A stretch of DNA of 64,000 bases from Lachnospiraceae bacterium (GTDB lineage Bacteria; Bacillota; Clostridia; Lachnospirales; Lachnospiraceae), in contig JAGAYR010000002.1 of NCBI GenBank assembly GCA_017940415.1, forward strand, positions 1 to 64,000. Direction: 5' to 3'. Each line of letters opens with the position of its first letter. The first letter of the stretch is position 1. Position numbers and translations under genes: made by a program. Of this stretch, positions 1-64,000 are shown piece after piece. Below the pieces are notes generated by a model. It worked only from the letters and a program-made list of their open reading frames with translations, was not told where the DNA came from and did no database searches.

Positions 1-24
1 GACGCTTCTATGAAGCGTCCCTAC
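1..24. repeat. Partial palindromic repeat at the window edge
   Basis: A perfect 8-bp inverted repeat (GACGCTTC, 3-nt loop, GAAGCGTC) is followed by CCCTACTG. This matches one end of the GGGGACGC-type palindromes found elsewhere in the window, for example 7089-7130. The left part is cut by the window edge. It lies 3' of the minus-strand diguanylate cyclase gene and could also help terminate its transcript, but no T-tract is visible here. Confidence 0.5.
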
Positions 25-38
25 TGTTATTTATATTA

Positions 39-1217
39 TTAGTTTGTTATTAGTGTTTTAGCCTGAGGTTTAAGTGCTACGACCTGATTACGGCCATGCT
101 CCTTACCGTAGTAGAGGTTTTCGTCAGCTTGGTTGATAAGAGCTTCAAGGGAATAACCGGGTGCATAGGTGGATACTCCGAGGGTCATGGTGTACTTGAT
201 CTTATTACCGCCAAATTCGACTACGTTATTTTCTATTCTGGATCTGATACGTTCTGCAACTGTTGTGGCCACACCTCTGTTACCTGTTACAAGGAGAAGG
301 AATTCCTCACCGCCCCATCTGCAGACGATATCACCGTCTCTTACGCAGGCTTTCAGGATATCTGCCGCAGCTACGAGAGCTACATCTCCACAATCATGTC
401 CGTATGAGTCATTGATTCTCTTGAAAAAGTCGATATCTCCCATTACAAGGCTGAAGATAGTTCCATTGGTTTTAGCCGCATCAAGTGCCTGATCAAGTCT
501 CTCTTCCATTGTACGTCTGTTGTACAGCTTGGTGAGAGGATCCTGACCTGCAGCAATGTCAAGGCTTGCATTTCTCTCAGCCATATCATGGAGGGATCTC
601 TTATAACCGAGAACCAGGAAATGCGACATCCACGCAATGAGCTGGAATGCGAAGAATGTGTTGAAGATGAAGATGATTACCTTCTGAGTCGTCTCCAGTT
701 CTTTCACCGGATTCACGTTGTGGCTCAGTATAAATGTCCCAAGGAATACTCCGAAAGTGATCATGGCCCATATGAACGGGGTGAAAGGATGATCACTGCT
801 TTTTCCGAGGAACATGTTTATGTAGTAGTAAAGGGGAATAAGAGCTATGACGTATGCATAGAAACCGACACTCCATCCGACGATTAGTGTGGTGAAGATC
901 ATCTGAGCGATAATCTCTAGGAAAGTCAGGAGATATCCCTGTCTTACTTTACCCTCACGGACGGTAGTGTAGCAATATGAGTAATACGCCGTTACGATGA
1001 TGTTATAGAGGGAGAGCTGCCAGACGCCCATGATATGAAACAGGAAAACCATCATAACATGGACCACGATTACGGCAATCGAAAGAATCTCCAAGATTTC
1101 CTGGTGATTTACACTGTCCTGCCCGGTTATGATACGAACCAAAGCACTTTGTGGTTTTTTATTTTCAGATTCTCCTGCCAAATCAGCCTCCGAGAAACTT
1201 TTGTGTAATTCTATCAT
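39..1217 (-). CDS. Membrane-bound diguanylate cyclase (GGDEF)
   Basis: This 392-residue protein probably makes cyclic di-GMP from two GTP at the membrane. Residues about 40-205 form a block of five to six hydrophobic segments, a sensor region I cannot assign to a named family. Residues about 225-385 are a GGDEF domain. It has the expected DPLTKLYNRR opening, the metal-binding GDIDFFKRINDSYGHDCGD stretch and an active-site GGEEF near residue 305. An RDGD inhibitory-site motif lies exactly five residues before GGEEF, so product inhibition is likely. There is no EAL or HD-GYP partner domain. It stands alone, 42 bp downstream of the aroA fusion gene on the same strand. The catalytic assignment is firm; the signal sensed is unknown. 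Confidence 0.9.
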   Translation of the reverse strand: MIELHKSFSEADLAGESENKKPQSALVRIITGQDSVNHQEILEILSIAVIVVHVMMVFLFHIMGVWQLSLYNIIVTAYYSYCYTTVREGKVRQGYLLTFLEIIAQMIFTTLIVGWSVGFYAYVIALIPLYYYINMFLGKSSDHPFTPFIWAMITFGVFLGTFILSHNVNPVKELETTQKVIIFIFNTFFAFQLIAWMSHFLVLGYKRSLHDMAERNASLDIAAGQDPLTKLYNRRTMEERLDQALDAAKTNGTIFSLVMGDIDFFKRINDSYGHDCGDVALVAAADILKACVRDGDIVCRWGGEEFLLLVTGNRGVATTVAERIRSRIENNVVEFGGNKIKYTMTLGVSTYAPGYSLEALINQADENLYYGKEHGRNQVVALKPQAKTLITN

Positions 1218-1259
1218 ACAAAATCCCCTAATAACAAGGTTTTAAAGGGATTTAAGAGC

Positions 1260-3056
1260 TTATTGGCTTTCGGTCAATTCATAAAAATATGCGAAATAAT
1301 CAGGAAAAGTCTTCGAACAGCACGCCGGGTTAAGGATAGCGGTTTCGGGGACCTTTAATCCCATGAGTGAAAAGCCCATTGCCATTCTATGATCGTTATA
1401 TGTCTCAATCTCAGCCGGATGAGGACATGATACATCAATTATTATATCGTCTCCCTCTTCTGAACACTTTACCCCAAGTTTGGATAATTCAGTTACGATT
1501 GCACTAATGCGGTCGCTTTCCTGAACTCTGATATGGGAGATTCCGGTGATACGGATCTTCCTGCCGGTAAAGGATGCAATTGCAGCCAGGGTAATAGTCT
1601 GGTCGGAGCAGGAGGACATGTCGATAGTCAAAGGCTCGCCGCCGGAGACGGTTCTCTTTGGGCAAGCAATGGGAGTTACTTTGATGCCGGCAGATGTATC
1701 TTCACTATTAATCCAGCCAATCTGTTCAAGAATCTTAACAAAGCCGGTGTCACCCTGCATGGAGTCTTCGTGGAGACCGGAGATTGTTACGGACTTGCCG
1801 ATAAGAGAGGACATAGCGTAGAAGTATGCTGCAGCAGAAGCGTCGGGTTCGATAGAGTACGAACCGCCCCAAGGGTCACTAAGCATCTTCTTAGTCATCT
1901 CGACATAAGACATGCCATGCTTACCGGTTACATTGATCTGAAGATTGGGATTAATAAATGCGGACGCAATGATAAGAGCGCTTAAGAACTGTGAGCTCTT
2001 GTCTATATCAACTGTAGTTTCGTCCTTGTTAATTCCGTGAGGTTTAAGAATAAAGGGGAAGTATCCTTCCTCTCCTACATATTCAACTTCGCATCCAAGG
2101 TCGATGAGGGAATCAAGAAGAGGTGCCATGGGGCGCTTTTTCATCTGATCGGATGAGTCCATATGGTAGATGCCTTCACCCACAAGTCCGAGAACTGCAG
2201 TAAGGAATCTTGCAGCGGTTCCTGCTGAACCTACGTTTAAAAAGGCTTCTTTCTCAGGGATATCTCCACCGCATCCTTTTACCTTTACGATGCAGTTTTC
2301 GCGGTCAACTTCCGTCTCTATGCCTAAGCTTTCCATACAGGACAGGAAGCTTTCTGTATCATCCGAGAACAGAACTCCGTCAAGTTCGGTAGTTCCTTCC
2401 GAGAGCATAGCTATGAGAAGAGCTCTGTTGGTGATGCTCTTCGAACCGGGAACCTTGATCAGATATCCGTCTTCCATATCTTTAATCTTACCTGTGTTAG
2501 CCTTAACGATAGCGTCACGGGGAATCTCTGTCTTAGGTGCGTCTTTTACGAAATAAAGAGAATCTACAATCTCTCCATCAGTACACTTTTCACCTTTTAC
2601 GGTCTTGATAAGTCTGTAGCCCGACTTTTCATGAACTCTTCTGCTGGCTGTATTTTTAGCCATAACCTTGGCGTTCAGGTGAAGGAGACCCAGTTTTTCA
2701 AATCCTATTTTTTCTCCAATAAGTTTAACTGCCTCGGTTGCAAGGCCTTTGCCGGTAGGTGCTTCCTCAGAGAAGAATACCCCTGTCTCACCGGTAAGAG
2801 TACTATTATCGATGTGCTGAAGATATACGCATCCAACCGGAATATCACCATCTATTGTATAAACGATGTATTGCCAAACTTCGCCCTTATTTACTTTGTT
2901 ACGTATCCAATTTAAGTGCTCTTCAACAGAGATGGGGGTACGATAGTAGTAATTACTGACAACTATGTCAGAATTTCTCCATTTTAGAACCATCTCAGTA
3001 TCGGCCTCGGTTATAGGACGGAGATATACAGTTGTACCAAAAACTATCTGACTCAC
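1260..3056 (-). CDS. aroA: GNAT acetyltransferase fused to EPSP synthase (AroA)
   Basis: A single 598-residue frame encodes two enzymes. Residues 1 to about 172 form a RimJ/RimL-type GNAT domain (YLRPITEADTEMVLKWRN at the start, a GKGLATEAV acetyl-CoA-loop-like motif, and ASRRVHEKSGYR near the end). Residues about 190-598 are 3-phosphoshikimate 1-carboxyvinyltransferase, which joins PEP to shikimate-3-phosphate in aromatic amino-acid synthesis. Its signatures are VPGSKSITNRALL, NVGSAGTAARFLTA and the late SCSDQTITLAA and ESDRISAI stretches. AroA alone is normally about 430 residues, so the extra length is the acetyltransferase. The start codon overlaps the clpX stop by 4 bp, indicating translational coupling. 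No frameshift or internal stop separates the halves. The GNAT substrate cannot be told from sequence; it resembles both RimL and the PseH class. Confidence 0.9.
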   Translation of the reverse strand: MSQIVFGTTVYLRPITEADTEMVLKWRNSDIVVSNYYYRTPISVEEHLNWIRNKVNKGEVWQYIVYTIDGDIPVGCVYLQHIDNSTLTGETGVFFSEEAPTGKGLATEAVKLIGEKIGFEKLGLLHLNAKVMAKNTASRRVHEKSGYRLIKTVKGEKCTDGEIVDSLYFVKDAPKTEIPRDAIVKANTGKIKDMEDGYLIKVPGSKSITNRALLIAMLSEGTTELDGVLFSDDTESFLSCMESLGIETEVDRENCIVKVKGCGGDIPEKEAFLNVGSAGTAARFLTAVLGLVGEGIYHMDSSDQMKKRPMAPLLDSLIDLGCEVEYVGEEGYFPFILKPHGINKDETTVDIDKSSQFLSALIIASAFINPNLQINVTGKHGMSYVEMTKKMLSDPWGGSYSIEPDASAAAYFYAMSSLIGKSVTISGLHEDSMQGDTGFVKILEQIGWINSEDTSAGIKVTPIACPKRTVSGGEPLTIDMSSCSDQTITLAAIASFTGRKIRITGISHIRVQESDRISAIVTELSKLGVKCSEEGDDIIIDVSCPHPAEIETYNDHRMAMGFSLMGLKVPETAILNPACCSKTFPDYFAYFYELTESQ

Positions 3057-4591
3057 TCTATTCCCCTCATTCCTATAACAGGTGCACCTTTACCCTTAAG
3101 GTAATCTCCGGTTATGGTTACTGTTCCGATGTTATCATCCTTGGGAATCTCGTACATTATATCCAGCATATAGTCTTCGATTATGCTGCGAAGTCCTCTT
3201 GCTCCGGTCTTAAGCTCCATTGCCTTATCAGCAATCTCTTCGAGAGCATCGTCTGAGAAATCAAGCTTAACTTCATCAAGTTCAAGAAGTTTCTGATACT
3301 GCTTGAGAATAGCATTCTTAGGCTCTGTCATGATCTTGATGAGCATTTCCTTAGTGAGCATCTGAAGAGTTGTGATGATAGGGAGACGACCAATAAACTC
3401 AGGGATCATTCCGTATTTTCTGATGTCCTCGGTAGTTACTTTAGAGAGGATATCGGGATCGTTTTCATAGGAATCCTTAAGAGTTCCGCCAAAACCGATA
3501 GAATTGGATTTGGAAAGTCTCTGTTTGATGATATCTTCAAGTCCGGGGAAAGCTCCTCCGCAGATGAAGAGAATATTTCTGGTATTAACAGTTGCAAGGG
3601 GAACCATAGCTCCCTTGCTGGATGCACCGACAGGAACTTCAACCTCAGATCCTTCAAGGAGCTTAAGCATTCCCTGCTGAACGGATTCACCGGATACATC
3701 ACGGTGATTGGAATTTTCTTTCTTCGCGATCTTATCAATCTCGTCGATGAAGACAATACCGTTCTCTGCTTTTTCAACATCGTTGTCAGCAGCGGCAAGG
3801 AGCTTTGAAATAACACTCTCAATGTCGTCTCCGATATAGCCCGCCTCAGTAAGAGAGGTAGCATCCGCAATGGCAAGAGGCACATCAAGAAGCTTGGCAA
3901 GAGTTCTGACCATGTAGGTCTTACCACAGCCGGTAGGGCCGATGAGAAGAATGTTGGACTTCTCAATCTCAATGGAATCCATGGAATCTGTGGCAACTCT
4001 CTTATAGTGGTTGTAGACCGCAACTGACATAACCTTCTTGGCATGTTCCTGACCCACTACATATTTATCAAGGCTTTCCTTGATCTTATGAGGTGCAGGA
4101 AGATTCTTGATGTCAATAAGAGGCTTGGCATTGGGATTCTTTTTCTTAAGTTTCTGCTTATTAGGGATTCCGCCCATACCCTGAAGATTAGCAAGATTAA
4201 TAAATCCGAAGTTAGGGAAAGAGTTGTAAGGATTCTTTCCCTTTCCGGATTCGCTGTCGTTATCTGAGTCGCCTGATGCCTCGACCATCTTACGGAGTTC
4301 TTCATCCGTGGGGATATTCTGACCGTTCAGCATTCCCTGATAGTCAAACTGGGATACGGTATCCATGGTCTTCTGCATACAATCGGGACATACACAGATA
4401 CCGCCGGGAAGACGGAACATCTTACCGGTTTTACTCTCGGGACGGCGGCACACAAAGCACACATCCTCATATGCGGAATTGTCGGATTTTCCGGCGTCTT
4501 CTGTTTTGGATGCGTCTTTATCTTCACTCAAAGAACCCTCGGCAGTTTCCGAGGGTTCATTTATCTCTAAATCTTTATTGTCATTATCCAT
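3053..4591 (-). CDS. clpX: ATP-dependent Clp protease ATP-binding subunit ClpX
   Basis: ClpX is the AAA+ unfoldase that feeds substrates to ClpP. The N-terminal zinc-binding domain has four cysteines in two CxxC pairs (CFVC and CPDC). The AAA+ core shows Walker A GPTGCGKT, Walker B VFIDEIDKI and a pore-loop GYIGDD, followed by the C-terminal small domain. I chose the ATG at 4591 because an AAAGGA ribosome site lies 9 nt upstream; an ATG at 4597 is too close to it and an upstream extension has no site. The product is about 512 residues against roughly 420 for most ClpX. The extra length is mostly a charged Asn/Gly-rich linker between zinc domain and AAA+ core. A TATAAT-like box at 4645-4650 may be its -10. 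No clpP is seen in this window. Confidence 0.93.
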   Translation of the reverse strand: MDNDNKDLEINEPSETAEGSLSEDKDASKTEDAGKSDNSAYEDVCFVCRRPESKTGKMFRLPGGICVCPDCMQKTMDTVSQFDYQGMLNGQNIPTDEELRKMVEASGDSDNDSESGKGKNPYNSFPNFGFINLANLQGMGGIPNKQKLKKKNPNAKPLIDIKNLPAPHKIKESLDKYVVGQEHAKKVMSVAVYNHYKRVATDSMDSIEIEKSNILLIGPTGCGKTYMVRTLAKLLDVPLAIADATSLTEAGYIGDDIESVISKLLAAADNDVEKAENGIVFIDEIDKIAKKENSNHRDVSGESVQQGMLKLLEGSEVEVPVGASSKGAMVPLATVNTRNILFICGGAFPGLEDIIKQRLSKSNSIGFGGTLKDSYENDPDILSKVTTEDIRKYGMIPEFIGRLPIITTLQMLTKEMLIKIMTEPKNAILKQYQKLLELDEVKLDFSDDALEEIADKAMELKTGARGLRSIIEDYMLDIMYEIPKDDNIGTVTITGDYLKGKGAPVIGMRGIE

Positions 4592-4690
4592 AACCATTTT
4601 TCCTTTCGGAGGCGTAAGATACGGGCTCACGCGACCCTTGAAACATTATAAAACACCGAAACTGCATATGGCTATGTATTTATGAAAGTT

Positions 4691-6610
4691 TTAACGATTT
4701 TTCGGGATTTTTAAGCATCTTACGGCATTTAATACCGCGAGGATCATAACACCAACATCTGCGAAGATTGCCATCCACATATTAGCGATTCCCAGAGCAC
4801 CCAGGATAAGGCAGGCTACCTTGATACCTATGGCAAATACTATGTTCTGGTGAACGATTCTGAGGCACTTCCTTGAGATTCTCATAGCAAGTGCAATTCG
4901 TGCGGGATCATCATCCATAAGGACTACATCCGCACTTTCTATTGCCGCATCAGATCCCATTGCACCCATGGCGATACCGATATCTGCCCTTGATAAAACG
5001 GGAGCATCGTTGATACCGTCGCCTACAAATGCCAGCTTTTCCTTAGGTTTCTTCTCGCTGATGAGTTTTTCAACTTCATCAACTTTATCGCCGGGAAGAA
5101 GTCCGGATCTGTATTCGGTAAGGCCAAGCTCATTTGCGATGTGAGATGCACTTTCTTCCCTGTCACCGGTGAGCATTACAAGTCTTCTGATGCCGGATGC
5201 TTTAAGATCCTTTATAGCCTGAGCAGAGGTAAGCTTGACCACATCTGAGATCAGGATGCGGCCAATGTATTTGCCGTTGTTGGCTACATGGATAACTGTT
5301 CCGGGGTAGTCCACATTCGAGTTAGGGACTAGACCGATGCTTTCGATGAGAGCAGCATTTCCGGCATAAATCTCGTTGGAGAAGGTCTTTACTCGAACTC
5401 CTTTTCCGGGAATGTTTTCATCTTCCAATATTTCGGATTCACTGATATTTCCGTTATCTGCGGCATACTTTTTGATGGAAAGAGCAATGGGATGGTCGGA
5501 ATATTTCTCTGCAAGTGTCGCGTATTTGACCAGATCTTTGTCACTTGTTCCCCCTTCGGGCATAATCATGGCAACTTCAAAAGATCCTTTGGTAAGAGTT
5601 CCGGTTTTGTCGAAGGCAATGATTCCGGTCTCCGAAAGAGCCTCAAGGTAGTTGGAGCCTTTGACCAGTATTCCGTTGGATGATGCGGCACCGATGCCCC
5701 CGAAGAAGCTTAAGGGTATGGAGATAACAAGGGCGCAGGGACAGCTTATTACAAGGAATGTCAGAGCTCTGATGACCCAGGTTCCCCACATGGGAGCATT
5801 TCCTAAGATCAGCAGGATTACAGGAGGAAGCACAGCTAGAGCAAGGGCAAGGTAACATACAATAGGGGTATAGTATCTTGCGAACTTGGAAATAAAGTTC
5901 TCGGACTTGCTCTTCTTCATGGAAGAATTCTCAACCATGTCAAGAATCTTGGATACGGTGGATTCTCCGAATTCTCTGGTGGTCTCGATCTTAAGAAGGC
6001 CGGTCAGGTTAACGCATCCGCTGATAACTTCATCTCCAGCTTCTTTGGGAACAGGAAGTGATTCACCGGTGAGTGCCGACGTATCAAGACTGGCTGAGCC
6101 TTCTCTTACGATACCGTCGATTGGAATCTTCTCACCAGCTTTTACTACGATGATGGTTCCAATCTCGATCTCATCGGGATCGACTTGAATCAATTCACCG
6201 TTTTCGTCATATACGTTGGCATAATCGGGACGAATGTCCATGAGATCGGTGATGTTCTTCCTGCTCTTTCCGACGGCAACGCTCTGAAAAAGCTCGCCAA
6301 TCTGGTAGAAGAGCATAACGGCAACACCCTCTAAAAATCCGCCTTCTTCACCGCTTGTTACAAGACCAAGTACGATGGCTCCGATGGTAGCAACAGTCAT
6401 AAGGAAGCATTCATCAAAGATCTGTTTGTGGGTAATTCCGTGAAATGCTTTCTTCAGGATATCCCCACCGATTACGATGTAGGGCACCATGTAGAGAACA
6501 AACTGGACGATGACAGGGAGTTCCACAAAGTGAAGCAGAATCTGCAGTGTAATGAGGAGCACCGTCGATACGATTATGCGATATAAAACTTTTTTCTGTT
6601 TCTTATTCAT
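4691..6610 (-). CDS. P1B-type Zn/Cd/Pb-exporting ATPase lacking its own metal-binding domain
   Basis: This 639-residue P-type ATPase should pump divalent soft metals (Zn, Cd, Pb) out of the cytoplasm. Visible marks are the CPC motif in SCPCALVIS, the phosphorylation motif DKTGTLTKG, the DHPIAL motif of heavy-metal pumps, TGES in the actuator domain and GDGINDAP. A lysine in the seventh helix region (GIKVACLIL) and an aspartate in the last helix (FADVGV) match the zinc-selective P1B-2 pattern. The N-terminus goes straight into membrane helices, with no HMA domain. That domain is encoded separately just upstream at 6678-6896. A GC-rich hairpin at 6650-6672 lies between the two genes. Confidence 0.9.
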   Translation of the reverse strand: MNKKQKKVLYRIIVSTVLLITLQILLHFVELPVIVQFVLYMVPYIVIGGDILKKAFHGITHKQIFDECFLMTVATIGAIVLGLVTSGEEGGFLEGVAVMLFYQIGELFQSVAVGKSRKNITDLMDIRPDYANVYDENGELIQVDPDEIEIGTIIVVKAGEKIPIDGIVREGSASLDTSALTGESLPVPKEAGDEVISGCVNLTGLLKIETTREFGESTVSKILDMVENSSMKKSKSENFISKFARYYTPIVCYLALALAVLPPVILLILGNAPMWGTWVIRALTFLVISCPCALVISIPLSFFGGIGAASSNGILVKGSNYLEALSETGIIAFDKTGTLTKGSFEVAMIMPEGGTSDKDLVKYATLAEKYSDHPIALSIKKYAADNGNISESEILEDENIPGKGVRVKTFSNEIYAGNAALIESIGLVPNSNVDYPGTVIHVANNGKYIGRILISDVVKLTSAQAIKDLKASGIRRLVMLTGDREESASHIANELGLTEYRSGLLPGDKVDEVEKLISEKKPKEKLAFVGDGINDAPVLSRADIGIAMGAMGSDAAIESADVVLMDDDPARIALAMRISRKCLRIVHQNIVFAIGIKVACLILGALGIANMWMAIFADVGVMILAVLNAVRCLKIPKNR

Positions 6611-6649
6611 CTTCTTATCTCTTATAAGTCTTTTCGAATATTATAAAAC

Positions 6650-6672
6650 AGCTCCCGCTCTCGGCGGGAGCT
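6650..6672 (-). terminator. Hairpin between the metal-binding protein and ATPase genes
   Basis: A perfect 9-bp stem (AGCTCCCGC / GCGGGAGCT, 5-nt loop) is followed in the minus direction by GTTTTATAAT. It could be a partial terminator or a processing/stabilising hairpin that leaves the small upstream gene expressed above the ATPase. The T-run is short, so leaky termination is more likely than a full stop. Confidence 0.55.
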
Positions 6673-6677
6673 TGTTA

Positions 6678-6896
6678 TTAAAACTTAATCTCGCAGTCAC
6701 TTTCAACGGCTTTACATGCTTTGAGAACTTCGGGCATTACAGCTACGGGCTCCTGACCTTCGGCAAATTCGACTTTCATCTTCTGAGTCATGAAGTTAAC
6801 GATTGCATCAGCAACTCCGGATACTTTCTTAGCTGCATCTTCCATCTTCTGTGCACATGCTGCGCAATCTACTTCGATCTCGTAAGTTTTCTTCAT
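6678..6896 (-). CDS. Small HMA-domain metal-binding protein
   Basis: This 72-residue protein is a single heavy-metal-associated (HMA) domain. The metal-binding motif near residue 10 is CAAC, within EVDCAACAQKMEDA, and the rest keeps the expected hydrophobic pattern. It fits the N-terminal domain that zinc/cadmium ATPases usually carry fused, and the ATPase immediately downstream lacks one. I therefore infer a detached domain or small metallochaperone delivering metal to that pump. CopZ-like copper chaperones are the alternative, but the CAAC motif and neighbour favour a zinc/cadmium role. A GAGG ribosome site lies about 9 nt before the ATG. Transcription probably starts at the operator-bearing promoter at 6953-7004. 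Confidence 0.85.
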   Translation of the reverse strand: MKKTYEIEVDCAACAQKMEDAAKKVSGVADAIVNFMTQKMKVEFAEGQEPVAVMPEVLKACKAVESDCEIKF

Positions 6897-6952
6897 TTTG
6901 ATTACCTCGTCTTTTCTGAAAATTCCGGAGGAGTCTGGCTCATCCGATTACA

Positions 6953-7004
6953 TATGAATATCTGTTCATATGTTCATTATACATAAAAAAAAGAGGTTGT
7001 CAAC
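6953..7004 (-). promoter_or_regulatory. Promoter with palindromic operator for the metal-export genes
   Basis: On the minus strand a perfect TTGACA -35 box (6999-7004) is separated by 16 bp from a perfect TATAAT -10 box (6977-6982). Immediately downstream, over the expected start site, lies a perfect palindrome ATATGAA-N6-TTCATAT (6953-6972). Its spacing and core resemble operators of ArsR/SmtB-family metal sensors (CadC, CzrA, SmtB). The likely reading is a strong promoter held off by a metal-sensing repressor. No ArsR-type regulator gene is present in the window. Confidence 0.75.
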
Positions 7005-7088
7005 ACCTCCCCGTACCTTAATGCGCAAAAGTAAATTCCGGTTTAGGTTGACATAATATTGCTAAGTGGAATTTAGTCTTGCACAAAG

Positions 7089-7130
7089 AAATGACAATAG
7101 GGACGCTTCAAAGCGTCCCTATTGTCATTT
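7089..7130. repeat. Perfect 20-bp inverted repeat, GGGACGC family
   Basis: Two perfect 20-bp arms (7089-7108 and 7111-7130) flank a 2-nt centre. Each arm contains TGACAATAGGGACGCTT. It lies 13 bp beyond the htrA stop codon and would form a very stable hairpin in that mRNA. The same core recurs at the window start, 14246-14334, 26532-26563, 37351-37370 and 38073-38320, so I treat it as a REP/MITE-like repeat that may also end transcription. Confidence 0.8.
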
Positions 7131-7142
7131 GACATATGTCGT

Positions 7143-8588
7143 TTATCTAATGCCCTCGGGCTTTTCTCCAAGGGTTACTGTTACGGTGTGTTCTACGTAC
7201 TCATCATCTTCATTTCTCATGAAGGTTATTTGAATCTCATCTCCGATGGCGTAGTACTTCATGGTGTTCATAAGGCTGTCGATGGATCTGACGGTATTTC
7301 CGTTTATTCCCACTATGACGTCTCCGGATTTGATACCTGCTTCGTCAGCACCGGTATCCTCTATTACTTCTGTTACATATATTCCTACAGGTAATCCGTA
7401 ATACTGTGAGATCTGTTCGGTTACTTCCTGCATGTAGATTCCGATGAATCCCATATCATCTTCTTCTATCTCTACAAGAGTATCCCTTCCCATGAATTCT
7501 TCGATGGTTGCTTTGACTTCGGTTATGGGTATTGCATATCCCATGCCTTCTACGGAAGATCCGCCTATCTTATTGGAGTTAATTCCAACAACCTGACCTG
7601 CCATGTTGAGGAGTGCACCGCCGGAGTTACCGGGATTAATGGCTGCATCTGTCTGGATATATCTCTGGGTGTTTCCATCGGATGTGGTGATCTCACGATC
7701 AAGTGCGGAAACAATTCCTGTAGTCACGGACTGTCCGTATCCGAGAGCATTTCCGATTGCTATGACATTCTGACCAAGTACCAGGTCATCACTGTTACCA
7801 AGTTCCGCAATCTTGATCTGAGCTATGGTGTCGTCATCAAGGTCATCTTTCATTACCGCAACTACAGCCACATCGGTATTGGCATCGCGGCCTTTAAGAT
7901 ATGCTGTTGCGGTGCTTCCATCGATAAAGGTGATCTTGAGTTCATTGGCATCTTCTACCACATGGTTATTTGTAACGATTATATATTCATCATCCGTCTC
8001 ACCAATGATTATTCCGGAGCCCGAACCTTCCGCATCCTGTGAAATGGTCTGTCCCCAGTAGGATGTCGAATACGTGTAATACTCTGTTATTGAGACCATG
8101 GAAGGCATCGCATCAGCAACAACTCCCGTAAGATCTGTTTCCTCTTTAGTCAGGATGGTGACCTGTGCTTCTCCGCTTGAAAGAAGGCTTTCAAGGTCTT
8201 CGTCACTTGGAAAGGCAAGAGTGGGCACTGATGTCTGAGGCGTAGGATTTGAAGCGGATGCACTCGCAGCAGTCTGAGTGTTTATTCCACCTGTTGCGGT
8301 CTGTACCGCATAGAATCCGGCTCCAGCAAAGATTCCGAAGAGAAGTCCCATGCAGATAGCCATCATGACTTTACCGGCAGTTCCATGTTTTTTAGTCGCA
8401 GGCTGGGGTGCTTGAGGCTGCTGAGGAGGAGTCTGAGCAAACTGTGGGTCCTGAGCAGATGAAAATGACTGAGCATAACCCTGATATGCGCTCTGCTGAT
8501 TATATCCGCCTGTATTGTATCCGCTCATCTGAGCAGGATTATTTTGAAAGCTATTTTGGAAATTGTTTTGAGAATTTTCGTCGTACAT
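7143..8588 (-). CDS. htrA: HtrA/DegP-type membrane-anchored serine protease with PDZ domain
   Basis: This 481-residue protease should degrade misfolded proteins outside the cell membrane. Residues 1-70 are a Gln/Asn/Pro-rich cytoplasmic tail. A single membrane segment follows (about 72-95, MMAICMGLLFGIFAGAGFYAV). The trypsin-like domain carries the catalytic triad: His in IVTNNHVVED, Asp in NTDVAVVAV and Ser in NPGNSGGALL. A C-terminal PDZ domain spans about residues 385-475 (YVTEVIEDTGADEAGIKSGD region). An AGGAGG site precedes the start by 8 nt. It is monocistronic, bounded by a strong hairpin downstream and the glmS terminator upstream. Confidence 0.92.
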   Translation of the reverse strand: MYDENSQNNFQNSFQNNPAQMSGYNTGGYNQQSAYQGYAQSFSSAQDPQFAQTPPQQPQAPQPATKKHGTAGKVMMAICMGLLFGIFAGAGFYAVQTATGGINTQTAASASASNPTPQTSVPTLAFPSDEDLESLLSSGEAQVTILTKEETDLTGVVADAMPSMVSITEYYTYSTSYWGQTISQDAEGSGSGIIIGETDDEYIIVTNNHVVEDANELKITFIDGSTATAYLKGRDANTDVAVVAVMKDDLDDDTIAQIKIAELGNSDDLVLGQNVIAIGNALGYGQSVTTGIVSALDREITTSDGNTQRYIQTDAAINPGNSGGALLNMAGQVVGINSNKIGGSSVEGMGYAIPITEVKATIEEFMGRDTLVEIEEDDMGFIGIYMQEVTEQISQYYGLPVGIYVTEVIEDTGADEAGIKSGDVIVGINGNTVRSIDSLMNTMKYYAIGDEIQITFMRNEDDEYVEHTVTVTLGEKPEGIR

Positions 8589-8684
8589 CTCTATACCTCC
8601 TGAGTACGTTTGTACTTTGAATATGTAATGAAGTATAGAGGGGAATTGTGTTTATTCTGTGAAGGAATTGTAGCGAATTTATGA

Positions 8685-8721
8685 AATGAAAAAGGGCGCT
8701 TCAAAGCGCCCTTTTTTCATT
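8685..8721 (-). terminator. Intrinsic terminator of glmS (probably bidirectional)
   Basis: The perfect stem AAAGGGCGCTT / AAGCGCCCTTT with a 2-nt centre is flanked by an A-run on one side and six T on the other. It lies directly after the glmS stop codon and would work on both strands. Its TTCA-centred loop resembles the repeat at 7089-7130, but the arms differ. Confidence 0.85.
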
Positions 8722-10589
8722 TATTCAACTGTTACTGATTTTGCAAGGTTTCTGGGCTTGTCCACATCAAGGCCCTTGGCTACGGATACGTAATATCCGA
8801 GGAGCTGAAGGGGAATGACCGCAAGGCTTGCCGCAAAATGAGGATCAACCTTGGGGATGTATGTGACGAAATCACATGTATCCTCGGTCTTGTAATTACC
8901 TACCGAAGTAAGTCCGAAGAGGTAAGCACCTCTTGCTTTACATTCAACCATGTTGCTGATGGTCTTCTCATAGAGATCTGGCTGAGTAAGAGATCCTACG
9001 ACAAGGGTTCCGTCCTCAATGAGGGAAATGGTTCCGTGTTTGAGTTCTCCCGCAGCATAAGCTTCTGAGTGGATGTAACTGATCTCCTTGAGCTTAAGGC
9101 TTCCTTCGAGAGATAATGCGTAATCGATTCCTCTTCCTATGAAGAAGATATCGTGAGCATTGGCATACTTGGCTGCAAACCACTGGATTCTTTCTTTATC
9201 GAGAAGGATGTTTCCGATCTTATCGGGTATGGTCAGCATCTCTTCGATAAGGTTCTTGTATTTCTCATCATCTATCGTTCCACGAACCTTGGCAAATTCG
9301 ATGGCAAGGCAGTACATTGCGACGAGCTGTGCGGAATATGCCTTGGTAGTTGCAACGGAGATTTCAGGACCCGCAAGGGTGTAGAAGACATTGTCTGCCT
9401 CTCTTGCGATGGATGAACCCATTACGTTAACGATTCCAAGAGTATTGATTCCGTTCGCCTTAGCTTCTCTGAGGGCTGCAAGTGAATCCGCAGTCTCACC
9501 GGACTGGCTTATTACAATAACAAGCTGGTTCTTATCAAGTATGGGCTTTCTGTATCTGAACTCACTTGCAAGCTCCACTCTTACGGGGATTCTTGCAAGG
9601 TCTTCCATAACATACTGTCCGACCATTCCTACATGCCATGCAGATCCACAGGCAACTATAGTGATCTGTGAAGTATTCTTGATATCTTCTTCGGTAAGTC
9701 CCACATTGCTAAGATCAATCTTGCCGTTCTTAACCACGCTGGTAAGAGTATCCTCAACAGCCTTGGGCTGCTCATGGATCTCTTTGATCATGAAGTGCTC
9801 GAATCCGCCCTTCTCGGCAGCCTCGGCATCCCAATTGATCTCGGTGAGTTCCTTCTGAATCTCGTCTCCGTCAAGGTTATAGAAGGTAGCCTTGCCGTCT
9901 GAGAGCTTAGCCATCTCCATGTTTCCGATATAGTAAACCTGTCTGGTGTACCTAAGGATTGCGGGAACATCGGATGCAATATAGCAGTCACCATCAGCGA
10001 TACCGATGATCATGGGGCTTTCTTTTCTGGCAACCCAGATCTCATTGGGATGGTCCTTGAACATGACCTCAAGAGCATAGGAGCCTCTTACTCTGACCAT
10101 GGTCTTGGCAATGGCATCCACAGGACCAATCTGATATTTCTTATAGTAGTAATCTATAAGCTTTATAACAACTTCGGTATCGGTCTCTGAATAGAACTGA
10201 TATCCGTGCTTCAAAAGCTTATCCCTAAGTTCCTGATAATTTTCGATGATTCCGTTGTGAACACCCACGACATCACTTTCAACGGGACCTGATCCGGATC
10301 TGGAGCAGTTACCGCTGACATGGGGATGAGCGTTGATCTGGCTTGGTGCTCCGTGGGTTGCCCATCTGGTATGTCCGATACCGCAATTTCCCTTGAGGGC
10401 TCTTCCGCCGTCAATTTTATCGGAAAGCTCTTTGAGTTTTCCCTTTTCCTTAACAACCTCAGCAAGGGCATCGCCGTCTCTTACGGCAAGTCCCGCCGAG
10501 TCATATCCTCTGTATTCAAGCTTGGCAAGTCCGTCGAGAAGAATTGGAGCCGCCTGCTTCTTACCTACATATCCTACTATTCCGCACAT
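8721..10589 (-). CDS. glmS: Glutamine-fructose-6-phosphate aminotransferase
   Basis: GlmS converts fructose-6-phosphate and glutamine to glucosamine-6-phosphate, the first step to UDP-GlcNAc for peptidoglycan and surface glycans. The 622-residue protein starts MCGIVGYVG, so the nucleophilic Cys1 of the N-terminal glutaminase is in place after Met removal. Two SIS sugar-isomerase domains follow (QSGETADSLAALREA near residue 360 and the AAGELKHG region near 500), ending in the usual KSVTVE. A TATAAT box at 10624-10629 lies upstream. The 72-bp intergenic leader is too short for a glmS ribozyme, and I see no ribozyme-like sequence there. Confidence 0.95.
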   Translation of the reverse strand: MCGIVGYVGKKQAAPILLDGLAKLEYRGYDSAGLAVRDGDALAEVVKEKGKLKELSDKIDGGRALKGNCGIGHTRWATHGAPSQINAHPHVSGNCSRSGSGPVESDVVGVHNGIIENYQELRDKLLKHGYQFYSETDTEVVIKLIDYYYKKYQIGPVDAIAKTMVRVRGSYALEVMFKDHPNEIWVARKESPMIIGIADGDCYIASDVPAILRYTRQVYYIGNMEMAKLSDGKATFYNLDGDEIQKELTEINWDAEAAEKGGFEHFMIKEIHEQPKAVEDTLTSVVKNGKIDLSNVGLTEEDIKNTSQITIVACGSAWHVGMVGQYVMEDLARIPVRVELASEFRYRKPILDKNQLVIVISQSGETADSLAALREAKANGINTLGIVNVMGSSIAREADNVFYTLAGPEISVATTKAYSAQLVAMYCLAIEFAKVRGTIDDEKYKNLIEEMLTIPDKIGNILLDKERIQWFAAKYANAHDIFFIGRGIDYALSLEGSLKLKEISYIHSEAYAAGELKHGTISLIEDGTLVVGSLTQPDLYEKTISNMVECKARGAYLFGLTSVGNYKTEDTCDFVTYIPKVDPHFAASLAVIPLQLLGYYVSVAKGLDVDKPRNLAKSVTVE

Positions 10590-10661
10590 ATATGCTTTCT
10601 CTCTTTCAAATAAGTGATGACTTATTATACTCTGTTTGTCAAAATATTGCTAATTTTTGGT

Positions 10662-11798
10662 CTATTTCAGGTAACTACCGGTATCTATGGCTATGGTTTC
10701 CGAGAAGGTCATTACGTTAGAACTTACGTGATAATGCTCATCTCCGAATAAGAATCTGTGAAGTTCTATTACATTGGCCTCAAGGCTTAAGGGAATTACG
10801 CAATCCCCCTTGGCAGGAAGGTTGGCAGCCCCCATCATATCCATGGAAGGGAAGCCGCCTTCTTTGACGATCTTATAATCCGAAATGTTCAGTATCATAT
10901 TAAGGAAGGTCTTCTCATCAATACTTGTATAGGTGTAATTCATTACATCCGTAAACACATTGGTGAGGGTGGCCGCATCCTTTTCCTTGGCTGCTTCCAT
11001 GATGGCTTTGACCACTTCCTGCTGTCTCTTGGTTCTGGCAAAGTCATTTCCTGCGGTGTATCTGATCCTGCAATATGCCGATACCTGCATTCCGTTAAGG
11101 AGCTGGTAACCGGTTTCTCTGACAGGAACTATCTGGTCCTCGGGAACGCCGATTGCCTGTGCTACGGCGATCTGATAATTGTTCAAATGGTCGATCTCGT
11201 CGGATTCCACGTTGATCATGATACCGCCAAGGTCATCGACCACAGTGGCAAGGGCCTTATAGCTTACGGTGACCCAGTAGGTGATATTAAGGTCCAGATT
11301 GGCATTAAGCATAGTGACGGCCTGAGTGGCACCGCCCTTTGCATAAGCAGCATTACATTTATTGTAGGAATCATTTCCGAGATTAAGATAGGTGTCACGA
11401 TAGACGGATACCAACGTAACCTCGCCGGTAGCATTGTTGATGCTGGCGATCATTATGGTATCGCTTCTGTAACCCTTGAGAAGATCCGAGCCCTTGGTAC
11501 TTAAAGCGTCAACGCCGAAAAGAGCGATATTGGTATATCCCTCCATTGAGCCGCCTTCCTCGGAAGCTTTGACCACATTGTCCGAAATTCCGATAGAGGA
11601 CGGATCGATATTCTGAGCGTCGGCATATATGGGGCCTTTGTCATAATCGTTTTCGGTGTGCTTCATAACATAATACAGAACACCGATCATAGCGATTATT
11701 ATCATGATCTCTATGACAAAGACAGCCATCTTTCTTCTAGTCCTGACCTGAGAAGAAAAACCACCGGGCCTATTAGTTTTTGGGGAATCTTTAGTCAT
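10662..11798 (-). CDS. LytR-CpsA-Psr (LCP) family glycopolymer transferase
   Basis: LCP proteins attach lipid-linked glycopolymers (teichoic acids, capsules) to peptidoglycan outside the membrane. This 378-residue protein has a short basic N-terminus, one membrane segment at about residues 25-46, then the LCP domain. Typical stretches are RSDTIMIASI, TLVSVYRDTY, the DDLGGI motif and the FARTKRQQEVVKAIM pattern. Its place at the edge of a surface-polysaccharide cluster supports the role. The ATG at 11798 has no ribosome site. The promoter -10 box ends 9 bp upstream of it, suggesting a leaderless transcript; otherwise Met24 (MAVFVIEIM), behind a weak AGAAG, could be used. Confidence 0.88.
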   Translation of the reverse strand: MTKDSPKTNRPGGFSSQVRTRRKMAVFVIEIMIIIAMIGVLYYVMKHTENDYDKGPIYADAQNIDPSSIGISDNVVKASEEGGSMEGYTNIALFGVDALSTKGSDLLKGYRSDTIMIASINNATGEVTLVSVYRDTYLNLGNDSYNKCNAAYAKGGATQAVTMLNANLDLNITYWVTVSYKALATVVDDLGGIMINVESDEIDHLNNYQIAVAQAIGVPEDQIVPVRETGYQLLNGMQVSAYCRIRYTAGNDFARTKRQQEVVKAIMEAAKEKDAATLTNVFTDVMNYTYTSIDEKTFLNMILNISDYKIVKEGGFPSMDMMGAANLPAKGDCVIPLSLEANVIELHRFLFGDEHYHVSSNVMTFSETIAIDTGSYLK

Positions 11799-11807
11799 GC
11801 AATGACG

Positions 11808-11836
11808 ATTGTACCGCGAAAGAACCCGCGAGACAA
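11808..11836 (-). promoter_or_regulatory. Promoter of the LCP gene, -10 box next to the ATG
   Basis: The -35 box TTGTCT (11831-11836) and -10 box TACAAT (11808-11813) are 17 bp apart on the minus strand. Only 9 bp separate the -10 box from the ATG at 11798, so the transcript would begin at or within about 3 nt of the start codon. Confidence 0.6.
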
Positions 11837-11857
11837 TCTTAGAATCTTAATATTCTG

Positions 11858-12832
11858 TTAAGTATCTTTAATTACATAGAATATATTTTTAAGAAGAGTA
11901 AGCTCGATGACGAAGAGTCTGGGAATAATCTTGGTAAATCCCTTGTAGCGGTTTCCACGGCCTTTACCGAAGCACTTTCCGAAGCCCTGAGCAAGTCCCT
12001 TCAAATAGTCCCTGCCAAGTCCTTTCTTAATAAAGAAAGCGGTCTTTACGATGAAGCCCGCAAGAAGCAACGGAAAGTTAAATAACAACTGTAACAACGA
12101 CATGTTCTTGTAAAGCACATATATGTTATTTGAAGCCGAATAAATTACCTTACGGCTGTTATATTTGCTTCCGGTGGAGGCACTGCCGAAGTGTTTGACT
12201 ATTGCATTAGGATCATAGGTGTTATGATACCCCGCAAGGATTGCTCTCCAGCATACATCCAGATCTTCCAGATACATGAAGTGAACAGGGTCAAAATAAC
12301 CTATGATATCAAATATCTCTTTCCTGTAGATTGCAGCACCGGCGCAGGATGAGAAGACTTTGCAGCTTTTGGAAAATCCCTTTGCAGACTTTCCTCTTCC
12401 CCTTGCTCTCGTCCATCCGAGAGCACAGTAAATGTCTCCGGCGGAGTCCATTATATTCTCATCATCCCAGGTTCTCATGGAAGCAGAAACCGAGAAACAC
12501 TTGTTATCCTTCTTGATAGCATTATAAAGATTCTGGACGAATCCCGGCTTGGCTATGGTGTCATTATTGAGGAGAAGAACATAGGGAGTTTCGCTTGCTT
12601 TAATACCGGCATTGACTGCAGCACTGAATCCACCATTCTCACTAAGCTCGATCATTTTAACGCCCGGATAGGATTTTACTATCTCGCGGCTTGAGTCAGT
12701 AGAGCAATCGTCAACAACTATGATATCATATGTTATTGCTGCATTCTGAACAGAAGGGGCGATGGAATCAAGGCATCCCTTCAGATACTTCTCACCGTTA
12801 TAATTTGGAATAACAACAGTAACCTTATTCAT
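11858..12832 (-). CDS. GT2 family glycosyltransferase
   Basis: This 324-residue protein is a GT-A fold inverting glycosyltransferase of family 2. It opens with VTVVIPNYNGEKYLKGCLDSI, has the nucleotide-sugar binding VVDDCSTDSS and a DLDVCWRA motif near residue 190 typical of rhamnosyl-like GT2 enzymes. The C-terminal 100 residues contain a hydrophobic segment (LLFNFPLLLAGFIVKTAFFI) and a basic end, so it is probably membrane-associated. The start overlaps the end of the next GT2 gene upstream by 8 bp. Sugar and acceptor cannot be read from the sequence, although RmlABC nearby makes rhamnose transfer plausible. Confidence 0.85.
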   Translation of the reverse strand: MNKVTVVIPNYNGEKYLKGCLDSIAPSVQNAAITYDIIVVDDCSTDSSREIVKSYPGVKMIELSENGGFSAAVNAGIKASETPYVLLLNNDTIAKPGFVQNLYNAIKKDNKCFSVSASMRTWDDENIMDSAGDIYCALGWTRARGRGKSAKGFSKSCKVFSSCAGAAIYRKEIFDIIGYFDPVHFMYLEDLDVCWRAILAGYHNTYDPNAIVKHFGSASTGSKYNSRKVIYSASNNIYVLYKNMSLLQLLFNFPLLLAGFIVKTAFFIKKGLGRDYLKGLAQGFGKCFGKGRGNRYKGFTKIIPRLFVIELTLLKNIFYVIKDT

Positions 12833-14234
12833 GCGACTTTACCTGCCAGCTCGGATAGTACAGCATTCCGTATCCAAGCTCTCTGATACGTTTAGACAAT
12901 TCGAGACTGAGCTTCTTTATATCCGCATCCTCCGGAAGAGATTTGACATCGAATATCTTCTCTCCCTCCTGAGGAGGTCTTCCGTTTTCATGAGGTCTCA
13001 TTGAAACGGTTCCCGGAGTTCTGTGCTCCGAGTATTTAACTCCGGTGAACTTATAGAACTCATCCCAAAGCTCGGGATTAAGTCTGATACATCTTATATC
13101 AAGTGCCTGAGCAGACTGCTGACAGACAGCTCTATGGAAGTAACCTGTATACCCTACCGGGAGTCCTTCATAAAGAACAGTACCGTCGGCATTCATAATA
13201 CCGCCTGTTATTTTGCCTCTGTGAGGTTCTGATACCACTCTTCCGCCCACGGCTCCCAAATCTTTTCTCTGGGAGAAAATATCTTCTTTGTAGCGGAATT
13301 CATAATATCCCACATTTCTCAGATTATATACATCGGCTTTTATTCCCAGAGCTTCGGCATGTTCTGACAGGGCTTTTACTCCGGCCTCATATGCATAGAG
13401 CTTTGCCTCGGTATTGGAAGCACTTGACCCCGGACTTGTTCTCCAATGATACAGGATCTGGGGAACATGACTGAAGGTGGCTCCTTCCCTTACGGCTCTC
13501 AGAAGCAGATCGAAATCCTGTGCTCCGTCAAGCTCCGGTTTGAAACGAAGCTTCTTAAGAAGGCCCGACTTCATCACAGTTAAATGACATATGTAATTAT
13601 TATTTAATAACAGCTCGGGATCAAAGTCCGGCTTGGAATTCCGCTCTGTAAAGGACTTTCCATCCCAACCTGTTTTATCTTCGTCAGAATAAATAACATC
13701 AGGTTCTTTTGAACACCTCTTTTTATAACTGATGATATTTTCAATAATCCTAAGGAATGCATCCGGGGTAAGAAGATCGTCATGATCCAGAAGAGCTATA
13801 TAGTCTCCGGTTGCTTCCTCAAGTGCTGCATTGGTATTTTCAGAGATACCTTTATTCTCAGATAACCCAAGATATTTAATTCTCTTATCGGATTTTGAGT
13901 CACAGATTGCTCTCAGAATTGCCTTATCATCCGAAGCATCCGCGATGATAAGTTCCAGATTGTCGTATGCCTGGGTAAGAACGCTGTCCAGCATTCCCTC
14001 GAATCCGAACGGATCCGTATTGTATGCAGGCACGACAATAGAGATAAGAGGGCGGTAAGTTAAATTATCCGCCAGCTTCTTAAAAACTTCCAAGTCTCTT
14101 TCTGTAGGCATAACATAATCAGACCCCCTGAGTTTTCTGATGGAAAAACTCTCGGAGATCTCATTGATTCCGGCACGGATGCCGTTACGTTTCATGAAGC
14201 CAAGGCTCCTTGATGCTACAGATAATATGTCCAT
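12825..14234 (-). CDS. GT2 family glycosyltransferase
   Basis: This 469-residue protein has a GT2 domain from about residue 62 (ISIVVPAYNTDPFGFEGM), with nucleotide-binding and metal-binding stretches (IIADASDD, ALLDHDDLL) and DGAQDFDLLLRA further on. About 60 N-terminal residues and a 170-residue C-terminal part are outside the core. It resembles O-antigen/rhamnan biosynthesis transferases. It is translationally coupled to the downstream GT2 by an 8-bp overlap. A palindromic repeat (14246-14334) separates it from the phosphoglucomutase gene upstream. The specific linkage made is unknown. Confidence 0.83.
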   Translation of the reverse strand: MDILSVASRSLGFMKRNGIRAGINEISESFSIRKLRGSDYVMPTERDLEVFKKLADNLTYRPLISIVVPAYNTDPFGFEGMLDSVLTQAYDNLELIIADASDDKAILRAICDSKSDKRIKYLGLSENKGISENTNAALEEATGDYIALLDHDDLLTPDAFLRIIENIISYKKRCSKEPDVIYSDEDKTGWDGKSFTERNSKPDFDPELLLNNNYICHLTVMKSGLLKKLRFKPELDGAQDFDLLLRAVREGATFSHVPQILYHWRTSPGSSASNTEAKLYAYEAGVKALSEHAEALGIKADVYNLRNVGYYEFRYKEDIFSQRKDLGAVGGRVVSEPHRGKITGGIMNADGTVLYEGLPVGYTGYFHRAVCQQSAQALDIRCIRLNPELWDEFYKFTGVKYSEHRTPGTVSMRPHENGRPPQEGEKIFDVKSLPEDADIKKLSLELSKRIRELGYGMLYYPSWQVKSHE

Positions 14235-14245
14235 ATTTTTTCCAA

Positions 14246-14334
14246 GTGACAGTTGGGGACGCTACTATTTTGTCATCTGAGTGGCTGCAACTGCAGTCAC
14301 TCAGATGACAAAATAGTAGCGTCCCCTCCGTCAC
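14246..14334. repeat. 89-bp near-perfect palindrome, GGGGACGC family
   Basis: The whole interval folds on itself: GTGACAGTTGGGGACGCTAC at the left matches the complement of the right end, and the centre is CTGCAACTGCAG with flanking ACTCAGATGACA arms. It fills the gap between pgm and the GT2 gene. The right end, GGTGAC read on the minus strand, starts immediately after the pgm stop codon TAA. It looks like a minimal REP-pair or MITE with two inverted copies of one unit. Confidence 0.85.
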
Positions 14335-14335
14335 C

Positions 14336-16063
14336 TTATGCAAATGCTTTTACTGCTTCTGTAAGTGCCTTGCTCTTAGCCTCGGCATCTTCGATACTGG
14401 TTCCCTTAACTCCCATGTAGAACTTAATCTTGGGCTCGGTACCGGAAGGTCTTACGCAGCACCAGTTGTCATCGGGAAGTTCGAAATAAAGTACATTTGA
14501 GGAAGGAAGTCCGGTTGTGGTCTTCTCTCCGCTCTTCATATCAAGGATCACATCCTGCTTGTAATCTCTGAATCTGAGAACCTCAAGGTCTCCGAAAGCC
14601 TTGGGAGGATCGTTTCTGAGCTTGTCCATAAGAGCTGCGATCTGAGTAGCGCCCTCTGCGCCCTTCATGGTAAGGGTGAACTGTGTCTCCTTGAAATATC
14701 CGTATTTCTCGTATAGTTCGATCATGAAATCCCAAAGAGTCTTGCCCTGCTTCTTAAGCCAGGAAGCAACCTCACAGAGCATCTCTACGGCTACGATTGC
14801 ATCCTTATCACGGGCATGGGTTCCCACGAGACATCCGTAAGACTCTTCAAGACCGAATACGTAGTTATTGTCCTTATTTCCGTTCTGCTCGAATATCTTG
14901 ATCTGCTCTCCGATATACTTAAATCCGGTGAGAACCTCGATGAGCTTAACGTCATATGCCTTGGTCATGTGGAAGGTCATATTGGTGGTAACAATGGTGG
15001 TTACCAGGGTAGGATTTGAAGGCATGGTTCCCATTGCGGTACGTTCTCTTAAGATATACTCAGCAATGAGCATTCCGGACATGTTACCGGTAAATGCAAC
15101 ATACTCGCCGGTCTTGGAATCCTTTGCATATACTCCAAGACGATCCGCATCGGGATCGGTTGCAAGTACGATATCCGCATCCTTCTCTTTAGCCAGCCTA
15201 AGAGCATACTCGAAAGCTGCGGGATCTTCGGGATTGGGATATGCAAGGGTGGTGAACTCGGGATCGGGTCCCACCTGCTCGGGAACTACATATACATTCT
15301 TATATCCGAGTTCCTCAAGGATTCTTCTTACGGGCTTATTACCGGTTCCGCAGAAAGGTGTGTAGACGATCTTAATGTCGCCTGCAACTTCCTTGATAAT
15401 CTCGGGATGGAGGCTCTGCTTCTTGAGCTCTACCATGTATTTGTCATCGATTTCCTTACCGATGGAGATGTAAAGTCCTGCCTTAACAGCCTCATCCTTA
15501 TCCATGGTCTTGCAATCGCTGTACTCTTTGATGGCGAATACTTCGCCGATTATTCCGGTATCGTGAGGAGGGGTTACCTGAGCACCGTCCTCCCAGTAAA
15601 CCTTATATCCGTTGTATTCGGGGGGATTATGGCTTGCGGTGATGTTGATTCCCGCGGTGCATCCAAGTTCCCTGAGGGCAAATGAAAGCTCGGGAGTGGG
15701 TCTGAGCTCATCAAATACATAAGCCTTGATTCCGTTAGCTGCAAGGCAAAGCGCTGCAACATCCGCAAACTCGGGGCTCATACGACGGCAGTCGAATGAA
15801 ATGGCAACGCCCTTAGCCTGAGTTCCGGCCTTAAGAATGTAATTAGCAAGTCCCTGGGTTGCCTTTCTTACGGTATATACGTTCATACGGTTGGAACCTG
15901 CGCCGATAACGCCGCGAAGTCCGCCGGTTCCGAATTCGAGTTCTCTGTAGAAACGATCCTCGATCTCCTTATCATCATTTGCAATGGCACGAAGCTCCTC
16001 TTTGGTGGCCTCGTCGAAATACGCATCTCCAAGCCACTTTTCATATTCTTCTCTGTAACCCAT
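14336..16063 (-). CDS. pgm: Phosphoglucomutase/phosphomannomutase
   Basis: This 575-residue alpha-D-phosphohexomutase interconverts glucose-6-phosphate and glucose-1-phosphate, the precursor that RmlA uses nearby. The catalytic phosphoserine loop is GINITASHNPPEYNG near residue 140, the metal site DPDADRLG lies near 300, and the C-terminal phosphate-binding RPSGTEPKIKFY is near 545. Length and architecture match the PgcA type of Firmicutes rather than the 450-residue ManB/GlmM type. The stop codon TAA abuts a palindromic repeat. The gene is 55 bp downstream of the wzt-like gene. Confidence 0.92.
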   Translation of the reverse strand: MGYREEYEKWLGDAYFDEATKEELRAIANDDKEIEDRFYRELEFGTGGLRGVIGAGSNRMNVYTVRKATQGLANYILKAGTQAKGVAISFDCRRMSPEFADVAALCLAANGIKAYVFDELRPTPELSFALRELGCTAGINITASHNPPEYNGYKVYWEDGAQVTPPHDTGIIGEVFAIKEYSDCKTMDKDEAVKAGLYISIGKEIDDKYMVELKKQSLHPEIIKEVAGDIKIVYTPFCGTGNKPVRRILEELGYKNVYVVPEQVGPDPEFTTLAYPNPEDPAAFEYALRLAKEKDADIVLATDPDADRLGVYAKDSKTGEYVAFTGNMSGMLIAEYILRERTAMGTMPSNPTLVTTIVTTNMTFHMTKAYDVKLIEVLTGFKYIGEQIKIFEQNGNKDNNYVFGLEESYGCLVGTHARDKDAIVAVEMLCEVASWLKKQGKTLWDFMIELYEKYGYFKETQFTLTMKGAEGATQIAALMDKLRNDPPKAFGDLEVLRFRDYKQDVILDMKSGEKTTTGLPSSNVLYFELPDDNWCCVRPSGTEPKIKFYMGVKGTSIEDAEAKSKALTEAVKAFA

Positions 16064-16118
16064 GCTATCCTCCTATCTGTTAAAAGGCTGTTCAGCCTCA
16101 TGATACAACTTTTAAAAT

Positions 16119-17339
16119 CTATTTTCTACTTACGGTGATCTTATAGTCACTGTCGAAGAATCCCACAGTATCGGAATCCGAAATGACGTTAATGCTTAAG
16201 ATATCGTAGAGTCTGTGGTATACGGTGAATTCACCCTTTTCAAATCCTGTGCATCCGAGGGATACCAAATACTCACCACCCTGGAGCATCATCTTCTGTT
16301 TAAACTCCAGTTCGATGACATCACCCTTTTTAACACTCTCGGAAAAGGTCTTGCTCACAAGGGTATTGGTTCCGGTGATCTCAACGCCTCTTACATTCTT
16401 AAGAGAGCATGCAAATATGGGAGCGTCGATATCCTCGTTAACGGTAACTTTCATGCGGACAGAATATTCCGTTCCCTTTTCAACCGCATTGGTAACATTA
16501 CCGTTCTTATCCACGACCTTGTACTCACTTATGGTGGCTTTACCGTTTCCGTACTCAAGAACGTCGTTGTCCTTGGTCTCTACGATATGAACATCCTTAC
16601 CGCCTGCAAGTATCTGCTTGTATTTATCGATCATCTCCTTGGGAGAACCGTTTCCGATCATCTCACCCTGATTCAGGAGATAAACCCTGTCGCAGTATCT
16701 GGAGATGGAACTGAGGTCATGGCTAACGAAGAGAATGGTCTTTCCCTTCTTCTTAAATTCCTCGAACTTCCTGTAGCACTTTGCCTGGAAGAATACATCT
16801 CCTACGCTGAGCGCTTCATCTACGATAAGAATCTCAGGATCAATATTAATTGAAACAGCAAATGCAAGACGAACGAACATTCCGCTGGAATAGGTCTTGC
16901 AGGGCTGATATACGTAATCTCCGATATCCGCAAAAGCCAGAATATCATCCAGTTTCTTATCTATCTCTTCCTTGGAAAAACCCATCATGGTTCCGTTGAG
17001 ATAGACATTCTCGATGCCGTTGTAATCCATGTTGAAACCGGCACCAAGTTCAAGAAGTGCTGAGATTCTTCCGTTGACGGATACCTCTCCGGATGTGGGA
17101 GTAAGAACTCCGGTAAGGATCTTAAGAAGCGTTGACTTACCGGATCCGTTTGTTCCGATGATTCCTACGGTCTCACCCTTCTTTACTTCAAAATCAACTC
17201 CCTTGAGAGCATAGTGATATTTAAATCGCTCTTTTTTACCCGCAAGTCCGAATGCATCCAGCACGCGGTCACGGTTATGCTCATAGAGCTTGTATTTTTT
17301 TTCAATTTTCGAAGCACTGATGGCAAATTCTTCGGACAT
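16119..17339 (-). CDS. wzt: Polysaccharide ABC exporter, ATP-binding subunit (Wzt type)
   Basis: This 406-residue ATPase powers export of a lipid-linked polysaccharide or teichoic acid. Residues 1 to about 245 are the nucleotide-binding domain: Walker A GTNGSGKST, signature YSSGMFVRLAFA and Walker B ILIVDEALSVGD, the DEALSVGD form typical of Wzt/TagH. Residues about 265-406 form a beta-rich C-terminal domain like the carbohydrate-binding Wzt domain, which recognises a capped glycan before export. It lies 8 bp downstream of its permease partner at 17348-18343. Confidence 0.9.
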   Translation of the reverse strand: MSEEFAISASKIEKKYKLYEHNRDRVLDAFGLAGKKERFKYHYALKGVDFEVKKGETVGIIGTNGSGKSTLLKILTGVLTPTSGEVSVNGRISALLELGAGFNMDYNGIENVYLNGTMMGFSKEEIDKKLDDILAFADIGDYVYQPCKTYSSGMFVRLAFAVSINIDPEILIVDEALSVGDVFFQAKCYRKFEEFKKKGKTILFVSHDLSSISRYCDRVYLLNQGEMIGNGSPKEMIDKYKQILAGGKDVHIVETKDNDVLEYGNGKATISEYKVVDKNGNVTNAVEKGTEYSVRMKVTVNEDIDAPIFACSLKNVRGVEITGTNTLVSKTFSESVKKGDVIELEFKQKMMLQGGEYLVSLGCTGFEKGEFTVYHRLYDILSINVISDSDTVGFFDSDYKITVSRK

Positions 17340-17347
17340 TTACGCTC

Positions 17348-18343
17348 CTACAATACATCCGCAAAGTGCGGCTTAAGTCTCTTATATACTATTGCACCGA
17401 ATCCGAACAGGATCGCTGTTATTACCCAGAAATATACGGTAGAGAAAAATCTTTCGAAGAACCAGACTCTTCCGTATATGGCATCCCTGTATCCGGTTAC
17501 GATATAGATAACGGGATTTAATTTCATGATAGACACAAGCATGGGATGGTTCTGAAGCTGGTCTATGCTCCACATGATGGGAGTTGCCCATACAAGGATC
17601 TGAAGCAGGACTCCTATGAGCTGACCCAGGTCTCTTATGAATACGATGACACTGCAGGTGGTATAGCAGATTGCAAGTACCAGCACAAATGTGCAGAAGG
17701 TGTAATAGATCATCTGTATCCAGTATATGTTGGGATAATATCCACTGATAATGGCAGTTGCCATGAGGAGCACGATGAAGAATGCATGTGTCATAAGTGC
17801 GGCAACTACTTTGATGATGGGAAGAATACTTATCTTGAATACGACTTTCTTAACGAGATAGGAATACTCCATAAGTGCACTTGTTCCCGTAGAAAGTGCT
17901 TCACTGAAGAAGAACCAGGGAACCATTCCGCAGGTAAGGAAGAGTACGAAGGGGACATCGGATCCGCTGGATCTTGCACCCTTCATAATGGTTCCGAACA
18001 CGAAATTGTAAAGTGCTATGGTAACAAGGGGCTGAATGAATGCCCAAATGGCACCCATGTAAGAACCTGCATAACGTCTTTTGAAATCATTGCCCGCGAG
18101 CTTTATGATCAGTCTTCTGTTCTGCCAGATCTCCACAGGCAAGGTAACGATCTTATCAAATTTCAAAGCAAAAAATATAGCGGCACAGATAATTACTCCG
18201 ACTGAAATAGTCTTCTTGATGTTTTCGTAATTTCTCTCCGCTTCCGGATTGGTATGTAAAACAACCACCGCGGCAAGTGTAGCTAAGATGAACACTACCA
18301 CGGTGATGATTATCTTTTTCTTTTTTAAAACAGCTTCAAGCAT
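17348..18343 (-). CDS. wzm: Polysaccharide ABC exporter, permease subunit (Wzm type)
   Basis: This 331-residue ABC-2 permease forms the membrane channel for Wzt. The usual start of the family, an amphipathic segment leading to LAGNDFKRRYAGSYMGAIWA, appears only at about residue 80. Before it there are two additional hydrophobic segments (about 10-28 and 47-60) after a lysine-rich start, so the protein has an N-terminal extension of about 70 residues. Six family-typical membrane helices follow. The gene starts right after rmlC (1-bp gap) and is tightly followed by wzt. Confidence 0.88.
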   Translation of the reverse strand: MLEAVLKKKKIIITVVVFILATLAAVVVLHTNPEAERNYENIKKTISVGVIICAAIFFALKFDKIVTLPVEIWQNRRLIIKLAGNDFKRRYAGSYMGAIWAFIQPLVTIALYNFVFGTIMKGARSSGSDVPFVLFLTCGMVPWFFFSEALSTGTSALMEYSYLVKKVVFKISILPIIKVVAALMTHAFFIVLLMATAIISGYYPNIYWIQMIYYTFCTFVLVLAICYTTCSVIVFIRDLGQLIGVLLQILVWATPIMWSIDQLQNHPMLVSIMKLNPVIYIVTGYRDAIYGRVWFFERFFSTVYFWVITAILFGFGAIVYKRLKPHFADVL

Positions 18344-18344
18344 A

Positions 18345-18902
18345 TTATTTATTCAGAAAAGTTTCTTTGAAGGGAGGCCATACTTTATCGCGCTCCGAGA
18401 AAATGAGCTCCATATCATCGGGAATGGGCCACTCAACTGCGATATCGGGATCGTTGTACATGATTCCGCCTTCATCTCCGGGGGTATAGAAATCACTTAC
18501 CTTGTAGCAGAATTCGGCATAGTCGGAAAGCACCACAAATCCGTGTGCAAATCCCTTGGGGACGAAGAACTGCTTTTTATTCTCCTCTGACAGGAGAACT
18601 CCGAACCACTTTCCGAAGGTCTTGGAACCCTTTCTGAGATCCACCGCAACGTCGAAAACCTCACCCTTGATAACTCTGACAAGTTTGTCCTGAGGGTGAT
18701 TTATCTGATAATGAAGTCCTCTTAAAACACCCTTAGTTGAGGCGGACTGATTGTCCTGAACGAAGGTTACGTCAACACCTGCTTCGGTGAAATCCTTCTG
18801 CTGATAGGTCTCCATGAAATATCCGCGATTGTCACCGTGAACTTCGGGAGTAAGAACAATAAGTCCTTCTATGTCGCATTTTTCAACGGTAAGTTTTCCC
18901 AT
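18345..18902 (-). CDS. rmlC: dTDP-4-dehydrorhamnose 3,5-epimerase
   Basis: RmlC converts dTDP-4-keto-6-deoxyglucose to dTDP-4-keto-rhamnose. The 185-residue cupin protein contains the substrate-binding and catalytic stretches GDNRGYFMETY, FVQDNQSASTKGVLRGLHYQ (catalytic His) and VPKGFAHGFVVLSD. Length is typical. It lies in a transcription unit running rmlB, rmlA, GH25, rmlC, wzm, wzt on the minus strand. The reductase RmlD that would finish dTDP-L-rhamnose is not in the window. Confidence 0.95.
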   Translation of the reverse strand: MGKLTVEKCDIEGLIVLTPEVHGDNRGYFMETYQQKDFTEAGVDVTFVQDNQSASTKGVLRGLHYQINHPQDKLVRVIKGEVFDVAVDLRKGSKTFGKWFGVLLSEENKKQFFVPKGFAHGFVVLSDYAEFCYKVSDFYTPGDEGGIMYNDPDIAVEWPIPDDMELIFSERDKVWPPFKETFLNK

Positions 18903-18919
18903 TTAAAAAACCTCTTTTC

Positions 18920-20200
18920 TTAGTAATAAAGTATATCGAAATCAACATTTCCTTCGATGCCGTCTATACGGCCTTTGGAAGTGTACTGCCACATGGAATA
19001 ATATCCGCCGTAGAGCGGTGTACTTCTGTACTCAGCGAGCCATATGTTGAATCTGTCAAGACGTGCAGCATTAATGTTATTGTTGAGCCAGTATCTGCAA
19101 GCATAAACGCCGCCCTGCACTCCCGCATTTTCAAGAGTTCTGCAGAAGGCTTCGCACACAAGGGTTCTGGTCTCCACATCAATCTGATCGCCTCTTCCGC
19201 CGTTCGAGCCTTCCACATCCAGATAAATGGGAAGAGTCAGGTCATAGCCTGCACACATCTCCATTACAGCAGATGCTTCTTCAACGGCTTCAGCTTCGTT
19301 AACCGCCTGTGTTACGAAATACACTCCGACGGATAGTCCCGCATTTATGGCACCCGATACATTGGCGTCAAAATTCTTGTCCTTAACTATGGCACCGGTT
19401 ACGGAACCTCTGTAGCCTGCTCTTACAATTACAAATTCGATTCCCGATTCTCTGACCTTGTCCCAGTCGATATCACCCTGCCAGCTTGATACATCAATGC
19501 CGGCTTTGTGATCGTTACCTCCGGGCTGAAGTGTTATGATCTCGGAATTATCCGAATCCTCCAAGGCATCCTCTTTATCCGCGGTATCTTCAAGTGCCGC
19601 GTTTATCTCATCCTCTGTTTTGATGAGAACGGAGATATCCTGAATAGGAATATATTCGATCTTCTCTTTAACCGTAACCCTTGTGGAATGAAGAGGAACT
19701 CTGTAGCCCTCGATCGGATCTAAGGTTACATCGTAATCACCCGCCGCAAGTGTTCCCGCATAGATGATCCCGTCCTGATCAAGATCTTTGTACCTGGTGG
19801 TAACATCCGAAGAGTCGGTAAGTTTAATGTTAAAAGGAACTCCCGTCACAAGTTCTCCGGCATCATTCAGGATAAGTACTCTCAAATCCTTCTCGACACT
19901 GGTCACCATAAGAGACAGGTTCCCCGATGTATCCATTGCCGCATCAAGTACCGCATTAGGCTCAGGATCAAAAAAGGTGGGATCGCTTAGAAATCCTCTC
20001 GGATTTCCTCCGATCAAATGTCCTTCAAGGGGCGTTCTTGCATCGCTGACGGGCATGGGAGGAGTCTCGGTGACGATGCCCTGAGACTGTCCCGAAGGCT
20101 TAGTCCACCCGTCATAAGTGCAAAGCAGTACTATCAGTACTATTAACAGTACCGCGCCCATACTTCCAAGAATTGTAAGTGTCCTGGACCTAGAGTCCAT
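18920..20200 (-). CDS. Membrane-anchored GH25 muramidase
   Basis: This 426-residue protein should cleave the peptidoglycan glycan chain outside the membrane. It has a short N-terminal tail, one membrane anchor (about residues 9-28), a linker, a Cna-B/SpaA-like beta domain (about 95-185) and a C-terminal GH25 domain (about 230-426). The GH25 acid residues are in place: Asp in [13 protein letters not shown] and Asp/Glu in [12 protein letters not shown]. The domain plan matches the larger GH25 protein at 22178-24631, so they are paralogues. The start overlaps the end of rmlA by 11 bp, placing a wall hydrolase in the same operon as sugar-nucleotide enzymes. Confidence 0.88.
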
Positions 20201-21068
20201 TTGCCACCTCTACTAAGTATTTACCGTAAGCAGTTTTGATAAGGGGCTCTGAGAGCTTAAGGAGCTGCTCCTTGTCGATAAATCCTCTCTTATATGCGAT
20301 CTCCTCAATACAGGAGATGTAAAGTCCCTGGCGCTTCTGGAAAGCTGCTACGAAATCAGCGGCATCAAGAAGGCTGTCGTGGTTACCGGTATCGAGCCAT
20401 GCAAATCCTCTTCCGAGAGTCTCTACATGGAGGTTACCTCTGCTGAGATATTCATTGTTAACGGAAGTGATCTCAATCTCACCTCTTGCTGAAGGCTTAA
20501 CATTAGCTGCGATGTTTACGACATCGTTGTCATAAAAGTAAAGTCCGGGAACAGCGTAGTTGCTCTTGGGATTGGCGGGCTTTTCTTCAATAGAAATAGC
20601 CTTTCCGTTTTCATCGAATTCAACAACGCCATACTCTCTGGGATCTCTTACATAATATCCAAAGATGGTTGCGCCGGGTTCAGACTCTGTTCTCTCTGCA
20701 GCAGACTTAAGAACCTTGGAGAAGCTCTGTCCGTAGAAGATGTTATCTCCGAGGACAAGTGCAACCGCATCGTTTCCGATGAACTCTTTTCCTACTATGA
20801 ATGCATCGGCAAGTCCTCTGGGAGTCTCCTGAACCGCATATGTGAAATTCATTCCAAGCTGCTCACCTGTTCCGAAGAGCTCTTCGAATACGGGAAGATC
20901 TCTGGGAGTTGAGATGATGAGCACTTCTCTTATACCCGCAAGCATGAGGGTAGAGAGAGGATAATAGATCATGGGCTTGTCATAGACGGGCATGATCTGT
21001 TTTGAGATTGCTTTGGTCAGGGGATAAAGTCTGGTGCCGCTTCCGCCTGCTAATATAATTCCCTTCAT
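20190..21068 (-). CDS. rmlA: Glucose-1-phosphate thymidylyltransferase
   Basis: RmlA makes dTDP-glucose from glucose-1-phosphate and dTTP, the first step to dTDP-rhamnose. The 292-residue protein begins [17 protein letters not shown], the nucleotidyltransferase signature, and contains [26 protein letters not shown] and the late [16 protein letters not shown]. Length is typical. It lies 1 bp downstream of rmlB and overlaps the GH25 gene that follows. Confidence 0.96.
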
Positions 21069-21069
21069 A

Positions 21070-22164
21070 TCAGATCTCCTTCCTTGATCCGTACATGTTC
21101 TCGTAATACTTCTGATAATCGCCGCTGGTTACGTTCTCCATCCAGTCCTGGTTCTCGAAATACCACTTGATGGTCTTTCTGATACCTTCCTTGAACATGG
21201 TCTCGGGCTCCCAGCCTACCTCAGCCTTGATCTTATCGGGAGCGATGGCATATCTTCTGTCATGTCCCTTTCTGTCCTCTACATAAGTGATGAGGTCTTC
21301 GTTAATGTGAGCCTTTCTCTCATCGGAATCGGGAAGCTCTTCTCTGAGTACATCGAGGATGGTGTGAATGATCTCAAGGTTCTGCTTCTCGTTATGTCCG
21401 CCGATGTTGTAGGTCTCGAAAAGTCTGCCCTTTTCCTGAACCATGTCGATAGCCTTAGCGTGGTCCTCAACATAGAGCCAGTCACGGACGTTCTTACCGT
21501 CACCGTATACAGGAAGTTTCTTTCCCTTAAGAGCATTGTTGATCATAAGAGGGATGAGTTTTTCGGGGAACTGGTAAGGACCGTAGTTATTGGAGCAGTT
21601 GGTGATATTTGCAGGGAAATGATATGTATCCATATATGCCCTTACAAGCATATCGGAACTTGCCTTACTTGCGGAGTAAGGGCTGTGAGGGCTGTAAGGA
21701 GTTGTTTCATAGAAGAATGCGTTCTCATCCTCGGGAAGAGATCCGTATACTTCATCGGTGGATACGTGAAGGAACTTCTTTCCTTCGGGATAGGTTCCGT
21801 CTTCCTTCTCCCATGCATCTCTTGCACATGCGAGCATAATGCCGGTACCGAGCACGTTGGTACGGATAAAGGTCTCGGGATCTTTGATACTTCTGTCTAC
21901 GTGAGATTCAGCTGCGAAGTGCACAACGCGGTCGATATCATTCTCATCGAAGATCTTCTTGATGGCATCCTTATCGGTGATGTCAGCTCTGATGAAAGTG
22001 TAGTTGCTCTTTCCTTCAAGATCCTTGAGGTTCTCAAGGTTTCCCGCATAGGTGAGTACATCTACGTTGATGATACGGATATCATCGCCGTACTTTTTGA
22101 ACATGTAGTGAATGTAGTTGGAGCCGATGAATCCGGCGCCTCCGGTTACAAGATAAGTTTTCAT
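21070..22164 (-). CDS. rmlB: dTDP-glucose 4,6-dehydratase
   Basis: RmlB oxidises and dehydrates dTDP-glucose to the 4-keto-6-deoxy sugar, also the entry point for amino-deoxy sugars. The NAD-binding [10 protein letters not shown] lies at the N-terminus, the catalytic YSASKASSD near residue 165 and a [12 protein letters not shown] motif near 80. I place the start at 22164 because AAAGGAG lies just upstream. An in-frame extension to 22206 would overlap the GH25 gene and has no ribosome site. The product is 364 residues. Confidence 0.95.
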
Positions 22165-22177
22165 ATTTTTTCTCCTT

Positions 22178-24631
22178 TTATGAATACCACAAGTTAAGAT
22201 CGACACTTCCGTTTATTCCGGGAAGTGTTCCTTTGTCGGTGTATTGCCAACATGTGTATCTGCCGGTGTATCCGCAGACCGATGAATAATGTGCAACCCA
22301 GATGACGTAATTGCCGAAGGCTGAGGTGTCCATCTTGGAATTAAGCCATGTCTTATTGGCATATATTCCGGCGGTGTATCCCGCACTTCTGATGGTCTCG
22401 CAGAAGGCCGTTATTACTGCCGTTCTGGTTGTTTTATCTATCGTATCACCTCGTCCGCCGCTCGGTTCCACATCCAGGAAGATCGGCATGTCGAGGGAAT
22501 AACCTCTAACGCGGTCGAGTACCATTGATGCTTCGTAAACCGCTTCAACATCGTTAATTGCCTGAGTTACGAAATATACTCCGACTTTCAGGCCCGCAGC
22601 CTTGGCTCCCTGGATGTTTGTGGCAAACATCGCATCGTCTATGAGAGCTCCCGCGCTTGATCCTCTGTATCCTACTCTTATTATTACAAACTCTACGCCT
22701 GCTGCCTTGACAGCATTCCAGTCAACTACACCGTTCCATTTCGAAACGTCGATTCCCAGAACTCCTGACGCAGATGTCAGTTTTCCGTCTGCCGCAAACT
22801 GATATGTTACTCCGTTTATGACCTGGGTTCCGGTGACGGGCTTTCCGTCTTTGTCATAGTAATAGGTGCTTCCGCCTATTTCCTGCCATCCGGTATATTT
22901 CGTTCCGCTTACTATATAGAACTTATCAAAGTTTGCGTAATCGGCATTGGTGGCTTTTCTGAAAGCGTTATTCTCGAAGACATATACTTCGTTGCCGGAC
23001 TTATCTTTGAGCTGGGCGGTCATATCAACCGTTGAACCGTTGCCTGATACATCAGTATCTACTCCGGCACTCGCTCCCGGATCTGCGATGGTGTCTTTGA
23101 CAATTTCCGAATAATCAGTGGATTCGGATGAAGCAACGGACTCCGTGGTATCCGTCATGTTCTGCTGATCCGTATTTCCGCGGCTTGCTGTATCCTCAGC
23201 GGTCTCATTGACCTGATTGGCTTCTTTGACTTCGCCCTGTACGTCAACAACCGCGTATTCGATGGTGTTCTTAACGGTCACGCTCTTATCCGCGGGCCAT
23301 GTATAACCCTGATAAGAATCTCCTTCTATCGCCTCCACATGGACTGTGTATTTGCCTTCCGTGATGGAGGATTTATATATGATGCCGTCCTTATCATCAT
23401 CGGACCAGGTAAGCGCTTTGCCCGACGGATCGGTTACGGTAACTTTAAATGCTACGTTCGGTATGAGCTTACCGGTTTCGTTATTGATGAATCTGATCTT
23501 CAGATCCGCCTTGACGGTTATAAGCTCAATGGAGACATTGGTTCGGGTTATGATCTCGGTTTCTTCATAATCATGGGATGTATCCGCTACGGTATCATCC
23601 GGTGTGGCCAGATTCGTCTTCCTGGCATCAAGCGCAAGCCTTAATCCGTTTCCGCCGATCATCTCGATGTTGGTAAGTTCGGATCCCGAACCAACCATCT
23701 GCTCCGAGTAAGGAAGCCTGACTCCGCTCGGAGTGGTGATGTACTCAATTTCAGCGACTGTGCTTTGTCTGTGGAAGATCTTATCCTTAAGAGCAAATAC
23801 ACCGACCGCCGCCAGAAGAATACATGCCGCAGCGATGATTATTATCTTAACTACGTTGCCCTTCTTACGTTTGTCCTCGAATTTCTGATCGTAGGACTTG
23901 TCCAGATCTATGTATTCGTCGTCTTCCAGATGTTCACCCTTAGCGGGAAGGATTTCCTCATAGTCATCATATTCACTGTCAGCGGAATATGACTCAGAAT
24001 CCTCATCGTAATAATCTCTGTCCTCAGAGTAATCTTCATAATCATCTGAATATTCCGAATTATCAGCGACAAATTCTTCAGGATATTCCTGTTCTTCTAC
24101 AGTACGTAATGACTCGTTTTCTGAATAATCTTGTTCTGCACCTGAAGGCTCAAGTTCATCTTCATAGTACTCTTGCTCTTCCGTGAGCTCGGATTCTTCC
24201 TCATAATACTCGTCTTCTTCAACAGAATCAGAATCTTCTTCGTAGTACTCTTCTTCGCTCAGAGTCTCCGGTTCCTCGTCGTAATACTCCCGCTCGTCTG
24301 CTATTTCTCTAACAGCCTCATAATCTATGGAAGCCGTGTCGTAATCCAGATGACTTAATGTCTCAAGAGAAGCAGTATCGAAGGAAGCGGTGTTGTATTC
24401 GGAATCGTAATCCTCATCCGCATCGAAGTAATCCCTGTCGTCTTCATAACCCTCGTACTCTTCCTCGGAATAATCATCTTCGTAGTATTCTTCAGACTCT
24501 TCGAAGTCTATGGAAGCCGTATCATAACCGGGTTCTTCGTAATACTCGTCCTCTTCTCTGAACGCGTCAAAATCGGAGTCTGCAGACTCCGCCCTTAGTC
24601 TTTTATCTCTGTTAATAAACTTAAAACCCAT
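22178..24631 (-). CDS. Large membrane-anchored GH25 muramidase with acidic Tyr-rich cytoplasmic domain
   Basis: This roughly 817-residue protein has an unusual plan. About 250 N-terminal residues are extremely acidic and tyrosine-rich, with many EEYYEE-like runs and a repeated DTASID motif. A membrane anchor follows (VVKIIIIAAACILLAAVGVFAL), then a Cna-B/SpaA-like beta domain, a Ser/Thr/Asp-rich linker, a cell-wall-binding-like repeat (GWQEIGGSTYYYDKDGKPVT) and a GH25 lysozyme domain over the last 200 residues. The GH25 acids are present (GIDVSKWNG, IFLDVEPSGG). The polar head should stay in the cytoplasm and the enzyme act on the wall. The ATG at 24631 has no ribosome site, but a promoter -10 box ends 10 bp upstream. 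The gene is 13 bp upstream of rmlB and probably heads that operon. Confidence 0.85.
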   Translation of the reverse strand: MGFKFINRDKRLRAESADSDFDAFREEDEYYEEPGYDTASIDFEESEEYYEDDYSEEEYEGYEDDRDYFDADEDYDSEYNTASFDTASLETLSHLDYDTASIDYEAVREIADEREYYDEEPETLSEEEYYEEDSDSVEEDEYYEEESELTEEQEYYEDELEPSGAEQDYSENESLRTVEEQEYPEEFVADNSEYSDDYEDYSEDRDYYDEDSESYSADSEYDDYEEILPAKGEHLEDDEYIDLDKSYDQKFEDKRKKGNVVKIIIIAAACILLAAVGVFALKDKIFHRQSTVAEIEYITTPSGVRLPYSEQMVGSGSELTNIEMIGGNGLRLALDARKTNLATPDDTVADTSHDYEETEIITRTNVSIELITVKADLKIRFINNETGKLIPNVAFKVTVTDPSGKALTWSDDDKDGIIYKSSITEGKYTVHVEAIEGDSYQGYTWPADKSVTVKNTIEYAVVDVQGEVKEANQVNETAEDTASRGNTDQQNMTDTTESVASSESTDYSEIVKDTIADPGASAGVDTDVSGNGSTVDMTAQLKDKSGNEVYVFENNAFRKATNADYANFDKFYIVSGTKYTGWQEIGGSTYYYDKDGKPVTGTQVINGVTYQFAADGKLTSASGVLGIDVSKWNGVVDWNAVKAAGVEFVIIRVGYRGSSAGALIDDAMFATNIQGAKAAGLKVGVYFVTQAINDVEAVYEASMVLDRVRGYSLDMPIFLDVEPSGGRGDTIDKTTRTAVITAFCETIRSAGYTAGIYANKTWLNSKMDTSAFGNYVIWVAHYSSVCGYTGRYTCWQYTDKGTLPGINGSVDLNLWYS

Positions 24632-24641
24632 AATCTGTAAA

Positions 24642-24670
24642 ATTATACCATTTTTCCGCACATTTCACAA
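24642..24670 (-). promoter_or_regulatory. Promoter of the GH25-rml operon, -10 box next to the ATG
   Basis: A TATAAT -10 box (24642-24647) with an extended TGG just upstream is 17 bp from a TTGTGA -35 box (24665-24670) on the minus strand. Only 10 bp lie between the -10 box and the ATG at 24631. Transcription should start within a few bases of the ATG, giving a leaderless mRNA. Confidence 0.65.
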
Positions 24671-24706
24671 CAAAACAGCAATTTTTGATGCATTTTTGAC
24701 AAAAGC

Positions 24707-25459
24707 CTACACAGATGTGCTTACAACGGTATTTTTATAGATGATAAAGCCGTCTATTCGGGCATATTCTTCGTAATTTACCGGAAGCTCTTCAAATTCC
24801 TCCCCGGGTCTTACGATTATGTAATGGACCTCCCTAACGGTACCGAGGGTTCCTATAAGTTCGGTATCCCTTGCGATCATCGCATCCCTGAAATCATTCT
24901 CCTCGGCATAGATGCCCATGAGGTACTGTCTTCCGTAGGCAAGGCAGATGCAGGGATCGTACTGTCTTACAAACTGCATCAGTTCTTCAGGCATTGCGGC
25001 TCTTACTTCTCTTCCGTCCACGTGAATGGTATCGCAGATATCAACCACAACCTGAGGCATGTGATATACATTCTCCGCATCCACCATATGAACGCTTGTG
25101 TACATAAGTTTTCCCGCAAATGCCAGGAAAAGTGCAAGGGCTATTGAAGCTAGTGTTTTCTTTTTACCCGATTTAATGCCCGTCAGGTACGAAACCGATG
25201 CATAGGCGATGACGGGAGTCACGGGTATAAGCCAGAGCAATCTGTAATATGTCACATCCTCCGAAACCTTGCCGTAGAACTTGTAGGTCAAGGGGCAGAG
25301 GAATACGATGATGACTACAAGGGGCATGTAGATAAAGACGCACCTTTTCACCTTATCCCGCTCGGTGAAGGCAAGATAAGCAAGGCACAGCAGGAAGACC
25401 ACTGTGACGAAGCCGGTACCCATATAGCTTTTTATGACTGACATTATGGTTCCAAGCAT
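24707..25459 (-). CDS. Membrane protein of unknown function
   Basis: About 250 residues. The first 120 contain four hydrophobic segments. The remaining 130 are a soluble region with a WLIP...VTPVIAYASVSY link and stretches such as CICLAYGRQYLMGIYAEENDF and VHYIIVRPGEEFEELP. I do not recognise a catalytic motif. It follows directly on the stop codon of the membrane protein upstream, with a GAGG site embedded in that gene's end. The two may be parts of what in relatives is a single GT-C-like membrane protein (the family annotated DUF6077 comes to mind, from memory only). A role in surface glycan assembly is inferred from position. I chose the ATG at 25459 over the preceding GTG. Confidence 0.6.
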   Translation of the reverse strand: MLGTIMSVIKSYMGTGFVTVVFLLCLAYLAFTERDKVKRCVFIYMPLVVIIVFLCPLTYKFYGKVSEDVTYYRLLWLIPVTPVIAYASVSYLTGIKSGKKKTLASIALALFLAFAGKLMYTSVHMVDAENVYHMPQVVVDICDTIHVDGREVRAAMPEELMQFVRQYDPCICLAYGRQYLMGIYAEENDFRDAMIARDTELIGTLGTVREVHYIIVRPGEEFEELPVNYEEYARIDGFIIYKNTVVSTSV

Positions 25460-25462
25460 CAC

Positions 25463-26521
25463 TTACCTCATTACAAAATATAGAACCGGGAATATCAGGC
25501 AGGGCATGCTGCACACTGCCATCAAAAACGGATACTTAAATTTCCTGTATGTAAGGAACATGCAAAGGCTTCCTGTAAGTACCAGGCTCACACATAAAAC
25601 TCCGCCTAAGGTAGAGCCCAGTGACCCGGCTAATCCTGTGAGAAATACCATAAGGAGTCTTACAGGATGAACTTTCTTACGGTCGTTAAACTCTCTTATG
25701 ATCCCGTAGATCAGGAAGAACATAAAGGGAAGAACGAAGGATGCAAGAGCTGCCTTTCCCTGTCTTGATCTTGCCAGAAGGAAGTTCTCGGGAGTATGGA
25801 TGGAATAATCTCCGAACATGATAAGGACAAGTGTCAGGAACATGAAGAGCCCGCGCTTCTTACCGTCTTCTTTAAAGAGATATCCCGAGAGCATATATAT
25901 AACGGATGCAGTTAAAAGGATCATGCACCAGGGCATGAAAGAATGAGCTACAGCCGCAACCTTTATCCCGGACAGTTTGGATATAAACGCGATCCACATA
26001 GGGAAGGGTGCGAAGAGATATCTGTAGGGGGACAGGATGGGATCTCCCGTGTAAGGCTCTTTCTTATACATGGAATCGGAGTTCACTCCCTCCGCAGCCG
26101 CAGCCACGTAGTAGGAATCGTCTCCGTCATAATATGCCTTGATAAATGACATCACTATCAATATTCCCAGAACCACGAGTGCAGCGATGCCCCACATTCC
26201 GGGTGATGAGAATTTAGTTTTAAGAGTTTTGAGAAGATCCTTCCTGTATCTGGTAAGGTTCAAGGCGATAAGTGCAATAACAACTACAGCAAGCAGAGCT
26301 CCGAAAAGTATTGCTGCCTTACTGAACCTGTAGTCTTTAAGTATTGCAAATACAAACACAGGCTGGAACAGGGCATAGATGATTATCTGCCCATAGACAA
26401 AAGACTGTGTGAGAAGATCAAGTTTCGATCTGATCTCACCCAGAGAAAGTGTAACTGCAAGTCCCGTAACAATAGGGAGCAGGAGCTCTATTAATATTGT
26501 GATAAGTATTCCAAGTATCAT
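25463..26521 (-). CDS. Polytopic membrane protein, possibly GT-C-like
   Basis: About 352 residues with nine to ten hydrophobic segments and a loop around residues 145-180 containing YYDGDDSYYVAAAAEG, the kind of acidic loop seen near the first helices of GT-C glycosyltransferases. No family is certain. An in-frame extension to 26569 exists, but its extra 16 residues are encoded inside a palindromic repeat that is read in another frame by the gene upstream. I therefore prefer the ATG at 26521, although neither start has a clear ribosome site. Coupling to the upstream stop codon (26527-26529) is likely. Confidence 0.6.
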   Translation of the reverse strand: MILGILITILIELLLPIVTGLAVTLSLGEIRSKLDLLTQSFVYGQIIIYALFQPVFVFAILKDYRFSKAAILFGALLAVVVIALIALNLTRYRKDLLKTLKTKFSSPGMWGIAALVVLGILIVMSFIKAYYDGDDSYYVAAAAEGVNSDSMYKKEPYTGDPILSPYRYLFAPFPMWIAFISKLSGIKVAAVAHSFMPWCMILLTASVIYMLSGYLFKEDGKKRGLFMFLTLVLIMFGDYSIHTPENFLLARSRQGKAALASFVLPFMFFLIYGIIREFNDRKKVHPVRLLMVFLTGLAGSLGSTLGGVLCVSLVLTGSLCMFLTYRKFKYPFLMAVCSMPCLIFPVLYFVMR

Positions 26522-26526
26522 ATTTA

Positions 26527-27921
26527 TTAAGATGACAGTGGGGACGCTGCTATTGTCATCCAAAGGCATGTCACGAACACCACTTTTCTGTGATCGAACA
26601 TATTACATCCGAGGAATGTATAGCAAACTGCCATGCAAAAGATCATTAATGCAGCAGGCAGAGCAAGTATTATCTTATTTCTTCTCAAATTCTTATCCGC
26701 TTTCACAAATCTGCAAGCAACCACCGCAAGACCGATAAGAGCAAATAAAGTCATGAGAATACTGAAATATCTTAGATACACCTTGGTAAGCTTCGGGGTA
26801 TGCTGCTTCATTACATCGTAGTTACCTGAGGCAAATCCGGAATCTTCTGTTCCGCACAAAACTATCTCGGTCTTCAAGGGAGCAAAGATATATCCCGCCA
26901 TATCCAAAATGGCCTCTTTAGCGATATGGTTCCTGTTTCCGGCAAATGACCGCTTCGCCCAGGTGTAGAAAAGCTCGGTGGTCTTCTCACTTCCGTATAT
27001 GCTCTCTGCATACTCGGTAAACTCGCTTCTTACAAGTCCGGGGTCGTTCATGATGTGAGTCATCATGTCCTCATCCGTAAACTCGGTAAGATAATCCGCC
27101 CAGCGGTATTTATCCCTGAAATTTTCAGTCCATGCTACTCTGTAATAAAGAGACCTCTTAATGCCGTCAATGGCAGATATTCTCTCACCGTCTCTGAAGA
27201 GGGAATCGCTCATGCAGATGATACCGGTGAAGGCAAGAGCCACGATCACAGGCCACACAAGTGCGGGCACTCCGGACTTTGCTTTGATAAATCTCTTCAG
27301 GATCGTTATTACAAGAGCAATCACAGGGATGGATGCGATGACTATAAACTCTTTCCTGGTAAGTGCAGTAAGGAGCCAGAAAAGTGAAGTTACGCTTACA
27401 TCTCTCAAAGCTCTCTCAAGTCCGAGGGGCTTCTCCGCGCTCTTCCACTCCCTCGCAAATCTTATCTGGAAAGAGACAAGAAGGCATAAGAATGAAGATA
27501 TAAAAGAATATTCCAAAACAGCCAGATGTACCTGCATGGCAAAGGGATTTGTCACCACCGCCAGAGCAAAGAACGCATTCTCAGATTTACTTTCTATTCC
27601 GAATACGTTCTTTCCAAACACAGACCATGCTGCAAATGCCAGCACGATCTGTATCAGGTACATCACATGGTAGAACCTTATTACTCCGTAAGCGGTAAGC
27701 GCTCTTATAACGATCAGAAGAGCGGGATAGATTATCCCCGTATCACCCTTCAGATACAGGGTTCCGGACATCGTAACAAGCTCTGCGGTATCCGGAAAAT
27801 TCTGAAGAGTGCTGCAGTTAAGAAATCCCCACACCAATCCCGTAAGGATCTGTGCGGACACAAATACCAAAACCGCTGCTTTTAAAAAGCGGCTTATTTT
27901 GTTCGGAGCGTTATCATGCAT
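26527..27921 (-). CDS. Polytopic membrane protein, possibly a glycosyltransferase (GT-C-like)
   Basis: This 464-residue protein has about ten membrane segments. A polar, charged loop near residues 255-345 (EFTDEDMMTHIMNDPGL, the YGSEKTTELFYTWAKRSF region) would sit on one face of the membrane, and a TRKEFIVIAS motif lies near 195. An extracytoplasmic loop near residue 40 contains FPDTAELVTMSG, resembling the acidic loop of lipid-linked-sugar transferases. I do not recognise an exact family. The last ten residues (MTIAASPLSS) and the stop codon are encoded by a palindromic repeat, so the original C-terminus was probably different. The start overlaps the rffA gene end by 8 bp. Confidence 0.6.
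   Translation of the reverse strand: MHDNAPNKISRFLKAAVLVFVSAQILTGLVWGFLNCSTLQNFPDTAELVTMSGTLYLKGDTGIIYPALLIVIRALTAYGVIRFYHVMYLIQIVLAFAAWSVFGKNVFGIESKSENAFFALAVVTNPFAMQVHLAVLEYSFISSFLCLLVSFQIRFAREWKSAEKPLGLERALRDVSVTSLFWLLTALTRKEFIVIASIPVIALVITILKRFIKAKSGVPALVWPVIVALAFTGIICMSDSLFRDGERISAIDGIKRSLYYRVAWTENFRDKYRWADYLTEFTDEDMMTHIMNDPGLVRSEFTEYAESIYGSEKTTELFYTWAKRSFAGNRNHIAKEAILDMAGYIFAPLKTEIVLCGTEDSGFASGNYDVMKQHTPKLTKVYLRYFSILMTLFALIGLAVVACRFVKADKNLRRNKIILALPAALMIFCMAVCYTFLGCNMFDHRKVVFVTCLWMTIAASPLSS
26532..26563. repeat. Palindromic repeat inside the junction of two coding frames
   Basis: The plus strand reads GATGACAGTGGGGACGCTGC followed by TATTGTCATCC, with TGACA / TGTCA ends. It is a single unit of the GGGGACGC family. 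On the minus strand it supplies the last codons and, just beyond, the stop of the 26527-27921 gene. In a second frame it is open through a possible upstream start of the next gene. Confidence 0.75.
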
Positions 27922-29044
27922 AAAATTCTTCGATCTTATCGCATATCAGATCAACCTGTTCGGGCTTTAAGCCATAGAACATGGGAAGTCTGAGAAGTCT
28001 TTCGCTTTCCTTGGTGGTATATTCGTCTGCTCCGTGGAATCTTCCGAGTTCCTTTCCGGCAGGTGCGGAATGAAGAGGGATGTAATGGAAGACCGCAAGG
28101 ATGTCGTTAGCTGCAAGATGCTTAATGAGTGCCTGTCTCTCATCGATGTCCTTACACTTGATGTAGAACATGTGAGCATTGTGTACGCACTCTTCGGGCA
28201 CGTAAGGAAGAGAGATTCTCTCATCATTTGCGAGCTTGGTCAGTCTCTCATAGTAGTGATCCCAGCTTGCTCTTCTGTCTTCGTTGATCTTATCCGCAAC
28301 TTCAAGCTGTGAATAGAGATATGCAGCATTCATGTCACTGGGAAGGTATGAAGATCCCATATCAACCCAGGTATATTTATCAATCTGTCCGCGGAAGAAC
28401 TTTGCTCTGTTGGTTCCCTTCTCACGTATTATCTCTGCGCGCTCGGCATCTTCGGGATTCTTGATAAGAATAGCTCCGCCCTCACCTGAGCTGTAGTTCT
28501 TGGTCTCATGGAAAGAGTATGCGCCGAAGTCTCCGATGGCACCGAGAGCCTTTCCCTTATAAGTTGACATTACGCCCTGAGCCGCATCCTCAACAACCTT
28601 GAGGTTATGGCGCTTAGCGATATCCATGATGGTATCCATCTCGCATCCTACGCCCGCATAATGAACGGGAGCGATGACCTTGGTCTTAGGAGTGATGGCA
28701 TCTTCGATCTTCTTCTCATCGATGTTCATGGTATCGGGTCTGATATCAACGAACACAGGAACCGCACCGCGGAGAACAAATGCGTTTGCGGTAGATACGA
28801 AGGTATATGAAGGCATGATGACTTCATCGCCGGGTTTGATATCGCAAAGGATGGCAGCAAGCTCGGTTGCATGGGTGCAGCTTGTCGCAAGAAGGCACTT
28901 AGCCGTGCCGGTATTTTTTTCGATCCATTCGTTACATTTCTTGGTGTAGGGGCCGTCGCCGCATATCTTCTGATTACGGACGCACTCTGCGATGTAATCC
29001 ATTGCGGTATCGATATAGGGAGGAACGTTAAAATTAATCTTCAT
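27914..29044 (-). CDS. rffA: dTDP-4-amino-4,6-dideoxy-D-galactose/glucose transaminase (RffA/WecE type)
   Basis: This 376-residue PLP enzyme of the DegT/DnrJ/EryC1 family transfers an amino group to a dTDP-4-keto-6-deoxy sugar, the product of RmlB in the neighbouring operon. Characteristic stretches are GDEVIMPSYTFVSTANAFVLRG split over residues 75-96, VVEDAAQGV, and the PLP lysine in SFHETKNYSSGEGG near residue 185, where the HETKNY form is typical of WecE. The C-terminal RLLRLPMFYGL is also typical. It is the first gene after the GtrB-like transferase (gap of 0 bp). Confidence 0.9.
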   Translation of the reverse strand: MKINFNVPPYIDTAMDYIAECVRNQKICGDGPYTKKCNEWIEKNTGTAKCLLATSCTHATELAAILCDIKPGDEVIMPSYTFVSTANAFVLRGAVPVFVDIRPDTMNIDEKKIEDAITPKTKVIAPVHYAGVGCEMDTIMDIAKRHNLKVVEDAAQGVMSTYKGKALGAIGDFGAYSFHETKNYSSGEGGAILIKNPEDAERAEIIREKGTNRAKFFRGQIDKYTWVDMGSSYLPSDMNAAYLYSQLEVADKINEDRRASWDHYYERLTKLANDERISLPYVPEECVHNAHMFYIKCKDIDERQALIKHLAANDILAVFHYIPLHSAPAGKELGRFHGADEYTTKESERLLRLPMFYGLKPEQVDLICDKIEEFYA

Positions 29045-29989
29045 TTATTTCCACTGTCCTTTCAAATTTCCGAAAAGGTCGCCCGTAGTATCCCTGATGA
29101 TGAATCTGGGTCTTCCTTTGACCTCTTCGTAGATCCTTGCTATATAATGACCGGCTATTCCGATGCTGAGCATCATAAATCCGCCGACTATTAACTGTAA
29201 TAAGATGACCGTAGTAAATCCGTTATCCGCTGTTCCGGAGAAGAACCTGAACAGGGTCTGGATTCCAAGTACCGCCGCAAAGAGGATAAATATCCATCCC
29301 ATCCAGGTGACAAGCTTAAGAGGAAGGGTGGAGAAGGAGGTGGCATTTCTGATGGCGTATCTTACGAGGCCTCCCAGGGACCACTTGCTCTTTCCGTTTC
29401 TTCTTTCCTCTACGTCGTAGTAAACCTTCTCTGATCTGAATCCGATCCAGAATGAAAGTGCTCTGAAGAAGGTGTTGCTCTCGGGAAGTTCCAAAAGTGC
29501 ATCAACAGCTTTTCTGTCCAGGAGCTTAAAGTCGGATGAGGATGACATATCGATTTTGATGAGGCTGCTCATTATTCCGTAGAAAGCACCGGCACAAAGC
29601 TTGTGGAAGAAGCCTTCCTTGCCTCTGCTGTTTTTGATGCCCTCAACAACCTCCGCGCCTTCCTTCCACTTGGCAATCATCTCGGGGATGGCACTGACGG
29701 GATGCTGTAGGTCGCAGTCCATTACGATAACCGCATCTCCGGAAGCTATGGAAAGACCTGCGAAGATTGCAGCTTCCTTACCGAAGTTTCGTGAAAACTC
29801 CGCGCCCTTTACGTGGGTATTCGATGCAGCCTGCTCTTTTATTACATCATATGTTCCGTCGGAAGATCCGTCGCTTATAAAGAGAAGTTCGTAATCTTCG
29901 CCTGCTCCTTCGATCGCTTTGGAGATTTCGCCTATTGCGGGAACTATATTATCTTTTTCATTGTATGCGGGAAGTACTACGGATATCAT
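29045..29989 (-). CDS. GtrB/DPM1-like polyprenyl-phosphate glycosyltransferase
   Basis: This 314-residue protein should transfer a sugar from a nucleotide donor to undecaprenyl phosphate on the inner face of the membrane. The GT2 core shows SVVLPAYNEKDNIVPAI, LFISDGSSDGT, VIVMDCDLQHP and the RRNGKSKWSLGGL motif typical of GtrB/ArnC-type enzymes. Two C-terminal membrane segments (about 230-252 and 265-290) match that family. It lies beside a GtrII-like glucosyltransferase at 30015-31556. Together they could form a modifying system that adds a side sugar to a surface polymer. A GtrA-like flippase is not seen here. Confidence 0.9.
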   Translation of the reverse strand: MISVVLPAYNEKDNIVPAIGEISKAIEGAGEDYELLFISDGSSDGTYDVIKEQAASNTHVKGAEFSRNFGKEAAIFAGLSIASGDAVIVMDCDLQHPVSAIPEMIAKWKEGAEVVEGIKNSRGKEGFFHKLCAGAFYGIMSSLIKIDMSSSSDFKLLDRKAVDALLELPESNTFFRALSFWIGFRSEKVYYDVEERRNGKSKWSLGGLVRYAIRNATSFSTLPLKLVTWMGWIFILFAAVLGIQTLFRFFSGTADNGFTTVILLQLIVGGFMMLSIGIAGHYIARIYEEVKGRPRFIIRDTTGDLFGNLKGQWK

Positions 29990-30014
29990 GGCATTCCTTT
30001 CTTCGCATTAATGT

Positions 30015-31556
30015 TTAATCTCTTACTGCGTCCTCAGTCTTAACGTAGATAATTCCGTCGATCATTTGAACGCTTGTCTCGCCGGGGAAGCTGTCCATGG
30101 CGATATACTCGTCGGAATAATAAATTTCCGTTTCTTTCTCTTCGGGCACCATGTTTAATGTGGCGCCAAGATAGTATCTGATAAATGCATCGTAGTTATC
30201 TGCAGAGTAGATAAGCCAGTTGCCGGTAAGGCCGATCATCTCGCTTGTTGCAGGCTCGGTAACTTCCGTGGGAGGAAATTCATCGTCTCCGATGACACCC
30301 ATGATAGCAACCGGAACACCCTGGTAATATCCGGGAGTCTGCTCTATGCGGTCAAGAAGTCTTAAGGTATAGCCGTAGGTCTTCTCATACATTCTCTGAA
30401 GGTTGGTGTAACCGATGTTGACGGTTACCGCATAAGAGATGATTACAGCAAATGAAGCGAGGCTTGCCAGCCAGGATAAACAGGTGATGTATTTTGCTTT
30501 GTCCAGTTTTCCGACACATTTGTCACAAAGCACTACGCACACCATCACGAAGAGCACCCACTGGTATCTCATGATGAGGTGGTACTTAACTGTCGGTGTG
30601 ATCATGAGAACCACATTTGCGGAAAAAGGTACAAGTACTGCAGTGATAAGCGCCACGAAATAAAACCATGCTTTCTTGTAAAGTCCGTTCTTAACGATAA
30701 GGTAAAGTGCACTTACAGCGGCACATACCGCAAGTATTCCGCCGGCGATGGCACATGCATTTCCGGTAAGGAATCCCTTTGAGAATGTAAAGCTTACGAA
30801 GTCTTTATACAGATGGGGCAGGGATGAAATCCTGCTTGAAAGTCCTGTGTTTTCAAGATTGTCGATTCCCTGATATGTATCCAGAACTTTTCCTTCGATC
30901 GCAAGTAAGATCTTAAGGAGTACCAGATAAAGCACAGCTCCGATCATTCCCATGTAGACATATTCGAGACATTTCTTGATTGCATTCTTTTCTCCGGATG
31001 CCATCTTCTCCCATACGAGGTAGATGGAAAGGAGCATTGCAAAGGGAAGATATGCCTGATAAGTTCCGAGGCTGAATGCAAGAGCTATTCCGCCAAGGAT
31101 ATAGTGATCTTTTTTTGCCAGGTATACGGCAAGCACTGCAAGGAAGAGTCCTGCCATATATCCGTCCAGGGTAAAGACATAAGCAAAGGTGGATGCAAGT
31201 GAAGGGAATGCAACGAGAAGTGCGGAGATGATAAAGATGGTAACTCCGTTTTCTATCTCGAAGATTCTCTTAAGAAGGACTGCGGTAAGGGCAAGTTCGA
31301 AGAGTCCGATAAGCCCTATGATCCAGGGCACGGTATAGAAAGATGACATGCCGCATACCACAGCTAGAAACCACCTTCCGGAGGTGATCATGTTCTGTGA
31401 GAAATACATGCTGGATAATCCGTCATGATTGGGAACATCCATGAGCATGGCAGGCATGTGAATCAGAAGTCCGCAGATAAAAGCAGAGAAAAAAGCAATT
31501 TTATCCGATGCGGAGATCTTAGCCCATATTTTTTTGAATGTTTCGTTTACTGTCAT
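30015..31556 (-). CDS. GtrII-like membrane glucosyltransferase
   Basis: This 513-residue protein has ten to eleven membrane segments and a soluble C-terminus of about 110 residues. The region around residues 40-70 (MDVPNHDGLSSMYFSQNMITSGRW, given here in parts: MDVPNHDGLSSMYF then SQNMITSGRW) matches the first extracytoplasmic loop of the GtrII family, where an Asp and the SGRW motif are characteristic. SLGTYQAYLPFA near residue 165 is also family-like. Enzymes of this class take a sugar from an undecaprenyl carrier and add it to a surface polymer. Its place next to a GtrB-like gene supports this. Confidence 0.78.
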   Translation of the reverse strand: MTVNETFKKIWAKISASDKIAFFSAFICGLLIHMPAMLMDVPNHDGLSSMYFSQNMITSGRWFLAVVCGMSSFYTVPWIIGLIGLFELALTAVLLKRIFEIENGVTIFIISALLVAFPSLASTFAYVFTLDGYMAGLFLAVLAVYLAKKDHYILGGIALAFSLGTYQAYLPFAMLLSIYLVWEKMASGEKNAIKKCLEYVYMGMIGAVLYLVLLKILLAIEGKVLDTYQGIDNLENTGLSSRISSLPHLYKDFVSFTFSKGFLTGNACAIAGGILAVCAAVSALYLIVKNGLYKKAWFYFVALITAVLVPFSANVVLMITPTVKYHLIMRYQWVLFVMVCVVLCDKCVGKLDKAKYITCLSWLASLASFAVIISYAVTVNIGYTNLQRMYEKTYGYTLRLLDRIEQTPGYYQGVPVAIMGVIGDDEFPPTEVTEPATSEMIGLTGNWLIYSADNYDAFIRYYLGATLNMVPEEKETEIYYSDEYIAMDSFPGETSVQMIDGIIYVKTEDAVRD

Positions 31557-31571
31557 GTTTATTCGTCCGAT

Positions 31572-32423
31572 TTATGCAAGGTAATCTGCGATTGCTCTTG
31601 CAATAAGCTGTCTTCCGTAGATGTTGGGGTGGGTTCCGTCAACGGTAAAGCCCGCTCCTGTTATCTGATTTCCGTCGTGGTCCGTTTCATATCTGTCATA
31701 GAGATCATAGAGATATATGTATTCGGTGCCGAGTTCCTCGGCAGCTTCTCTCTGAGCTCTGACGTAATCATCCAGCACGCCGCTTCCGTAATCATATTCG
31801 CTTGCATTAATCCCTTCGGGTGTCCACTTCTCCGTGGGAGATACCAGGATGATCCTTATATCGGGATTTATGCTTCTGATACTTTCAACGGTTCTTCTCA
31901 GCGCACCCAGATATGTATAAACGGTTGAATCACTCAGGTCACCTATGGGAACCGCGCAGTGATAATCATTCAAGCAATGCTCTATTATCACGATGTCGGT
32001 GTTCTTAAGATCAAGAGATTCAAGTTCATGCTCTCTTTCTTCGAAATATTCCGTCGCAGGTGCGTTGGTGTCGTGGTTTCTGGGAAGTGCAAAATCATTT
32101 GCCTCATATGCAAGTGCAATTGAGGCCATACTGAGGAAATTCCTGTCGGATGCAAGGGTGGAATCCTCTGCTGTGTATGCCATGGTGGTTCCGCCAAATG
32201 ACAGGTCTGTCACTTCCATCCCCGAATATGTACTTAAAAGCTCCGCCACACAGTAATCATCCTGAGCATAAGCCATGATGCTGTCTCCGAATATGGCAAT
32301 CTTTGTGCCTTCAGGCGGTGCAACGTTCCTGTTCTCAAACCGGACTGTGAAGACAACCATGAGGACTTCGAAAATGATCGCACAGATTCCGTATATTATG
32401 TTGGCGATGATGCTTTTTTTCAT
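31572..32423 (-). CDS. Secreted or membrane-anchored SGNH/GDSL-type hydrolase
   Basis: This 283-residue protein has an N-terminal membrane anchor or signal (about residues 5-25), then an SGNH-hydrolase domain. Block I is IAIFGDSIMAY (nucleophile Ser), a Gly block lies at LSFGGTTMAY, the Asn block at EHCLNDYHC and the catalytic Asp/His pair at VDGTHPNIYG. Such enzymes commonly remove O-acetyl groups or other esters from glycans; acetyl transfer is also possible. The gene end overlaps the flippase gene start region (4-bp overlap), placing it in the polysaccharide operon. The substrate is not predictable. Confidence 0.82.
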   Translation of the reverse strand: MKKSIIANIIYGICAIIFEVLMVVFTVRFENRNVAPPEGTKIAIFGDSIMAYAQDDYCVAELLSTYSGMEVTDLSFGGTTMAYTAEDSTLASDRNFLSMASIALAYEANDFALPRNHDTNAPATEYFEEREHELESLDLKNTDIVIIEHCLNDYHCAVPIGDLSDSTVYTYLGALRRTVESIRSINPDIRIILVSPTEKWTPEGINASEYDYGSGVLDDYVRAQREAAEELGTEYIYLYDLYDRYETDHDGNQITGAGFTVDGTHPNIYGRQLIARAIADYLA

Positions 32424-34165
32424 CTTTCTCTAACTATACGTCCGTCGCCCACTCTGAACACCATGTCGCACTTTTCGATGGTCTGTAGTCTGTGGGCTAT
32501 TATCACCAGAGTCTTTCTGCCCATGAATCTGTTGATGGATTCCATGATCAGATTTTCTGTCTCGTTATCAAGAGCCGATGTTGCTTCATCCAGGATAAGA
32601 ACTTCGGGATCCGAGTAAAGAGCTCTTGCGATTCCGATTCTCTGACGCTGTCCGCCGGAGATTCTTATTCCTCTTTCTCCTATTCCCGTATCAAGTCCCT
32701 GAGGAAGTCCTCTTACGAAATCATCGAGGGCTGCTTCTTTAAGGGCTTCCCAGATTCTTTCTTCGCTCTGTTCTTCTGCGGGGATTCCGAATGCCACATT
32801 GTTTCTGATGGTATCATCCAGCATGAAGATCATCTGAGGGATGTATCCCACGTTCTTGAGGAATCCTCTGTAGTTATCCTTAATGTCCGCACCGTCCGCT
32901 TTGATGATTCCCTCAGAAGGTTTAAGGAGTCCCAGGAGAATATCAACCAATGTACTCTTGCCGGCGCCGGTTGTTCCCACGATACCGATGCTGGATCCGA
33001 TGGGAATCTCAAAGTCCGCTTTATCCAGAATCTTTACATCGGAACCCGGATAGGAATATGTTATGCCTTCAAAGGTAATGTTCTTAGAGATGGCAAGCTT
33101 GTCCACATCCGCAGCGAAGGTCATGTCGGTGTTCTTATCATCAATGTCATCCTGAAGATTATCGCTTACGTTCATCAGGAAGGGCTCGAAATAAGCCATT
33201 GCATTGATCTGGTTATTGATGCGGTTTACCGCAGGGAGAAGAACAAGTGCGGCTGCCGCAAGTGTTGCAAAGTCGGTCATGAGAGATTCGGGATCTTTGC
33301 CGATGGCGATCATCACGATCATGTAGATCATCATAACAGCAACGCACACAGCTTCGATGAGAAGCTTGGGAATGCTGTTGTAAAGCGAGTACTTCTGAAC
33401 CGCATTTACATATCCGTCGCCGCATTTGTTATAGCTGTCAACGAAATACTTCTCACGTCCGAATATCTTAACTTCCTTGATACCGAGAACGCTCTGGGAT
33501 ATCCATTTGAAAAGTCCGCTGTAATAATCCTGATTATCCTTACCTGCTTTATACATTACGGGCTTAAGTTTCTTCTTGATAACCCAAAGAAGCAGTATAA
33601 GAACCGCTGCCAGAATGATGGTCATAAGTCCGCTCTGGATCAGACAGAATATGCATACACAAAGTGATACGAATCCGTCAGAGATAAGCTGAAGGATCGA
33701 AAGTATCAAAGCGTACATATTGTTAACGTCCGATGTGATGGATCTCTGAACAACAGCCGTGTCAGCATTGAGATAGTATTCGTAATCCTTGCGGACAAAA
33801 TTTCTCATCATGCGCTCGGATGTAGAGAACTGATTTCTGTAGACGAAAGCATACATTGCTTTCTGCTGGAAATAGAGATACAGGTTCTTTACGATGAAAA
33901 CAAAGATCATGAAGGACATTACAAAATACTGGAAGATGTGATATCCCTCTTCGGGATTCTTTCCTATTACATCGTAGAAGATCTTTGCCGCTGCAGAATT
34001 TGCACTCTTGGCGGGGTCGATGACTATATTAACAACAGACACCAGCATTCCGACACCTGCGGTCTGAATGAGAGCGCCTATGATCATCATGACGGTTAAT
34101 AACGTCATGTGTTTTTTCTGTTTTTCGGACAGGATCTTATTTAATTTGCTAAAGGTCTTTCGCAT
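32420..34165 (-). CDS. ABC transporter, lipid-linked oligosaccharide flippase type (PglK/MsbA-like)
   Basis: This 581-residue half-transporter has six membrane helices (residues about 20-320) fused to an ATPase domain (about 350-575) with Walker A GTTGAGKST, signature ISGGQRQRIGIARALY and Walker B VLILDEATSALD. The overall shape and setting among glycosyltransferases suggest it flips a lipid-linked oligosaccharide across the membrane, as PglK does. A lipid or peptide exporter cannot be excluded. The coding region overlaps the pseG-like gene upstream by 25 bp. Confidence 0.85.
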   Translation of the reverse strand: MRKTFSKLNKILSEKQKKHMTLLTVMMIIGALIQTAGVGMLVSVVNIVIDPAKSANSAAAKIFYDVIGKNPEEGYHIFQYFVMSFMIFVFIVKNLYLYFQQKAMYAFVYRNQFSTSERMMRNFVRKDYEYYLNADTAVVQRSITSDVNNMYALILSILQLISDGFVSLCVCIFCLIQSGLMTIILAAVLILLLWVIKKKLKPVMYKAGKDNQDYYSGLFKWISQSVLGIKEVKIFGREKYFVDSYNKCGDGYVNAVQKYSLYNSIPKLLIEAVCVAVMMIYMIVMIAIGKDPESLMTDFATLAAAALVLLPAVNRINNQINAMAYFEPFLMNVSDNLQDDIDDKNTDMTFAADVDKLAISKNITFEGITYSYPGSDVKILDKADFEIPIGSSIGIVGTTGAGKSTLVDILLGLLKPSEGIIKADGADIKDNYRGFLKNVGYIPQMIFMLDDTIRNNVAFGIPAEEQSEERIWEALKEAALDDFVRGLPQGLDTGIGERGIRISGGQRQRIGIARALYSDPEVLILDEATSALDNETENLIMESINRFMGRKTLVIIAHRLQTIEKCDMVFRVGDGRIVRER

Positions 34166-35169
34166 AATACATCCACCATTCGATCGGCACCCTGTCCGTC
34201 CACCAGTCTCTGAAGTCTTCTTGAATTCTCACTTCTGACACTCGCGTCATCCATTTCTTCGAGAAGTTTTCTGACACGTGCGGGAACATTGCCGCCTCTT
34301 GCATCTCCTGCATAAGGCATGACTCCGTCCAGATCGAACGCCCTTACATTGGGTATCTGATTGTCCACAAAAGAATAGGTTATTGTGGGAACTCCCATTG
34401 AAGAGAGCTCATAAAGTGTGCTGCCTCCGGCAGAGATGGCCACATCCGCTTCTTCGTAATAACGCCATATCTTCTCAACACTGGGAAGGATATGAACCGA
34501 AGGGTATGAAGCATATTTTGCCTTAAGGCTGTCTAATCTGTTATTGAAATTTCCGCAGATTGCATTTACCGTCTCGAAATCTTTGAGAGGCAAAGCATCA
34601 AGTATCTGAGGAAGCATGTCGTAAGGATCCGACCCTCCGGACATGATGAGTATGTTTTTTACCGACGGATTTATTTTCTTGGGATGAGGATCTTTGAAAG
34701 CTTTGCGAAGAGGCGCATATCCGCATCCGAGATAGAATTTCGTGCCCGGGTATCTGACGGGGTACGTTGATTCATCCGCATGGTTCGAATAATTTATCAC
34801 CGCATACACGGGATAAGGAAAAGCATTAACGTCATCCAGGTAATAAACTCTTGCAAGTTCGTTAACCCTTCTCAAATATGCATCCGTTACCTGATATGTA
34901 TCTATGAGGATCCGGTCGATGCCGCGCTCTGCAATGATCTTCTCAAGCGCGGGGAGCTCAGACTCCATATCCTGCCAGTCGGTTCCGAGGACTATGATTT
35001 CATGTCCTCTTTCTTTTACCAGAGGTACCGGATTATCATCGGCGGCTATGAACACGGTCTTGATGCCGCGAGCCTTTGCAGAATCCGCAACAGAGAGGCA
35101 CCTCATTACATGTCCCACGGAGATCTGCGAATTCATATCCGCTCTTATGTACAATACCTTTTCAGACAT
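34141..35169 (-). CDS. pseG: PseG-like UDP-sugar hydrolase
   Basis: This 342-residue protein resembles PseG, which removes UDP from UDP-2,4-diacetamido-2,4,6-trideoxy-altrose in pseudaminic acid synthesis. The N-terminal pattern YIRADMNSQISVGHVMRCLS (catalytic His in GHVMRC) and the later MSGGSDPYDM and AISAGGSTLYELSSMGVP are typical of the PseG/GT-B group. The other Pse enzymes (PseB, C, F, I) are not in the window. The GNAT half of the aroA fusion far away is only vaguely PseH-like. The protein may therefore serve a related nonulosonic or amino-sugar pathway, or the remaining genes lie elsewhere. Confidence 0.78.
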   Translation of the reverse strand: MSEKVLYIRADMNSQISVGHVMRCLSVADSAKARGIKTVFIAADDNPVPLVKERGHEIIVLGTDWQDMESELPALEKIIAERGIDRILIDTYQVTDAYLRRVNELARVYYLDDVNAFPYPVYAVINYSNHADESTYPVRYPGTKFYLGCGYAPLRKAFKDPHPKKINPSVKNILIMSGGSDPYDMLPQILDALPLKDFETVNAICGNFNNRLDSLKAKYASYPSVHILPSVEKIWRYYEEADVAISAGGSTLYELSSMGVPTITYSFVDNQIPNVRAFDLDGVMPYAGDARGGNVPARVRKLLEEMDDASVRSENSRRLQRLVDGQGADRMVDVLCERPLAN

Positions 35170-35184
35170 AAAACTCCCCCAGGG

Positions 35185-35994
35185 TTAGTAGTCAACCTCC
35201 ACAAGAGCAAGTCCTCTTGCGGGCGCCGTAAAACCTGCATTACTTCTGTCCAAGGTCTCAAAAAGTTCTGCAACGGATTCTACGCTTCTCTTACCCTGTC
35301 CCACTTCCAGGAGGGTTCCGGTCATGATGCGCACCATGTACTGGAGGAAGCCGTTTCCGTGATAAGTAAATGTGAGATATTCATCCTTGTATTCGATGGT
35401 TATCTTATCGACGCATCTTACGCATGACTTCTTCATACGCGGGTTCCCGCAAAAAGAAGTGAAGTCATGTTCACCTTCTATGATAGAAGCCGCTTTCTTC
35501 ATAGCCTCGATATCGGGGACTTTACCAAGCTCATAACAAAACCTTCTGTTAAATACGGGCTTAAGTTCTCCGGCATAGCAGGTATATCTGTAGGTCTTGC
35601 CCTTTGCGTTATACCTGGCGTGGAATCTGTCACCCGCAACGGACACGTCTGTGACACAGATGTCATCCGGAAGGTTTCTGTTTATTCCGTCCCTTATCTC
35701 TTTGCAGGAAAGTTTGGTATCGAGTCTTACATTTGCGCACATGGCAAGTGCATGGACTCCGCCGTCTGTTCTGCCCGCTGAGATGATGTCGGGAATGTCG
35801 CCTTCGAAAGTTCCGAGACAGTCGCTTTTTGCTGCGCCGTCTTGGGAGTTTTCTTTTAACCCGGAAGGGTTGAGCATCCTGATAACCGCGGTCTCCATCT
35901 TGCCCTGGATGGTCTTATCTTCTCCGGGCTGATGTTCCCATCCGCGGTATCCGGTGCCGTCGTATCTTATTATCAGTTTGTAATTGGTCATCAA
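35185..35994 (-). CDS. truA: tRNA pseudouridine(38-40) synthase
   Basis: TruA isomerises uridines 38-40 in the tRNA anticodon stem. The 269-residue protein has the opening RYDGTGYRGWEHQPG, the catalytic aspartate in SAGRTDGGVHALAM near residue 95 and the late FLQYMVRIMTGTLLEVGQG, all diagnostic. A roughly 20-residue insertion after residue 45 (LKENSQDGAAKSDCLG) is longer than usual. The start overlaps the stop of the ThrH-like gene by 4 bp. Confidence 0.94.
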   Translation of the reverse strand: MMTNYKLIIRYDGTGYRGWEHQPGEDKTIQGKMETAVIRMLNPSGLKENSQDGAAKSDCLGTFEGDIPDIISAGRTDGGVHALAMCANVRLDTKLSCKEIRDGINRNLPDDICVTDVSVAGDRFHARYNAKGKTYRYTCYAGELKPVFNRRFCYELGKVPDIEAMKKAASIIEGEHDFTSFCGNPRMKKSCVRCVDKITIEYKDEYLTFTYHGNGFLQYMVRIMTGTLLEVGQGKRSVESVAELFETLDRSNAGFTAPARGLALVEVDY

Positions 35995-36596
35995 TCCTTC
36001 ATTACATCAGAGATTGCATTAAGGAGCTCATCGTACTCTTCGAATGCGGGATACTGGGGGTAATCTTTCTTAAGCTGCTCGGTGGTCCTGAAGAGGAATC
36101 CTGCCTTGGAAGCTTCGATCATTCCCAGATCGTTGAAAGAGTCGCCGCTTGCGATGGTCTCGTAGCCGATGGACTGAAGAGCCTTAACGGTGGTGAGCTT
36201 GGACTTATCGCATCTCATCTTGTATCCGGTGATCTCGCCGTTGTCTGCAACCTCAAGGGTGTTGCACATGATGGTGGGCATGCCGAGTTTCTTCATAAGA
36301 GGAGCTGCGAACTGCTCGAAGGTATCGCTGAGGATCAGAACCTGGGTCCTGCTTCTGAGCTCGTCAAGGAACTCCTTTGCGCCGGGAAGGGGATCGAGTG
36401 TAGCGATGGTATCCTGGATCTCCTTAAGTCCGAGGCCGTGCTCTTTGAGGATGCCGATTCTGAATTTCATGAGCTTATCGTAATCAGGCTCATCCCTTGT
36501 GGTTCTCCTGAGCTCCGGAATACCGGTCTTTTCGGAAAATGCGATCCAGATTTCGGGGACAAGAACGCCCTCAAGGTCAAGACAAGTAATATACAT
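35991..36596 (-). CDS. thrH: ThrH-type phosphoserine phosphatase / homoserine phosphotransferase
   Basis: This 201-residue HAD-family enzyme matches ThrH, which dephosphorylates phosphoserine and can pass the phosphate to homoserine. Motif I is CLDLEGVLVPE (nucleophile Asp then Glu, the ThrH form of DxDxT), motif II is ILSDTFEQF, and motif IV is ASGDSFNDLGM. I place the start at 36596, where AAGGGA lies about 9 nt upstream; six upstream in-frame residues lack a site. It is coupled to truA by a 4-bp overlap. Confidence 0.88.
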   Translation of the reverse strand: MYITCLDLEGVLVPEIWIAFSEKTGIPELRRTTRDEPDYDKLMKFRIGILKEHGLGLKEIQDTIATLDPLPGAKEFLDELRSRTQVLILSDTFEQFAAPLMKKLGMPTIMCNTLEVADNGEITGYKMRCDKSKLTTVKALQSIGYETIASGDSFNDLGMIEASKAGFLFRTTEQLKKDYPQYPAFEEYDELLNAISDVMKD

Positions 36597-36614
36597 TTTA
36601 AAATTCCCTTTCAC

Positions 36615-36859
36615 TTAAAAATCTTCATTAAAACCCAACCATAAGAATAACAGAAAATGCCGTAAAAGTCGACTTTTTTAGGGGGTTCGCGCGTCCCCGG
36701 TGTCATCTCCGACAACGTGAATTTTGTCAAAATTTGAAAAGCCAGTGATTTCGATGTTTTCCTCGGGTTTTCTGTGTTAAATTGTCAGAATATTTCAAGA
36801 ATTACTTAAACGTTATCGAAATAATTTAGTGATTTTAAAAATATTTTTAGAAAAAGGTG
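36615..36859. other. AT-rich gap between thrH and the noncoding RNA promoter
   Basis: About 245 bp with no credible reading frame. It contains one isolated arm of the GGGGACGC repeat (GCGTCCCCGGTGTCATC at 36691-36707) next to a short GC-rich stretch. The last 35 bp are almost pure A+T, directly upstream of the -35 box at 36860, and look like an UP element. The thrH promoter must also lie here, but I cannot pick it out clearly. Confidence 0.5.
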
Positions 36860-36888
36860 TTGACAAGGTGATATTTTTAGATTATTAT
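36860..36888 (+). promoter_or_regulatory. Strong promoter driving the noncoding RNA
   Basis: Consensus -35 TTGACA (36860-36865), 17-bp spacer, -10 TATTAT (36883-36888). Runs of A and T from about 36825 to 36855 give an UP-element-like region as seen at stable-RNA promoters. Transcription should start near 36895 on the plus strand, opposite to all surrounding genes. Confidence 0.8.
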
Positions 36889-37239
36889 AGGCACATAAAA
36901 CAAAAGCGGATGACAAGCAAAATAGAAAATCTCATCTGACTTTTAGAAAAGGAGGACAGTCCGATGGGACATTAAGAGGTAACCGTTAACCGACCTATGG
37001 AGGGTAGTCCGATGTACTAGTTAGAATTAACCGGTGAATATCCCACAGCAAACCGGATATCATCTCGGGAAAGAAGCGAAAACACGACTGGGGCTTATAA
37101 GCATATCGTCCTAGAATACAGACTGCACCGTTTATATATGTATCCGGACGAACAGGTCGTATGAAGAATGAAGTGAATTTCAGCAGAGAGAAACCGGAAA
37201 GCAGTTGGGTTAATATAAAAGAATAGGAGGTATCCGCCA

Positions 37240-37266
37240 ATGGATATTGAGGAACCCATCTACTAG
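37240..37266 (+). CDS. Eight-codon micro-ORF MDIEEPIY in the noncoding RNA
   Basis: ATG with AGGAGG nine nt upstream, then eight sense codons and TAG two bp before the terminator stem. The spacing and site are better than for most real genes in this window. It may be a translated leader-like peptide or only a ribosome-docking site; nothing downstream on this strand needs a leader. It shares its last codon and stop (TAC TAG) with the two-codon frame at 37012-37020. Confidence 0.35.
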   Translation: MDIEEPIY

Positions 37267-37267
37267 G

Positions 37268-37312
37268 GGCGCCATTCGATGAAAGTTTTATCGGGTGGCG
37301 CCTAAAATTTTG
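37268..37312 (+). terminator. Terminator of the noncoding RNA
   Basis: A 13-bp stem (37268-37280 with 37290-37302, two G-U pairs) with a 9-nt loop is followed by TAAAATTTTG. The stem base is GGCGCC. The tract after it is only moderately T-rich, but the stem is very stable and ends the structured region. Confidence 0.75.
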
Positions 37313-37317
37313 CCGCC

Positions 37318-37340
37318 TTAATGGTGCCTGACCCCATTAA
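37318..37340. repeat. Short palindrome with GGTGCCTGACCCC core
   Basis: TTAATGG and CCATTAA flank TGCCTGACC, giving a 7-bp stem. From memory, the GGTGCCTGACCCC core is a common element in REP-like sequences linked to REP-associated tyrosine transposases in many bacteria. It is unlike the GGGGACGC family and stands just before one arm of that family (37351-37370). Confidence 0.5.
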
Positions 37341-37350
37341 AGAAAAATAA

Positions 37351-37370
37351 AGCGTCCCTGATGTCACCTA
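37351..37370. repeat. Single arm of the GGGGACGC repeat abutting a stop codon
   Basis: AGCGTCCCTGATGTCACCTA. On the minus strand it reads GGTGACATCAGGGACGCT starting right at the TAG stop of the metallopeptidase gene. It lacks a partner arm nearby, so it is a half element or a decayed copy. Confidence 0.55.
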
Positions 37371-38036
37371 CTCCATGAGGTATCCGTGATCATCCAGCCA
37401 CTTTTTGTGTCTCTTGTAATCCGGCATGTATTTCTCAACCTCTGCCCAGAAAGCTTTGGAATGATCCATGTGCAGTCTGTGGCAAAGTTCATGTATTATC
37501 ACATATTCGATACACTCTGGCGGGCACATCCTAAGTCTCCAGGATAAAGTGATCTTTCCCGTCTCCGAGCAGGATCCCCATTTAGACTTAGCCCCTGTGA
37601 TCCTTACTTCCCTGTAAGTGATTCCCATCTCATAAGCTCTGTAGGTAAGCTTTACCGGCAGATATTCTTTCGCACGGGCTTTGAGCCATCTTTCGTAAGC
37701 CGCCTCATCCGACCCTTCAGGAAATATAAACTCATCCTGCGTTCTGGCTATTCTTCCCCTTCCTGAAATTCTGATCCCGTACTCTTCTCCCAGATACAGA
37801 ACCTTTCCGCCGTTCCTGAATTCATGCTCCCTCAGATTTTCCGCCATGTTCAGAGCTTTCACGTAATTCAGTCTGATCCATCTCGTATGCTCACGCAAAA
37901 AATCACGCACCTCACCCTCTGTTACAAAGGTAGGTGCGTTCACTATAAGAGTACCCGTCTTGTCAAATTTCATGGACAGGCTCTTCCTGCGAGAATATAT
38001 AACTTTTACCGGAATCCCATCCATTATGTGATCCAT
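37368..38036 (-). CDS. YgjP-type M48-like zinc metallopeptidase (DUF45)
   Basis: This protein of about 222 residues belongs to the YgjP/WSS1-like family of small metallopeptidases. The zinc motif is IIHELCHRLHMDHSKAFW (HExxH plus a third ligand region) near residue 185. It is preceded by the family hallmark TGAKSKWGSCS...LSWRLRMCP and ends with YKRHKKWLDDHG. The cellular role of the family is poorly known. The open frame extends upstream to a TTG at 38081, but those codons run into a palindromic element. I therefore prefer the ATG at 38036, with 38024 as an alternative; no clear ribosome site supports either. Confidence 0.85.
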   Translation of the reverse strand: MDHIMDGIPVKVIYSRRKSLSMKFDKTGTLIVNAPTFVTEGEVRDFLREHTRWIRLNYVKALNMAENLREHEFRNGGKVLYLGEEYGIRISGRGRIARTQDEFIFPEGSDEAAYERWLKARAKEYLPVKLTYRAYEMGITYREVRITGAKSKWGSCSETGKITLSWRLRMCPPECIEYVIIHELCHRLHMDHSKAFWAEVEKYMPDYKRHKKWLDDHGYLME

Positions 38037-38072
38037 AGTTTTATACCGATGTGTCTGAGAAAAGTGACAGTC

Positions 38073-38320
38073 AGGTGACAACGGGGACGCTACTGTTTTG
38101 TCATCAACTCATTCAGAGATCTGTTCATGCGTTCCGCGGGTGGCGCGGATGCATGATTTTCGAGACTTCGGTGGTCTGCGGCATGAGTATAAACATACAT
38201 GGTTCTATGGCCGCCTGATCCCGAAAAGCGAGAAAATTATGTACCGCGACAGGACCCAGGAATGCAGGAACAGTCTCCTATGCCCTTGGTGACAAAACAG
38301 TAGCGTCCCCAGTGTCACCT
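38073..38320. mobile_element. 248-bp element with 35-bp terminal inverted repeats
   Basis: The left end (38073-38107, beginning AGGTGACAACGGGGACGC) and the reverse complement of the right end (38286-38320) agree at about 32 of 35 positions. The interior of about 178 bp is GC-richer than its surroundings and carries an open plus-strand frame of about 60 codons (38098-38292) with no family I recognise. The element ends exactly at the coaX stop codon. It is the size of a MITE, using the same ends as the smaller palindromes in the window, so it probably moves or moved by the same trans-acting enzyme. Confidence 0.7.
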
Positions 38321-39102
38321 TATTTCTTCTTCGAAGCTTTTACGTTCTTGTAGTAGATGACCCTCAGTCCATCAATGAGCAGATCATCATCGAAGATAAT
38401 ATCATGTGTGCAATAAGGTGTGATCCTGGATGAAAGTCCGCCTGTCGCAATAAGGGACTTCACTCCTCCCATCTCCTTCTCGCACCTGTCGATGAGTCCG
38501 TCCAGCATCGCAGCATTACCATAGATAAGTCCCGACTGCATGCAGTCTCTGGTGTTGGTTCCGATGACCTTCTCGGGAACATCATAAGAGATGCTTGAAA
38601 GAAGCGCCGTTCGTCCGACGAGTGCATCATAAGAAACCTTGACACCGGGATAAATGATAACGCCAAGGAATTCTTTATTTTTGCCGATGGCGGTTATGGT
38701 GGTTGCGGTTCCGAGGTCCATGATCAGCATGGGAGCTTCGTACTTGGCGATAGCGGCAACTGCGCCCACAACAAGGTCCGCACCGACTTCCGAAGGATCA
38801 CCCACTGCGATGTTGAGGCCTGTCTTAAGTCCCGGGCCTACGATAAGCGCATTGTGTCCGGTGAGAAGTCTTATGACCTCACCGAGGATGTCGTTCATGG
38901 GAGGAACAACGGATGAAATGATACCGCCCTTTATGTCGTCGATTGCAACGCCTTTGATCTCAAGAATATTCTTTACAAGAACCGCATACTCTGCCTCGGT
39001 CTTGCCGTGATCCGTTGCGAATCTGGTGAGGAAGTAAGTCTTCTCTTCATCCAGCACACCCATGACGATATTGGTGTTTCCCACATCAAATGCAAGTATC
39101 AT
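38320..39102 (-). CDS. coaX: Type III pantothenate kinase
   Basis: CoaX phosphorylates pantothenate, the first step to coenzyme A. The 260-residue ASKHA-fold protein opens MILAFDVGNTNIVMGV (phosphate loop DVGNTN), has GADLVVGAVAA, DLGTATTITAI and GVIIYPGVKVSYDAL, all typical. I chose the ATG at 39102 with AGGAGG four to five nt upstream, rather than an in-frame extension to 39117. Its stop codon TAA coincides with the end of a mobile element. It lies directly downstream of an ECF transporter S component, and butyrate formation further on has a high CoA demand. Confidence 0.94.
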   Translation of the reverse strand: MILAFDVGNTNIVMGVLDEEKTYFLTRFATDHGKTEAEYAVLVKNILEIKGVAIDDIKGGIISSVVPPMNDILGEVIRLLTGHNALIVGPGLKTGLNIAVGDPSEVGADLVVGAVAAIAKYEAPMLIMDLGTATTITAIGKNKEFLGVIIYPGVKVSYDALVGRTALLSSISYDVPEKVIGTNTRDCMQSGLIYGNAAMLDGLIDRCEKEMGGVKSLIATGGLSSRITPYCTHDIIFDDDLLIDGLRVIYYKNVKASKKK

Positions 39103-39124
39103 ATTTACCTCCTGCAAATAAAAA

Positions 39125-39149
39125 GGGCACGGCTATAAAAGCCATGCCC
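39125..39149 (-). terminator. Hairpin between the ECF S component and coaX
   Basis: GGGCACGGCT and AGCCATGCCC form a 10-bp stem with one mismatch and a 5-nt loop, followed in the minus direction by CCCTTTTTATTT. It sits between the transporter gene and coaX and would attenuate coaX expression unless there is read-through. Confidence 0.7.
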
Positions 39150-39155
39150 GTATGT

Positions 39156-39737
39156 TTAAGCTACGTTGGACTTCTTGGCGATTCCTATGATCTGAACGAT
39201 GGCGGTGCTGAGCGCAAGGTTGATAACCAGCTCAACGAAGAAGTTAAGTCCCACCATTCCGAAGATCATGTAATTTCCGGCACTGGGATATCCGAGTGCT
39301 ACCGCCCACTCATTGATGGTATCCATGAAAAAGAGTACGCATCCGAGAAGGAAAAGTCCGGTGTTGGTAACAGGTGCCGCGATTCCGGCTAAGATCACCG
39401 CCAGGAACTTGTTCTTTTTTGCCAGAAGGTCATAAATGATTCCGGCTACGATTCCGGCACATGCACCCTTTAAGATACAGGTGACGATGGTTCCGGGAAC
39501 GTTAACCGCAAGGAACGCACCTGCGTCCGTGCACAGAACAACTACGCCGAATACGAATCCGAGCCATGCTCCTGCCCACCAGCCGTAAAGCGCTGCGCCT
39601 ACGATGATAGGTGCAAGTACGAGGGTGATGGTGAACACTCCGAATCTGACGGTGAGTGCCAGTGCCTGAAGTACGATGACAATGGCGGTTAAAAGTCCGA
39701 GCCCTACGATAGTGTTGGTTTTTTTAGTTGTATTCAT
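39156..39737 (-). CDS. panT: ECF transporter S component, probably for pantothenate
   Basis: This 193-residue protein has about six membrane helices with the small-residue-rich texture of ECF S components (VLAPIIVGAALYGWWAGAWLGF and AGIVAGIIYDLLAKKN regions). S components bind a vitamin and dock to a shared EcfAAT energising module, which is not in this window. Its place directly upstream of coaX is the main reason to propose pantothenate as the ligand; the family is assigned with more confidence than the substrate. A good ribosome site (AAAGGAGG) precedes the ATG. Two palindromes overlap the promoter upstream. Confidence 0.82.
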   Translation of the reverse strand: MNTTKKTNTIVGLGLLTAIVIVLQALALTVRFGVFTITLVLAPIIVGAALYGWWAGAWLGFVFGVVVLCTDAGAFLAVNVPGTIVTCILKGACAGIVAGIIYDLLAKKNKFLAVILAGIAAPVTNTGLFLLGCVLFFMDTINEWAVALGYPSAGNYMIFGMVGLNFFVELVINLALSTAIVQIIGIAKKSNVA

Positions 39738-39787
39738 ATTGCCTCCTTTGCTGCCGCTCTTCTCACATTAAAGATGCGACGCAACCC

Positions 39788-39838
39788 GATACATTATTGT
39801 ATCCGAGGACATTGTATCACAATACATGTTTATGTCAT
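39788..39838 (-). promoter_or_regulatory. Promoter with two palindromes upstream of panT-coaX
   Basis: On the minus strand a -35 ATGACA (39833-39838) and -10 TACAAT (39811-39816) are 16 bp apart. Two palindromes overlap or follow the -10 box: TGTAT-N4-ATACA (39813-39826) and GATACA-N4-TGTATC (39788-39803), 24 bp centre to centre. They are candidate binding sites for a repressor of vitamin uptake; the regulator is unknown. Confidence 0.55.
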
Positions 39839-39858
39839 GCATTTTTTCCCATACAAAA

Positions 39859-39885
39859 AGGACCGGTCTTTAACTGACCGGTCCT
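39859..39885 (-). terminator. Intrinsic terminator downstream of asnA
   Basis: The perfect 10-bp stem AGGACCGGTC / GACCGGTCCT with a 7-nt loop is followed in the minus direction by TTTTTGTAT. It lies just past the asnA stop codon and separates it from the panT-coaX unit. Confidence 0.88.
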
Positions 39886-39898
39886 GTGTAAATCTTGA

Positions 39899-40909
39899 TC
39901 AAAGAAGTTTTACGCCTGCTGCGGTTGCCTTAGCCACATCTTCATCGGGCCAGATGGATGACTGAACCTCACCGATGTGTGCTTTTCTGAGGAAGAACAT
40001 GCAGATTCTTGACTGTCCGATTCCTCCGCCGATGGTGTAAGGAAGCTTTCCGTCGATGATGGCTTTCTGGAAAGGAAGCTGGGCTCTTTCGGGGCATCCT
40101 GCCTTTTCAAGCTGAGTTTTGATGGACTCTTCATCAACTCTGATACCCATGCTGGAAAGCTCAAGTGCTATGTCGAGTACGGGATAATATACGAAGATGT
40201 CACAGTTAAGTGCCCAGTCATCGTAGTCGGGAGCTCTGAAATCATGAACCTCACCGGATGCAAGCTTATCACCGATCTGCATGAGACAAACCGCACCCTT
40301 TTCCTTGGTGATGAGATATTCTCTCTCCTTGGCGGTCTTGCCCGGATACATATCCTCAAGTTCCTGAGTGGTGATAAAGAAAATATCGTGAGGAAGGATC
40401 TCCTCGATGTAGTCGTACTGAATTGCCATGTACTTCTCTGTTTTACGGAGAGCCGCATAAACATCGAGTACGGTGTCCTTAAGAGTGGTGAAGTTTCTGT
40501 CTGCCTTAAGGATGATCTTCTCCCAGTCCCACTGATCTACGAATACGGAGTGGATATTGTCGGGATCTTCATCAGCTCTGATTGCGTTCATGTCGGTATA
40601 GAGACCTTCATCAACTTCGAAGCCGTATTTTGCGAGAGCGTATCTCTTCCATTTAGCAAGTGACTGTACAACTTCAGCCTTGCGTCCGCCCTCATTTGCG
40701 ATAGTGAAAGAAACGGGAGTCTCAACGCCATTAAGATTATCATTCAAACCCGACTCAGGAGTTACGAATAGGGGAGCGGAAACTCTCTGGAGATTAAGTC
40801 TCTCGGAAAGTCTCGCCTGGAAATAATCCTTTACTGTTTTGATGGCTACCTGTGTGTCGTGAAGGTTAAGCGGTGACTTATACCCTTCAGGAATGATAAT
40901 TTGGCTCAT
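39899..40909 (-). CDS. asnA: Aspartate-ammonia ligase (asparagine synthetase A)
   Basis: AsnA makes asparagine from aspartate, ammonia and ATP and is related to class II aminoacyl-tRNA synthetases. The 336-residue protein contains DTQVAIKTVKDYFQ, the SVFVDQWDWEKII stretch, RAPDYDDWALNCDIFVYYP and the motif-3-like GGGIGQSRICMFFL near the end, all diagnostic. I chose the ATG at 40909 with a CGGAGG site 6 nt upstream rather than the in-frame extension to 40933. A perfect 18-bp palindrome (40937-40954) lies just upstream. Confidence 0.95.
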   Translation of the reverse strand: MSQIIIPEGYKSPLNLHDTQVAIKTVKDYFQARLSERLNLQRVSAPLFVTPESGLNDNLNGVETPVSFTIANEGGRKAEVVQSLAKWKRYALAKYGFEVDEGLYTDMNAIRADEDPDNIHSVFVDQWDWEKIILKADRNFTTLKDTVLDVYAALRKTEKYMAIQYDYIEEILPHDIFFITTQELEDMYPGKTAKEREYLITKEKGAVCLMQIGDKLASGEVHDFRAPDYDDWALNCDIFVYYPVLDIALELSSMGIRVDEESIKTQLEKAGCPERAQLPFQKAIIDGKLPYTIGGGIGQSRICMFFLRKAHIGEVQSSIWPDEDVAKATAAGVKLL

Positions 40910-40936
40910 GGAGTCCTCCGTGTAAATTTGCAAAAA

Positions 40937-40954
40937 TGATAAAATACTTTATCA
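40937..40954. promoter_or_regulatory. 18-bp palindrome upstream of asnA
   Basis: TGATAAA-N4-TTTATCA, perfect, 28 bp before the asnA start codon and inside the short gap to the CbiT-like gene. It is a candidate operator. The sequence is AT-rich enough that chance or a weak hairpin remains possible. Confidence 0.4.
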
Positions 40955-40979
40955 CTATTCGCGGAAAAAATAAATACTT

Positions 40980-41885
40980 TTACTCTCCTGCCCTTGCTGT
41001 GATGATCCAGGGTGAGGGCTGGCTTTCGAACAGATTCTTGGAATTAAGCTTGGAAACGCTGATCTGGATGATGCTGACGTCGGTCATTCCGAATCTTCCG
41101 AGGATGTCGCGCATGTTTGCCGCAACCCTGAAATCAAGGGTGTAGATGACAAATTCCATGTTTGGGTTGAGCTGGGTCAGGAAGGTGATCTCCTGCTCCA
41201 TGCTTGCGGATGCAACCAGCATGGTGGTATCGGGAACGGGAAGGTCCTTGAAGGTCTTGGCATCTACATGGTCGATGATGGAGATGTTCTTAAGACCGAA
41301 CTTTCCTACGTTCTCCTCAAGAGTCTCTCTGTCGCTTTCTTTGTACTCAACAGCGATAACGGAACCTTCTCCGCAGATCATAGCGGTCTCGACAGCGATG
41401 GACTCTCCGGATATTACACAGAAATTTTTGTTTTCTGCGATCTGCATCTTGGAAAGGATTACGGAGCGGATCTCACTTCCTACGTATCTTACGGAACCGG
41501 ATGCGAAGTTCTTGTTGTCCATTCCGAATTTGATGGTGCTTCTTGCGTTGGGATTAAGAACGATCATTCCGGCACTTGCATTGATGCCGCGGTCGATCAT
41601 ATCCGCAAGCTGTTTTCTTTTGATCTCACCGGCAGGCTCGGATCCTTCATTATAGATAACCTCGCACTCTCCAAGGCCTACGCTCCACATGCGATAAAAG
41701 ATATCCTGATCACCTGCTTCGGTGAAGACAAGGGTGCAGCGGTGTGCCTCAACTGTAGGGATGAGGTTTTTATTTTTTCTGGTGATATCGAGGATCTTTA
41801 CATGCTCGAGATCGATATCGGTATTTTCGGAGAAATACTTAAGCCACGAAATAATATGGTCGTTACTGAATAATTGTTTCGACAT
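40980..41885 (-). CDS. CbiT-like putative SAM-binding protein of unknown function
   Basis: This 301-residue protein has a C-terminal half that looks like the methyltransferase fold of CbiT/CobL (precorrin decarboxylating methylase). The stretch VGSEIRSVILSKMQI corresponds to the conserved TKxEVRAxxLSKL of CbiT, followed by ESIAVETAMI, GSVIAVEYKESDRETLEENVG split over residues 170-200, and FGLKNISIIDHVDAKTF. The usual glycine-rich SAM loop (DIGAGTG) is replaced by VISGESI, so SAM binding and activity are doubtful. The first 130 residues are unassigned. No cobalamin genes are nearby. It is 15 bp downstream of porB, so it probably belongs to the oxidoreductase operon. Confidence 0.6.
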   Translation of the reverse strand: MSKQLFSNDHIISWLKYFSENTDIDLEHVKILDITRKNKNLIPTVEAHRCTLVFTEAGDQDIFYRMWSVGLGECEVIYNEGSEPAGEIKRKQLADMIDRGINASAGMIVLNPNARSTIKFGMDNKNFASGSVRYVGSEIRSVILSKMQIAENKNFCVISGESIAVETAMICGEGSVIAVEYKESDRETLEENVGKFGLKNISIIDHVDAKTFKDLPVPDTTMLVASASMEQEITFLTQLNPNMEFVIYTLDFRVAANMRDILGRFGMTDVSIIQISVSKLNSKNLFESQPSPWIITARAGE

Positions 41886-41899
41886 ATATGTACCTCCGA

Positions 41900-42835
41900 T
41901 TATTTACACTTAGCGAGAAGATCTTCCCACTTCTTGTCAACGTACTTCTGAGCTGCTTCGATGGTCCACTCGTTGCCCTTCTTGAAGCAGTGAGCGAATC
42001 TTCCCTGAAGTTTCATGAACTCCTCAACGGGGAGTTTCTTCTTGGGCTCATATGTAAGTCTGTACTCTCCGTCCACAACTTCATAAACGGGCCATACGCA
42101 TGTATCGATGGCTGCCTTGCAGATTGCAAGGAGATCTTCGGTAGGATAGTTCCAGCCTCTGGGGCAGGGAGTAAGTACATTTACGAAAGTAGGACCTTCG
42201 GTATAGATAGCTCTGTGAGCCTTCTCGTGGAAGTCCTTCATGTTACCGAAAAGTGTGGTCTGTGCGGCATAGTGAACGCCGTGAGCAACAACGATCTGTG
42301 TAAGATCCTTCTGCTCCTGCTTCTTACCTACGGATTCTGCGCCTGCGGGTGTGGTGGTTGCAGCTGCGAATCTGGGAGTTGCTGAAGACCTCTGGGTTCC
42401 GGTATTCATATACGCATTATTGTCGTAGCAGAAATAAGTAAGATCGTGTCCTCTTTCGAGAGCTCCGGAAAGTGACTGGAATCCGATGTCATAGGTTCCG
42501 CCGTCTCCGCCGATTACAAGTACTTTGTAATTGGTATCGGGATTTACTTTTCCCTTTCTCTTCATAACTTCAACTGCGGCGCATACACCCGATGCGGTTG
42601 AAGATGCATTTTCGAATGCGGTGTGGATGTAGGAATCATCCCATGCGGTATAAGGATACTGGAAAGATGAAACTTCAAGACATCCGGTAGCATTACAAAT
42701 GACAGCCTTGTCATTTTCGTCTACAGCTCTCATCATGGCTCTGCAGACGATTCCCGCTCCGCAGCCGGCACAAAGTCTGTGTCCGGGATTGAAGCGTTCT
42801 TTTTTATTCATTTCCTCTTTAAGATTATATGCCAT
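41900..42835 (-). CDS. porB: 2-oxoacid:ferredoxin oxidoreductase, beta subunit
   Basis: PorB binds thiamine diphosphate and helps oxidise a 2-oxoacid to an acyl-CoA with reduction of ferredoxin. The 311-residue protein starts with the iron-sulfur-binding GHRLCAGCGAGIVCR. The ThDP motif GGDGGTYDIGFQSLSGALER (near residue 108) and the ANNNAYMNTG-like YDNNAYMNTG follow. A later cysteine lies in TPCPRGWNYP. With PorA, PorD and PorG just upstream, this is the four-subunit type. Pyruvate is the likely substrate. Confidence 0.92.
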   Translation of the reverse strand: MAYNLKEEMNKKERFNPGHRLCAGCGAGIVCRAMMRAVDENDKAVICNATGCLEVSSFQYPYTAWDDSYIHTAFENASSTASGVCAAVEVMKRKGKVNPDTNYKVLVIGGDGGTYDIGFQSLSGALERGHDLTYFCYDNNAYMNTGTQRSSATPRFAAATTTPAGAESVGKKQEQKDLTQIVVAHGVHYAAQTTLFGNMKDFHEKAHRAIYTEGPTFVNVLTPCPRGWNYPTEDLLAICKAAIDTCVWPVYEVVDGEYRLTYEPKKKLPVEEFMKLQGRFAHCFKKGNEWTIEAAQKYVDKKWEDLLAKCK

Positions 42836-42840
42836 TTTCT

Positions 42841-44025
42841 TTACCTCTCACGCTGTCCCATGTGTGTATAGATGTCGCCGGTTTCACCTGTCTCTGCGAT
42901 CTTCGCAAGTCTGTCATACACACTCTTGGCGGATTCCACGGTAAAATCTCTTCCGCCGAGACCGAATACTATATCAACCATAAGAGGTCTTGTTTTTAAG
43001 TTGTAGCATGCGCCTGAGGTTTCCGCATAAAGAGGACCGCCGCATCCGGAGAAGCCTTCCGACTTATCCATTATTGCAACTGCCTTGCAGTTCTTAAGTG
43101 CGTTAGCGATCTCTTCGCCCGGGAAAGGTCTGAAGACTCTGATCTTGATAAGACCTGCCTTTACGCCCTGAGCTCTGAGCTCGTCAACAGCAGCCTTTGC
43201 GGTACCTGCGGAAGATCCCATGATTACCATGGCAAGCTCTGCATCTTCCATCTTGTACTCTTCGATGAGTCCGTACTTTCTTCCGAAAGTCTTCTCGAAG
43301 TCTGCGGCAACATCCAGGATAACCTGCTTTGCATTCATCATTGCATGTGCCTGTGCAACACGTGCTTCCATATAATAGGCACTGATGCCGTAAGGGCCTA
43401 CTGCAAGAGGATTCTCTTCTTTAAGAAGATAGTTCTCGGGATGATATTCTCCGACGAAAGCTTTTACCTTATCGTCCTCTTCAAGCTCGATATTCTCGAT
43501 AGCATGAGAAGTGATGAATCCGTCCTCACAGATCATGAGAGGAAGTCTTACATCGGGATGCTCAGCGATACGGTGTGCCTGAAGGTAATTGTCATATACT
43601 TCCTGGTTGTTCTCGGCGTAGATCTGGATGAATCCGGAATCACGCTCAGCCATGGAGTCGGAATAGTCGTGGTTGATGTTGATGGGACCGGTAAGTGCAC
43701 GGCACGCAACAGCCAAAACTACGGGAAGTCTTGATGAAGCCGCAACGTAGAGGACTTCATTCATAAAAGATAGACCTGCCGAAGAAGTTGCGGTAACTGC
43801 TCTGCAGCCTGCTGCTTCAGCGCCGAGACATGCTGAAAGGGATGAATGCTCACTCTCAACGCAGATGAACTCGGTATCCACCTTGCCGTCTGCAACATAC
43901 TGTGCAAAATACTGAGGGATCTCGGTGGAAGGGGTTATGGGGAACATTGCGAATACATCGGGATTGACCTGTCTCATCGCAGTTGCGATAGCTTCGTTAC
44001 CCGATAATCTTTCTCTGATACTCAT
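42841..44025 (-). CDS. porA: 2-oxoacid:ferredoxin oxidoreductase, alpha subunit
   Basis: PorA carries the pyrimidine-binding and transketolase C-terminal domains. The 394-residue protein shows GNEAIATAMRQVNPDVFAMF, FPITPSTEIPQY, and ALTGPININHDYSD, the last resembling pyruvate-type enzymes more than 2-ketoisovalerate ones. The start at 44025 shares one base with the porD stop codon (TGATG arrangement) and has AAGGAGGAG upstream inside porD. An in-frame extension to 44064 is therefore rejected. Confidence 0.93.
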   Translation of the reverse strand: MSIRERLSGNEAIATAMRQVNPDVFAMFPITPSTEIPQYFAQYVADGKVDTEFICVESEHSSLSACLGAEAAGCRAVTATSSAGLSFMNEVLYVAASSRLPVVLAVACRALTGPININHDYSDSMAERDSGFIQIYAENNQEVYDNYLQAHRIAEHPDVRLPLMICEDGFITSHAIENIELEEDDKVKAFVGEYHPENYLLKEENPLAVGPYGISAYYMEARVAQAHAMMNAKQVILDVAADFEKTFGRKYGLIEEYKMEDAELAMVIMGSSAGTAKAAVDELRAQGVKAGLIKIRVFRPFPGEEIANALKNCKAVAIMDKSEGFSGCGGPLYAETSGACYNLKTRPLMVDIVFGLGGRDFTVESAKSVYDRLAKIAETGETGDIYTHMGQRER

Positions 44026-44327
44026 CAGTTCTCCTCCTTCCAGCGGATAGCCTGGAAAGGACAAGCCTTTATGCAGATTCCGCAGCCTTTGCAGTGATCG
44101 TAATCAAACTCGCCTCTCTTGCCCTCACATACGGGGATTGAGGCATCGGGACAAAAAGGTGCGCACAGAAGGCACTGCTTGCACTTCTCTTCGATCCACT
44201 CCGGAGTCTTGCTTCTCCACTCTCCGGTCTTGGTAAGTTTACTGGTTCCGGGCTCATAGATCTCACAGCCGGTCGTTACATCCTGCCATGCTATATGTTC
44301 ATTTATTTCTTCTGCTTTAAGTCCCAT
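44025..44327 (-). CDS. porD: 2-oxoacid:ferredoxin oxidoreductase, delta (ferredoxin) subunit
   Basis: This 100-residue protein carries two [4Fe-4S] clusters. The cysteine motifs are CKQCLLCAPFCPD and CKGCGICIKACPF, and about 45 residues precede them. It passes electrons from the catalytic subunits to external ferredoxin. It overlaps porA at the stop/start codon and lies one base after porG, so the four genes are translated as one unit in the order porG, porD, porA, porB. Confidence 0.93.
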   Translation of the reverse strand: MGLKAEEINEHIAWQDVTTGCEIYEPGTSKLTKTGEWRSKTPEWIEEKCKQCLLCAPFCPDASIPVCEGKRGEFDYDHCKGCGICIKACPFQAIRWKEEN

Positions 44328-44328
44328 C

Positions 44329-44904
44329 TTATCCCCTCACTTCCTTCATGGCAGCTCTGAGGCACTGAAGGTTACCTTCAACGAGCTGGGGTTTCTTGGC
44401 GAATTTATGTCTGTAGGAGCCTTCCATATCCTTAAGGAACTGCTCCTTGTCAACGCACTTGCTTACTTCAACTACTGCAGCAAGCATGGGAGTGTTGGGG
44501 AAATATTTTCCGAGATAAGCAAGAGAGATCGCTCTTGCATCGATGGTGCATACTCTTCCCGCATATCCTTTGAGAAGGGGTTTTAATTCTTCGGGGCTTT
44601 TTGCGGAATTGATGATGATTGCCCCGCTTTCGGATAATCCCGCGGTTACGTCAACGCTCTCAAGGAGTGTCTCGTCTACGACTGCAACGTAATCGGGGTC
44701 ATAGATATTGGAATGAATGGGGCATCTTTCGTCAGAGATCCTGTTGTATGCCGTAATGGGCGCACCTGATCTCTCGGGACCGTACTCCGGAAAAGACTGC
44801 ACATACTTTCCGGACATGAAAGCCGCATCAGCAAGAAGCTGGCTTGCGGTTTTGGCACCCTGACCTCCGCGGCCGTGCCATCTGATTTCGATCATATCGT
44901 TCAT
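44329..44904 (-). CDS. porG: 2-oxoacid:ferredoxin oxidoreductase, gamma subunit
   Basis: PorG, 191 residues, is the gamma domain with the opening EIRWHGRGGQGAKTASQLLA and PEYGPERSGAPITAYNR, the usual CoA/ThDP-domain contact motifs. The start at 44904 is chosen because GGAG lies 7 nt upstream; a six-residue extension lacks a site. It is the first gene of the oxidoreductase operon. Upstream are a 7-bp hairpin (GATGCGC / GCGCATC near 44940-44955) and the two-component regulator gene on the same strand. Confidence 0.92.
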   Translation of the reverse strand: MNDMIEIRWHGRGGQGAKTASQLLADAAFMSGKYVQSFPEYGPERSGAPITAYNRISDERCPIHSNIYDPDYVAVVDETLLESVDVTAGLSESGAIIINSAKSPEELKPLLKGYAGRVCTIDARAISLAYLGKYFPNTPMLAAVVEVSKCVDKEQFLKDMEGSYRHKFAKKPQLVEGNLQCLRAAMKEVRG

Positions 44905-44999
44905 TTTTCTACTCCGTTTCAACCCTTACACAGATGCGCCCTGATGCGCATCCCTGCTATTTTATCACAAATCGGAATAATCCGAAATTTTACCCTTTA

Positions 45000-45743
45000 T
45001 CAGTTGCTTCCGGGGTTCTGGGCATATTCCGAATAGCTCTTGCCCGTATACTTCTTAAAGCACCTTCCGAAATAGTTGGGATCGGGGATTCCCACCTTGG
45101 CGGACACAGTAAACATCTTAACATCAGGACTTGCGAGTTTCATCGCATTTTCCATCCTAACCTGTGTCAGATATTGCGCAAATCCCTTTCCGGTCTCTGA
45201 TTTGAACTTTCTGCTCAGATAACTTGAGGAAAATCCGAAAGCCTGAGCCACAGAAGTGAGGTTAAGCGTGGAATCGGTGTAATTTTCCTGAATATATTTC
45301 ATTACCGCTTCGGTTGCGGAAAGGGGTTCTTCCGAAGGATCCGCATCTCCGTTCTGGGCAGGTCCTCTCTCATCCAGCTTTTCCTTGGCTCTCTTAAGAG
45401 TCTCGGTAACCTCGCTTCTGACCATGGGCTTAAGCATATAGTCAAAGATCGGCAGGCTTACACATTTACGTGCATATTCAAACTTGTCGAATGCGGTCAT
45501 TATAATAATGATCATATCCGGATATCTGTCTGCGGCTATTACCGAAAACTGGATCCCGTCCATGAAGGGCATGGATATATCTACGAAAGCAATATCGGGC
45601 CTTATATCATCAATAGTATTGATGGCTTCGATACCGCTCTCTGCTTCACCCGCAACGCACATATCGAGACTTTCCCAATCGAGGGATTCCTTCATAAGCT
45701 CCCTTGCAGAGGCTTCGTCATCAATAAGCATTACTTTGTACAT
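45000..45743 (-). CDS. AraC-type response regulator (YesN family)
   Basis: This 247-residue regulator has an N-terminal receiver domain (residues 1 to about 120) with the acidic pair IDDE, phosphorylation Asp in IAFVDISMPFMDG near residue 54 and conserved Lys in LKPM. The C-terminal part is a double helix-turn-helix AraC domain (about 150-247; FGFSSSYLSRKFKSETGKGF and the IPDPNYFGRCFKKYTGKSY stretch). The first base of its start overlaps the end of the kinase gene. It should act on the sugar importer genes next to it. The receiver-to-HTH linker is short compared with larger YesN proteins. Confidence 0.92.
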   Translation of the reverse strand: MYKVMLIDDEASARELMKESLDWESLDMCVAGEAESGIEAINTIDDIRPDIAFVDISMPFMDGIQFSVIAADRYPDMIIIIMTAFDKFEYARKCVSLPIFDYMLKPMVRSEVTETLKRAKEKLDERGPAQNGDADPSEEPLSATEAVMKYIQENYTDSTLNLTSVAQAFGFSSSYLSRKFKSETGKGFAQYLTQVRMENAMKLASPDVKMFTVSAKVGIPDPNYFGRCFKKYTGKSYSEYAQNPGSN

Positions 45744-47488
45744 TATTTATCCTCCTCTGCTTTGGGGACCGTTGTCGCAGGAATGATGAATTCGATCCTG
45801 GTATACTCGCCCTCTTCACTTTCAATCTTTACAACATTATCACGATTGCAATAATATCTCAATCTTACTATGGTACCCCAAAGGCCGAAGCTCTCCTCTT
45901 CCGGGGATACGTTCTTCACACCTGCCATCAGCTTTTCGGCAGTCTCTTTGCTCATTCCGACACCGGTGTCATATACAGATAAGTGAAGCATATTATCGGC
46001 ATCAATATTTGCGGATATTCTGATGATACCCTCTTCGCCTTTAAGTCTGATACCGTGATAGATACTGTTTTCTACGATAGGCTGCAAGATGAGCTTGGGA
46101 ACAATGCATTTAAGGCATTCGCCCTTGATATCATACTCATCCTGAATGATCTCGCCGTATCTGAGTTTTTGAAGAGCCAGATAGTCTCTTACAATCAGAA
46201 CTTCTCTTTCAAGAGGGATTTCCTTGTCTCCTTTGCTCAGAAAGTTTCTGTAGAATCTTCCCAGAGTCTCCAGTGCGGAACTTACCTCTCCCGCTCCGCT
46301 CCTTAATGCAAGAGAGCTTATCATACCTATTGAGTTATAGAGGAAATGAGGTTTTATCTGTTCCTGCAAAACTCTCATCTCGGCTCTCTGAATGGTCTGC
46401 TCCTTGGTAATAAGATCCTGTATCAGGTCCCTTATCCTGATGACCATGGAATTATAGGAATCCTTGAGAAGTCCGATCTCATTGTCCGGCATCCTGTCTC
46501 CGATGGGGATGAGTTCCTTCTCACTTCCACCGATATTCATGGCCTTGATAAGACGGTTGATGGGTTTGGTTATATTGGAAGAAACAAATCTTCCGAGGGC
46601 AAAAAGTCCAACCGTCATTGCTGTCATCAGGAACGCAAGAATCTCCAGTGTTCTCCTAGGCAGCGGTTTTCCGGTAAGAGGGATACAGCTGATTACGATG
46701 ACGGGAGCATTACTTACTCTCATTCCCGATACCATAACCCTCTGTCCGCGGACTATGTAAGGCTTATGAGTTACGGTGGAACTTGCAAGATCCTTGTCGT
46801 ATACCTTGACAAGTCCCTTATCTCCGGACAGATATGATCCGTCCAGTCCCACAACACAGATATCACTGTCGGGCATGGTAGCCAGGGCCTGATCGATGAC
46901 TTTGGCCGATACAAGAAGCATCAGATATCCGGTTCTTTTCTGAGTGTTCATATCGTAGAAAGCACGCTCTATGGAAAAGAAAGGATAATTGTCTATTTTC
47001 CTGACAGATCCGTTTCCGTTTGCAAATTCCATGGCTCTTCCGCGAAGATCAAGAACTCCTGAAGGCCACATTTCTTCTACATAGCTTTCTTTATTGAGTA
47101 CGAATACGCCTCTTCTGGTACAGGCATACATACCATCGGTTCTGAATGCATACACGGCATCCACCGCCGTGGTTACATTGATGATCCTCTGCATGCTGTA
47201 CTTGGCATCTATAACATGATTAAAAGCCTCTGCGCTGTCTTCCTCTTTGAGGAAGGCAGCGAGAGGCTCCTCCATAATCATAAGTTTGGATAATTCCTTG
47301 TATCCCTCGATGGATGAAGAGATATTTCCGGACAATCCGATAAGTGTGCTCTCTGCTTCTCTGACCGCAGAATCCTGCTCCTCTCTTCTGATGATGAGAA
47401 GAGTGGATACAAGGAAAGCTATGGTCATTAACGCTACAACTACGAAGAATACCCAACGAAGTCTGCGTGACAGCGAGCTGTTTCGCAT
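45743..47488 (-). CDS. YesM-type sensor histidine kinase
   Basis: This 581-residue membrane kinase has helices at about 12-32 and 285-305 enclosing an extracellular sensor domain, a HAMP linker (SSNITKPINRLIKAM), and a cytoplasmic kinase part. The phosphoacceptor His is in QEQIKPHFLYNSIGMI near residue 387 (HisKA_7TM/His_kinase type). The ATP-binding motifs are QPIVENSIYHGI and VYDTGVGM. Such pairs usually sense external carbohydrates and control adjacent ABC importers, matching the genes upstream. Confidence 0.92.
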   Translation of the reverse strand: MRNSSLSRRLRWVFFVVVALMTIAFLVSTLLIIRREEQDSAVREAESTLIGLSGNISSSIEGYKELSKLMIMEEPLAAFLKEEDSAEAFNHVIDAKYSMQRIINVTTAVDAVYAFRTDGMYACTRRGVFVLNKESYVEEMWPSGVLDLRGRAMEFANGNGSVRKIDNYPFFSIERAFYDMNTQKRTGYLMLLVSAKVIDQALATMPDSDICVVGLDGSYLSGDKGLVKVYDKDLASSTVTHKPYIVRGQRVMVSGMRVSNAPVIVISCIPLTGKPLPRRTLEILAFLMTAMTVGLFALGRFVSSNITKPINRLIKAMNIGGSEKELIPIGDRMPDNEIGLLKDSYNSMVIRIRDLIQDLITKEQTIQRAEMRVLQEQIKPHFLYNSIGMISSLALRSGAGEVSSALETLGRFYRNFLSKGDKEIPLEREVLIVRDYLALQKLRYGEIIQDEYDIKGECLKCIVPKLILQPIVENSIYHGIRLKGEEGIIRISANIDADNMLHLSVYDTGVGMSKETAEKLMAGVKNVSPEEESFGLWGTIVRLRYYCNRDNVVKIESEEGEYTRIEFIIPATTVPKAEEDK

Positions 47489-47514
47489 TTTGTTACTACC
47501 GCCTTAACAAAGGA

Positions 47515-48381
47515 TCATCCCTTGACGGCACCGGCAACAAAGCTTTCCTGAATCTTTCCGCTCATGAATACGTAAACAATGAGCATGGGGAATGTTGCGA
47601 TAACGAGCGCCGCACCTATGGGACCCCACTCTGTCGTATACTGTCCGGACAGTGCCTGGATACCGACAGGGAGAGTTTTGAATTTACTGTCGCTTATGAA
47701 TACGTTTGCGAACATCAGCTCGTTCCAGCACTGAAGGAAGGTATAGATGCTGATGGTTGCAAGCGCGGGCTTCATAAGAGGTACGATGACTACGCCGAAT
47801 GTTCTGAAAGGTCCGCAACCGTCGATATATGCTGCCTCGTCAAGGTCCTTGGGAATCTCTACCATGAATCCGGTACAGATCAAGATACCCATGGAAAGTG
47901 AGAATGCCGCATAGGGGAAGATCAGTGAGAAGTGGCTGTTAAGAATGCCCATGTTTCTCAGAGTGATGAATACAGGCACGATGGATGCATGGATGGGAAT
48001 AGTAAGTCCCAGCATAAAGAACGCATTCATCTGAGCGCTGAACTTCCACTTAAGACGGGTAATAGCATATGTTGCCATCATTGAAGCGAAGATAACAAGT
48101 ACGATCGCAGATACGGAAACAATGACGGAGTTGATAAAGTATCTGGGCATGTTTCCGGTGTGCCATGCTGATGCATAGTTGGACCATTTCCAATCCCAGG
48201 GAAGTCCGATGAGGTTCTTACCGAAGATTTCCTCATTGGTCTTGAGTGAGAAGGTAAACATCCAGTATACGGGAAACAGGTTAACAATTGCCCATAATGT
48301 TAATATAACATAAAGTACAACATTTCTAGTATTAATCTTTGAGGAATGAGCTTCCTTTTCTTTTACGGTGAAATTTGCCAT
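47515..48381 (-). CDS. Carbohydrate ABC transporter permease (MalG type)
   Basis: This 288-residue permease has six membrane helices and the cytoplasmic EAA motif DEAAYIDGCGPFRTFGVVIVP near residue 195 (given here as DEAAYIDGCGPF followed by RTFGVVIVP). It works with the permease at 48383-49264 to import an unidentified sugar or oligosaccharide. No ATPase gene is in the cluster; such importers often share an MsmX-type ATPase encoded elsewhere. One base separates it from the partner permease. Confidence 0.92.
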   Translation of the reverse strand: MANFTVKEKEAHSSKINTRNVVLYVILTLWAIVNLFPVYWMFTFSLKTNEEIFGKNLIGLPWDWKWSNYASAWHTGNMPRYFINSVIVSVSAIVLVIFASMMATYAITRLKWKFSAQMNAFFMLGLTIPIHASIVPVFITLRNMGILNSHFSLIFPYAAFSLSMGILICTGFMVEIPKDLDEAAYIDGCGPFRTFGVVIVPLMKPALATISIYTFLQCWNELMFANVFISDSKFKTLPVGIQALSGQYTTEWGPIGAALVIATFPMLIVYVFMSGKIQESFVAGAVKG

Positions 48382-48382
48382 A

Positions 48383-49264
48383 TCAGTCTGCCTCCTTGAA
48401 CGCTTTGCTTATAAGAAGGGCGAACGCGAAGCAGAGAATGATCATCATAACTGCGATCGTCGAACCCATGCCGTAACGGTTACGCTGGAAGAGCATCTCG
48501 ATCATACGGGTTGAAGGAACTTCCGTTGCATGAAGAGGTCCGCCATTGGTAAGGACATAGATAAGGTCGAAGGACTTCAGTGATCCGGTTACAGCGAAGA
48601 TAACGCTGACCTTGAGGATGGGCTTGATTACAGGGATAACGATGTATCTGTTAACCTGTCCTTCGGTTGCTCCGTCGATTCTTGCCGCCTCACGGATGTC
48701 AGGGGATACACCTTTAACGCCCGCATACATAAGAAGCATGTGATAGCCGACATACTGCCACAAAGTAGGCACGAATACGGAAATGAGTGCGGTCTTCTTG
48801 TCTCCGAGCCAGATATGGCAAAGGTTCTCAAGTCCCATCTTGGTAAGAGCGGAATTGAGAAGACCGTAATCGGGATTATAGATCTTCAGCCAGAGCTGAC
48901 CGATAACTACTGTGGAGATCAGGACGGGCATGAAATAGATTGAAAGGAAAGGTTTCTCTCCCTTAATGCCTCTTCCGAGTGCAAGAGCAAGTGCAAGTGA
49001 AACAGGGAGCTGTATGAAAACCGACAAAGTAGCAAGGATGCAGGCATTAAAGAGAGCCTTCATGAATCCTATAGCTTTGCTGGTGAATAATTCTTTGTAA
49101 TTTGCAAGGCCGAGAAAGGTCATCTCGCCCATGCCGTTCCAGTCAAAGAGACTGTAGTACGCCGATTTGATGATAGGCGCGATCAGTATTCCTATAAAAA
49201 GCGCCAGCGCAGGTAACAAGAACAGGAATACCGCTAAATAATTGACGATATCTTTTTTCTTCAT
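48383..49264 (-). CDS. Carbohydrate ABC transporter permease (MalF type)
   Basis: This 293-residue permease has six membrane helices, an N-terminal YLAVFLFLLPALALFIGILI start and the EAA motif REAARIDGATEGQVNRYIVIP near residue 195 (REAARIDGATE, then GQVNRYIVIP). It is the upstream partner of the MalG-type permease. A terminator-like hairpin at 49279-49304 lies between it and the binding-protein gene, so permeases are probably made at lower levels than the binding protein. Confidence 0.92.
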   Translation of the reverse strand: MKKKDIVNYLAVFLFLLPALALFIGILIAPIIKSAYYSLFDWNGMGEMTFLGLANYKELFTSKAIGFMKALFNACILATLSVFIQLPVSLALALALGRGIKGEKPFLSIYFMPVLISTVVIGQLWLKIYNPDYGLLNSALTKMGLENLCHIWLGDKKTALISVFVPTLWQYVGYHMLLMYAGVKGVSPDIREAARIDGATEGQVNRYIVIPVIKPILKVSVIFAVTGSLKSFDLIYVLTNGGPLHATEVPSTRMIEMLFQRNRYGMGSTIAVMMIILCFAFALLISKAFKEAD

Positions 49265-49278
49265 TGGCTAAGCCTTCC

Positions 49279-49304
49279 AAAAAATTCGGACTCTTTCGAG
49301 TCCG
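49279..49304 (-). terminator. Attenuating terminator between binding protein and permeases
   Basis: The perfect stem CGGACTC / GAGTCCG with a GAAA tetraloop is followed in the minus direction by AATTTTTT. It sits in the 142-bp gap between the binding-protein stop and the permease start. Partial read-through here would explain an excess of binding protein over permease. A second GC-rich stretch near 49325-49375 (CGCGCGG, GGCGCGAGG) may add further structure. Confidence 0.8.
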
Positions 49305-49406
49305 TTTCACATTTATATAGTACAGCCGCGCGGCCTCCGCTGGCGCGAGGGGGTTGTTGCATGGCAGAAGGTCGCGCGTCTATACAAGTAACAAACAGGG
49401 ATTAAA

Positions 49407-50735
49407 TTATCTTATGTCGTTGGCAAGTCCTTCGATGAATCCCTGACCATCGACTTCACAACCGTAAACGAGGTCTACGTATGAAAGGTAGGTGTTTGCA
49501 TCATCTGCGCTCATAGCGGTGTCTCCGAAGAGAACGTATCCGGTAGCATTTCCGCAGATAACTGCAACGTCCTGGGTAAGAGCGTTAACTGCTGAGGTAT
49601 CGCCGTAAGGAGTCCAAGCGGGAAGTCCGCAGCCGTCAAGATAGCCGTAGTGGCAGATGAGCTTTCCAAGCTCGAAGCAGTACTTAGCAGCGATGTCTGC
49701 ATTCTCAGAAGATGCTGCAACTGCAAGAGTGTCGGAAGGTCCGCCGATAAGCTGTCCGAGAGTAGCCTTGTCAGAATTGATAACAGGGAACTCTGCAACC
49801 TTTACCTTAGGGAAGAATTCGGAATTGTTTGCGAAGTCAGCGCAGTTCCAAGTTCCGTTCATGTAGAAAGCATACTTTCCATCCATGAAGTTAGCCTTAA
49901 CTTCGTCGTTTCCAAGAGCGATTCCGTTGGGATCGAAGTATCCGTTCTTTACAAGGCTCTGGAAGGTATCAACTGCTGAAGCAACGTCAGCGTTGTCCCA
50001 AGTTGCTCTTCCGAGGAAGATGTCGTTAAGAGTCTCATAACCTACAGACTTCTCGATAACGGACTCAAGATACTCGGTAACACACCAAGTCTCTTTTCCT
50101 GCACATCCGAAGGGGATGATGCCTGCTGCCTTAAGAGCGTCGCAGCACTCGATGAACTCATCATAAGTTCCGGGGATCTCATCATAGCCAACTGACTTAA
50201 GGAGATCCATGTTAGCGAAGAGACCAACGATGTTCATGGTAAGAGGAACACCATAGTGCTTTCCGCCGTAGGTGGAGTTTCCGAGCATTGACTCGGGAAG
50301 CTCATCCTTGAACTCCTCGTATGCAGCGTCAAGGCAGTAAACCTTTCCTGCATCTACGAAGTCCTGAAGGAATGCGCATGACCAGGTGAAGAAGATGTCA
50401 GGCATCTCGTTAGCTGAAACAGCAGCCTTGATCTTGGTCTTGTAAGACTCATTCTCAAATGCTTCCCAGTTAAGAGTGATGTTGGGATACTTCTCAGCCA
50501 TGTCAGCGATAGCTGCTTCATAAGAGTGACGGTTGGAGTCGCTCTCAGTAGCGATACACCACATGTCGAGGGTGATCTCAGCGTCCTTGACCTCATCTTC
50601 GGTTACTGCTGAAGGAGCAGGACCTTCGGGAGAAGTAGCGGGATCAGCGGGAGTAGTGGTTCCGCCGCCGTTACAAGCTGCAAGTGAAAGAGCCATTGCG
50701 CCTGCCATTACAAGTGACAACAGTTTTCTTTTCAT
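49407..50735 (-). CDS. Carbohydrate ABC transporter substrate-binding lipoprotein
   Basis: This 442-residue protein has a lipoprotein signal (LSLVMAGAMALSLAAC, lipobox Cys near residue 21), a short Gly/Thr/Pro linker and a family 1 solute-binding fold (DMWCIATESDSNRHSYEAAI, NWEAFENESYKTKIKAAVSA and the FMNGTWNCADFAN region). It captures a sugar outside the cell for the permeases downstream. The ligand is not evident. The ATG has a GGAGG site. Confidence 0.93.
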   Translation of the reverse strand: MKRKLLSLVMAGAMALSLAACNGGGTTTPADPATSPEGPAPSAVTEDEVKDAEITLDMWCIATESDSNRHSYEAAIADMAEKYPNITLNWEAFENESYKTKIKAAVSANEMPDIFFTWSCAFLQDFVDAGKVYCLDAAYEEFKDELPESMLGNSTYGGKHYGVPLTMNIVGLFANMDLLKSVGYDEIPGTYDEFIECCDALKAAGIIPFGCAGKETWCVTEYLESVIEKSVGYETLNDIFLGRATWDNADVASAVDTFQSLVKNGYFDPNGIALGNDEVKANFMDGKYAFYMNGTWNCADFANNSEFFPKVKVAEFPVINSDKATLGQLIGGPSDTLAVAASSENADIAAKYCFELGKLICHYGYLDGCGLPAWTPYGDTSAVNALTQDVAVICGNATGYVLFGDTAMSADDANTYLSYVDLVYGCEVDGQGFIEGLANDIR

Positions 50736-50817
50736 AATTTCCTCCTTTAATGATTATGAAAAAATATTTTATATCTCAAAGGCGAATGCCTTAGAAATAT
50801 CCGCTTGAGTTAACCGC

Positions 50818-51363
50818 TTATTTCTCGGTCGGTACTACGGGCCAGGGATATTCAACGGTTAAGATGTTGCCGTCAAGGTGGTAGTAAATGAAGGTGTCGG
50901 GATACATATCATTGTAGATAAGCTGTATCACTCCGTTTTCTTCGTCCACCACGTAATAACCGGGTGAGTAATAATCTTCTCTGAAAGTACCTTTATCAGT
51001 AAATTCAAAAGAGAGATTACCGTCTACTTCCTGCCAGAAGCCGATGAGCCCGTTCGGCTGTCCTTCGCCGGTATACTCGTAGACGGCAGGCTCATAAAGG
51101 AACATTCTGTCTTCACCGTCGGGAACGAATCTCATTCCGAGCTCGTTTCCGTCTTTATCGGTAAGTGTCAGATAGTCATTCGCGAGAGTGTAGGTGTATT
51201 TTTCTCCTTTAAACTCCGCTTTTCCGTTATCGGAAAGGGAAAGAATCGTTACACCCGGTTCGTGTATGTATGCCCACTCCTGCTTGGATGAACCACAACC
51301 TGCCAACAACATGATTCCCAGCAGAGAGATAAGTACAAGTTTAAGAGTTTTAAGGCTTTTCAT
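50818..51363 (-). CDS. Small lipoprotein of unknown function
   Basis: This 181-residue protein has a lipoprotein signal (LVLISLLGIMLLAGCGSS, lipobox Cys near residue 23). The rest looks beta-rich and repeats a pattern of short strands with Tyr/Phe (YTYTLANDYLTLTDKDGNE, FEFTDKGTFREDYYSPGYY), as in small beta-barrel lipoproteins; I do not recognise a family by sequence alone. It is 82 bp upstream of the sugar-binding protein gene on the same strand and may be part of the same transcript, behind the cre-like site at 51545-51558. Confidence 0.75.
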   Translation of the reverse strand: MKSLKTLKLVLISLLGIMLLAGCGSSKQEWAYIHEPGVTILSLSDNGKAEFKGEKYTYTLANDYLTLTDKDGNELGMRFVPDGEDRMFLYEPAVYEYTGEGQPNGLIGFWQEVDGNLSFEFTDKGTFREDYYSPGYYVVDEENGVIQLIYNDMYPDTFIYYHLDGNILTVEYPWPVVPTEK

Positions 51364-51544
51364 TTGAACAGACCTCTATCTCCAATTCCTTTTTATGAAC
51401 AAATTGTAAATAAACGACCGTTAACTGTAAATGGAATAACTTTACATTTTGAAAGCACATTTTTTACATCTGCACATAAATTTTAGCACACTTGTCAATT
51501 TTTTTGTGCTTTTTGACGAGTGTATAAGGGGTGTTATAGGTCAA

Positions 51545-51574
51545 TGTAAGCACTTTCATACATGTTTTATTATA
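51545..51574 (-). promoter_or_regulatory. Candidate CcpA cre site and -10 box
   Basis: TGTAAGCACTTTCA (51545-51558) matches the cre consensus TGWAARCGYTWNCA at all but one position. On the minus strand a TATAAT box (51569-51574) lies 10 bp upstream of it, so a bound repressor would cover the start site. No good -35 box pairs with this TATAAT. The arrangement suggests carbon catabolite repression of the lipoprotein and sugar importer. Confidence 0.45.
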
Positions 51575-51604
51575 TTTTAATGTGCATATTGACAGTGGCC
51601 CAAA

Positions 51605-51704
51605 CAGAAAGGGAGACGTACTTTTTTGTCATCATTTGTTCACAAATATGGCGCTGTAACGCTCTATCGTGATAAAGGATGTCAAAAAAATGCGTCTCCC
51701 TGTC
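51605..51704. repeat. Palindromic element with GGGAGACG arms
   Basis: Left arm GGGAGACGTACTTTTTTGTC (51611-51630) and the reverse complement of the right arm, GGGAGACGCATTTTTTTGAC, match closely; about 50 bp lie between. It is a diverged relative of the GGGGACGC family (GGGAGACG replaces GGGGACGC, the TTTTTTGTCATC part is kept). It lies 3' of the flavoprotein gene. Confidence 0.65.
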
Positions 51705-51722
51705 CTATATAAATTGATACTA

Positions 51723-52574
51723 TTATGCTTTGTTCAAATATGATACTGCGCTCAGAGCAGCTACAAGTCCCTCGCCGGATGCTTTGATCAGCTGGTAGGG
51801 TGCACCGGTAATATCGCCGGCTGCAAAAAGTCCGGGAATCGATGTGGACATGTCTCTTCCGCACTTAACTGCGCTCCCCTCGGTCTCAAGGCCCGGAACC
51901 ATGGATGAAGGCGCAATCTGGTCGCGAAGTACGAATACACCGTCGGTCTGAAGCTCACCGTTATCAGTAACAAGGGTGTTCGCTTTCATTGCTCCCTTGA
52001 TCTCAACGGGTTTTCCTTGGAATATTTCCACGCCTTCGATCTTCAGGTCGCCCGCATCATAGACGGGAACATAGATTACTTCGGAAGCATATTTTCTGAG
52101 GAATTCAGCTTCCTCTTCAAATGCGGGTGAATAGGATACGACTACCGCTTTCTTATCTTTATACATTGCGGCGTCGCATGTTGCACAATAGCTTACGCCT
52201 CTTCCCAGGAATTCACTTTCGCCGGGAATGGTCTTTGCAGGTGCAACACCCGCACATAAGATTACCGATGTCGCCTCTATGATCTCTTCACCGGACTGGA
52301 TTGCGAAGTATTCTCCGTAAGGATAGATCATGCTTACTCTTCCTTCGGTGATCTCAACACCCATGGACTCCGCATGATCAAGCATCTTCTTAGCAAGATC
52401 ATCTCCGCTTACCGCAGGAATTCCGAGATAGTTATCTATCTTCTCTGCGCTGCGTACTTTGCCGCTTGAGTTTTTCTTTCCTATAACTATGATGTTCTTT
52501 TTTCTGATCTTGAGTGTTATTGCGGCTTCCAGTCCTGCAGGACCTGTGCCGACTATTGCGACATCGTATCTCAT
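51723..52574 (-). CDS. Thioredoxin-reductase-like flavoprotein lacking NADPH motifs
   Basis: This 283-residue protein follows the thioredoxin reductase plan: FAD-binding VAIVGTGPAGLEAAI at the start, the redox-active CATC in GVSYCATCDAAMYK near residue 135, and the C-terminal FAD motif GLFAAGDITG. The middle domain, which should bind NADPH, has VVVSYSPAFEEEAEFL where GxGxxA is expected, and VYVPVYDAGD-like residues (IYVPVYDAGD) where HRRxxxRA is expected. Both pyridine-nucleotide motifs are gone and the protein is about 30 residues short. That matches the ferredoxin-dependent flavin thioredoxin reductases (FFTR) known from clostridia, so I infer that type. No thioredoxin gene is adjacent. Confidence 0.8.
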   Translation of the reverse strand: MRYDVAIVGTGPAGLEAAITLKIRKKNIIVIGKKNSSGKVRSAEKIDNYLGIPAVSGDDLAKKMLDHAESMGVEITEGRVSMIYPYGEYFAIQSGEEIIEATSVILCAGVAPAKTIPGESEFLGRGVSYCATCDAAMYKDKKAVVVSYSPAFEEEAEFLRKYASEVIYVPVYDAGDLKIEGVEIFQGKPVEIKGAMKANTLVTDNGELQTDGVFVLRDQIAPSSMVPGLETEGSAVKCGRDMSTSIPGLFAAGDITGAPYQLIKASGEGLVAALSAVSYLNKA

Positions 52575-52586
52575 ATGAACCTCCGA

Positions 52587-53147
52587 TTAATTACCGTAGT
52601 CAAGTGCTCCGGTGAACAAAAAGAGTGTTACTGCCAAAGTAGGTATTACTCCGACAAGAACGTAGATAACTGCAACTGTGACAGTTGCTTTTACATCCGG
52701 ATTAGATATGGTTCCGCCAAGTTTTGACATAACAACGGCAGGTATACTTATTGCTCGCCAAATAATATCACCCACGCAAACCGCACCTATCCAGATAGCC
52801 TTAAATCTTGAAATACGGTTCCACAGAATATATGCGATCATTCCGAAATGCGCAATGATACTTATAATTATTATATAAGCGTTGTCGGAAAACGATCCTT
52901 TACGCAAGATAAGACTTATCACTTCTGCGAGGGCTATAAGTCCGAGTGATGCTGCGAAGAAAGGCTTTTCTTCTTCAACTTCAACAAAGCAGATAAAAGC
53001 AAGTACCGCATTTGCAAGTGCGATTACAAGGCTTCCTATCGTAGCTCCAAAAAACAACATCGCAAGACTTGCGATTGCGCCCAGGGCTCCTAAACCCCCC
53101 ATGACCTTAACAGTAATTGCTTCTCTGTCAAAACTTGCATTTAACAA
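52587..53147 (-). CDS. Five-helix membrane protein of unknown function
   Basis: This 186-residue protein has five hydrophobic segments separated by short loops; one loop contains EVEEEKPFFAAS. No motif points to a function and I do not recognise the family. It lies 12 bp upstream of the flavoprotein gene on the same strand, so the two are probably co-transcribed. The start follows a GGTGCACTGAG stretch with only a weak ribosome site. Confidence 0.65.
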   Translation of the reverse strand: MLNASFDREAITVKVMGGLGALGAIASLAMLFFGATIGSLVIALANAVLAFICFVEVEEEKPFFAASLGLIALAEVISLILRKGSFSDNAYIIIISIIAHFGMIAYILWNRISRFKAIWIGAVCVGDIIWRAISIPAVVMSKLGGTISNPDVKATVTVAVIYVLVGVIPTLAVTLFLFTGALDYGN

Positions 53148-53404
53148 CTCAGTGCACCTCCAAAAACATAAAAAAAATTAAGTGCAACAATGAAATTATC
53201 ATATAAACAGGAGGTATATACAATTAAGGATTTGTGAAATTGATATATCCTAATTCTAAACGAAGAAGCTGATTTCCGATAGTACTCATCCTTTATTATC
53301 AGCAATAGCTTTTTCCTATAACACAGCTAATAACTCCTCAGATGTTTTCACTTTATTAGCCCCGATGCTTTCACGCGACATGCTCACCCTTCAGCCTGAT
53401 TGCA
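53148..53404. other. Intergenic gap with possible gene remnant
   Basis: With the terminator that follows it, this forms a 349-bp gap without a normal gene. An AGGAGG at 53210-53215 on the plus strand has no start codon in range. On the minus strand a 21-codon frame (53316-53381, MSRESIGANKVKTSEELLAVL) follows AAGGGTGAGC and then hits TAG; beyond that the frames are broken. It may be debris of a lost gene. Confidence 0.4.
53316..53381 (-). CDS. Possible 21-residue small ORF
   Basis: ATG at 53381 with AAGGG five nt upstream, 21 codons, stop TAG. The sequence is hydrophilic, begins MSRESIG and ends EELLAVL. No family recognised. It could be a small protein or the start of a decayed gene. Confidence 0.25.
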   Translation of the reverse strand: MSRESIGANKVKTSEELLAVL

Positions 53405-53444
53405 CAAAAAATCCGCACCCTCGTCAGAGAGTGCGGATTTTTTG
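53405..53444 (-). terminator. Terminator of the butyrate operon
   Basis: A perfect 13-bp inverted repeat, AAAAAATCCGCAC and GTGCGGATTTTTT, encloses a 12-nt loop. A- and T-runs on both sides make it bidirectional. It lies 53 bp after the etfA stop and is the only strong terminator seen in or after the six-gene operon. Confidence 0.9.
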
Positions 53445-53496
53445 TTTCACATATGTGTGAAGCCTGTGCTATGCATGGCTTCTGCATCTGCAAGAA

Positions 53497-54540
53497 TTAT
53501 TTCTCAGCGAGTGCCTTCTTGATGGACTCGGTGAGCTCGGGAACGATCTTGTTGAGGTCGCCTACGATACCGTAGTCTGCTACGTCGAAGATGGGAGCAT
53601 CCTCATCCTTGTTGATAGCGATGATGATGTCTGACTCTTCCATACCTGCAACGTGCTGGATAGCACCTGAGATACCGATTGCGAAGTATACGTGAGGTCT
53701 AACGGTCTTACCGGTCTGTCCAACCTGGAGATCCTTAGGCTTCCAGCCGTTGTCTACAACAGCTCTTGAGCAGGAAACTTCTCCGCCGAGTACTGCTGCG
53801 AGATCCTCAAGGATCTTGAAGTTCTCGGGTGATCCTACTCCACGTCCGCCGGATACAAGGATCTTAGCGTTCATGATGTCAACGGTCTCGGAAACTGCTT
53901 TAACAACTTCCTTAACGGTTACATAACGATCATTGGGAGTGAAGCCGGGATTGTAATCAACAACCTCTGCCTTAGCGCCCTTGATGGGCTCGATCTTCTG
54001 CATAACGCCGGGACGAACGGTTGCCATCTGAGGTCTGTTGTCAGGGCAAGCGATGGTAGCGATGGTGTTTCCACCGAATGCAGGACGAGTCATGAGAAGC
54101 TGATTATGCTTCTGCTCTTTTCCGGGGATTGCTACGAGAGGGAAATCACCGATGTCAAGCTGTGTGCAGTCAGCGGTAAGTCCGGTAGCAACTCTTGCGG
54201 AAACGGTAGGTCCGAGGTCACGTCCGATAGCGGTAGCGCCTACGAGCATGATCTCAGGCTTGAACTCATTGATAACGGAAGCAAGTCCGTGTGCATAGGG
54301 CTCGGTTCTGTAAATTTCGAGCTCTTTGTCATCAACAACGATGACCTTGTCTGCGCCGTACTCAGCGAGAGAATCAGCGAGACCCTTAACATTATATCCG
54401 AGAAGGACTGCAACTACCTTCTGTCCGAGGTCAGCTGCGAGATCCTTAGCTTTGCCGAGCAGCTCGTAGGAGATTCCGCTGATCTCACCGTCAACCTGCT
54501 GAGCAAAGACATATACGTCTTTATATTCTTCTAAGCTCAT
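53497..54540 (-). CDS. etfA: Electron transfer flavoprotein, alpha subunit
   Basis: EtfA, 347 residues, forms with EtfB the FAD-carrying partner of butyryl-CoA dehydrogenase; in butyrate producers the complex couples crotonyl-CoA reduction by NADH to ferredoxin reduction. The C-terminal FAD-binding domain shows SGGRGVGSPENFKI, VGQTGKTVRPHVYFAIGISGAIQH (in parts: VGQTGKTVRPHVYF, AIGISGAIQH) and AINKDEDAPIFDVADYGIVGD. It is the last gene of the operon, separated from etfB by a 174-bp structured spacer. Confidence 0.95.
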   Translation of the reverse strand: MSLEEYKDVYVFAQQVDGEISGISYELLGKAKDLAADLGQKVVAVLLGYNVKGLADSLAEYGADKVIVVDDKELEIYRTEPYAHGLASVINEFKPEIMLVGATAIGRDLGPTVSARVATGLTADCTQLDIGDFPLVAIPGKEQKHNQLLMTRPAFGGNTIATIACPDNRPQMATVRPGVMQKIEPIKGAKAEVVDYNPGFTPNDRYVTVKEVVKAVSETVDIMNAKILVSGGRGVGSPENFKILEDLAAVLGGEVSCSRAVVDNGWKPKDLQVGQTGKTVRPHVYFAIGISGAIQHVAGMEESDIIIAINKDEDAPIFDVADYGIVGDLNKIVPELTESIKKALAEK

Positions 54541-54560
54541 TTTATACTCCTTTGTTTAGT

Positions 54561-54722
54561 TAGTTTGATAACGGATTGCTTCGCTTTGCTCTCGCAATCC
54601 TCAAAACATTCGCACTCTCGGCATTTGCCTACGTGCTCATGTTTTGGCAGGTCGCTGATCACAATTACTCATTCGTGCAAGCACGATTCGAATTGTGTCC
54701 GCTCCCTTTGATTATCAAATTA
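54561..54722 (-). other. Multi-arm structured element in the etfB-etfA spacer
   Basis: An outer stem (TAGTTTGATAA at 54561-54571 with TTATCAAATTA at 54712-54722, one G-U pair) encloses three arms. Arm A: GGATTGC 54573-54579 with GCAATCC 54594-54600. Arm B: CAAAACAT 54602-54609 with ATGTTTTG 54639-54646, itself enclosing GCAC / GTGC and GGC / GCC. Arm C: CACAATT 54660-54666 with AATTGTG 54691-54697, enclosing CGTGC / GCACG. The layout is a four-way junction. The outer stem covers the etfB stop codon. I do not recognise the element; it could be an RNA regulating etfA translation or stability, or a short mobile repeat. Confidence 0.65.
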
Positions 54723-55500
54723 CGTGCTTCTCAGAAAGCTTCTCTACGATGTACTTAACTCCGTCTGAAGGTGAATCGGGAACGATCTTCTCACCTGCTC
54801 CCTTACGAACCTTATCGGAAGCCTTTGCGATCTTGGTGGGTGATCCTGCAAGACCGATGTTGGAATCATCAACATCCTTAAGGTCTGCTCTTCCCCAAGT
54901 GGTGATCTCTGCTTTGCAAGCATCGAAGATTCCGCCGGGAGTCATGTATCTGGGAGGATTGAGCTCTGAAAGAGCGGTTACGAGGCAGGGCATCTTTGCT
55001 TCAACAACATGATATCTGTCATCATACTGTCTCTGAACGACAACCTTATCTCCCTCAACCTTGAGATCCTGTGCATAGGAGATAACAGGGATCTGAAGGT
55101 GCTCAGCGATCTGGGGACCAACCTGTGCGGTGTCTCCGTCGATTGCCTGACGTCCGGTGATGATGAGGTCATACTCAAGATTTCTGATAGCGCCTGCGAT
55201 GGTGGTGGAGGTTGCCCAGGTATCAGCACCGCCGAGAACTCTGTCGGTTACAAGGACTGCTTTGTCAGCGCCCATTGCAAGAGCTTCTCTTAATGCATCT
55301 GCTGCCTTGGGAAGTCCCATGGTAAGAACTGTTACCTCAGCACCGTACTGGTCCTTAAGACGAAGGGCAGCCTCAAGACCGGCCTTGTCATCGGGATTCA
55401 TGATAGCGAGCATTGCTGCTCTGTCCAGAGTACCGTCGGGATTGAACTTAACGCCACCCTTTGTATCCGGAACCTGCTTTATACAAACTATAATTTTCAC
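54715..55500 (-). CDS. etfB: Electron transfer flavoprotein, beta subunit
   Basis: EtfB, 261 residues, binds AMP or a second FAD and in bifurcating complexes receives electrons from NADH. It has the opening KIIVCIKQVPDTK, LRLKDQYGAEVTVLTMG, the DLIITGRQAIDGDTAQVGPQ signature and a late LSELNPPRYMTP. The TGA stop lies within the outer stem of the spacer element. Between bcd and etfB the gap is 41 bp. Confidence 0.95.
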   Translation of the reverse strand: MKIIVCIKQVPDTKGGVKFNPDGTLDRAAMLAIMNPDDKAGLEAALRLKDQYGAEVTVLTMGLPKAADALREALAMGADKAVLVTDRVLGGADTWATSTTIAGAIRNLEYDLIITGRQAIDGDTAQVGPQIAEHLQIPVISYAQDLKVEGDKVVVQRQYDDRYHVVEAKMPCLVTALSELNPPRYMTPGGIFDACKAEITTWGRADLKDVDDSNIGLAGSPTKIAKASDKVRKGAGEKIVPDSPSDGVKYIVEKLSEKHVI

Positions 55501-55541
55501 GGTTTATCTTCCTTTCTGGATTTATTTAAAGTGGCGGGTGA

Positions 55542-56708
55542 TTATTTAAGAAGTCCCGCAGAGATTACCATACGCTGAACTTCTGAAGTTCCTTCGTAGA
55601 TCTCGGTGATCTTGGCATCTCTCATCATACGCTCAACTTCGTACTCTCTGATGTATCCGTATCCGCCGTGAAGCTGTACAGCCTTGGTGGTAACTTCCAT
55701 TGCAACTTCTGCTGCATAGAGCTTAGCCATAGCTGCTTCGGTTGAGTAGGAAACCTTATTGTTGGTTACATACTCCTGTTTCTTCATAGCTGCCTTGTAA
55801 ACGAGCATCTTAGCTGCTTCTACCTTGGTAGCCATGTCAGCAAGCTGGAACTGAGTGTTCTGGAATGCGGAAATTGACTTTCCGAACTGCTTACGCTCTT
55901 TGGTGTAAGCGATGGTTCTCTCAAGAGCACCTTCAGCGATTCCGAGTGCCTGAGCAGCGATTCCGATACGTCCGCCGTCAAGGGTGTGCATTGCAATGTT
56001 GAATCCCTTGCCCTGCTGTCCGAGGAGATTCTCCTTGGGGATACGGCAGTCGGTGAAGATAAGCTCATAGGTGGATGATCCGCGGATACCCATCTTGTTC
56101 TCTTTGGTTCCGAAAGTAAATCCGGGAGTTCCCTTCTCTACGATGAAAGCAGAGATCTCTTTCATTACACGGCCCTTCTTCTCGATCTTTCCGGTAACTG
56201 CGAAAATGACATAAACGTCAGCTTCCTTACCGTTGGTGATGAAGCACTTGGATCCGTTGAGAACCCACTCATCTCCGTCGAGAACAGCCTTGGTCTGCTG
56301 TCCCTGAGCATCGGTACCTGCACCGGGCTCGGTAAGACCGAATGCGCCGAGCTTCTCGCCCTTTGCAAGAGGTACAAGATACTTTTCTTTCTGCTCGGGA
56401 GTTCCGAATGTCATGATAGGATCTACACACAGTGAGGTGTGTGCGGAAACGATAACGCCGCTGGTGCCGCAAACTTTTGAAAGCTCCTCAACACACATAA
56501 CGTAAGTAAGAATATCGCATCCCTGTCCGCCGAACTCCTTGGGAACGGGTATTCCGAGGAAACCGTACTTAGCCATCTTGTCTACGGTCTCTCTGGGGAA
56601 CATTTCTTTCTCGTCTACTTCCTGAGCAAGGGGCTTAGCTTCATTCTCAGCGAACTCCTTGAAGAGGGTACGAGCCATTTCATGTTCTTTGTTCAAAGTA
56701 AAATCCAT
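55542..56708 (-). CDS. bcd: Butyryl-CoA dehydrogenase (short-chain acyl-CoA dehydrogenase)
   Basis: Bcd reduces crotonyl-CoA to butyryl-CoA using EtfAB. The 388-residue FAD enzyme shows [15 protein letters not shown] (FAD/substrate signature), the [10 protein letters not shown] stretch, [20 protein letters not shown] (second acyl-CoA dehydrogenase signature) and a catalytic glutamate in [13 protein letters not shown] near residue 370. Length is typical. Confidence 0.95.
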
Positions 56709-56761
56709 GACTTATTAATCCTTTCGTTTAAATTATTTTCAAAACGCATTAAGCGTTAATA

Positions 56762-57634
56762 TCAAAGCTTATCTACAGCAGTCTTGGTTCTGTCTGCGTT
56801 GTAAACGTAGAATCCCTTACCGGTCTTGCATCCGAGGTTTCCGCCACGAACCATCTTACGGATAAGAGGGCATGCTCTGTACTTGCTGTCGCCGGTCTCT
56901 TTGTAGAGAACGTCCATGATTGCAAGGCAGATATCAAGTCCTACATAATCGCCGAGTTCAAGGGGTCCCATTGGATGATTAGCACCGAGCTTCATTGCGG
57001 AGTCGATACCCTCGATATCGGAAACGCCTTCCATCTTGATGAAAGCCGCTTCGTTGATCATGGGGATGAGGATACGGTTTACTACGAAACCTGCTGCCTC
57101 GTTAACCTGAACGGGAGTCTTGCCGATCTCTTCGGAGATCTTCTTGATCTTCTCTACGATGTCAGCGGGAGTGTTAACACCTGCGATAACCTCGATGAGC
57201 TTCATTCTGTCTGCAGGATTGAAGAAGTGCATTCCTACAACGGGACGATTTACTCCCTTTCCGATCTCGGTGATGGAAAGTGAAGAGGTATTGGATGCGA
57301 AGATGCAGTCAGCCTTGCAGATTGCATCGAGCTCCTTGAAGGTGGTCTGCTTAACAGTCATATCTTCGAATGCTGCTTCAACGATGAGGTCGCAGTCAGC
57401 ACAGATATCCTCTTTAAGTCCGGGAGTGATAGATCCGGTGATCTTATCAACTTCTTCCTGAGTGAGCTTTCCTTTCTCTACGAGCTTTGCATAGCCCTTA
57501 ACGATCTTGTCCTTTCCGCCCTCTGCCCATTCCTGCTTGATGTCGCAGAGTGCTACGGTGTAGCCGTCAATCTGGGCAAATGCCTTTGCGATGCCCTGGC
57601 CCATTGTTCCTGCGCCGATAACACCTACCTTCAT
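56762..57634 (-). CDS. hbd: 3-hydroxybutyryl-CoA dehydrogenase
   Basis: Hbd reduces acetoacetyl-CoA to 3-hydroxybutyryl-CoA. The 290-residue protein starts with the NAD(P)-binding MKVGVIGAGTMGQGIAKAFA, has the catalytic His in GMHFFNPADRMKLIEVI and the AAGFVVNRILIPMINEA signature. It lies between crt and bcd in the operon. Confidence 0.95.
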   Translation of the reverse strand: MKVGVIGAGTMGQGIAKAFAQIDGYTVALCDIKQEWAEGGKDKIVKGYAKLVEKGKLTQEEVDKITGSITPGLKEDICADCDLIVEAAFEDMTVKQTTFKELDAICKADCIFASNTSSLSITEIGKGVNRPVVGMHFFNPADRMKLIEVIAGVNTPADIVEKIKKISEEIGKTPVQVNEAAGFVVNRILIPMINEAAFIKMEGVSDIEGIDSAMKLGANHPMGPLELGDYVGLDICLAIMDVLYKETGDSKYRACPLIRKMVRGGNLGCKTGKGFYVYNADRTKTAVDKL

Positions 57635-57681
57635 ATGTGCCTCCTTTTAATATAAAAAAATTATTCTTTAAAACGTCGGAA

Positions 57682-57710
57682 AGTCAGGGCCCTTTTGCAG
57701 GGCCCTGACT
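57682..57710 (-). other. Perfect hairpin between crt and hbd
   Basis: AGTCAGGGCCC and GGGCCCTGACT form an 11-bp perfect stem with a 7-nt loop in the 81-bp crt-hbd gap, 5 bp from the crt stop. No T-tract follows on the minus strand, so it is more likely an mRNA-stabilising or processing hairpin than a terminator. Confidence 0.65.
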
Positions 57711-57715
57711 ATTGA

Positions 57716-58510
57716 TCAGGCGTTCTTAAATTCTACTTTCTTAACCTTTGCGGGGTCGTCTTTCTTACGAAGGAAATTAGCCATGCCTTCCTTCTGGTCG
57801 TAGCTTTCGAAGCAGTCACCGAAGAGCTTCTCTTCAATAACAAGTGCAGCATCGATGTCTACCTGAAGACCATCATTGATTGCCTTCTTGCAGTTTCTTA
57901 CTGCGATGGGAGCATTGCCTGCGATGGTTGCTGCCATCTTAAGTGCTTCGTCCATGAGCTCAGCCTGAGGATATACTGCATTTACAAGACCGATGCGAAG
58001 TGCTTCGTCTGCCTTGATATTTCTTGCGGTATAGATAAGCTGCTTAGCCATTCCTACGCCAACTGTTCTTGCAAGTCTCTGGGTTCCGCCGAATCCGGGA
58101 GTGATTCCGAGACCAACCTCGGGCTGTCCGAACATAGCGTTATCAGAGCAGATACGGATATCACAGCTCATTGAGAGCTCACATCCGCCGCCGAGTGCGA
58201 ATCCGTTAACAGCTGCGATTACGGGAACGGGAAGAGTCTCAAGCTTTCTGAAAACATCATTTCCCTTCTTACCGAATGCCTCACCCTCAGCCTTGGTAAG
58301 GGTGCTCATCTCTCCGATGTCAGCTCCTGCAACGAAGCTCTTCTCGCCTGCGCCGGTAAGAACAACTGCTCTAACGACACCGGTGTCAATTCCGTCGATA
58401 ACTGCATTGAGTTCATCGAGAACTGCGGAGTTAAGAGCGTTGAGCGCTTCAGGTCTGTTGATGGTAATAACAGCTACGCTGTCTTTTACTTCATATAATA
58501 CAAATGCCAT
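57716..58510 (-). CDS. crt: 3-hydroxybutyryl-CoA dehydratase (crotonase)
   Basis: Crt dehydrates 3-hydroxybutyryl-CoA to crotonyl-CoA. The 264-residue enoyl-CoA hydratase has the oxyanion-hole stretch SFVAGADIGEM, the catalytic glutamates in GFALGGGCELSMSCDIR and FGQPEVGLGITPGFGGTQRL (both glutamates present), and typical length. It lies 11 bp downstream of thl. Confidence 0.95.
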   Translation of the reverse strand: MAFVLYEVKDSVAVITINRPEALNALNSAVLDELNAVIDGIDTGVVRAVVLTGAGEKSFVAGADIGEMSTLTKAEGEAFGKKGNDVFRKLETLPVPVIAAVNGFALGGGCELSMSCDIRICSDNAMFGQPEVGLGITPGFGGTQRLARTVGVGMAKQLIYTARNIKADEALRIGLVNAVYPQAELMDEALKMAATIAGNAPIAVRNCKKAINDGLQVDIDAALVIEEKLFGDCFESYDQKEGMANFLRKKDDPAKVKKVEFKNA

Positions 58511-58521
58511 AGTCTATCTCC

Positions 58522-59718
58522 TTAGTCTCTCTCAACGATAGTAGCGCATCCCATACCGCCGCCGATGCAGAGGGTAGCAAGTCCCTTCTTAGCATCCTTA
58601 GCTTCCATCTCATGGAGAAGGGTTACAAGGATACGAGCGCCTGATGCTCCAACGGGATGTCCGAGAGCGATTGCGCCGCCGTTAGGATTGAGCTGCTTGT
58701 CAACATCGATTCCGAGATCCTTACCTACTGCTACAGACTGAGCAGCGAATGCCTCGTTAGCCTCGATGATGTCGAAGTCTTCGATCTTGTATCCGGCCTT
58801 AGCCATAACCTTCTTGGTTGCTGCAACAGGTCCGATACCCATTACTTCGGGACGAACACCTGCAAGAGCTCCTGCTACAAAAGTAGCCATGGGCTTAACG
58901 CCGAGCTCCTTAGCCTTCTCCTCAGACATAAGGATCATTGCAGCTGCACCATCATTGATTCCGGATGCATTACCTGCAGTTACGAATCCGTCGGGATTGA
59001 GGGGCTTAAGCTTCTGAAGTCCTTCGATGGTTGATCCTGCTCTGGGGCCTTCATCGGTATCGAAGATTACGGTCTCTTTCTTTTTCTTGATCTCAACGGG
59101 AACGATCTCCTTCTTGAAAGCTCCGCTCTCGATTGCAGCGCAAGCCTTCTGCTGAGACTTAAGTGCGAACTCATCGAGCTCTTCTCTGGTGAGGTTCCAC
59201 TCTCTTGCGATATTGTCAGCGGTTGTGATCATGTGATAGTCATTGAATGCATCCCAAAGAGCATCGTTTACCATGGTATCTACAAGACCGCCCTTGCTCT
59301 GGCTGGGCCACATCATTCTGTATCCGTATCTTCCGTTGGGAAGTGCAAAAGGAGCCATGGACATGTTCTCCATACCACCTGCAACAACAACATCGGCATC
59401 ACCTGCCATGATCATCTGTGCAGCCTGGTTAACGCAGTTAAGACCTGATCCGCAAACTACGTTCATGGTAACAGCGGGAACCTCGATGGGAAGTCCTGCC
59501 TTGATAGTTGCCTGACGAGCAACGTTCTGTCCCTGTCCTGCCTGGATAACGCATCCCATGTAAACCTGGTCAACGTCTGAAGGCTTGATTCCTGCACGAT
59601 TTACAGCCTCCTTGATAACGATAGCTCCGAGCTCAGCTGCGGGGATTCCTGAAAGAGATCCTCCCATTGTGCCGATTGCGGTACGACAAGCACCTGCGAT
59701 TACAACCTTCTTTGACAT
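58522..59718 (-). CDS. thlA: Acetyl-CoA acetyltransferase (thiolase)
   Basis: Thiolase condenses two acetyl-CoA to acetoacetyl-CoA, opening the butyrate pathway. The 398-residue protein has the nucleophilic Cys in [18 protein letters not shown] near residue 89, the [20 protein letters not shown] signature (catalytic His) and CIGGGMGCA with the second catalytic Cys near the end. It is the first gene of the operon, with a strong GGAGG site and a promoter at 59804-59832. Confidence 0.96.
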
Positions 59719-59803
59719 TTGTTTACCTCCGATTTTTATCTCATTAAAATAGTTTTTTATTGCCGTTTTTTGAGATTGTTATTTTTTTGTCAGACCAATT
59801 TGA

Positions 59804-59832
59804 ATTGTACCATAGCCTTACCTTAAATACAA
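59804..59832 (-). promoter_or_regulatory. Promoter of the butyrate operon
   Basis: -35 TTGTAT (59827-59832), 17-bp spacer, -10 TACAAT (59804-59809) with an extended TGG before it, on the minus strand; about 85 bp of leader precede the thl start. I looked for a Rex-type palindrome (TTGTTAA...TTAACAA) in the 263-bp gap and did not find a convincing one. Confidence 0.65.
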
Positions 59833-59926
59833 TTGAAAAATATTGCGAATAGTAGTCTGAATCTATAACGAATACTATATTTTGTTTTTTCACAACACGG
59901 CTTTTGATAAATATTTTTTTCACAAT

Positions 59927-59964
59927 AAAAAAGCAGCCTTCACGCGGAAGACTGCTTTCTTTTT
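59927..59964 (-). terminator. Terminator of hpf
   Basis: AAAGCAG and CTGCTTT with an inner CTTC / GAAG pairing, loop about 5 nt, flanked by A-rich sequence on the side where the minus-strand transcript would have U. It lies just past the hpf stop codon and separates it from the butyrate operon. Confidence 0.78.
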
Positions 59965-59981
59965 CAGTTAAGTTTTACGAT

Positions 59982-60506
59982 TTATACCTCGGGCTCGATA
60001 AGTCCGTATGTATCACCTTTTCTCTTGTAAACAACGTTGACCAGATCGGTCTCTGCGTTGATGAATACGTAGAAGTTATGTCCGAGAAGATCCATCTGCA
60101 TGCATGCATCTTCGGGATACATGGGCTTGATCTCAAACTTCTTGCTTCTTACGATCTTGATGCCATCGTCATCGACGTTTTCTTCGGGTGCGTAATCCGC
60201 GATGTCGCCGGCTGCCTGATGTCTGTCTATTATCTTATTGCGATATTTCTTAAGCTGTCTTTCGATGATCTCTTCTACAAGATCGATGGAGACATACATA
60301 TCGCTGCTTGCCTGTTCCGAGCGGATGATGGTTCCTTTAACGGGAATGGTAACTTCTACCTTCTGCTCTTCTCTTACGACTGAGAGAGTTACATGAGCCG
60401 TTGTATCCTCGTCAAAATATTTTGACAGCTTGCCGATCTTATCTTCGACGGCAGCCTTGAGTCCGGGTGTTACAGTGGTGTTCTTACCGATGATGACAAA
60501 TTTCAT
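59982..60506 (-). CDS. hpf: Long-form ribosome hibernation promoting factor
   Basis: HPF binds the 30S subunit and pairs 70S ribosomes into inactive 100S dimers. The protein of about 174 residues has the N-terminal domain (KFVIIGKNTTVTPGLKAAV; HVTLSVVREEQKVEVTI) and the C-terminal dimerisation domain (KIVRSKKFEIKPMYPEDAC, MQMDLLGHNFYVFINAET), so it is the long form. The ATG at 60506 has GAGGG six nt upstream; an ATG at 60512 touches that site and is less likely. Confidence 0.93.
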   Translation of the reverse strand: MKFVIIGKNTTVTPGLKAAVEDKIGKLSKYFDEDTTAHVTLSVVREEQKVEVTIPVKGTIIRSEQASSDMYVSIDLVEEIIERQLKKYRNKIIDRHQAAGDIADYAPEENVDDDGIKIVRSKKFEIKPMYPEDACMQMDLLGHNFYVFINAETDLVNVVYKRKGDTYGLIEPEV

Positions 60507-60670
60507 ATACATCCCTCACCTTCTATGTGGTTTTTCGCTAAGGCTTCGGGTACATCTTTCCGGTCTTTTGTCCATGTCCGAACGGCTGATGTCATGGGCC
60601 TTTTGCGTTGTAAATACTATAGCATATTGGAAAACGTTTTTCAATTGAAATGCCCATTTTAAGAGAATCT

Positions 60671-61048
60671 TTAATCTTCGAAATATCCCTTAAAAACTTC
60701 TCTTATGCCCTTCTCGAAATCCTCGAACCCTTCGGGAAAAGAACCCGCTCCCTGAGCCCAGAGAATGTTTCCGTCCTCATCTTCCGCTTCAAAAGAAAAC
60801 CCTGCGACCGATGATTCGTCAAACTCGTCGAATCCGTCCCAGCTTCTTACGTTACAGTCGGCGATGAGTTTTACTACTTCGTCCCATTCGCCCTGGGATA
60901 TTCCGACTTCGATGATGGGATCTCCCATGGCGTCATACCAGACAAGCTCGGGTCCTTCGTCGCTCTGTCCCAAAAATACGGAATATGTATCTTCCTCGGT
61001 CTCAGCCATGTTTTCGAATCTTATTGAAAAAAAGCCTGTATCAGCCAT
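60671..61048 (-). CDS. Acidic protein of unknown function
   Basis: This 125-residue protein is strongly acidic and rich in aromatic residues (DTGFFSIRFENMAETEEDTY, EGPELVWYDAMGDPIIEVG and GSFPEGFEDFEKGIREVFKG are representative stretches). No signal peptide, membrane segment or known motif is visible. It contains one cysteine near residue 87. A good ribosome site (GGGAGGTATAA) precedes the ATG. It stands alone between hpf and the chemoreceptor gene of opposite orientation. Function unknown. Confidence 0.7.
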   Translation of the reverse strand: MADTGFFSIRFENMAETEEDTYSVFLGQSDEGPELVWYDAMGDPIIEVGISQGEWDEVVKLIADCNVRSWDGFDEFDESSVAGFSFEAEDEDGNILWAQGAGSFPEGFEDFEKGIREVFKGYFED

Positions 61049-61219
61049 TTATACCTCCCGGGCAGAGCCCCGTTTTCTTTTCTATGAATTATAACACAAC
61101 AATTGTATGCGTGTGAAATATCGGACCATCCATTGTTAATTTATTATTTATTATAGACATCACCATACAATTGTCAGATAATTATAGGACAAGTTATAAA
61201 AAAGAAAAGAGGGTAAGGT

Positions 61220-62968
61220 ATGAACATCATTAAAAACGCATCTATGAAAGTTAAGCTCTTTGCTCTGTCACTGCCCCTTGTTGTAGCCGTAATCCTGTCA
61301 GTCATAATGGGAAGTTACAAAATCGACAGCACCGCCAAAGAAGTAACTGAGCTGTATTACAACAAGCTCTATGCCATCAACACCAATCTGATAAATGCGG
61401 ACAGAGACTTCTATCAGGCTATGTCAGCTGCGGCAAAATATCACGAAGCCACGGCAGGTTTCGTATATATCCCCGAAGAAATAGTTGCTGCCGCACTTGG
61501 CGATTTCGATAATAACGTCAGTCAGGTAGCGGAAAGAACCGAAAATGCCATTGCAATCGCAAGATCCGTGGAAGATCTGTATACCGGTACCACCAACGAA
61601 GGAGGAAGCACCTTCAAGGAAGCTGCTGAAGGGTTCGAGAAAGCATTTGATGCCTGGCAAAAGACATATGCGCTCAGAACCGGTGAAGGATCATGGGAAG
61701 ATTTCATGAACTCCTTTGAACCCGCAAGAGATTATCTGGACACTATGCAGGAAGTGACCGAAGTCTGGGCGGAAAATACCAATACCGATCTTACCGCCAA
61801 AAACAAAGCCGCAAACGTTGCTTTCATAGTCGTATATTTAATAGTTATCGTATGCCTGCTCATTTTTGTAACCCTGGTGCTTCGTCAGATCACATCTTCC
61901 ATCAGCGAAGTAACCGTTGCACTCGACAATCTTGCATCCGGAAATCTCGGACATACTTTCCCTGATGCCAAGGATATGGGTAATGACGAACTGGGTAAGA
62001 TACATCTTGCAGCTAAGAATCTATCGGACAGACTGAAGGATATCATCGGAAGTACCAAGGATATGTCCATACAGCTTTCCGCTTCGGGCAGTGATCTTTC
62101 CAATTCCGCAGATCAGGCATCTATGGCATCCGGCCAGGTATCCGATGCGGTAGGCGAGATCTCACAGGGTGCCATCACCCAGGCTGAAAGCGTCGAAGTT
62201 GCGGCACACAATACTTCCGATATCGGAGACAACATCGATAAGATCAATTCTGTAATAGATTCGCTGGCTTCCAAGACCGATGATATGAAGACCAGATGTA
62301 ACGAGACCATGGAGACCATGCGCGGACTCCTTGCACAGAATGCGGAAGTCATAAGCAGCATGAAAGAAATCCACTCACAAATCTCAGCAACAAACGATGC
62401 AGTCAAGAACATAGCCGATGCTTCCAAGATTATCACCGACATTTCATCACAGACCAATCTTCTGTCCCTTAACGCTTCCATCGAAGCTGCAAGAGCAGGT
62501 GAAGCAGGAAGAGGATTCGCGGTTGTCGCAGAAGAAATCGGAAACCTTGCAGACCAGTCAGGCAACGCAGCGGTCAAGATTTCCCAGATAGTCAATAACC
62601 TTGTTGAAGAATCCGAGAAGTCCGTTGCCACCATCGAAGAGATGAGTGTCGGCTTCGAAAAACAGAACGCTCAGATCAACTCCACCGGCGACGAGGTCAA
62701 GGCTATGGTAAATGAAGTTAACGCTATCGCCAATGAGACCGGTGTCATCGCAGATCAGATTAGTGACCTTAATTCGGCCAAGGAATCACTTGTAAGCATA
62801 ATCTCCGAGCTTTCGGCCGTATCGGAAGAAAACGCTGCATCCACCCAGGAGACCAATGCTTCCATGGAAGAGCTCAACGCCACCTTCTCTCTCATCAGCG
62901 ATTCCGCAGGTCAGCTTCGTCAGCTTGCTTCCGAGCTTCAGGACAAGATCAGTTTCTTTACGACTTAA
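61220..62968 (+). CDS. Methyl-accepting chemotaxis protein
   Basis: This 582-residue chemoreceptor has a first membrane helix (about 12-30), an extracellular helical sensor of about 165 residues (4HB type), a second helix (about 197-220), a HAMP domain and a cytoplasmic signalling domain. The hairpin tip reads [20 protein letters not shown] followed by [19 protein letters not shown], which contacts CheA and CheW. It is the first of two adjacent plus-strand receptors. No CheR-tethering pentapeptide is visible at the C-terminus (KISFFTT). It ends in a strong terminator. The ligand is unknown. Confidence 0.93.
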
Positions 62969-62997
62969 TTGAGGGGTTCGGCATATTCTCTTTTTTG

Positions 62998-63026
62998 ACC
63001 GGCTGCCTTATGGCGGCCGGTTTTTT
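62998..63026 (+). terminator. Intrinsic terminator of the first chemoreceptor gene
   Basis: A 10-bp stem (ACCGGCTGCC / GGCGGCCGGT, one G-U pair) with a TTAT loop is followed by six T. It makes the two receptor genes separate transcription units. Confidence 0.92.
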
Positions 63027-63158
63027 GTCTTAGTCACAATTCTTTCATTTTTGTTAAATTTTTATGATTATATGGACAAAAAGTCTTTACTTAAAGATAA
63101 TTAAATCAAGTATTCATGCATAAGAAAACGGTTCACGAATATTTGGAAAGGAAGAAAA

Positions 63159-64000
63159 ATGAATGCATTAAAAAATGTCAAAATGAGATGGAAACTTTTT
63201 GCACTCTCATTACCGCTTATCATCGCGATAATCGTTTCGGTTATTCTCACGGGTCTTAAGATCAAAAACACCGAAGCGGAAGTTACATCCGTTTATTACG
63301 ACATGCTCTATCAGGTAAACAATCATCTGGTAAGTGCCCAGAGTGATCTGTACAGAACCCTTAACGGAGCTACATATTATTACAATTACCATGGAACTTC
63401 CGGCATGTTCGAAAGCATGGTAACTTCCAATCTGAATGAATATAAGGACGGCAGGCAGTCCCTCATAGATAACGTTGATGCCGCTGCTGCGATCGCATCC
63501 ACCAACGAAACTCTTTACAGGGGAATCACCTGTGAAGAAGGAGAAACTTTCGAAGAGGCATATCAGGCGTTCCTTGAATCCTTTGAAAGATGGGACGGAC
63601 AGTACGATATAGAGGCAGACACCGGATCATGGTTCCATTACCAGACAACCTTCCAGACCGCAAAGAGACATATGAACAACATGATGGAGATCACGGAAGC
63701 CTGGGCCGCTCAGGAGCACGAAGCTCTTATGGCAAGAAATGCCGCAGCCATCGTTTCCTATTCCATCGCATATGCCGTTGTCATAGTAATACTGATACTT
63801 CTTGTTCTTCTGATCTTAAGACAGATCACCTCCAGTATTAAGGAAGTAACATCTTCTCTCGATGAACTTTCAAACGGCAATCTCAGATACGACTTCCCCG
63901 ATGAAAAAAATATGGGCAGGGATGAGATCGGACAGATCCACAGAGCTGCTAAAAATCTTTCGGAAAAGCTTGATGAGATCATCGGACGTACCAAGGAAAT
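63159..64000 (+). CDS. Methyl-accepting chemotaxis protein (cut by window end)
   Basis: ATG at 63159 with AAAGGA seven nt upstream; the frame stays open to the window end (about 280 codons). It begins [20 protein letters not shown], has a helical sensor region, a second membrane helix (VVIVILILLVLLILRQI) and a HAMP domain with LSNGNLRYDFPDEKNMGRDE. Its HAMP and flanking helix closely resemble the receptor just upstream, so the two are tandem paralogues. The sensor domains differ more, suggesting different ligands. The signalling domain lies beyond the window. Confidence 0.9.
   Translation, partial: MNALKNVKMRWKLFALSLPLIIAIIVSVILTGLKIKNTEAEVTSVYYDMLYQVNNHLVSAQSDLYRTLNGATYYYNYHGTSGMFESMVTSNLNEYKDGRQSLIDNVDAAAAIASTNETLYRGITCEEGETFEEAYQAFLESFERWDGQYDIEADTGSWFHYQTTFQTAKRHMNNMMEITEAWAAQEHEALMARNAAAIVSYSIAYAVVIVILILLVLLILRQITSSIKEVTSSLDELSNGNLRYDFPDEKNMGRDEIGQIHRAAKNLSEKLDEIIGRTKE

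What the first reader, a model, noticed from the sequence alone, without database searches (positions are those of the whole stretch)
36860..37312. Undescribed structured RNA with three Shine-Dalgarno-led micro-ORFs
An isolated plus-strand unit in a minus-strand region has an AT-rich upstream element, TTGACA-17-TATTAT promoter, about 420 nt of base-paired RNA and a 13-bp terminator stem. Within it are three GGAGG ribosome sites, each 8-9 nt before an ATG that opens a frame of 3, 2 or 8 codons (MGH, MY, MDIEEPIY). Two of the three share the block GGAGGNNAGTCCGATG and two end TAC TAG. Short start-stop frames behind ideal ribosome sites are not expected by chance three times in 300 nt. The RNA may recruit or stall ribosomes, sense translation, or encode tiny peptides. 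I found no match by eye to RNase P, tmRNA, 6S or SRP RNA.
Basis: partly seen in the sequence, partly recalled or inferred. Interest (0 to 1): 0.8.

Follow-up and report, generated by a model that had tools for sequence, protein, structure and literature searches.

The report
Ribosome-site array RNA of Lachnospiraceae
A free-standing small RNA gene in a rumen-type bacterium belongs to a large, apparently undescribed family of bacterial RNAs that often carry strong ribosome-docking sites without a start codon and typically end in a tiny reading frame, mostly of five or six codons, pressed against the transcription terminator.

Summary
At 36860-37312 (+) lie a TTGACA-17-TATTAT promoter, a ~410-nt RNA with three GGAGG-led micro-ORFs (MGH, MY, MDIEEPIY) and a 13-bp stem. 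None of 20,000 shuffles gave three such units. Rfam has no match above threshold. Homologues in the genus keep the starts and stops while stop codons and synonymous positions change, and a central domain shows compensatory pairs. Covariance models built from it reached far outside the genus: 77 of 397 Lachnospiraceae genomes at E<=1e-5. I studied 91 hits; nearly all look like one family of free-standing RNAs. 84 have a promoter-like sequence. 85 have a terminal ATG/TTG/GTG micro-ORF, mostly of 5-6 codons (MDSEV, MDSIV type), whose stop abuts the terminator. Upstream lie 0-6 elements of AAGAAAGGAGGTACGGACC type; 84 of 101 have no start codon, yet the strongest anti-Shine-Dalgarno pairing. Many promoters have a CodY-like box about 79 bp above the -35 box. 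Three readings were rejected or disfavoured: CsrA sponge, cis leader, mobile element. My best reading is a nutrient-controlled RNA that docks 30S subunits on start-less Shine-Dalgarno sites and parks a ribosome at its 3' end. The family is well supported; that mechanism is inferred.

The parts
36780..36794 (.). CodY-like box AATTGTCAGAATATT, 80 bp above the -35 box
   Evidence: 2 mismatches to AATTTTCWGAAAATT; present with 1-3 mismatches at -79/-80 in 12 of 12 close homologues, but not there in the diverged L063, whose best box is at -19; enriched at about -79 or -67 in the family
36806..36821 (.). conserved element TTAAACGTTATCGAAA, unknown factor
   Evidence: AACGTTNTCG 51 bp above the -35 in 12 of 12 close homologues, 95 bp above in L063
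36860..36888 (+). sigma-A-type promoter; start of RNA expected near 36895
   Evidence: TTAGATTATTAT invariant in 13 homologues
36945..36975 (+). element 1: AGAAAAGGAGG Shine-Dalgarno site and micro-ORF MGH* (ATG 36964)
   Evidence: 13 of 13 homologues that cover it have MGH* or MGN*, stop TAA or TGA; pairing with the 16S tail -12.4 kcal/mol
36999..37020 (+). element 2: GGAGGGTAGTCCG and micro-ORF MY* (ATG 37012)
   Evidence: 13 of 13 homologues that cover it have MY*, stop TAG or TGA; pairing -9.8 kcal/mol
37076..37172 (+). central structured domain, four helices
   Evidence: 8 of 17 pairs with a change on both sides, 95% of cells paired, 0 of 500 shuffles as high; number of pair types not above shuffles
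37226..37266 (+). terminal element: GGAGGT site and micro-ORF MDIEEPIY* (ATG 37240, TAG 37264-37266)
   Evidence: 14 of 14 genus homologues with start and stop; synonymous changes at the EEP codons; 85 of 91 family hits have this kind of unit; pairing -13.8 kcal/mol
37267..37303 (+). terminator-type stem-loop directly after the stop codon
   Evidence: 13-bp stem, present in 14 of 14 genus homologues; stop codon within -4..+6 nt of the stem in 85 of 90 family rows

Best explanation
This is one member of a Lachnospiraceae-wide family of free-standing, strongly promoted RNAs that act on ribosomes rather than as messages. Shown by sequence: a promoter, usually one or more upstream elements (0 to 6 by my pattern) with extended complementarity to the 16S 3' tail, mostly with no usable start codon, and one terminal micro-ORF whose stop codon lies against the terminator stem. 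Inferred: the upstream elements dock 30S subunits through the anti-Shine-Dalgarno sequence without allowing initiation (in the window genus they allow a futile 2-3 codon round). The last element loads a ribosome that fits between the Shine-Dalgarno site and the 3' hairpin and is held there, so the RNA is stabilised and keeps ribosomes bound. CodY, through the upstream box, would tie its synthesis to branched-chain amino acids and GTP; a box far above the promoter at a regular spacing suits activation better than repression. My confidence is about 0.9 that the RNA family is real, 0.8 that the terminal micro-ORF is translated, 0.6 that CodY binds, and 0.4 that docking of 30S is its function.
For: RNA family: promoter-like sequence of at least 10 of 12 consensus within 700 nt in 84 of 91 hits, against 13 of 85 downstream windows and 75 of 455 shuffles; with the stricter score of 11, 73 of 91 against 6 of 455. 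Terminal ORF: start codon ATG 57, TTG 27, GTG 1, CTG 0 of 85. Stops TAA 43, TAG 29, TGA 10 of 82 scored. The stop lies at the stem in 85 of 90 rows in frame, against 26 and 7 in the other frames; codon 2 is Asp in 65 of 87, as GAT 34 and GAC 31. Upstream elements: median pairing with the 16S tail -13.8 kcal/mol for 84 start-less elements, -11.5 for 17 with a start, -10.5 for 85 terminal ones and -4.6 for 153 ORFs of >=120 aa in the same loci. None of the 84 has ATG, GTG or TTG within 5 nt of the start position; 54 of 84 have >=7 contiguous anti-16S bases, against 21 of 85 terminal ones. Free-standing: downstream genes 45 same and 38 opposite strand. CodY: box with <=2 mismatches at 20 of 83 promoters against 0.6 expected; 18 of the 37 with <=3 mismatches lie at -76 to -80. 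CodY gene in 8 of 8 genus genomes tested.
Against: No expression, ribosome-profiling or binding data were available. The core GGTACRGWCC is conserved beyond what pairing with 16S needs (A at position 3 in 99 of 101), so a second partner may exist. In some terminal elements the Shine-Dalgarno part is weak (TTGG in L079). TAA is placed at codon 3 even in start-less elements (60 of 84), which decoys would not need. 19 of 84 hits show no upstream element by my pattern. 63 of 83 promoters have no CodY-like box with <=2 mismatches within 120 bp. The hits were chosen by a model trained on such units, and the element pattern was drawn from the data. The 16S tail was taken from recall, not read from these genomes, and the comparison ORFs include misassigned starts.
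Confidence: 0.42

Rival explanations
1. A base-pairing regulatory RNA or RNA sponge: the elements mimic ribosome-binding sites and titrate C-rich, anti-Shine-Dalgarno-type sRNAs, while the terminal ribosome only protects the 3' end.
For: Start-less Shine-Dalgarno mimics; the core GGTACRGWCC conserved beyond 16S pairing; an RNA sponge of RoxS is described for Bacillus subtilis (PMC8216469, title and start of abstract seen).
Against: No candidate partner RNA is known, and the genomes were not searched for one.
Confidence: 0.27
2. The micro-ORF product matters: a family of mostly 5-9 residue peptides (M-D-S/N/T-E/I-V/F type) is the output.
For: Codon-level conservation: Asp as GAT or GAC, Glu as GAA or GAG, Val as GTT, GTC or GTA; synonymous changes in the window genus.
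Against: The last residues and the length vary (5 to 12 codons); the start-less upstream elements are not explained.
Confidence: 0.12
3. A translation-controlled attenuator for a downstream gene.
For: Micro-ORF followed at once by a terminator, as in leader-peptide attenuators (recalled).
Against: In the window genus the downstream neighbour differs and, where matched, is on the opposite strand; in the family 45 downstream genes are on the same and 38 on the opposite strand.
Confidence: 0.04
4. A CsrA sponge, with the GGA motifs as CsrA sites.
For: Repeated GGA motifs; CsrA present in 5 of 5 genus genomes tested.
Against: 41 of 77 genomes with a strong RNA hit lack CsrA; CsrA in 36 of 77 with a strong hit against 174 of 320 without one, p = 0.25.
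Confidence: 0.02

Closest known systems
STAB-SD 5' stabilisers of Bacillus mRNAs (cry3A type; recalled, the term was only counted in the listing)
   Same: A strong Shine-Dalgarno site without a gene start right behind it that binds 30S
   Different: STAB-SD is one element in the 5' leader of an mRNA; here there are up to six in a free-standing RNA plus a terminal micro-ORF
Dual-function small RNAs (SgrS, SR1, RNAIII type; recalled)
   Same: Free-standing RNA with its own promoter, a short ORF and a terminator
   Different: The ORF is 5-12 codons and sits against the terminator; start-less Shine-Dalgarno elements
CsrB/RsmZ-type sponges (recalled)
   Same: Repeated GGA-bearing elements in a free-standing RNA
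   Different: The element is an extended Shine-Dalgarno, not an ANGGA hairpin loop; no link to CsrA
RNA sponges such as the RoxS sponge of Bacillus subtilis (PMC8216469, title and abstract start seen)
   Same: A possible decoy function
   Different: No partner RNA known here
Leader-peptide attenuators (recalled)
   Same: Micro-ORF followed by a terminator
   Different: No linked downstream gene

Membership tests
Any Rfam 15 family (tmRNA, 6S, RNase P, SRP, ROOL, GOLLD, OLE, raiA, HEARO and others) | covariance-model score above the family's threshold | tested here: not met
   No match at gathering score over the RNA; weak hits E 0.28-4.5, implausible; in seven relatives two implausible hits, E 0.22 and 0.43, far below threshold
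CsrA-titrating RNA | occurs with CsrA | tested here: not met
   41 of 77 genomes with a strong RNA hit lack CsrA
cis-acting attenuator or leader | conserved same-strand downstream gene | tested here: not met
   45 same, 38 opposite strand, by a simple ORF rule; neighbours differ in the genus
type III toxin-antitoxin RNA | repeats followed by a toxin gene on the same strand | tested here: inconclusive
   Repeats occur, but downstream orientation is close to even; downstream genes were not scanned for toxin families
STAB-SD | extended Shine-Dalgarno without a start codon | tested here: met
   84 of 101 upstream elements in the family; pairing median -13.8 kcal/mol. Elements 1 and 2 of the window itself have a start codon
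STAB-SD | stabilises a downstream coding mRNA | tested here: not met
   No gene on the window RNA beyond the micro-ORFs; the terminal unit ends at a stem in the family
Dual-function sRNA | free-standing RNA with promoter, short ORF and terminator | tested here: met
   84 of 91 promoters; 85 of 91 terminal ORFs; sequence evidence only
Dual-function sRNA | base-pairs with target mRNAs | not testable with these tools
   No interaction data
CodY regulon | CodY box at the promoter | tested here: met
   In the window and 12 of 12 close homologues; in the family 20 of 83 with <=2 mismatches against 0.6 expected, at preferred spacings
CodY regulon | CodY-dependent expression | not testable with these tools
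   Needs an experiment

The most novel reading that the evidence does not exclude
A bacterial family has a dedicated class of RNAs that control ribosome availability directly: arrays of near-perfect Shine-Dalgarno sites stripped of start codons capture 30S subunits, and a five-codon frame between a Shine-Dalgarno site and a hairpin parks a ribosome, under CodY control.
Probability: 0.33. Interest if true: 0.92.

Novelty: categorically new. Interest (0 to 1): 0.76.

Why it matters
Shine-Dalgarno strength is normally studied where it drives translation. Here selection seems to keep very strong sites while removing start codons, in a widespread gut and rumen family. If the elements bind 30S subunits, this would be an RNA route for tuning free ribosomes to nutrients, testable in cultured Lachnospiraceae. 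It also adds a conserved set of mostly five-codon ORFs that annotation pipelines are unlikely to record, and an RNA family for which Rfam 15 gave no match.

Tried and rejected
CsrA sponge: rejected by co-occurrence. Attenuator or cis leader: disfavoured by neighbours. Mobile or phage origin: the window RNA has no match in plasmids or phages and relative L111 has none in plasmids. A scan of viral contigs for GGAGGTACNGACCACC gave 24 stretches; 0 of 24 had a promoter by my pattern and 2 of 24 matched a loose micro-ORF pattern, so I take them as chance. Spread beyond Lachnospiraceae: model R3 over 196 genomes of the class gave 16 with E<=0.001, two of them in the family; I read one locus of each of the other 14 and they look like ordinary terminators. 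E-values above about 1e-5 are therefore not trusted, and the 196 of 397 genomes at E<=0.05 is an upper figure. Hit L080, at an apparent gene end, is probably chance; L164 among the 91 looks false. Long-range pairing of the ORF2 Shine-Dalgarno with ORF3 codons has no pair changed on both sides and is left open. The start-codon count uses the pattern CC-N-NTG, which 6 of 91 hits do not fit; I read an ATG or GTG in another context in five of those. From the 107 matches I used 91: two duplicates (L173) and 14 low-scoring ones were dropped. The 87 and 90 rows come from all 107. Two hits each in L107 and L132 share a stretch, so 'per RNA' counts are per hit. The 2-mismatch places are no more than its reversed-pattern control suggests (30 control matches in 13 genomes) and are not used.

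Papers: search listings were seen. No title or abstract start in those listings described this family; with Rfam, that is the whole basis for 'undescribed'.

Full report
Observation. Chance is a poor explanation: 0 of 20,000 dinucleotide shuffles of the region had three units, and the window has only one other such unit. Rfam 15 gives no match above threshold.

Close homologues. A DNA search of 97 related genomes matched 16 at E<=0.001. Twelve, the window's own included, hold the full unit, all in the window's genus; a thirteenth (G025, L017/L063) holds a diverged one; three match only around the promoter. A pattern search found it in 13 of 31 genus genomes, and a second in 13 named Lachnospiraceae records, among them strains P6A3 and AC2028; the two sets overlap, and one named record (L031) is cut at its 5' side. 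The same HAD-family gene lies next to it in 12 of those 13 records. Of 25 genus genomes with that gene, 12 lack a close homologue of the unit; 11 of these could be read at that site and have no such unit, one (L068) could not be judged. Two of them (G003, G011) carry a family member elsewhere.

Coding signal in the genus. In the 13 homologues that cover them, ORF1 is MGH* or MGN* (TAA or TGA) and ORF2 is MY* (TAG or TGA). In 14 homologues ORF3 is MD[INF]EEPI-x* (TAG or TAA; one TTG start), with synonymous changes in the Glu and Pro codons. All 40 stop positions are stops although the codon changes; these are few independent events, since the sequences are related. The diverged homologue L063 keeps all three units while much of the body has changed.

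Structure. The consensus fold has a central domain in which 8 of 17 pairs change on both sides; the covariation score (0.308) was reached by 0 of 500 shuffles and is at most 0.054 when the partners are slid, while the number of pair types is not above the shuffles (355 of 500 reach it). Relatedness can inflate such scores, so this supports the structure without proving it.

The wider family. A model of the last element and stem (R1) gave seven weak hits in other genera. Six of them showed a promoter, a terminal micro-ORF (TTG start in L077) and a terminator, and five of the six an upstream GGTACRGWCC-type element. A second model (R2) hit 196 of 397 family genomes at E<=0.05, of which 77 have E<=1e-5 (my tally, typed into). 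I fetched the best loci, rescored them and studied 91 hits, two of them from the window's genus.

Anatomy of the family. A promoter-like sequence of at least 10 of 12 consensus lies within 700 nt upstream in 84 of 91 hits, against 13 of 85 windows from the far downstream side and 75 of 455 shuffles of the same stretches; at a score of 11 or more it is 73 of 91 against 6 of 455. The terminal unit fits CC-N-start in 85 of 91, with ATG 57, TTG 27, GTG 1 and CTG 0. Of 82 scored ORFs, 48 have 5 codons and 19 have 6; stops are TAA 43, TAG 29, TGA 10. The stop lies within -4..+6 nt of the stem in 85 of 90 rows in frame, against 26 and 7 of 90 in the other frames. Codon 2 is Asp in 65 of 87, codon 3 Ser, Asn or Thr in 60, codon 4 Glu or Ile in 57. 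With a five-codon frame the stem begins about 19 nt after the start, close to the downstream edge of an initiating ribosome (footprint size recalled); hence the parking idea.

Upstream elements. My pattern finds 101 distinct elements; hits carry 0 to 6 (0 in 19, 1 in 46, 2 in 11, more in 8, of 84). The consensus is AAGAAAGGAGGTACGGACCACCRAAAACGTAA. The triplet at the start position is CCA or CCG in 57, ATG in 14, TTG in 3 of 101. Because that pattern rewards CCACC, I repeated it without the start position: 80 of 97 (or 73 of 85 with a stricter cut) still have no start codon. The 84 start-less ones have no ATG, GTG or TTG within 5 nt of that position, and their Shine-Dalgarno pairing is stronger than that of the terminal elements or of ORFs in the same loci. 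This is the main reason for the 30S-docking reading. The TAA at codon 3 (69 of 101) and the core GGTACRGWCC are not explained by it.

Control. A CodY-like box with 2 or fewer mismatches lies within 120 bp above 20 of 83 promoters, against 0.6 in shuffles; of the 37 boxes with 3 or fewer mismatches, 18 lie at -76 to -80 and 5 at -67 to -69 from the -35 box, the other 14 elsewhere. In the window it lies at -80, and 12 of 12 close homologues have it at -79 or -80, the diverged L063 not. CodY is encoded in 8 of 8 genus genomes tested. The spacing suggests activation; this is inference, and another factor with a similar site is possible.

Not cis, not CsrA, not mobile. By a simple ORF rule, neighbours have no preferred orientation (downstream 45 same to 38 opposite, upstream 48 to 37). 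CsrA does not follow the RNA. Plasmid and phage collections gave no match and viral contigs only chance-like ones. In 13 genomes GAGGTACGGACCACC with 0-1 mismatch occurs at 17 places: 15 lie at or within about 0.8 kb upstream of R2 hits, and the other two (G390, G258) are further family-like units.

Verdict. The existence of a family of free-standing RNAs with a terminal micro-ORF is well supported by sequence alone. Its action on ribosomes is the reading that best fits the start-less Shine-Dalgarno elements, and it remains untested.

Noticed in passing
window 54566-54717 (-): Clostridiales-1 RNA (RF01699), 91 bits, a known RNA family.
   Followed up: no
window 36806-36821: TTAAACGTTATCGAAA is conserved 51 bp above the -35 in 12 of 12 close homologues; it looks like an operator of an unknown factor.
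   Followed up: partly
L103, L108, L212, L227: Several family RNAs share another upstream stretch like AAGACAGACGCGAGCTGTAA, so the family seems to have subclasses.
   Followed up: no
L107:1501-1788: Two terminal units lie in tandem, their starts 208 nt apart.
   Followed up: partly
L149, L211, L223, L227; L155, L157, L160: Variant terminal ORFs with another start context: MIEESK-type and GTG-start MKL-type.
   Followed up: no
hits near contig ends: A good number of hits lie within a few hundred bases of contig ends in draft genomes, perhaps because copies or neighbours are repeated.
   Followed up: no
L056-L062, L064-L067: In 11 genus members without a close homologue at this locus, the site upstream of the HAD gene has no such unit.
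   Followed up: partly
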